In this document: positions 1 to 16,052 of the stretch, one piece after another
Layout of the letters: every line of letters starts with the position of its first letter
Position numbering within the stretch: the first letter of the stretch is position 1
From: Chloroflexota bacterium
GTDB taxonomy: Bacteria > Chloroflexota > Chloroflexia > JAMDCE01
Reading direction: 5' to 3'
DNA length: 16,052 bases
Assembly (NCBI GenBank): GCA_023489135.1
Contig: JAMDCE010000680.1
Location: forward strand, 1-16,052
The notes under the pieces: model-generated
Databases searched by the model: none
Told to the model about the DNA's origin: nothing
The model's input: the letters and a program-made list of their open reading frames with translations, nothing else
Made by a program: the position numbers and the translations under genes

Positions 1-496
1 GTCCGGAAGGAAACTTGCGCAATGCGCCCCACAGCCTGGCCGCGCACTCAACCACCTCCGCCAGGCCCTCGGTAGTCTCCAGCGAGCCAAGCTCGTGCAG
101 CGGCACCCAGCGCGCCTCCGAGATATCCGTGGCCGCGGAAGGCTCCCCCGCCACCCAGCGAGCGACGAAATCCACGATCACGTAATGGTATTGTGGCGCG
201 CCGTCCGCGTCCAGCACCACCCGGTCCACCACCTCCACCACCGGCCCCAGCTCCACCTCCAGGTCGCACTCCTCCTTCAACTCGCGCGCCGCCGCCTCCG
301 GCAGGGTTTCCCCCACCGCCACCCCCCCTCCCGGCACGCTCCACTTCCCGTGCGCCGGTGCCACCCCCCGCCGCACCAGCAGCACCGCTTCCCCCTTCAA
401 AACAATCACCCCCACCGCCACGATAGGGCACGGGGGATACTCACGCTGCACCAACTTTCCCACATCCTCCTTAAACCATCGTCCCTTCCAACACAT
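1..496 (-). CDS. NUDIX hydrolase, C-terminus cut by the window edge
   Basis: Reading the minus strand from the ATG at 496 gives 165 codons with no stop. The protein carries a Nudix box: G57, E63, R71-E72 and E75-E76 fit G-x5-E-x7-RE-U-x-EE, with Asp78 where the consensus has Gly. It is preceded by a beta-strand-like VAVGVIVLKGEAVLLVRRG and by GKWSVPGGG, both typical of the fold. Nudix enzymes hydrolyse a nucleoside diphosphate linked to another group, using a divalent metal bound by the Glu residues; the substrate cannot be told here. The start is uncertain. An AAGGAGG at 466-472 lies inside the reading frame, so TTG at 454 or GTG at 451 are alternatives that would remove about 14 residues. 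Codon use is extremely GC-rich, and a long Gly-rich frame in the same region is its shadow. Confidence 0.9.
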   Translation of the reverse strand, partial: MCWKGRWFKEDVGKLVQREYPPCPIVAVGVIVLKGEAVLLVRRGVAPAHGKWSVPGGGVAVGETLPEAAARELKEECDLEVELGPVVEVVDRVVLDADGAPQYHYVIVDFVARWVAGEPSAATDISEARWVPLHELGSLETTEGLAEVVECAARLWGALRKFPSG

Positions 497-559
497 AGAC
501 ACCCGGACGCGAAGTAGAGACCATCATTAGGCGCGGCCCACGACCCTGCGAACGTAGGT

Positions 560-579
560 GGCGGACGTCCCTGTCCGCC
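560..579. repeat. Short palindrome (7-bp stem)
   Basis: The arms ggcggac (560-566) and gtccgcc (573-579) are perfect complements around a 6-nt loop. It is the first of four palindromes in this intergenic region. Confidence 0.55.
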
Positions 580-615
580 CGAGGGGCGGGGGCTACAACG
601 AGGGGCGCGCCAACT

Positions 616-650
616 CCCTCGCCCCTTCGGGGAGAGGGCTGGGGTGAGGG
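616..650. repeat. Dispersed-type GC-rich palindrome
   Basis: Arms at 616-625 and 629-638 pair over 10 positions with one mismatch around a ttc loop. The right side continues as ggctggggtgagggg. From memory, this CCCTCACCCC...CTCTCCCC-type sequence recurs between genes in many bacterial genomes, which suggests a dispersed repeat. Copy number in this genome was not checked. Confidence 0.5.
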
Positions 651-772
651 GCGATGCCACCAACCAGCGGCTGTCTGCCATCTCAGGCACCCTCTCGCAC
701 CCACAATCACCCCCCCCCACCGCGCAGGCTGCTGAGGACGCGTGATGCACATTGCTGGGAATTGCATCTGCC

Positions 773-816
773 GGACCCCCACCAGGGCGACCAGCCGGTC
801 GCCCTGGTGGGGGTCC
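773..816. repeat. Perfect 20-bp inverted repeat, REP-like
   Basis: The left arm ggacccccaccagggcgacc (773-792) and the right arm (797-816) are exact reverse complements with a 4-nt loop agcc. No T-run follows on either side, so it does not look like a simple intrinsic terminator. Its core cgaccagccggtcg is repeated in altered form in the palindrome at 862-875, so the two probably belong to one repeat family. Confidence 0.85.
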
Positions 817-840
817 AGCCCTGCCCTCAAGCGACACGAA

Positions 841-875
841 CCTACGTGAATCTCGTAGGGACGACCGGCTGGTCG
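841..875. repeat. Double palindrome related to the 773-816 repeat
   Basis: Two small stems lie side by side: cctacg/cgtagg (841-846 with 854-859) and cgacc/ggtcg (862-866 with 871-875, loop ggct). The following bases ggtcgccctggt match the right arm of the 773-816 inverted repeat, indicating a diverged copy of the same element. Confidence 0.6.
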
Positions 876-939
876 CCCTGGTCAGTTGGAAGAATGATCC
901 ATCCACTAATACGCATCAAACATTAAAGACCTGCTCCAG

Positions 940-954
940 AGGCCCTACGGGCCT
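940..954 (+). terminator. Small GC hairpin, doubtful terminator
   Basis: AGGCCC (940-945) and GGGCCT (949-954) form a perfect 6-bp stem with a 3-nt loop, followed by only a weak T-bias (tgattt). No plus-strand gene upstream would need a terminator here, so the role is unclear. Confidence 0.25.
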
Positions 955-1052
955 TGATTTACCACCGACCCCTGACCGCCGGCCCCCACTTTACATCCTG
1001 CTCTCCTCGTAATACACTACCAGCAACTCGATTTCAAATCAAGGAAGCACAC

Positions 1053-1871
1053 GTGGCCAAAAACGATTTCGGCGCCTTCTCCGACCTGGACCTCTCCCAA
1101 TGGAAGACCTACGACGACCTGCTCACCGGCAGCCTGTGGCTCCTCGGCGCCCGCGACAAGACCGGGCCCCACGCCGGCGATTACTGGGGCAACTTCGTCC
1201 CCCAGATACCCAACCAGATACTGCGCCGCTTCACCCGGCAGGGCGACGTGGTAGTGGACCTCTTCAGCGGCATGGGCACCACCCTCATCGAGTGCCGCCA
1301 CCTGGGACGCCACGGCATCGGCCTCGAGCTCAACCCCGAGGTCGCCCGGCAATCCGAGCTGCGAATAGAGCAGGCCGAGAACGCCCGCGGCGTCGGCACC
1401 AGGGTCCTGGTAGCCGATGCCACCGCCGGTGAGTCCAGGGACCTGGTACTCTCCGAGCTGCGCCGCCTGGGGAAAGACCACTGCGACTGCCTCATAATGC
1501 ATCCCCCCTACCACAACATCATCAAATTCAGCGACCACCCCGCCGACCTCAGCAACAGCCCCAGCGTCGAGGATTTCCTGTCCAAGTTTCAGCAGGCCGC
1601 GGCCAACGCCCACGGCCTGCTCCGGCCCGGCCGCTTCCTGGCCCTGGTCATCGGCGACATCTACGCCGGCTCCGAGTGGATCCCCCTCGGCTTCGAGTGC
1701 ATGGACCTCTGCCGCCGCGCCGGCTTCCAGCTCAAAGCCATCAACGTCAAAGACATCCAGGGCAACGAGCGCGGCAAAGGCAAATCCGAAAACCTCTGGA
1801 AATACCGCGCCCTGAAAGCCGGCTTCTACGTCTTCAAGCACGAATACGTGATGGTTTTCAGGAAGCGGTGA
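1053..1871 (+). CDS. Orphan DNA N4/N6 amino-methyltransferase-like protein
   Basis: This 272-aa protein has S-adenosylmethionine methyltransferase motifs. Motif I is D69-LFSGMG, preceded by a motif X-like segment around NQILRRF (54-60), and motif IV is H150-PPY-153 followed by HNIIKFS. The order X, I, IV resembles gamma-class DNA amino-methyltransferases, which methylate the exocyclic amine of adenine or cytosine. Motif IV normally reads D/N/S-PPY; His in the first position is unusual. GTG at 1053 is chosen as start because aaggaag lies just upstream and the preceding in-frame residues look non-coding; the frame stays open back to an ATG at 954. No restriction endonuclease or specificity subunit is next to it, so it is probably an orphan regulatory or defence-remnant methylase. 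An RNA or protein substrate cannot be excluded. Confidence 0.8.
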   Translation: MAKNDFGAFSDLDLSQWKTYDDLLTGSLWLLGARDKTGPHAGDYWGNFVPQIPNQILRRFTRQGDVVVDLFSGMGTTLIECRHLGRHGIGLELNPEVARQSELRIEQAENARGVGTRVLVADATAGESRDLVLSELRRLGKDHCDCLIMHPPYHNIIKFSDHPADLSNSPSVEDFLSKFQQAAANAHGLLRPGRFLALVIGDIYAGSEWIPLGFECMDLCRRAGFQLKAINVKDIQGNERGKGKSENLWKYRALKAGFYVFKHEYVMVFRKR

Positions 1872-2062
1872 TGGTGCTGCCAGCCGATTCTGCCCTTACG
1901 CACCACTCTGCGCAATTGAAACTAGCCCCAGAATTGGGTGTCGTTGATAATTAACATAATGCAGCCATAAGGGAGTAAGTAACATAAACCGAGCAACCAG
2001 CTATCGCGGTTTCTCCGACTGCTATTTGACCGAAGGCTAAAGATAGTGGCAAGCGTCCCGTA

Positions 2063-2071
2063 TGGTATAAT
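2063..2071 (+). promoter_or_regulatory. Extended -10 promoter of the toxin-antitoxin operon
   Basis: TGG directly followed by TATAAT (2066-2071) is a perfect extended -10 box. No good -35 lies 16-18 bp upstream; a TTGACC at 2026-2031 is too far away. Transcription should begin near 2078, downstream of the ATG at 2074, which argues for the GTG start of the toxin at 2116. Confidence 0.6.
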
Positions 2072-2115
2072 AAATGCTGAGTTCGAATCGTACCGGATCC
2101 GATAAGAGGTGGATA

Positions 2116-2484
2116 GTGGGGCGAGGAAGTGGGCCTCGTGAGAGGCAGCAGTCTCGTGAGGATCGCGGGTCGTCAAGAAAAAGCGAGCCATATCGCTTTA
2201 TTTACTCACCTGATGCAATTGCGCACTTGGACAAAATGACGGCAAGTCAGAGAGGTGTGGTCGTGAACACGGTTAGACGACAGCTATTGTTCGAGCCGGA
2301 CGTTGAGACCAAGAACAGGAAATCGCTACGATCCAACCCAATAGCACCTTGGGAGCTTAGAATCGGCAAATTGCGAGTATTCTACGATGTGGATACTGGT
2401 TCCGAGCGCACTGTTATCATTCACGCAGTTGGTATTAAGGAGCATAACCGTCTTACGATTGGAGGGGAGGTGGTAATCTTATGA
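2116..2484 (+). CDS. RelE/ParE-family toxin, first gene of a type II TA pair
   Basis: The C-terminal 95 or so residues form a RelE/ParE-like domain. It starts at YRFIYSPDAIAHLDKMT, then comes a basic helix, the core LRSNPIAPWELRIGKLRVFYDV, and the end AVGIKEHNRLTIGGE. This layout is typical of toxins annotated as RelE/ParE that are encoded directly upstream of Phd-type antitoxins. Most RelE toxins inhibit translation by cleaving mRNA on the ribosome, whereas ParE homologues poison gyrase; the sequence alone does not decide. GTG 2116 is preferred over ATG 2074 because AAGAGG sits 6 nt upstream and the promoter places the RNA start after 2074. It leaves a 122-aa protein with a Ser/Arg-rich N-terminal extension. 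The stop overlaps the antitoxin start by 4 bp (ATGA). Confidence 0.85.
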   Translation: MGRGSGPRERQQSREDRGSSRKSEPYRFIYSPDAIAHLDKMTASQRGVVVNTVRRQLLFEPDVETKNRKSLRSNPIAPWELRIGKLRVFYDVDTGSERTVIIHAVGIKEHNRLTIGGEVVIL

Positions 2485-2750
2485 GCGCTCGAAGAATAGA
2501 GATGGCTCAAGCTACGAAGCCTCTGGCAGAATATGCCCAGCAGGTAGATGAAGGGGAGCAGCCGTTAGTTGTTACGTCCAGCGGCCGCCCTGTAGTCGTA
2601 GTGATTCCTATCGCTGATGAGGATGACCTGGAGAGTTTTCTGCTTGGTAAGAACAAGAAGTTCTTAGAGATCATCGAGCGATCTCGTGCTCGCTACGCCA
2701 AAGAGGGGGGTCTCTCCGAAGAAGAAGTACGCCGACGGTATGGATTGTAG
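2481..2750 (+). CDS. Phd/YefM-family antitoxin
   Basis: This 89-aa protein has the Phd/YefM layout. An N-terminal beta/alpha DNA-binding part (EMAQATKPLAEYAQQV) is followed by the characteristic PLVVTSSGRPVVVVIPIAD strand pair. An acidic, helical C-terminal tail from about residue 47 would wrap and neutralise the toxin. Antitoxins of this family also repress their own operon by binding operator palindromes. Translation is coupled to the toxin through the ATGA overlap; Met8 is a possible internal start. Toxin-before-antitoxin order is the less usual arrangement for RelBE but common in this RelE/Phd subgroup. An insertion sequence begins about 90 bp after the stop, so the pair ends in an area of mobile DNA. 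Base composition is clearly more AT-rich than the flanking genes, which suggests transfer. Confidence 0.87.
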   Translation: MSARRIEMAQATKPLAEYAQQVDEGEQPLVVTSSGRPVVVVIPIADEDDLESFLLGKNKKFLEIIERSRARYAKEGGLSEEEVRRRYGL

Positions 2751-2838
2751 AAACGCCACGCGATCAAGATGTTGAAAGGCGGCGGCGCTATAGTGTAGAC
2801 GTAAGATGAATTGCGTTAGTGCTCGATATTTATTTCGC

Positions 2839-2855
2839 ACTAGTTTCGCGATTTT
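2839..2855 (+). repeat. Left terminal inverted repeat of the IS
   Basis: ACTAGTTTCGCGATTTT here is the exact reverse complement of 4256-4272. Pairing is lost immediately inside this 17-bp block. Confidence 0.9.
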
Positions 2856-4271
2856 CACCATTCATGCGACAAGGAGTTCGTAAACTTGATCGGGTGTGAG
2901 CCCCTGTTTGAATCGGTCGTGGATCCAGCCCAACATCAGACGCCGATGGCACTTCTGCTGATGGCAGCGCGTCTGGCCGATGGTCAGATCGGGATTTGTC
3001 CCCTCGGCCAAGAGCGCGGCGCGCCGCTGTTCCAGATAGCAGTAGCCAAGGAAGGCAAGATGCCAGAATCGCACGAGCCCCTTGACCGAGCGGAGTTGGT
3101 ACTGGTCGGTGCCGAAGACCTCCTTCACATCGGCGAAGAAGGTCTCAATGGCCCATCTCTGAGCCGCCCACGACACCACCGTGGCGATATCTGCGCCACG
3201 TTCCGAGGTCGCCCAATAACGGACCTCCCTGAGTGGCTGGTCAAGGCGATCCCGCACCACCAGTACCTGGCAAGGACCAAGATTCTTTACCCAAGTCTTA
3301 ATCAAGTGAGCGTAGACCGTTCGCGAGATGCCATCCTCGTGAGGCCAGGGCACCAGTTGATAGTCTTCGGGCGCCAGCCCGGCCGCATACAGCGGCAAGT
3401 GGACGTAAACACGTCCCCGTTGTGGATCCATAACGCGGATGCTCCGATTGGACTTGAGTCCGCCAGTGACGGCCCAGCCGCGCCCGAGAGCCTTCTTCCA
3501 GAGCCGTCGGCAAGTGAACCAGCTATCCATCAAGACGTGAGTCCGAGTGTTGGGCACGGGATCGAAGGTGACCATCACGTCCTCGGCCAGGTCAATCTTG
3601 CTCTGGAATGGGGCCTTCTCCTGTTGGCAGACCGCTTTCTGACGGTACAAACGGGGCGCCAGGGGACACCGATGTCCCAGGAGGGTGAACAAGCCGGCGA
3701 AAAGACTGTGGCCCTTGATCGGTTTGCCCTCGATAGTCGAGTAGTGGTGCCCAAGCCCTTCCATCTTCTTACCCTTGCGCTTGGCGTGTGTCGAGTCGTC
3801 GATGATGAGGAAGCCAGTAACGACGGTCTTCCGTGGTCGGCCTCGACGCTTGGTACGCAAGGATCGCTGACGGGCGTGCTCGGCAGCCACAAGTGGGCCC
3901 AGTGTGCGGCAGTAGTGCTGCCACCAGCGAGTAACCAACTGTTCAGGATGCCAAGGGGCAAACTTGAAGAAGCGGTGGAGGCCGTCGATACGATCACCGA
4001 CACCGGCAACCTGACGGAGCAATGCAGAGAGGGTACGGTGTTCCTCGCATTGCATCAAAGCCAGCAGCACGGTAACGAAGTGCTGCCATTGTGGTTGACT
4101 GAAAGAATCACGGAACAGACTGAGATACTGGCCCAAAGCTTGCTCCATAAGGTCGATAGGGAGCGGCATAACGGCACCTCCGGGATGGAATTGAGTTCGA
4201 GGCTCGTTTCATATCCCAGCAGAGGCCGTGCCGCTCTCTTCTTTATCCGTTCACAAAAATCGCGAAACTAG
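2840..4271. mobile_element. Complete IS701/IS4-type insertion sequence
   Basis: A single transposase gene is enclosed by perfect terminal inverted repeats. Both ends read CTAG next to TTTCGCGATTTT (or its complement). CTAG is itself palindromic, so it can be either the outer part of the inverted repeat or a 4-bp target duplication (2840-2843 and 4268-4271). From memory, IS701-group elements duplicate 4-bp YTAR-like targets, which CTAG fits, making the element proper 2844-4267 (1424 bp). The transposase frame is intact, so the copy may be recent and active. Confidence 0.85.
2862..4169 (-). CDS. DDE transposase, IS701/IS4 family
   Basis: This 435-aa protein catalyses cut-and-paste movement of the surrounding IS. 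The DDE/RNase H-like core is visible. The first Asp pair is in FLIIDDSTHAKRKGKKM (D124/D125), followed by GLGHHYS; the second Asp is in VLMDSWFTCR (D215); the Glu is in RWAIETFFADVKE (E342). R338, E342 and K349 fit the R-(3)-E-(6)-K part of the IS4 signature, while the usual Tyr before it is Ala. The KRRGRPRK stretch at 107-114 is a basic patch likely to touch DNA. GGAGG lies 7 nt before the ATG. Stop and start both sit inside the inverted ends. A long antisense frame over the same region (2886-4271) is a shadow. Full length and absence of frameshifts suggest a functional enzyme. Confidence 0.93.
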   Translation of the reverse strand: MPLPIDLMEQALGQYLSLFRDSFSQPQWQHFVTVLLALMQCEEHRTLSALLRQVAGVGDRIDGLHRFFKFAPWHPEQLVTRWWQHYCRTLGPLVAAEHARQRSLRTKRRGRPRKTVVTGFLIIDDSTHAKRKGKKMEGLGHHYSTIEGKPIKGHSLFAGLFTLLGHRCPLAPRLYRQKAVCQQEKAPFQSKIDLAEDVMVTFDPVPNTRTHVLMDSWFTCRRLWKKALGRGWAVTGGLKSNRSIRVMDPQRGRVYVHLPLYAAGLAPEDYQLVPWPHEDGISRTVYAHLIKTWVKNLGPCQVLVVRDRLDQPLREVRYWATSERGADIATVVSWAAQRWAIETFFADVKEVFGTDQYQLRSVKGLVRFWHLAFLGYCYLEQRRAALLAEGTNPDLTIGQTRCHQQKCHRRLMLGWIHDRFKQGLTPDQVYELLVA

Positions 4272-4272
4272 T
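4256..4272 (-). repeat. Right terminal inverted repeat of the IS
   Basis: The 17 bp ending in CGCGAAACTAGT are the exact reverse complement of 2839-2855. This fixes the right boundary of the element. Confidence 0.9.
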
Positions 4273-4548
4273 GATTCAGCTAAATGGGTATACTTTACCA
4301 CGGCGCTGAAAAAGGCTCGCCTGCTATCCCATGATAAGGCGTGCAATGGTCGGTCGACTATCCGCTAGTCGACGCTCGGCTGATTGCTCTTCGTCCGGCC
4401 GGCCCGCCTCAGCCTAGCAAGGCCACCCGCTCTTGATGCGGGTCTTCGTCGCCCAAGCGCCCGTGAATCGGCCCAGGAGGACCGGTTTTCGCCGCCCTCG
4501 CCTCATCTTGCTGCCCCCTAGGCCGCTTTCCCGGGGGGGGGGATTTCA
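4273..4548. other. Unassigned segment between two mobile elements
   Basis: Neither strand shows a convincing gene. Short minus-strand frames end in this segment, but no family was recognised. It contains one palindrome (4353-4373) and a run of ten G at 4533-4542 next to the RAYT element. It may be a decayed remnant of older mobile DNA. Confidence 0.4.
4353..4373. repeat. 8-bp inverted repeat
   Basis: GTCGACTA (4353-4360) and TAGTCGAC (4366-4373) are exact reverse complements around tccgc. There is no T-run on either side. Operator, recombination site and decayed IS end are all possible. Confidence 0.5.
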
Positions 4549-4564
4549 GGGACACCATACTTAA
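4549..4564 (+). repeat. Left inverted end of the RAYT element
   Basis: gggacaccatacttaa is exactly complementary to 4904-4919. Pairing stops on both sides of the 16 bp. Confidence 0.9.
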
Positions 4565-4569
4565 CTCCC

Positions 4570-4598
4570 TTGACAGGGGGACTACAATCCTGTACCCT
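4570..4598 (+). promoter_or_regulatory. Possible promoter of the RAYT remnant
   Basis: TTGACA (4570-4575) is a consensus -35. TACCCT (4593-4598) lies 17 bp further but is a weak -10. A TACAAT at 4583 is better matched but wrongly spaced. Transcription from here would make an almost leaderless mRNA for the ATG at 4605. Confidence 0.3.
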
Positions 4599-4604
4599 GC
4601 CACT

Positions 4605-4907
4605 ATGGCACGAATTGCACGGGTGGTTGCGCCTGGCTACCCACACCATGTTACCCAGCGCGGGAACCGGCGGCAGAAAACGTTCTTCTCGGACCAGGAC
4701 CACCGCGCTTACCTCGACCTAATGGCCGAGTGGTGTGGCCGGCAGGGGGTCTCGGTGTGGGCTTATTGCCTTCTGCCCAACCACGTGCGCCCGGTCGTGG
4801 TTCCCGAGAGCGAAGGCGGGCCCTTCATTGAGACCCTCGAGCCCACCCTGGCCCTCCCGCTCAGACCGGGCAAACGCGCACCGAGGCATAGAATGAACCT
4901 AAATTAA
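4605..4907 (+). pseudogene. REP-associated Y1 (HUH) transposase, internally deleted
   Basis: The N-terminus MARIARVVAPGYPHHVTQRG, then FFSDQDHRAYLDLMAEWC and WAYCLLPNH, is the classic start of REP-associated tyrosine transposases (IS200/Y1 clan), which nick and join single-stranded DNA at hairpin repeats. Two defects are visible. The HUH metal-binding motif reads H60-V-R62, so the second His is lost. After about residue 70 the protein jumps to FIETLEPTLALPLRPGKRAP, which looks like the usual C-terminal tail of the family, so the middle with the catalytic Tyr is missing. The total is 100 aa against roughly 200 or more for intact members. The stop codon lies in the right inverted repeat. The product cannot be an active transposase. 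Confidence 0.82.
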
Positions 4908-4919
4908 GTATGGTGTCCC
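4904..4919 (-). repeat. Right inverted end of the RAYT element
   Basis: ttaagtatggtgtccc mirrors 4549-4564. It encodes the last codons and stop of the minus-strand amidohydrolase. Its TTAA gives stop codons to both facing genes. Confidence 0.9.
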
Positions 4920-5884
4920 CCTATTTCCCCGAAAATCCTCATCGCCGTGCCGCCGAAGATCATTGCCTCTCGTTCCTCGCCGAGCCCCAGCGCCTCGATG
5001 GCGGAGATTATCTGCGATATTTTTCCCAGGGCGAAGGGATGGTCGCTGGCCAGCAGCAGCCTGTCGGCGCCGAAGGTATCGGCCGCACAGCGCAGCGCCG
5101 GGACGTGGGAGTTGACCGTGTCGTAGTAGAAGCGCTTGAAGTACTCGCTGGGCGGAGAGGATAGGTGCTGCCGGCACTCGGGCCTGGTGCGGAAGGAGGC
5201 ATCGATACGGCCGATGGTGTAAGGAATAACCGCGCCAAGGTGCGGAAGAAGCATGGTGATGTTCTTGAACCGCTCGAAGATTCCGCGGAAGACCATCCCG
5301 GTGATGGCGATGGTGGAATCGAACAGGTACCCGGTGCTGGCCGCCAGGTCGTAGCGCTCCATGATCTCGATCCCGGCCGGGATCATCGGGTGGATGAAGA
5401 TAACGAGGTTTCGACGATCGGCCTCCTCGTACAGCGGCAGAAACTCCTCGGAGTTGAGGGGTCTGCCGCGCACGTTGGCGCCCAGAGCCAATCCCCGCAG
5501 TCCCAGCTGGTCGATGGCCCGGCGCAGCTCGTCCACCGCCGCCTCAGGGCTGGTCAGCGGCACGCTGGCCAGTCCAATGAATCGATCCGGGTACTTGCGA
5601 GAGAGCTCGGCATAGCAATCGTTGGCCACCTGAGCGAGGTAAAGGCTCTTGGCCGCATCTTCAAAGTACACGTTGGGGATGGAAAGGGACAGGACCTGCA
5701 CATCTATCCCCGAGGCATCCATGTCGGCGAGCCTGTCCTCCACCGACCACATCGAAGGCGTGACGGCGACCTTGTCGGTCATTATTTTGCGCCAGGCACG
5801 GTCGGCTAGAGAATCGCCGCCGAGGGTCTCGATTTCCTTCAGATACTCCTGGGGATACCAGTGACAATGAGCATCTACTTTCAT
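4904..5884 (-). CDS. Amidohydrolase_2 (ACMSD-like) metal-dependent enzyme
   Basis: This 326-aa protein belongs to the amidohydrolase superfamily, ACMSD/gamma-resorcylate decarboxylase branch, whose members act on aromatic or dienoic carboxylates with Zn or Mn in a TIM barrel. The metal ligands are visible: H6-C-H8 in KVDAHCHWYP, H165 in VIFIHPMIP, H215 in MLLPHLG, and D281 in LLLASDHPF. Most characterised relatives are non-oxidative decarboxylases, but true hydrolases also exist, so the reaction is open. ATG 5884 is chosen over TTG 5890 because GGAGG lies 6 nt upstream. It is the last gene of the minus-strand catabolic cluster. The end is odd: the final residues GHHT and the stop are encoded by the right inverted repeat of the neighbouring RAYT element, so the original C-terminus has been replaced. 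Confidence 0.9.
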   Translation of the reverse strand: MKVDAHCHWYPQEYLKEIETLGGDSLADRAWRKIMTDKVAVTPSMWSVEDRLADMDASGIDVQVLSLSIPNVYFEDAAKSLYLAQVANDCYAELSRKYPDRFIGLASVPLTSPEAAVDELRRAIDQLGLRGLALGANVRGRPLNSEEFLPLYEEADRRNLVIFIHPMIPAGIEIMERYDLAASTGYLFDSTIAITGMVFRGIFERFKNITMLLPHLGAVIPYTIGRIDASFRTRPECRQHLSSPPSEYFKRFYYDTVNSHVPALRCAADTFGADRLLLASDHPFALGKISQIISAIEALGLGEEREAMIFGGTAMRIFGEIGGHHT

Positions 5885-5986
5885 GGCCAACCTCCGCCTA
5901 TCTTGCTTGGCACGAGTGCTCTTGCTGACAATTACGGCTCATCCCGCCGAGGAGTCCTGCCCGACTCGCACTTGTGCAAACGAACA

Positions 5987-6142
5987 TTAGTACCAGCGGT
6001 CGTCGATCTCGGGGCTCTCGGACGGCGTAAACGAGCTCTCGCAGAACGGGCATTGCAGGGATACCTGCAGGTGCCGCAGCGCGTAGTCCACGTAGAATTT
6101 ATCGCTGCACTTCGGACACTTTACCCAAAAGATTCTTTCCAT
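5987..6142 (-). CDS. Small zinc-ribbon protein paired with UbiD protein 1
   Basis: This 51-aa frame begins MERIFWVKCPKC and contains two CxxC pairs, C9/C12 and C31/C34 (CPFC), typical of a zinc ribbon (or rubredoxin-like site). The Cys positions are identical in the second small protein of this window (13037-13186), and both share a FWV-x-CP-[KR]-C start. GGAAGG sits 6 nt before the ATG, and the gene starts 11 nt after the UbiD protein 1 stop, so the two are surely co-translated. Phenolic acid decarboxylases of the UbiD family (Bsd/Vdc systems) use a tiny Cys-containing D subunit. These proteins may be a functional equivalent, though I do not see clear homology. The tail is acidic (ESPEIDD). 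Function is inferred from context only. Confidence 0.75.
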   Translation of the reverse strand: MERIFWVKCPKCSDKFYVDYALRHLQVSLQCPFCESSFTPSESPEIDDRWY

Positions 6143-6153
6143 TTGGCACCTTC

Positions 6154-7542
6154 CTACTTCTTGTCAAGCCACTCGCCAAGGTTTATGCTATCCACCGCGT
6201 CCTCAGGAACCTTGATCTTCTCCGGGAACGCGATATCCAACGGCCGGGTCGCATCGATGATGACCTTGGTATTGCCCATGGCAGTGGTGAAGAAATTCCG
6301 CGCGTTTTGGATGACGCTGACGTCGCGCATTGGGTTCGTTTGGGTGAGAATGGCCCACATCACGTCTGATTCGTCGAAGGGGTCGATTTCCTCGTCTACT
6401 ACCACCACCCACTGCATCAGCGGAGTGTGGGTCAGCACCTCCATCCCAACGATCTTGGCATTCCCCTCGACCTTCTTCTCGACTGACACGTAGCACACGA
6501 AGCGGCCGCAGCCGGAATAAGGCATATGAACGGCCTTGACTCCCCCGAACTTCTGATTCACGGCATTGTAGATGCTGCCTTCTTTGGGTAGGCCGCCGAG
6601 GTTCCAGTGGCCCTGGTGGCCGGAGAAAATGTCCTGCAAAATGGCATTGTCGCGATGGGACAGGGCGGTGACCTCGGCGATCGGGCGCAGGCATTGCGCC
6701 TGGTAGTGACGCGTAACCTCCCCAAAGGGGTCCACAACTTCACGAGCACCGGGAATGATCTCGCCCTCGATAATGATCTCGGCGTCGGCGGGCACCATGA
6801 AATCCTTCCCCCAGGTCTCGGAGGGAACCAGCCGCAGCGGCTCGTCCAGGAACCCGCCGATACTGTCATAGTCGTTCTTACCCCAGGGTGACAGGCTCAA
6901 GGAGCCAAGAAGGAAAGCAGGATGATGGCCCAGGACGTTTACCACGGGAGCGCGCTGGCCTCGAGCCTCCCATTTGGCCAGGATGCGCTCGTGGTGCGGA
7001 GAGTGAATTGAGATGCCTACTTTCCGGGGTCCCTTGTAGAACGTTTTGATGAAAGATATATCGTAGAAGCCGTCGTCGGGGTCTTTCATAATGCAGGTGA
7101 GCGTGAGCACGGGGCCCACGTCCATATGGAAGTGCCGGACTATCGGGAGTCTACGAATGTCCACCGCATCGCCCACCGCCACGTTCGCTTTCACCGGGGC
7201 CTCGCCGGCAGAGACCGTTTTCGCCGGAATGCCCGAAAGCTCTCGTCGGGCGAACTCCAGGCTCAAGGGCATCTTGGCTTTTTCCCGTGGGAAATTGAGT
7301 ATGGTGGCGCAGCGCTCGCGGGTGCCGAAGACGTTCGACACGAGCTTGAAGTCAGACTTCCCGCCCAGCAGATTCTCAGCTGAATTGAAAAGCACTGTGG
7401 GGTACTTCTTCTCTCGATCCAGCCGCTCCAGAACGGCCGTGGCTTCATAGCGATTGGGACGCACCAGGCGGCTGACTTCCGCGATGTCGTCCGGGTACTG
7501 CTCTTTCAACAAACTGATGAACTGTCTAAGATCTTTGGGCAT
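6154..7542 (-). CDS. UbiD-family (de)carboxylase, active site altered (protein 1)
   Basis: This 462-aa protein is of normal UbiD length and shows the family blocks: KLVSNVFGTRERC, VLGHHPAF, VPADAEIIIEGEI, DPFGEVTRHY, SGCGRFVCY and a C-terminal DATRP. UbiD enzymes reversibly decarboxylate aromatic or unsaturated acids with prenylated FMN. In the reference enzyme A. niger Fdc1 the key residues are N168, R173, E277 and E282. Aligned by motif, this protein has D156 for Asn, D161 for Arg and V270 for the first Glu, keeping only E275; its paralogue in this cluster keeps all four. It may therefore be a non-catalytic partner subunit or use a different chemistry. It is followed by its own zinc-ribbon gene and preceded by a structured 124-nt gap after the ferredoxin gene. 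A Shine-Dalgarno-like AGGAAG sits just before the ATG. Confidence 0.93.
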   Translation of the reverse strand: MPKDLRQFISLLKEQYPDDIAEVSRLVRPNRYEATAVLERLDREKKYPTVLFNSAENLLGGKSDFKLVSNVFGTRERCATILNFPREKAKMPLSLEFARRELSGIPAKTVSAGEAPVKANVAVGDAVDIRRLPIVRHFHMDVGPVLTLTCIMKDPDDGFYDISFIKTFYKGPRKVGISIHSPHHERILAKWEARGQRAPVVNVLGHHPAFLLGSLSLSPWGKNDYDSIGGFLDEPLRLVPSETWGKDFMVPADAEIIIEGEIIPGAREVVDPFGEVTRHYQAQCLRPIAEVTALSHRDNAILQDIFSGHQGHWNLGGLPKEGSIYNAVNQKFGGVKAVHMPYSGCGRFVCYVSVEKKVEGNAKIVGMEVLTHTPLMQWVVVVDEEIDPFDESDVMWAILTQTNPMRDVSVIQNARNFFTTAMGNTKVIIDATRPLDIAFPEKIKVPEDAVDSINLGEWLDKK

Positions 7543-7589
7543 CGCTTCCTGCTAGCACCTCCTCGAACCAATTATGTCGCCAGATCGAA

Positions 7590-7667
7590 GTGCATCGTTC
7601 CCTAAACCCCTTGGCCGAATGACCTCTTCGCGCCCGAAGGGCGCGAGTCAATTAGGGAACGACGCAC
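7590..7667 (-). promoter_or_regulatory. Long nested stem-loop between ferredoxin and UbiD genes
   Basis: Bases 7590-7605 pair with 7652-7667 over 16 positions; the one imperfect pair becomes a G-U in the minus-strand transcript. Inside lies a second perfect 8-bp hairpin (7628-7635 with 7639-7646, loop 3 nt). It begins at the ferredoxin stop codon and ends before the UbiD ribosome site. No U-run follows, so an mRNA-processing or stabilising element, or a small inserted repeat, is more likely than a terminator. Confidence 0.65.
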
Positions 7668-7873
7668 TAAAGCAGTATCATCTTGGCTGGGAAAACTATC
7701 TCCACGGCCGATTCTTTGCAATCGAGCCGGCAGGAACCGCAGTGCCAGCATTCGTCGGGGTACTTTACCACTGCCAGCCTGCGCTCCTTGTCCAGCTCTA
7801 TCACGTCGAGGGGGCAATGTCGATCACAGATTCCACATCCGTTGCATTTGGTTGCGTCTATTCTAGGAGGCAT
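7667..7873 (-). CDS. 2[4Fe-4S] ferredoxin, partner of the FAD reductase
   Basis: This 68-aa protein has two cluster-binding motifs: C10-x2-C13-x2-C16-x3-C20-P and C42-x2-C45-x2-C48-x3-C52. In bacterial ferredoxins the last Cys of each motif usually serves the other cluster. The gene starts 13 nt after the stop of the FAD protein with AAAGGA before the ATG, which points to a tight two-subunit unit. This recalls adenylylsulfate reductase, where a flavoprotein AprA works with a ferredoxin-like AprB, but the protein lacks the long C-terminal extension known for AprB. It most likely feeds electrons to or takes them from the flavin of its neighbour in the cytoplasm. Its TAG stop lies at the foot of the large intercistronic stem-loop. 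Confidence 0.93.
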   Translation of the reverse strand: MPPRIDATKCNGCGICDRHCPLDVIELDKERRLAVVKYPDECWHCGSCRLDCKESAVEIVFPAKMILL

Positions 7874-7886
7874 TGGTCTATCCTTT

Positions 7887-9584
7887 CTACGCTTCCGGAA
7901 TCTCGTAGGTGAGCGGGCTAAAGGTCACCTTAACTTCTTCTTTCGCCTTTTGCAGGACCACCTGGCCGCAGAAGTTGGCATCATCCGTTTCTTGATAGTC
8001 CACGCGGCGGTGGAAGACGCCGAACCGCGTCTCCTTGCGATGCAGCGAGGCCAGGGCGCTGAGCTTGCTAACCTGAAGCATCTCCTGGGCCTCATTGACT
8101 CTCATCAGCTCGTGGAGATTCCGCGCGACCAGTTTATCCTTGTACCCTTCCAGCTTCTCCAGCTTCGTCAGGGCGTTCCGTAAACTGCCGTCGGTCCGCA
8201 CCACACCCACGTTCTCCCACATTATCTTCCGGAGGATGTCCTCGAACTCGCGATGGCTCAAGCCCTCCTCTCGCTTCAAGGGAGCGAAGACCCGTTCCCT
8301 CTCCTTCACGATTTGCTCTTCGTCCACGGCTCCTGGACCGGCTACTTTTTGGGCGTAGACAGCCGATCCTTTTCCCGCGGCATAGCCACCGGCTATCGAA
8401 GGGCTGCAGCATCGGGTTTGATCGGCGCAATCGCCCGCGGCGTATATTCCCGGGAGCGACGAGGCGCACGTTTCATCGATCTTGATGCCGCTGGCGCACA
8501 CCTCGCCCGGCCCCGACTGCATTCCCTCGGAAATCATGATCTCAAGCAGGTCTTGGCTGAGGTCCAGTCCCTTTTGCCGAATAAAGTCGGGGAGGGTGTC
8601 CTTATCGTAGCCCAGGGTGCGATAAAGGTGCTCCATCTCCTCCTTCGACAAGTGCCGGCAGTCCATGAAAACCGGACCTCTTCCGCTCTGGTTCTCGAAC
8701 AAAACCCCTTCGACCAGCTTGAAGCGCGGCGCCTTAGTCCCGCCGGGATGATAGCGCGGCATGAACTCCTCGCCCAAGGAATTGAGCATCTTGCCACCCA
8801 TACCGGTCAGGGCGTTCAATCCGGCGGCGCTGAACCCTTTGGGGACCACCGTGATGCGGACGTATTCCATGTTGGCCAGGGCAGCGCCGGCGCGGAAGGC
8901 CATAGACTGAGCGGCGCCGGTGTCGGCGGGACACTGCCACGTGTTGAAAGGCAGGCCGGTAGGATTCTCGAAGAGCCTATTGGTGTTGCCCGTGGAGAGG
9001 ACGATGGCCTTGGCTCGGACGATGACTCCTTCCCCTGTTCGGATGTTGAATCCAGTGATTCCGGACACGCCACCGTCGCTCCTCAGCAGGTCGGTCACGG
9101 CCACTTTCTCCAGCACCTTGCATCCCAGCCGCTTGGCTTCCTTGGCCAGGCGCGGCTTCAGATGCTTGCCGTTGAAGTTCACCATGTAGGGGCCGGGCAT
9201 GCCTAGAGATCGGGTTCGATAGTAAGTGCCATCGGGCTGGGTGACCGGATTCCCGATGCGAGCCAGACGCTCGATGGCCGCCGGAAGCTCGCGGCAGTAG
9301 ATCTGGTTGATGACCTTGAGGTTGACGGCGCCCCTGGCTACCGTCCCGGCATATTGGAGGTACGCTTCTCGCGTATCCCAATCCTCGCCCGACTCCAGAT
9401 AGGCCTGGAAGTGGTCGATGCCGCCGCCCATGGAGCCACTCCTCTCGATGGCCCCCTTGTCGACGACGATCACTTTGGCCCCCTTCTCGGCGGCGGCGAT
9501 GGCGGCGTTTACGCCGGCCAGCCCACCGCCGACCACGAGGACGTCAGTTTCGTACACCTTTCCGTACTTTTCTAAACTCGGCAT
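7887..9584 (-). CDS. FAD-dependent reductase/dehydrogenase (AprA / fumarate-reductase family)
   Basis: This 565-aa flavoprotein has an N-terminal Rossmann motif DVLVVGGGLAG (15-24), an acidic residue at the end of the second strand (VIVVDKG, D42), the flavin-attachment-like RSGSMGGG segment, and a late FAD motif GIYAAGDCAD. The C-terminal helical part ends with ETRFGVFHRRVDYQETDD, the equivalent of the capping region in succinate dehydrogenase and AprA. Members reduce or oxidise C=C bonds or reduce adenylylsulfate. Here the catabolic context (ferredoxin partner, UbiD proteins, TRAP importer) suggests a redox step on an organic acid, not sulfur metabolism, but that is inference. The start is ATG 9584 with GGAGG 4 nt upstream; a longer frame to 9686 overlaps the TRAP gene and has no ribosome site. 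No signal peptide is seen, so it should be cytoplasmic. Confidence 0.92.
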   Translation of the reverse strand: MPSLEKYGKVYETDVLVVGGGLAGVNAAIAAAEKGAKVIVVDKGAIERSGSMGGGIDHFQAYLESGEDWDTREAYLQYAGTVARGAVNLKVINQIYCRELPAAIERLARIGNPVTQPDGTYYRTRSLGMPGPYMVNFNGKHLKPRLAKEAKRLGCKVLEKVAVTDLLRSDGGVSGITGFNIRTGEGVIVRAKAIVLSTGNTNRLFENPTGLPFNTWQCPADTGAAQSMAFRAGAALANMEYVRITVVPKGFSAAGLNALTGMGGKMLNSLGEEFMPRYHPGGTKAPRFKLVEGVLFENQSGRGPVFMDCRHLSKEEMEHLYRTLGYDKDTLPDFIRQKGLDLSQDLLEIMISEGMQSGPGEVCASGIKIDETCASSLPGIYAAGDCADQTRCCSPSIAGGYAAGKGSAVYAQKVAGPGAVDEEQIVKERERVFAPLKREEGLSHREFEDILRKIMWENVGVVRTDGSLRNALTKLEKLEGYKDKLVARNLHELMRVNEAQEMLQVSKLSALASLHRKETRFGVFHRRVDYQETDDANFCGQVVLQKAKEEVKVTFSPLTYEIPEA

Positions 9585-9633
9585 TTCTCCTCCATTTCCA
9601 ATGAGCAAGAACTTCCTAGCAAGCCGAAGCGAT

Positions 9634-11580
9634 CTAGGCTTCAGTTGGAGCGCCCACCATGCGAGCGGGCCGCCGTCTCCACTCATGCCACAGAACCGGC
9701 GCCACGATGACCAACCCCACTAAGTTGATGATCCAACCGACCAGGGCATTGCCACCCACACTTGGTGGCAGGATCAAAGCAACCCCACACAAGCCGATGA
9801 CTATGCGCTTGAGCCAGTTCAACTCTCCCACGAAGTAACCCACCAGAGCTATCCCCAGGACAACGGTGCCGATGATCGCCGTGACAGCGGCCGCCACGAT
9901 GTCTTCAAGGTTGCCCCGCAACAGCAACGCGGTCGAGCCCACGAACATGAAGGGCACCACATAGGCTACCCCGGCGAGTCGCATCGCCTCGTAACCCGTT
10001 CGCCAGAAATTGGCCCTTGCGATGGCCGCCGCGGCATAAGCGGCCAGACAGACGGGAGGGGTAATCATCGAGAGCATTCCGAAATAGAAAACGAACAGAT
10101 GCGCCGCCAGTGGGAGCATGCCCATTTGAATCAAGGCCGGGGCGACCATCACGGCCAGCAGAATATACACCGCGGATGTGGGCATCCCCATACCCAGGAT
10201 CAGTGCCACTATAGCGGTCAGAATCAGAAGCACGATGATGTTGCCGCCGGCTAGATTGACCAGGGCATTAGATAGTATGAACGCCAGGCCGCTTACCTGC
10301 ATCGACCCAATTATCAGGCCGGCTAGGGCCACGATTACTCCCACGTCCAACAGCACTCGGCTCGTCTTTTCCAGGGAGTCGATTATCCACCCCGGGTGGC
10401 GACGCAACTCCGACTGGAAAAGGCCCAGCACTATCGCCAGGAAGGCGGCCAGAAGGCCGGCCTTCGACTCCGGTACCGCTGCGAGGAAGAGGAAGTAGAT
10501 CAATGCCAGCACGGGCAGCACGAATTGCCAGCCGCTGCGCAAGGCGCGATTTACACTGATTAACGGGGCATTACCGCTGGTGGTGCCTCGAAGGCCGTGC
10601 CGCGCCGCCTCCAGATCCACCTGCACGTACAGGCACAGGTAATAGAGAACGGCCGGAAGAATGGCGGCAATGGCTACCTCGCGATAAGGGATGGCCAGGA
10701 ACTGAGCGATGATAAAAGCGGCGGCCCCCATCACCGGTGGCATCAGCTGTCCACCCGTAGAAGCCACCGACTCGATAGCCCCCGCGACGTGCGCCTTGTA
10801 GCCCGTCTTCTTCATCAAGGGGATGGTTAGATTGCCGACGACTACCACATTGGAAACGGCGCTGCCGGAAATCATTCCGAACATGCTCGACGCGAAGACC
10901 GCCACCTTGGCGGCTCCGCCCCGGTATTTCCCCATAGTCGAAGTGGCGAGGTTGGTGAAGAAATCGCCGACCCCCGTCGAGTTCAATACCGAGCCAAAGT
11001 AGATGAAAGCGAGCACCACGGTGGCCGCCACTGCCAGCGGCAGCCCAAGCAACGAGTTAGTATCGACGTAAAGATAGTTAACCAACTGGGGCCAGGGCAC
11101 CGACGAGCCGGCGAATCCGGCCGGCATAACGTCGGCATAGGCGGCGTACAGAATGAAGAGGGACCCGATGGTCACCAGTATCCATCCCGATACTCGACGG
11201 TTGGCCTCCAGCACCAGCAAGACGGCTATGCCACCCAGGATGAGCCTATCCACCGTCGGCTCACCCATCCGCAAGAGAATCTCATCATAGCGAACCGCGA
11301 GGTAGAGCCCAACCACGAGCCCCAGAAGACTCAAGATAAGATCATACCACGGAACCCGGTCGGGAGCCGACTTGGAGGTGGGCATCGCGACCAGGAATAC
11401 CGAGCTAAGAATGAGCCCCAAGAAAACGCTCAGGTACTGACCCTGCGGGATCGACGTCCCGAAGTAGTCCGGAAGGTCGAAAATGAACACGATCCCCAGA
11501 ATCGGGATCAAGCACAGGAGGACCTTCTGCAAAACGGCCATCGGCCCGTGGAGGGTCCTGAACTTCAGTACTTCATCCAA
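9634..11580 (-). CDS. TRAP transporter permease, fused DctQ-DctM, TAXI type
   Basis: This is a large, very hydrophobic protein of about 648 aa with many membrane segments throughout. It carries the hallmarks of fused TRAP permeases (4TM/12TM family): MFGMISGSAVSNVVVVG, the GAIESVASTGGQLMPPVMGAAAFI block, and LILGMGMPTSAVYILLA followed by MLSMITPPVCLAAYAA. TRAP systems use an ion gradient and an extracytoplasmic binding protein to import organic acids. The binding protein gene lies directly upstream. The start is uncertain. TTG at 11580 has AAGGGG 6 nt upstream and gives a short cytoplasmic leader of the kind seen in relatives; ATG 11541 is the alternative with no clear ribosome site. A still longer frame to 11679 runs through the hairpin after the binding-protein gene and is unlikely. 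It most likely imports the substrate of the cluster. Confidence 0.93.
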   Translation of the reverse strand: MDEVLKFRTLHGPMAVLQKVLLCLIPILGIVFIFDLPDYFGTSIPQGQYLSVFLGLILSSVFLVAMPTSKSAPDRVPWYDLILSLLGLVVGLYLAVRYDEILLRMGEPTVDRLILGGIAVLLVLEANRRVSGWILVTIGSLFILYAAYADVMPAGFAGSSVPWPQLVNYLYVDTNSLLGLPLAVAATVVLAFIYFGSVLNSTGVGDFFTNLATSTMGKYRGGAAKVAVFASSMFGMISGSAVSNVVVVGNLTIPLMKKTGYKAHVAGAIESVASTGGQLMPPVMGAAAFIIAQFLAIPYREVAIAAILPAVLYYLCLYVQVDLEAARHGLRGTTSGNAPLISVNRALRSGWQFVLPVLALIYFLFLAAVPESKAGLLAAFLAIVLGLFQSELRRHPGWIIDSLEKTSRVLLDVGVIVALAGLIIGSMQVSGLAFILSNALVNLAGGNIIVLLILTAIVALILGMGMPTSAVYILLAVMVAPALIQMGMLPLAAHLFVFYFGMLSMITPPVCLAAYAAAAIARANFWRTGYEAMRLAGVAYVVPFMFVGSTALLLRGNLEDIVAAAVTAIIGTVVLGIALVGYFVGELNWLKRIVIGLCGVALILPPSVGGNALVGWIINLVGLVIVAPVLWHEWRRRPARMVGAPTEA

Positions 11581-11670
11581 GATGTGCCCCTTCTTTCCAT
11601 CGACTCTGTCTGGCCCAAGGAAACAAGTTGGCAGCGAGAATCTCCGCCCGTAACCTTGGCTACCAGGAAC

Positions 11671-11697
11671 GCGGGGCACTATGGCACAGCGCCCCGC
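11671..11697 (-). promoter_or_regulatory. Intercistronic hairpin after the binding-protein gene
   Basis: gcggggc (11671-11677) pairs perfectly with gccccgc (11691-11697) around a 13-nt loop. It sits 18 nt past the stop of the binding-protein gene, without a U-run. Such hairpins often protect the mRNA of the abundant binding protein or partly stop transcription before the permease. This role is inferred. Confidence 0.5.
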
Positions 11698-11715
11698 TTG
11701 AGCAAACCCAAGGTG

Positions 11716-12951
11716 CTATTTGATGAACGGCAGCTCGCCCTTCAGGAGTTGTTCCTGGTTCTTGTCCATTTCGGCGGTCCAGATCCCCTTCTCCTTGTAG
11801 AAAGCGATGGCACCGGGGTGATAGGGCAAGGTCGCCGTCTTGGAAAGGTACATATCGGTTTTCCAGTCGGCAAACTGGGAGTGCATGGGCTTCAGCTTCT
11901 CGGCGTTATCCCACCAGGTCTTTACCAGAGTGTAAGCGACGATGTCGGGCACGTTGCTCGACGCCATCAAAACGGTGGGGTATCCCCAGATGGCTGTGTC
12001 CTTGACCAAACCGGCCGATGAACCGGCCTTAACTTTCACCACGCGGCCACCCGGCATCATCCCCTGAACGGTGGGGAGGTTGGGCGAATCGAGGGGCAGA
12101 TCCAGGAAGCGCACACCCACCTGCGCATCGGCTTCCGCTATTTGTCCCATCCCCACCGCCACACAGGCGGCATCGAGGCGGCCTTCGGCCAGTGCGCGCA
12201 CGGCGGCCGCCGGGTCGGGAACTTCCACGGCCTTTACGTTGCTGGTAGTCAACCCAGCGAGGGCAGCGGTCGTGTAGGCAGCTAAAGCTGCTCCTCCGTG
12301 CGCCTTGAACCCCCAGGCAACCCTGGCTCCCTTGAGATCGTCCGCGGTCTGATACTTCGAATCCTTGCGCACCAGCATGCCGACGGTCAAGTCCGTACCC
12401 ATCATGAGACCGCGAAGCGTGTTGTACGACTTGTTGTAAGGGATGGGGATTGTCACCCCAGCGGGCAAGGGCTTGGGCGTAGCTTTTCCTGTGAAGGCCT
12501 GCCAGGCTTCCACGGAGTTAAGGATAGCCGTCTCCGGTTTGCCCGCGGATGACATCTGGGGGATGTAGGCCGGCGACCCGGAAAATGGCTGAACGATCAC
12601 CTGCAGTGGCCCGGCGTCGCTGGCCACCTTTGCGAGGCCGGTGCCCATGGCATTCAGGGTCGTGCCCGGTGTAGACGTGGCGAGAGTGACGTTTCGTGGC
12701 AACTGGCCGCTTGGTTTCGGGGCCGCGGCCGCGGGCTTAGTCGCCGCCGGCGCCTTAGTGGCCTCGGGCGCCTTGGTAGCTTGGGCGGCAGGCTTGGTGG
12801 CCTCGCCCGCCGGCTTTTCCGGTGCTTTCGCAGGCGCGGTAGTTGGCTTGGCCACCGTCGGCGTAGGCGTTGCGGCGGCAGAGCAGGCAGACGCCAAGAG
12901 GGATACGACGATGACGACTCCCATCAGGACCCTGGTCATACTGCGATCCAT
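11716..12951 (-). CDS. TAXI-family TRAP substrate-binding lipoprotein
   Basis: This 411-aa protein starts with a lipoprotein signal: basic MDRSMTR, a hydrophobic stretch, and the lipobox LASA-C23. A low-complexity Thr/Pro/Ala/Lys linker (24-83) follows, tethering the domain to the outer face of the membrane. Linkers of this kind are common in Chloroflexota lipoproteins. The mature part has the TAXI-type pattern: VTLATSTPGTTLNAMGTGLAK at the start, ETAILNSVEAWQAFTG, a GTDLTVGMLVRKDSKYQTADDLKGARVAWG segment, then LDAACVAVG. TAXI proteins bind glutamate, other dicarboxylates or unknown organic acids; the ligand here is unknown. ATG 12951 is chosen for the GGAGG 5 nt upstream and because it gives a clean signal peptide. 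It pairs with the fused permease downstream. Confidence 0.92.
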   Translation of the reverse strand: MDRSMTRVLMGVVIVVSLLASACSAAATPTPTVAKPTTAPAKAPEKPAGEATKPAAQATKAPEATKAPAATKPAAAAPKPSGQLPRNVTLATSTPGTTLNAMGTGLAKVASDAGPLQVIVQPFSGSPAYIPQMSSAGKPETAILNSVEAWQAFTGKATPKPLPAGVTIPIPYNKSYNTLRGLMMGTDLTVGMLVRKDSKYQTADDLKGARVAWGFKAHGGAALAAYTTAALAGLTTSNVKAVEVPDPAAAVRALAEGRLDAACVAVGMGQIAEADAQVGVRFLDLPLDSPNLPTVQGMMPGGRVVKVKAGSSAGLVKDTAIWGYPTVLMASSNVPDIVAYTLVKTWWDNAEKLKPMHSQFADWKTDMYLSKTATLPYHPGAIAFYKEKGIWTAEMDKNQEQLLKGELPFIK

Positions 12952-12977
12952 CATAACCTCCCCTAATTTACTACTTG

Positions 12978-13007
12978 GTGATATGGCGACCAAAGCACGA
13001 CCTTCAA
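12978..13007 (-). promoter_or_regulatory. Weak internal promoter candidate before the binding-protein gene
   Basis: On the minus strand TTGAAG (13007-13002) is followed after 18 bp by TATCAC (12983-12978). The match to consensus is partial. If real, it would let the transporter genes be expressed separately from the first UbiD gene. Confidence 0.25.
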
Positions 13008-13036
13008 GAACCGTGTCGAATTAGGCCTCACCATTC

Positions 13037-13186
13037 TCAGTGGTCTGCCCGGCTTACTGCCGTCGGGTTGGCAAAATACAGCTTACAAAAGGGACACATC
13101 AGATCGACATCCCTGCCTTCCAGAGAAGTGGAGGCGTAGTATCTCCGGCCGCAGCGCGGACAGGTGACCCAGAACACTTTCGGCAT
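13037..13186 (-). CDS. Small zinc-ribbon protein paired with UbiD protein 2
   Basis: This 49-aa frame starts MPKVFWVTCPRCGRRYY and has C9/C12 and C31/C34 (MCPFC). The cysteine positions exactly match those of the small protein at 5987-6142. GGAGG lies 5 nt before the ATG. It follows the UbiD protein 2 gene by 76 nt on the same strand, so the pairing UbiD then zinc ribbon occurs twice in this window. The likely role is a small accessory or structural subunit binding zinc (or iron) and contacting the decarboxylase. Apart from the shared Cys pattern and the FWV-x-CP motif the two small proteins differ, which suggests each fits its own UbiD partner. No enzymatic motif is visible. Confidence 0.75.
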   Translation of the reverse strand: MPKVFWVTCPRCGRRYYASTSLEGRDVDLMCPFCKLYFANPTAVSRADH

Positions 13187-13262
13187 TCAATCCTCCGTGT
13201 GCGTGGCGCAGTTTGTTGAAACCTCACTACTAATGTTGCAACGGATTTGCCGGACGCACCAC

Positions 13263-14678
13263 TTACCCGGGCGGGAATTTGGCCATCCGGTCCGGCGACA
13301 CGTACTTGCCGAGATCGAAGGTCTGGGCCACGTCGGGCGGAAATCCCACTCGCTCGGCAAACGCCACGCCAACCGGCTTGGTGGCGTCGATCCCGACTTT
13401 ATTAATGAGACCCTGGTCGGTGCCGCTGGGATCGAGGCCCTCTCCCACAATATCGGTTATCACTACGGCATCGTCGGGAAGCTTGGTGCGGGTGGCGATG
13501 GCCCACAGGACTTCGCTCTCGTTGAAGATATCGATATCCTTATCCACCACCACTACGTACTTGATGCGAGAATCGACCGGTAGGGCGGCCGCCAGAGCCA
13601 GCTTGCCCTCTCCGTCGGTCTTCTTGTCGATCTTGATGTAACAGATGAAACGACAGCAGCCGGAAAGAGGCAGATGCACGTTCTCGACGCCGAGGACCAC
13701 GTTTCGCACGGCCTCAAACACCTTCCCTTCAAGGGCAAAACCGCCCATCACCTGGTTGTCGGCGTGAGAAACCAGAATGTCGTGGAATATCGCGTCGGCC
13801 CGGTGGGTTAGCGCCGTCACCTCTATCAGGGGACTGTATCGCTGCTCGCCGTAGTAGCGAGTGTATTCGCCGAAGGGCGCTTCGGCCACCTCCTGGCCCG
13901 GCCGAATCTCGCCCTCCACCACGAACTCCGCATCGGCCGGCACCAGGAACTCGTCCCCCCAGGTGACGGATGGCGCCAGCCGGAACGGGCCATCGGTGAA
14001 GGCACCGGGAACCTGGTACTCGTCGGAGAAGGATGCGGTCCGCGCCTGGGAGCCCAGATAGGCGCCGGGATGATGTCCGAGCCAAACCACAACCCTGGTG
14101 GACAATCCATTGGCCGCATTCTCTTTGAGAATGTGCCAGTTGTGCTTGGCAAAGGAGAAGAAGGAAGCCATGGTGTTTTTGGAGCGAATGTAACAGCGAT
14201 GAAGCCCCTGGTTATAGGCCTCACGGCCGGGCCATTTCATGGCGACGAATCCGGCCGTGAGGTATGGACCCGGATCCCATTCGTGGTGAACCGGGGCCGG
14301 CAGCTCGTAGAGATCGATCTCGTCCCCTTGCTTGACGACCGACTGGCAAGGCGCGGTCCCCGCCGCCACGACTTCCGTTGGACGCCGACGGTGCACTCGC
14401 TCGGCATATTCGAAAGCCACCTGCTCCGAGGTTGAGCCGATGGACCAGGCGCAGCGGTCGCGGCTGGCGAACACGTTGGAAACGATCGGGAACTTGCTGC
14501 GCCGGCCGTTGTAGCCTCGCGCGTTGTTGGCGATCACGAGGGGATAGCGGCCGAGGTCCTCCAGCTTCCATTGAAGGTAAGAAAGCTCGTACTGGCCGTC
14601 AATCTCAGAGTCGATTTCGAGGATATCTTGCGGACGCTCCTCACGCAGCCGTGAGAGAAAGGTTCGCAAATCTGACAT
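13263..14678 (-). CDS. UbiD-family prenyl-FMN (de)carboxylase (protein 2)
   Basis: This 471-aa protein is the first gene of the long minus-strand cluster. UbiD enzymes (de)carboxylate aromatic or alpha,beta-unsaturated acids with prenylated FMN made by UbiX. The family blocks are KFPIVSNVFASRDRC, WLGHHPGAYLG, VPADAEFVVEGEIRPG, EAPFGEYTRYYGE and LSGCCRFICY. The active-site set known from Fdc1 is present: N156 and R161 in YNQGLHR, and E266 and E271 in EAPFGE. The His normally contributing to the metal/prenyl-FMN site is probably in SFAKHNWHIL. It should therefore be the catalytically competent member of the pair. GGAG lies 7 nt before the ATG, and a strong promoter sits about 220 nt further upstream. 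The exact substrate cannot be read from sequence; hydroxybenzoate-, gallate- or furan-type acids are all possible. Confidence 0.94.
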   Translation of the reverse strand: MSDLRTFLSRLREERPQDILEIDSEIDGQYELSYLQWKLEDLGRYPLVIANNARGYNGRRSKFPIVSNVFASRDRCAWSIGSTSEQVAFEYAERVHRRRPTEVVAAGTAPCQSVVKQGDEIDLYELPAPVHHEWDPGPYLTAGFVAMKWPGREAYNQGLHRCYIRSKNTMASFFSFAKHNWHILKENAANGLSTRVVVWLGHHPGAYLGSQARTASFSDEYQVPGAFTDGPFRLAPSVTWGDEFLVPADAEFVVEGEIRPGQEVAEAPFGEYTRYYGEQRYSPLIEVTALTHRADAIFHDILVSHADNQVMGGFALEGKVFEAVRNVVLGVENVHLPLSGCCRFICYIKIDKKTDGEGKLALAAALPVDSRIKYVVVVDKDIDIFNESEVLWAIATRTKLPDDAVVITDIVGEGLDPSGTDQGLINKVGIDATKPVGVAFAERVGFPPDVAQTFDLGKYVSPDRMAKFPPG

Positions 14679-14722
14679 GGCGTCACTCCACTATGCCTGG
14701 TCCTCTGCCAAATAATCAAATC

Positions 14723-14744
14723 GAACGGCGAGCCTGTGCCGTTC
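14723..14744 (-). promoter_or_regulatory. Hairpin in the cluster's 5' leader
   Basis: GAACGGC (14723-14729) and GCCGTTC (14738-14744) form a perfect 7-bp stem with an 8-nt loop in the leader of UbiD gene 2. On the minus strand it is followed by the T-rich gatttgattattt. It could be an imperfect attenuator or a fold that controls translation. No known riboswitch was recognised. Confidence 0.4.
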
Positions 14745-14905
14745 TCCGCCATGGTTTTGGACCATCGAGAGGTTCTGAATCAAACTGACAGATAACAGCG
14801 GGCGCCGATCCAAGGCCGGGGCTACCGGTCGTGTTACAGCCGCGCCGTGGCGGCAATTCCATCGATTGATGAGGCTCCGAAATCCGAAGCCGGATTCCCA
14901 AGCGC

Positions 14906-14934
14906 AGCCTAGCACAGGGCCATAGGTATGTCAA
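14906..14934 (-). promoter_or_regulatory. Strong sigma70-type promoter of the catabolic cluster
   Basis: On the minus strand a perfect TTGACA (14934-14929) is followed by exactly 17 bp and TAGGCT (14911-14906), which is preceded by TGC as an extended -10. Transcription would start near 14899, leaving a leader of about 220 nt before UbiD gene 2. A 9-bp inverted repeat (14918-14926 with 14981-14989) has one arm over the spacer and may bind a regulator. Confidence 0.7.
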
Positions 14935-14973
14935 GGGTTTGGGGGACGCGCCTCTAGTTTTTCCGCCTGGCCC

Positions 14974-15204
14974 GTGCTATCCTATGGCCAGGAACTTGTT
15001 CTGACGAAGCGGGGGAGGTCATTGGAATCCTGGCAGCGACAAAGATGGTCAATCGCGGGTGGCCAACTGATAGCACGCCCGGAATCGCCGGTACGCATCG
15101 ACGTCGACGACCACGTGGTGGTGATCGGCACGCACACCCAGTTACAGGAGATAGACACTAGCCCCTTGGCCAATCAGCTCAAGGAAGCGCTCCAAAATGC
15201 TTAG
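14974..15204 (+). pseudogene. Possible TrkA-C-like domain fragment
   Basis: A 76-codon frame contains IAGGQLIARPESPVRIDVDD and HVVVIGTHTQLQEID. This resembles the end of TrkA-C (RCK_C) domains, which sense ligands in potassium channels and transporters, where a gGDxLvviGt-x-eqL pattern is usual. The N-terminal half of such a domain and any channel part are absent. A TGC-TATCCT box at 14976-14984 overlaps the GTG start, and no good ribosome site precedes it; a TTG at about 15025 after GGGGGAGG is an alternative start. I take it as a decayed remnant or a small hypothetical protein. The family assignment rests on one short motif. Confidence 0.35.
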
Positions 15205-15233
15205 CGGCAGGACTGGCCCATTGGCGAGGTCGT

Positions 15234-15788
15234 TCAGTGATCCCGCAGATTGGTCTGATAGAACTCGCAGTCCACAAACCCGCTGGTAAGACAAAGGTTC
15301 TTCTGAGTGTCGGCCGACAGGGGCTTCCACTTGGGCCGGGAGCGCTGCAGCATCACCTTCCCTTTGCCAATCTTGCTGACAACCGAACCCAGCCCTCCAC
15401 TTTCATGTTCTCCCTCCGACACGTTCTTGCGAGCGTGGCAGTAGTTGATAGTAGATGGGTAGAGGTTCTTATGGTGCCGGTCGTGCTCCGATCCCAGCAA
15501 GGGACACACCAGTGTCTGCTCGCGCTTGTACCACTGCCGCTCACGCAGCCAGCGGCAGCTACCGTAATGTTCCGTGAGGCAGACCGACCATTGAGTTTCG
15601 ACCGGGACGGGAACAAAGCGCTCACCGTGCCAGGGAAGGGTTCCCGCGCAGTACTCGACCACATCGGGAGGAACCCCGCACTCGTCCCAGAGATAGCAGG
15701 CGTTCTCTTCACTGGGATGAGCACCCCGCACTTCTCTATCCCAGCGCGCGGCCAACCAGGGGCAAGAAACTTCGAGAGCAATCTTCAC
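15234..15788 (-). CDS. Cys-rich protein with two tandem four-Cys modules
   Basis: This 184-aa protein starts at GTG 15788, with GGAGG 6 nt upstream. Two halves repeat the same cysteine layout. Module 1 has C9-P, C31, C70-L and C78. Module 2 has C95-P, C117, C166-L and C174. The distances 22 and 8 are identical in both. Each half also has a (V/L)CP or SCPW-L start and a Q-x3-CL-x6-C end. Extra cysteines at 37 and 47 lie in module 1. Four cysteines per module suggest a metal or Fe-S site, or structural disulfides if exported, but there is no signal peptide, so a cytoplasmic metal site is more likely. From memory, similar CPxLG-x-C-x-CL-x-C modules occur in Chloroflexota proteins of unknown function. 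It has its own good promoter and appears monocistronic. Confidence 0.78.
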   Translation of the reverse strand: MKIALEVSCPWLAARWDREVRGAHPSEENACYLWDECGVPPDVVEYCAGTLPWHGERFVPVPVETQWSVCLTEHYGSCRWLRERQWYKREQTLVCPLLGSEHDRHHKNLYPSTINYCHARKNVSEGEHESGGLGSVVSKIGKGKVMLQRSRPKWKPLSADTQKNLCLTSGFVDCEFYQTNLRDH

Positions 15789-15833
15789 GGCGTTCCTCCA
15801 TCATTCCTGTTGAGGAAATCCACTCGTAGCAAC

Positions 15834-15862
15834 ATTATATGGCGGCAGCAGGAAATGTTCAA
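15834..15862 (-). promoter_or_regulatory. Promoter of the Cys-rich protein gene
   Basis: On the minus strand TTGAAC (15862-15857), a 17-bp spacer and a perfect TATAAT (15839-15834) form a near-consensus sigma70 promoter. Transcription would start near 15827, about 40 nt before the GTG start. Confidence 0.72.
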
Positions 15863-15883
15863 GCTTAATTGGCCGAACTACAG

Positions 15884-15912
15884 TTGCTATAAGCGTTGTT
15901 CTATGGTAAACT
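15884..15912 (+). promoter_or_regulatory. Promoter of the right-edge zinc-ribbon gene
   Basis: TTGCTA (15884-15889), a 17-bp spacer and TAAACT (15907-15912) preceded by TGG (extended -10) form a plausible promoter. It is divergent to the promoter at 15834-15862, with -35 boxes about 20 bp apart. Confidence 0.45.
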
Positions 15913-15936
15913 TGCGGCAGTGGTGATGGTTTAGTT

Positions 15937-16017
15937 ATGCTCCAGGATTCACTTGATCTCCTGGATATCGGTGCCCAAGCGATCGCCAACTATCTGTCGA
16001 AAGGAGGTCACCGATGA
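15937..16017 (+). CDS. Possible 26-residue upstream reading frame
   Basis: An ATG at 15937 opens a 26-codon frame (MLQDSLDLLDIGAQAIANYL and six more residues) that ends in TGA overlapping the ATG of the next gene by 4 bp (ATGA). It lies between the promoter and the zinc-ribbon gene, and the strong ribosome site of that gene is inside its last codons. No clear Shine-Dalgarno precedes it. It could be a translationally coupled leader peptide or chance. Confidence 0.3.
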   Translation: MLQDSLDLLDIGAQAIANYLSKGGHR

Positions 16018-16052
16018 GCTACGAGGACAAGACTCTGACCTGCCAGGACTGC
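16014..16052 (+). CDS. Zinc-ribbon protein, N-terminus only
   Basis: Only 13 codons are in the window (MSYEDKTLTCQDC). They match the start of small zinc-ribbon proteins that typically read M-x-x-x-DKTLTC-x-DCG-x-x-F-x-F, with the first CxxC pair at residues 10 and 13. A near-perfect AAAGGAGGT lies just upstream, which makes the start secure. The rest lies beyond the right edge. The function of the family is not well known; it is often found as a stand-alone nucleic-acid- or metal-binding domain. Confidence 0.75.
   Translation, partial: MSYEDKTLTCQDC

Follow-up and report, generated by a model that had tools for sequence, protein, structure and literature searches.

A four-cysteine protein family inherited with one UbiD clade: putative zinc-ribbon subunits encoded beside UbiD genes

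Enzymes of the UbiD family add or take off carbon dioxide. In several groups of bacteria, one UbiD clade and a family of small four-cysteine proteins have been inherited jointly; next to the remaining UbiDs that were examined, hardly any comparable four-cysteine frame occurs. Two members, here termed ribbon-A and ribbon-B, lie in a 16,052-nucleotide stretch of Chloroflexota DNA (contig JAMDCE010000680.1, ‘the window’). We consider it probable that these two genes encode zinc-ribbon subunits of the UbiDs encoded just upstream, in the manner of VdcD; conserved adjacency and the conserved cysteines speak for the original prediction of an unrecognised small subunit in a UbiD subfamily, the complex itself being inferred.

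Two UbiD loci in the window

The genes and residues concerned are as follows.

13263..14678, (-): UbiD-B, 471 aa, triad intact
13037..13186, (-): ribbon-B, 49 aa, cysteines C9/C12/C31/C34
13162-13160, 13153-13151, 13096-13094, 13087-13085, (-): cysteine codons of ribbon-B, which has T (not acidic) eight residues past the fourth cysteine (C4+8)
11716..12993, (-): neighbour, TAXI-family TRAP solute-binding protein (TIGR02122 above cut-off)
9634..11679, (-): neighbour, fused TRAP permease (TIGR02123 above cut-off)
7887..9686, (-): neighbour, FAD flavoprotein of the fumarate reductase / AprA kind (Pfam FAD_binding_2 above cut-off)
7667..7873, (-): neighbour, small ferredoxin with two 4Fe-4S motifs (Fer4 above cut-off)
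6154..7542, (-): UbiD-A, 462 aa, UbiD fold (predicted structure)
5987..6142, (-): ribbon-A, 51 aa, cysteines C9/C12/C31/C34
6118-6116, 6109-6107, 6052-6050, 6043-6041, (-): cysteine codons of ribbon-A
6019-6017, (-): codon of ribbon-A E42, eight residues past the fourth cysteine
4904..5890, (-): neighbour downstream of ribbon-A, amidohydrolase_2 family protein (PF04909 above cut-off)

The original prediction had described two small ORFs with cysteines at 9, 12, 31 and 34 in both, each starting right after a UbiD gene on the same strand; positions and cysteines were re-read and agree, the gaps being 11 nt from UbiD-A to ribbon-A and 76 nt from UbiD-B to ribbon-B. Ribosome-binding-like stretches (aggaagg; ggagg) stand ahead of the two ribbon ORFs. 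As to the neighbours, the TAXI-family protein near UbiD-B possibly serves substrate uptake. None of the best 25 NCBIfam models listed for the flavoprotein reaches its cut-off, and its true start is probably further in, since the listed one runs into the TRAP gene; the top NCBIfam score of the ferredoxin is to AprB, under that model's cut-off.

In both UbiD-A and UbiD-B (38% identity) the Pfam UbiD domains N, Rift-related and C are all above their gathering cut-offs, as is TIGR00148. UbiD-B carries the Glu-Arg-Glu/Asp active-site network (E266, R161, E271) and is predicted to work as an ordinary prFMN (de)carboxylase; UbiD-A lacks this network and is taken up below.

The ribbon family and its UbiD clade

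Ribbon-A and ribbon-B had been thought to share only FWV-x-CP-[KR]-C and CPFC, but there is more common ground than this, a single BLASTP comparison giving 16/39 identical and 23/39 similar residues (E 3e-13 for that one comparison). The genes of the family code for protein and evolve under purifying selection (pN/pS 0.02-0.11 over 20 pairwise comparisons); as was predicted for homologues, all four cysteines are kept in 104 of 106 aligned members (both window ribbons among the 106). An acidic residue stands at C4+8 in 96/106, and 48 of 54 ribbons have an inter-knuckle spacing of 18 or 19. In public annotation the genes are mostly ‘hypothetical protein’ or unnamed.

When curated family models (Pfam, NCBIfam) were searched, none was above cut-off for either ribbon. 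The ribbons score nearest to the YnfU (NF038384, PF23499) and MJ0042-type (TIGR02098) zinc ribbons, yet under every curated cut-off: the best subthreshold NCBIfam score is that of ribbon-B to NF038384 (26.8 bits against a cut-off of 36), ribbon-A reaches 20.6 bits with the same model and 19.7 with TIGR02098 (cut-off 20.9), and with PF23499 (cut-off 27) ribbon-A scores 15.0 and ribbon-B 19.8. The ribbon profile aligned with three MJ0042-like domains, themselves chosen by that profile, at a probability of 96%. We know of no link between these families and UbiD. An AF2 model of ribbon-A (pLDDT 86.5) has weak structural matches that include the small zinc proteins S27e, LysW and ZitP.

A conserved small cysteine frame near related UbiDs, also foreseen at the outset, is present across several bacterial groups. 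A scan by ribbon sequence alone found 24 loci, 22 of them with a UbiD next door, and 24 of 30 further matches lie beside a UbiD; the genomes with such loci are labelled Chloroflexi, Bacillota, Acidobacteria, Rokubacteria, Tectomicrobia and Deltaproteobacteria. A scan for a CxxC-x(10-28)-CxxC frame also covered the flanks of 92 UbiD frames from nine genomes (88 with at least 300 nt downstream; one gene counted twice, L022 = L114; the partial place G002:C16 left out). Eleven have such a frame in the 450 nt downstream and three in the 350 nt upstream, one of these three being ferredoxin-like; the other 78 have none in the scanned flanks. A UbiD-first search across four phyla, counting only genomes never searched for ribbons before, placed a ribbon beside 11 of 15 clade UbiDs; outside the clade, 44 of 46 UbiDs have none and two lie at a contig edge, three UbiDs from genomes already ribbon-screened having been left out of the 46.

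Among 216 distinct UbiDs, 50 of the 51 with a downstream ribbon sit in one clade of 69, in which 14 have no ribbon next door; outside it, and VdcC apart, 128/140 are without a ribbon. Counted by tree rows, one 71-row clade (98% SH-aLRT) takes in 52 of the 53 rows with a downstream ribbon. Ribbon and UbiD have diverged in step, a mirror-tree comparison of 41 pairs giving r=0.86 (largest of 2000 shuffles 0.30) and one of 25 thinned pairs r=0.73 (largest of 2000 shuffles 0.35).

Proposed role of the ribbon and its rivals

We suggest that the two CxxC knuckles of each ribbon would together bind a single Zn, and that the ribbon would sit against its own UbiD close to the active-site loops, in the way VdcD sits on VdcC; the docked ribbon may then hold the catalytic loops such that the UbiD is switched on. 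A likely contact, read from register alone, would join the acidic residue at C4+8 to an Arg at the position of VdcC R133. This contact cannot be the sole anchor, since it is present in ribbon-A/UbiD-A (the equivalent of R133 is R136) and absent in ribbon-B/UbiD-B (V130). Arg occupies the position in 36/50 clade UbiDs with a downstream ribbon, in 7/7 VdcC and in 7/119 aligned ribbon-free UbiDs outside the clade; for correlated change between ribbon presence and this Arg, 6-10 independent pairs gave a median p of 1.

The ribbon might instead be a transient, non-stoichiometric chaperone for assembly or cofactor loading (delivery of prFMN or metal), as proposed for LpdD, a small UbiD-linked protein that binds prFMNH2 and helps to activate UbiD (PMC10865409); action in trans would suit the 14 clade UbiDs without an adjacent ribbon. 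We nevertheless think this unlikely, as activity is lowered when VdcD is sub-stoichiometric and the subunits co-purify, which marks VdcD as an integral subunit (PMC8379154), and as the in-step divergence of ribbon and UbiD is easier to square with a contact that is specific and lasting than with a generic chaperone.

Many small zinc ribbons bind nucleic acid, small zinc-finger regulators beside their target genes exist, for example Brz (PMC2253796), and it is to YnfU and MJ0042-type zinc fingers that the best subthreshold NCBIfam scores go; a regulator of the operon, acting on transcription or translation, is nonetheless distinctly improbable, given that 51 of 60 distinct UbiDs with an adjoining ribbon have it downstream, that the neighbours of the Lys-type loci described below vary, and that a regulator should track operons and not one UbiD clade. 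Least probable of all is that the four cysteines bind iron in rubredoxin-like fashion and the ribbon passes electrons for the oxidative maturation of prFMN, for although prFMN needs oxidation to become the active form (PMC5818171) and flavoprotein and ferredoxin genes lie in the window, the usual knuckle spacing is near that of zinc-binding VdcD and the family-model matches are zinc ribbons.

The zinc-ribbon subunit reading has a practical side. Some UbiD enzymes have proved intractable to isolate in active form (PMC10865409), and if UbiDs of this clade depend on a mostly unannotated partner some 50 residues long, there would be a simple reason for attempts to express them on their own to fail. 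As many as 59 UbiD matches occur in some of the genomes that carry these genes, which may bear on aromatic acid handling by mostly uncultured bacteria.

The Lys-type branch and likeness to known systems

With AnFdc1 E277/R173/E282 as reference, the triad positions of UbiD-A read V270-K166-E275 in place of E-R-E, and the metal-site positions D161, H183 and D224 in place of N, H and E. Two of three triad residues being replaced, it is doubtful that UbiD-A is an ordinary prFMN (de)carboxylase, and we class it as a UbiD-fold homologue, not a prFMN decarboxylase. It belongs to a monophyletic branch of 18 distinct genes with Lys for the catalytic Arg, hardly any of which retains the first Glu of Glu-Arg-Glu; when this Arg was changed to Lys in Fdc1, no activity could be detected (PMC5818171). 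A literature search covering few subscription journals found no report of such a branch. Neighbours of Lys-type loci include MoCo dehydrogenase, GDPD, histidine kinase, TRAP, aminotransferase and glycosidase genes, and no partner gene is common to the loci L001, L003, L022, L045 and L067. L022 stems from a metagenome bin that bears the name Dethiobacter alkaliphilus, a species for which a strain, AHT 1, is listed. At the R133 position the fifteen ribbon-bearing genes of the branch have Arg (14) or Lys (1) and the three ribbon-free genes have Met, a split that could be one event.

More tentatively, and with rather more doubt than confidence, we speculate that UbiD complexes of two subunits form a large clade spread over several phyla, that the zinc-ribbon family proper to this clade was recruited separately from VdcD, and that within the clade one branch (UbiD-A plus 17 further distinct genes) has a remodelled active site, E-R-E having become x-K-E and the metal site D-H-D. 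Complexes of this branch would do something other than ordinary prFMN decarboxylation: they might catalyse a different reaction, use a different cofactor or serve in regulation. Whether every UbiD reaction depends on the Glu-Arg-Glu network is a question that this branch raises directly.

The closest solved UbiD by sequence to both window UbiDs is HmfF of Pelotomaculum (PDB 6h6v, 6h6x), a UbiD-class decarboxylase that is also the top PDB fold match of the predicted UbiD-A model (pLDDT 92.5); unlike UbiD-A it keeps E-R-E, and it has T at the R133 position and falls outside the ribbon clade in the tree. LpdD, the prFMNH2-binding chaperone linked to gallate decarboxylase LpdC, is likewise a small protein supporting a UbiD enzyme, but differs from the ribbons in being a dimer with Pba3/4 likeness that binds Mn and prFMNH2 (PMC10865409); LpdD and VdcD are described as without sequence similarity (PMC8379154).

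Also among the closest known counterparts is VdcD/BsdD (ShdD) of the vanillate / hydroxyarylic acid decarboxylase VdcCD (NF041205; PDB 7ae4, 7ae5, 7ae7). Direct kinship was rejected, hhalign probabilities being 3% (106 ribbons) and 20% (41 ribbons); neither ribbon matched NF041205 (cut-off 30 bits) up to E=1, no VdcD was among the best 60 of 97 matches of the ribbon profile to PDB sequences at E<=10, VdcD chains being in the searched set, and its absence from the best 50 structural matches is uninformative for so small a fold. The ribbon UbiD clade stands apart from VdcC in trees; an AU test joining a 49-row clade with 7 VdcC did not reject a single origin (p 0.22), and another against it (p 6e-76) is uninformative because its constraint excluded ribbon-free kin too. 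The analogy first drawn with the Bsd/Vdc D subunit is apt for a small two-CxxC protein encoded beside UbiD, though not for profile kinship. ShVdcD is a zinc ribbon with knuckles C3, C6, C28 and C31; it associates tightly with VdcC, which it activates and which depends on it for activity (PMC8379154), and the same literature search found no other zinc-ribbon UbiD partner reported. Its inter-knuckle spacing is 21, against mostly 18-19 in the ribbons, and a proline-rich C-terminal tail contacts VdcC (PMC8379154), whereas the ribbons are short-tailed (17 residues past the fourth cysteine with two prolines in ribbon-A, 15 with one in ribbon-B). Like VdcD, the ribbons are tiny, are encoded just after a UbiD-family gene and have two CxxC knuckles, with an aromatic residue at C4+4 and an acidic one at C4+8 in most, such that ribbon-A E42 and ShVdcD E39 both stand eight residues past the fourth cysteine.

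A constrained gene family in the window

The two small four-cysteine proteins encoded in the window, ribbon-A (51 amino acids) and ribbon-B (49 amino acids), belong to a series of minus-strand genes in which the distance from UbiD stop to ribbon start is 11 nt for ribbon-A and 76 nt for ribbon-B.

Genes of the series, in minus-strand order
14678-13263, minus: UbiD-B, first gene
13186-13037, minus: ribbon-B, directly after UbiD-B
minus: TAXI solute-binding protein, after ribbon-B
minus: fused TRAP permease, after the TAXI gene
minus: FAD flavoprotein, after the TRAP permease
minus: ferredoxin with two 4Fe-4S motifs, between flavoprotein and UbiD-A
7542-6154, minus: UbiD-A, after the ferredoxin
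6142-5987, minus: ribbon-A, directly after UbiD-A
minus: amidohydrolase_2 protein, last of the series, after ribbon-A

An AprA/AprB-like flavoprotein and small ferredoxin pair lies near ribbon-UbiD modules both here (7667-9686) and at locus L014 (2-1410). The plus strand carries a DNA methylase of the N6/N4 kind (954-1871; PF01555) and, at 2074-2750, two overlapping ORFs: one of 136 aa without a Pfam match runs into the beginning of another that resembles Phd/YefM antitoxins (29.1 bits, slightly below the cut-off of 29.8); the two are a possible toxin-antitoxin pair. A DDE transposase gene (2862-4169, minus; PF13546 and PF01609) places a mobile element near the UbiD-ribbon cluster.

In confirmation of the original observation, cysteines stand at positions 9, 12, 31 and 34 in both ribbons, although the likeness was understated, since 16/39 residues are identical, more than the motifs then named. 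Among the matches listed, both ribbons fall below every curated Pfam and NCBIfam cut-off, and the best subthreshold names are mostly those of zinc ribbons and zinc fingers. Queried against 5.8 billion proteins, ribbon-B matched itself and one other, and ribbon-A matched 12; a profile built from 15 ribbons matched 112 (E ≤ 0.01), mostly without a name or called ‘hypothetical protein’, a few having unspecific labels like ‘uncharacterized protein YbaR (Trm112 family)’ or ‘RPC12/RpoP’. Across 106 aligned ribbons (the two from the window plus 104 of the 112, leaving out P0001, the entry for ribbon-B, and seven proteins of 66-83 aa: P0002, P0028, P0054, P0056, P0062, P0075 and P0093), C9, C31 and C34 never vary and C12 is kept in 104. 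The ribbon frame has a pN/pS of 0.02-0.11 (20 pairwise comparisons in four close groups), and the family is one of real, constrained proteins. At L236, L245 and L246 the ribbon lies upstream of UbiD and is of a type (MKVAWITCPKC...) whose knuckles are separated by 25 residues.

Linkage to one UbiD clade

That a small cysteine protein goes with UbiD is supported at gene level: in 24 loci drawn from one ribbon-pattern scan of genome contigs, and selected on ribbon sequence only, UbiD adjoins the ribbon in 22. The exceptions are L015, with its ribbon at contig base 302, and L007, where the ribbon (8001-8150) sits between DsbA-like and MFS genes and UbiD is absent for 8 kb around; the genome, G011, has 59 UbiD matches. 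Four such genomes (G001, G011, G018 and G021, holding L001, L007, L017 and L018; 3.5-6.8 Mb) have 41-59 UbiD matches each at E ≤ 1e-10. A second search, of 21 genomes from among those loci and 201 genomes of G001's phylum (11 of the latter with a match, four already known), gave 30 further hits, all retrieved; UbiD adjoins 24 (the UbiD frames being partial in L047, L050 and L073), one (L068) lies at the edge of its contig, and five lie within longer ORFs (162-389 aa) without UbiD, of the MJ0042-like or another zinc-finger kind.

Seen from the UbiD side, nine of the ribbon genomes hold 92 UbiD places; in the 92 frames examined (one gene in twice, one partial place absent), 13 adjoin a ribbon, one a ferredoxin-like frame, and 78 no four-Cys frame. 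A tree of 141 UbiDs, with seven short frames omitted, gathers 41 of the 42 having a ribbon downstream into one 54-row clade (98% SH-aLRT), outside which lie seven VdcCs. A UbiD-first search of four phyla (299, 301, 247 and 247 genomes) found at least 111 loci holding 120 UbiD frames, of which 90 passed the tree filter (score ≥ 400, length ≥ 380); the frames at L146 and L215 (ferredoxin-like) and L145 (unlike a ribbon) were not scored as ribbons, and the short UbiD frame of L246, omitted from the tree, has its ribbon upstream. Three duplicates removed, the 216 distinct UbiDs comprise 69 in the clade (ribbon downstream 50, upstream 4, at an edge 1, none 14), seven VdcCs and 140 others (none 128, at an edge 6, upstream 5, downstream 1), the clade being the smallest side with all downstream-ribbon rows but L071_2634m, its edge thus fitted to the trait, in quick maximum-likelihood trees (LG+G4) with several long branches. 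Five of the six non-clade UbiDs that touch a ribbon share their locus with a clade UbiD; the locus of the sixth, L018, has only a fragment of another UbiD, which lies where the contig begins and is without tree placement. In genomes not covered by the earlier ribbon searches, a ribbon accompanies 11 of 15 clade UbiDs, and outside the clade 44 of 46 have none and two are at an edge. The ribbon is nearly restricted to one UbiD clade.

UbiD and ribbon distance matrices correlate across 41 cognate pairs (r=0.86) and a thinned set of 25 (r=0.73), the highest values among 2000 shuffles being 0.30 and 0.35, respectively; linked inheritance by itself would also yield such a signal.

The rebuilt active site of UbiD-A

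In UbiD-A, the E-R-E catalytic triad (AnFdc1 E277/R173/E282) is rebuilt: Lys166 (codon at 7045-7047) occupies the Arg173 position and Val270 (6733-6735) that of Glu277, Glu275 is retained, and the metal-site positions read D-H-D rather than N-H-E. Lys-type UbiDs form a monophyletic branch of 18 distinct genes (19 tree rows; support 100), with a ribbon present in 15 of the 18; all have the Lys and retain the last Glu, and V, A, L, Q or C stands in place of the first Glu with a single exception. The predicted UbiD-A model is confident (pLDDT 92.5, pTM 0.89) and best matches the solved UbiD HmfF; its fold has therefore not decayed. According to PMC5818171, Aspergillus Fdc1 R173K is without detectable activity and E277Q has very little; on these grounds UbiD-A would be a different catalyst or else a non-catalytic partner, unless other parts of its site compensate.

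Three Bacillota loci (L004:6494-11420, L005:301-5187 and L022:6587-11450) have in common the order UbiD(Lys type)-ribbon-TAXI-TRAP, so that a Lys-type UbiD need not adjoin a normal one; the window has the same order at 9634-14678, but with UbiD-B. A second triad departure, H-T-D for E-R-E, occurs in two genomes, in a UbiD accompanied by a ribbon (L056:2546-4009; L228). The Lys-type UbiD of L226 is flanked on both sides, by a ribbon downstream and by a different four-Cys frame upstream.

Comparison with VdcC and VdcD

Profile comparison of the ribbons with VdcD, the zinc-ribbon small subunit of vanillate decarboxylase, found no link; ribbon UbiDs stand apart from VdcC in the tree, but a topology that unites the two is not rejected by an AU test (p 0.22). 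According to PMC8379154, Sedimentibacter VdcC requires VdcD, a tightly bound zinc ribbon beside the E-R-E motif loops that acts as its allosteric activator, with salt bridges between VdcD R12, R36 and E39 and VdcC D173, E31 and R133, which we assume, from their order of listing, to pair as R12-D173, R36-E31 and E39-R133. The E31 position is not conserved among the aligned UbiDs, nor is D173 in a by-eye comparison. VdcD E39 lies eight residues past the fourth Cys, and at the corresponding place in the alignment the ribbons have E in 82/106 and D in 14/106. Arg stands at the R133 position in 7/7 VdcCs, in clade UbiDs with a ribbon downstream (36/50), upstream (0/4) or lacking (4/14), and in 7/119 aligned ribbon-free UbiDs outside the clade (nine more are absent from the alignment), counts for which tests against ribbon presence that allow for kinship are without power.

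By analogy, we infer that the ribbon is a physical UbiD subunit, one that would bind zinc, form a complex with UbiD at a VdcD-like docking site and activate it. Acid and Arg are both present in 30 of the 50 pairs, acid only in nine, Arg only in six and neither in five, the last including UbiD-B/ribbon-B; this pattern makes it plausible that ribbon-A docks on UbiD-A much as VdcD does on VdcC, the same arrangement being less directly supported for ribbon-B and UbiD-B.
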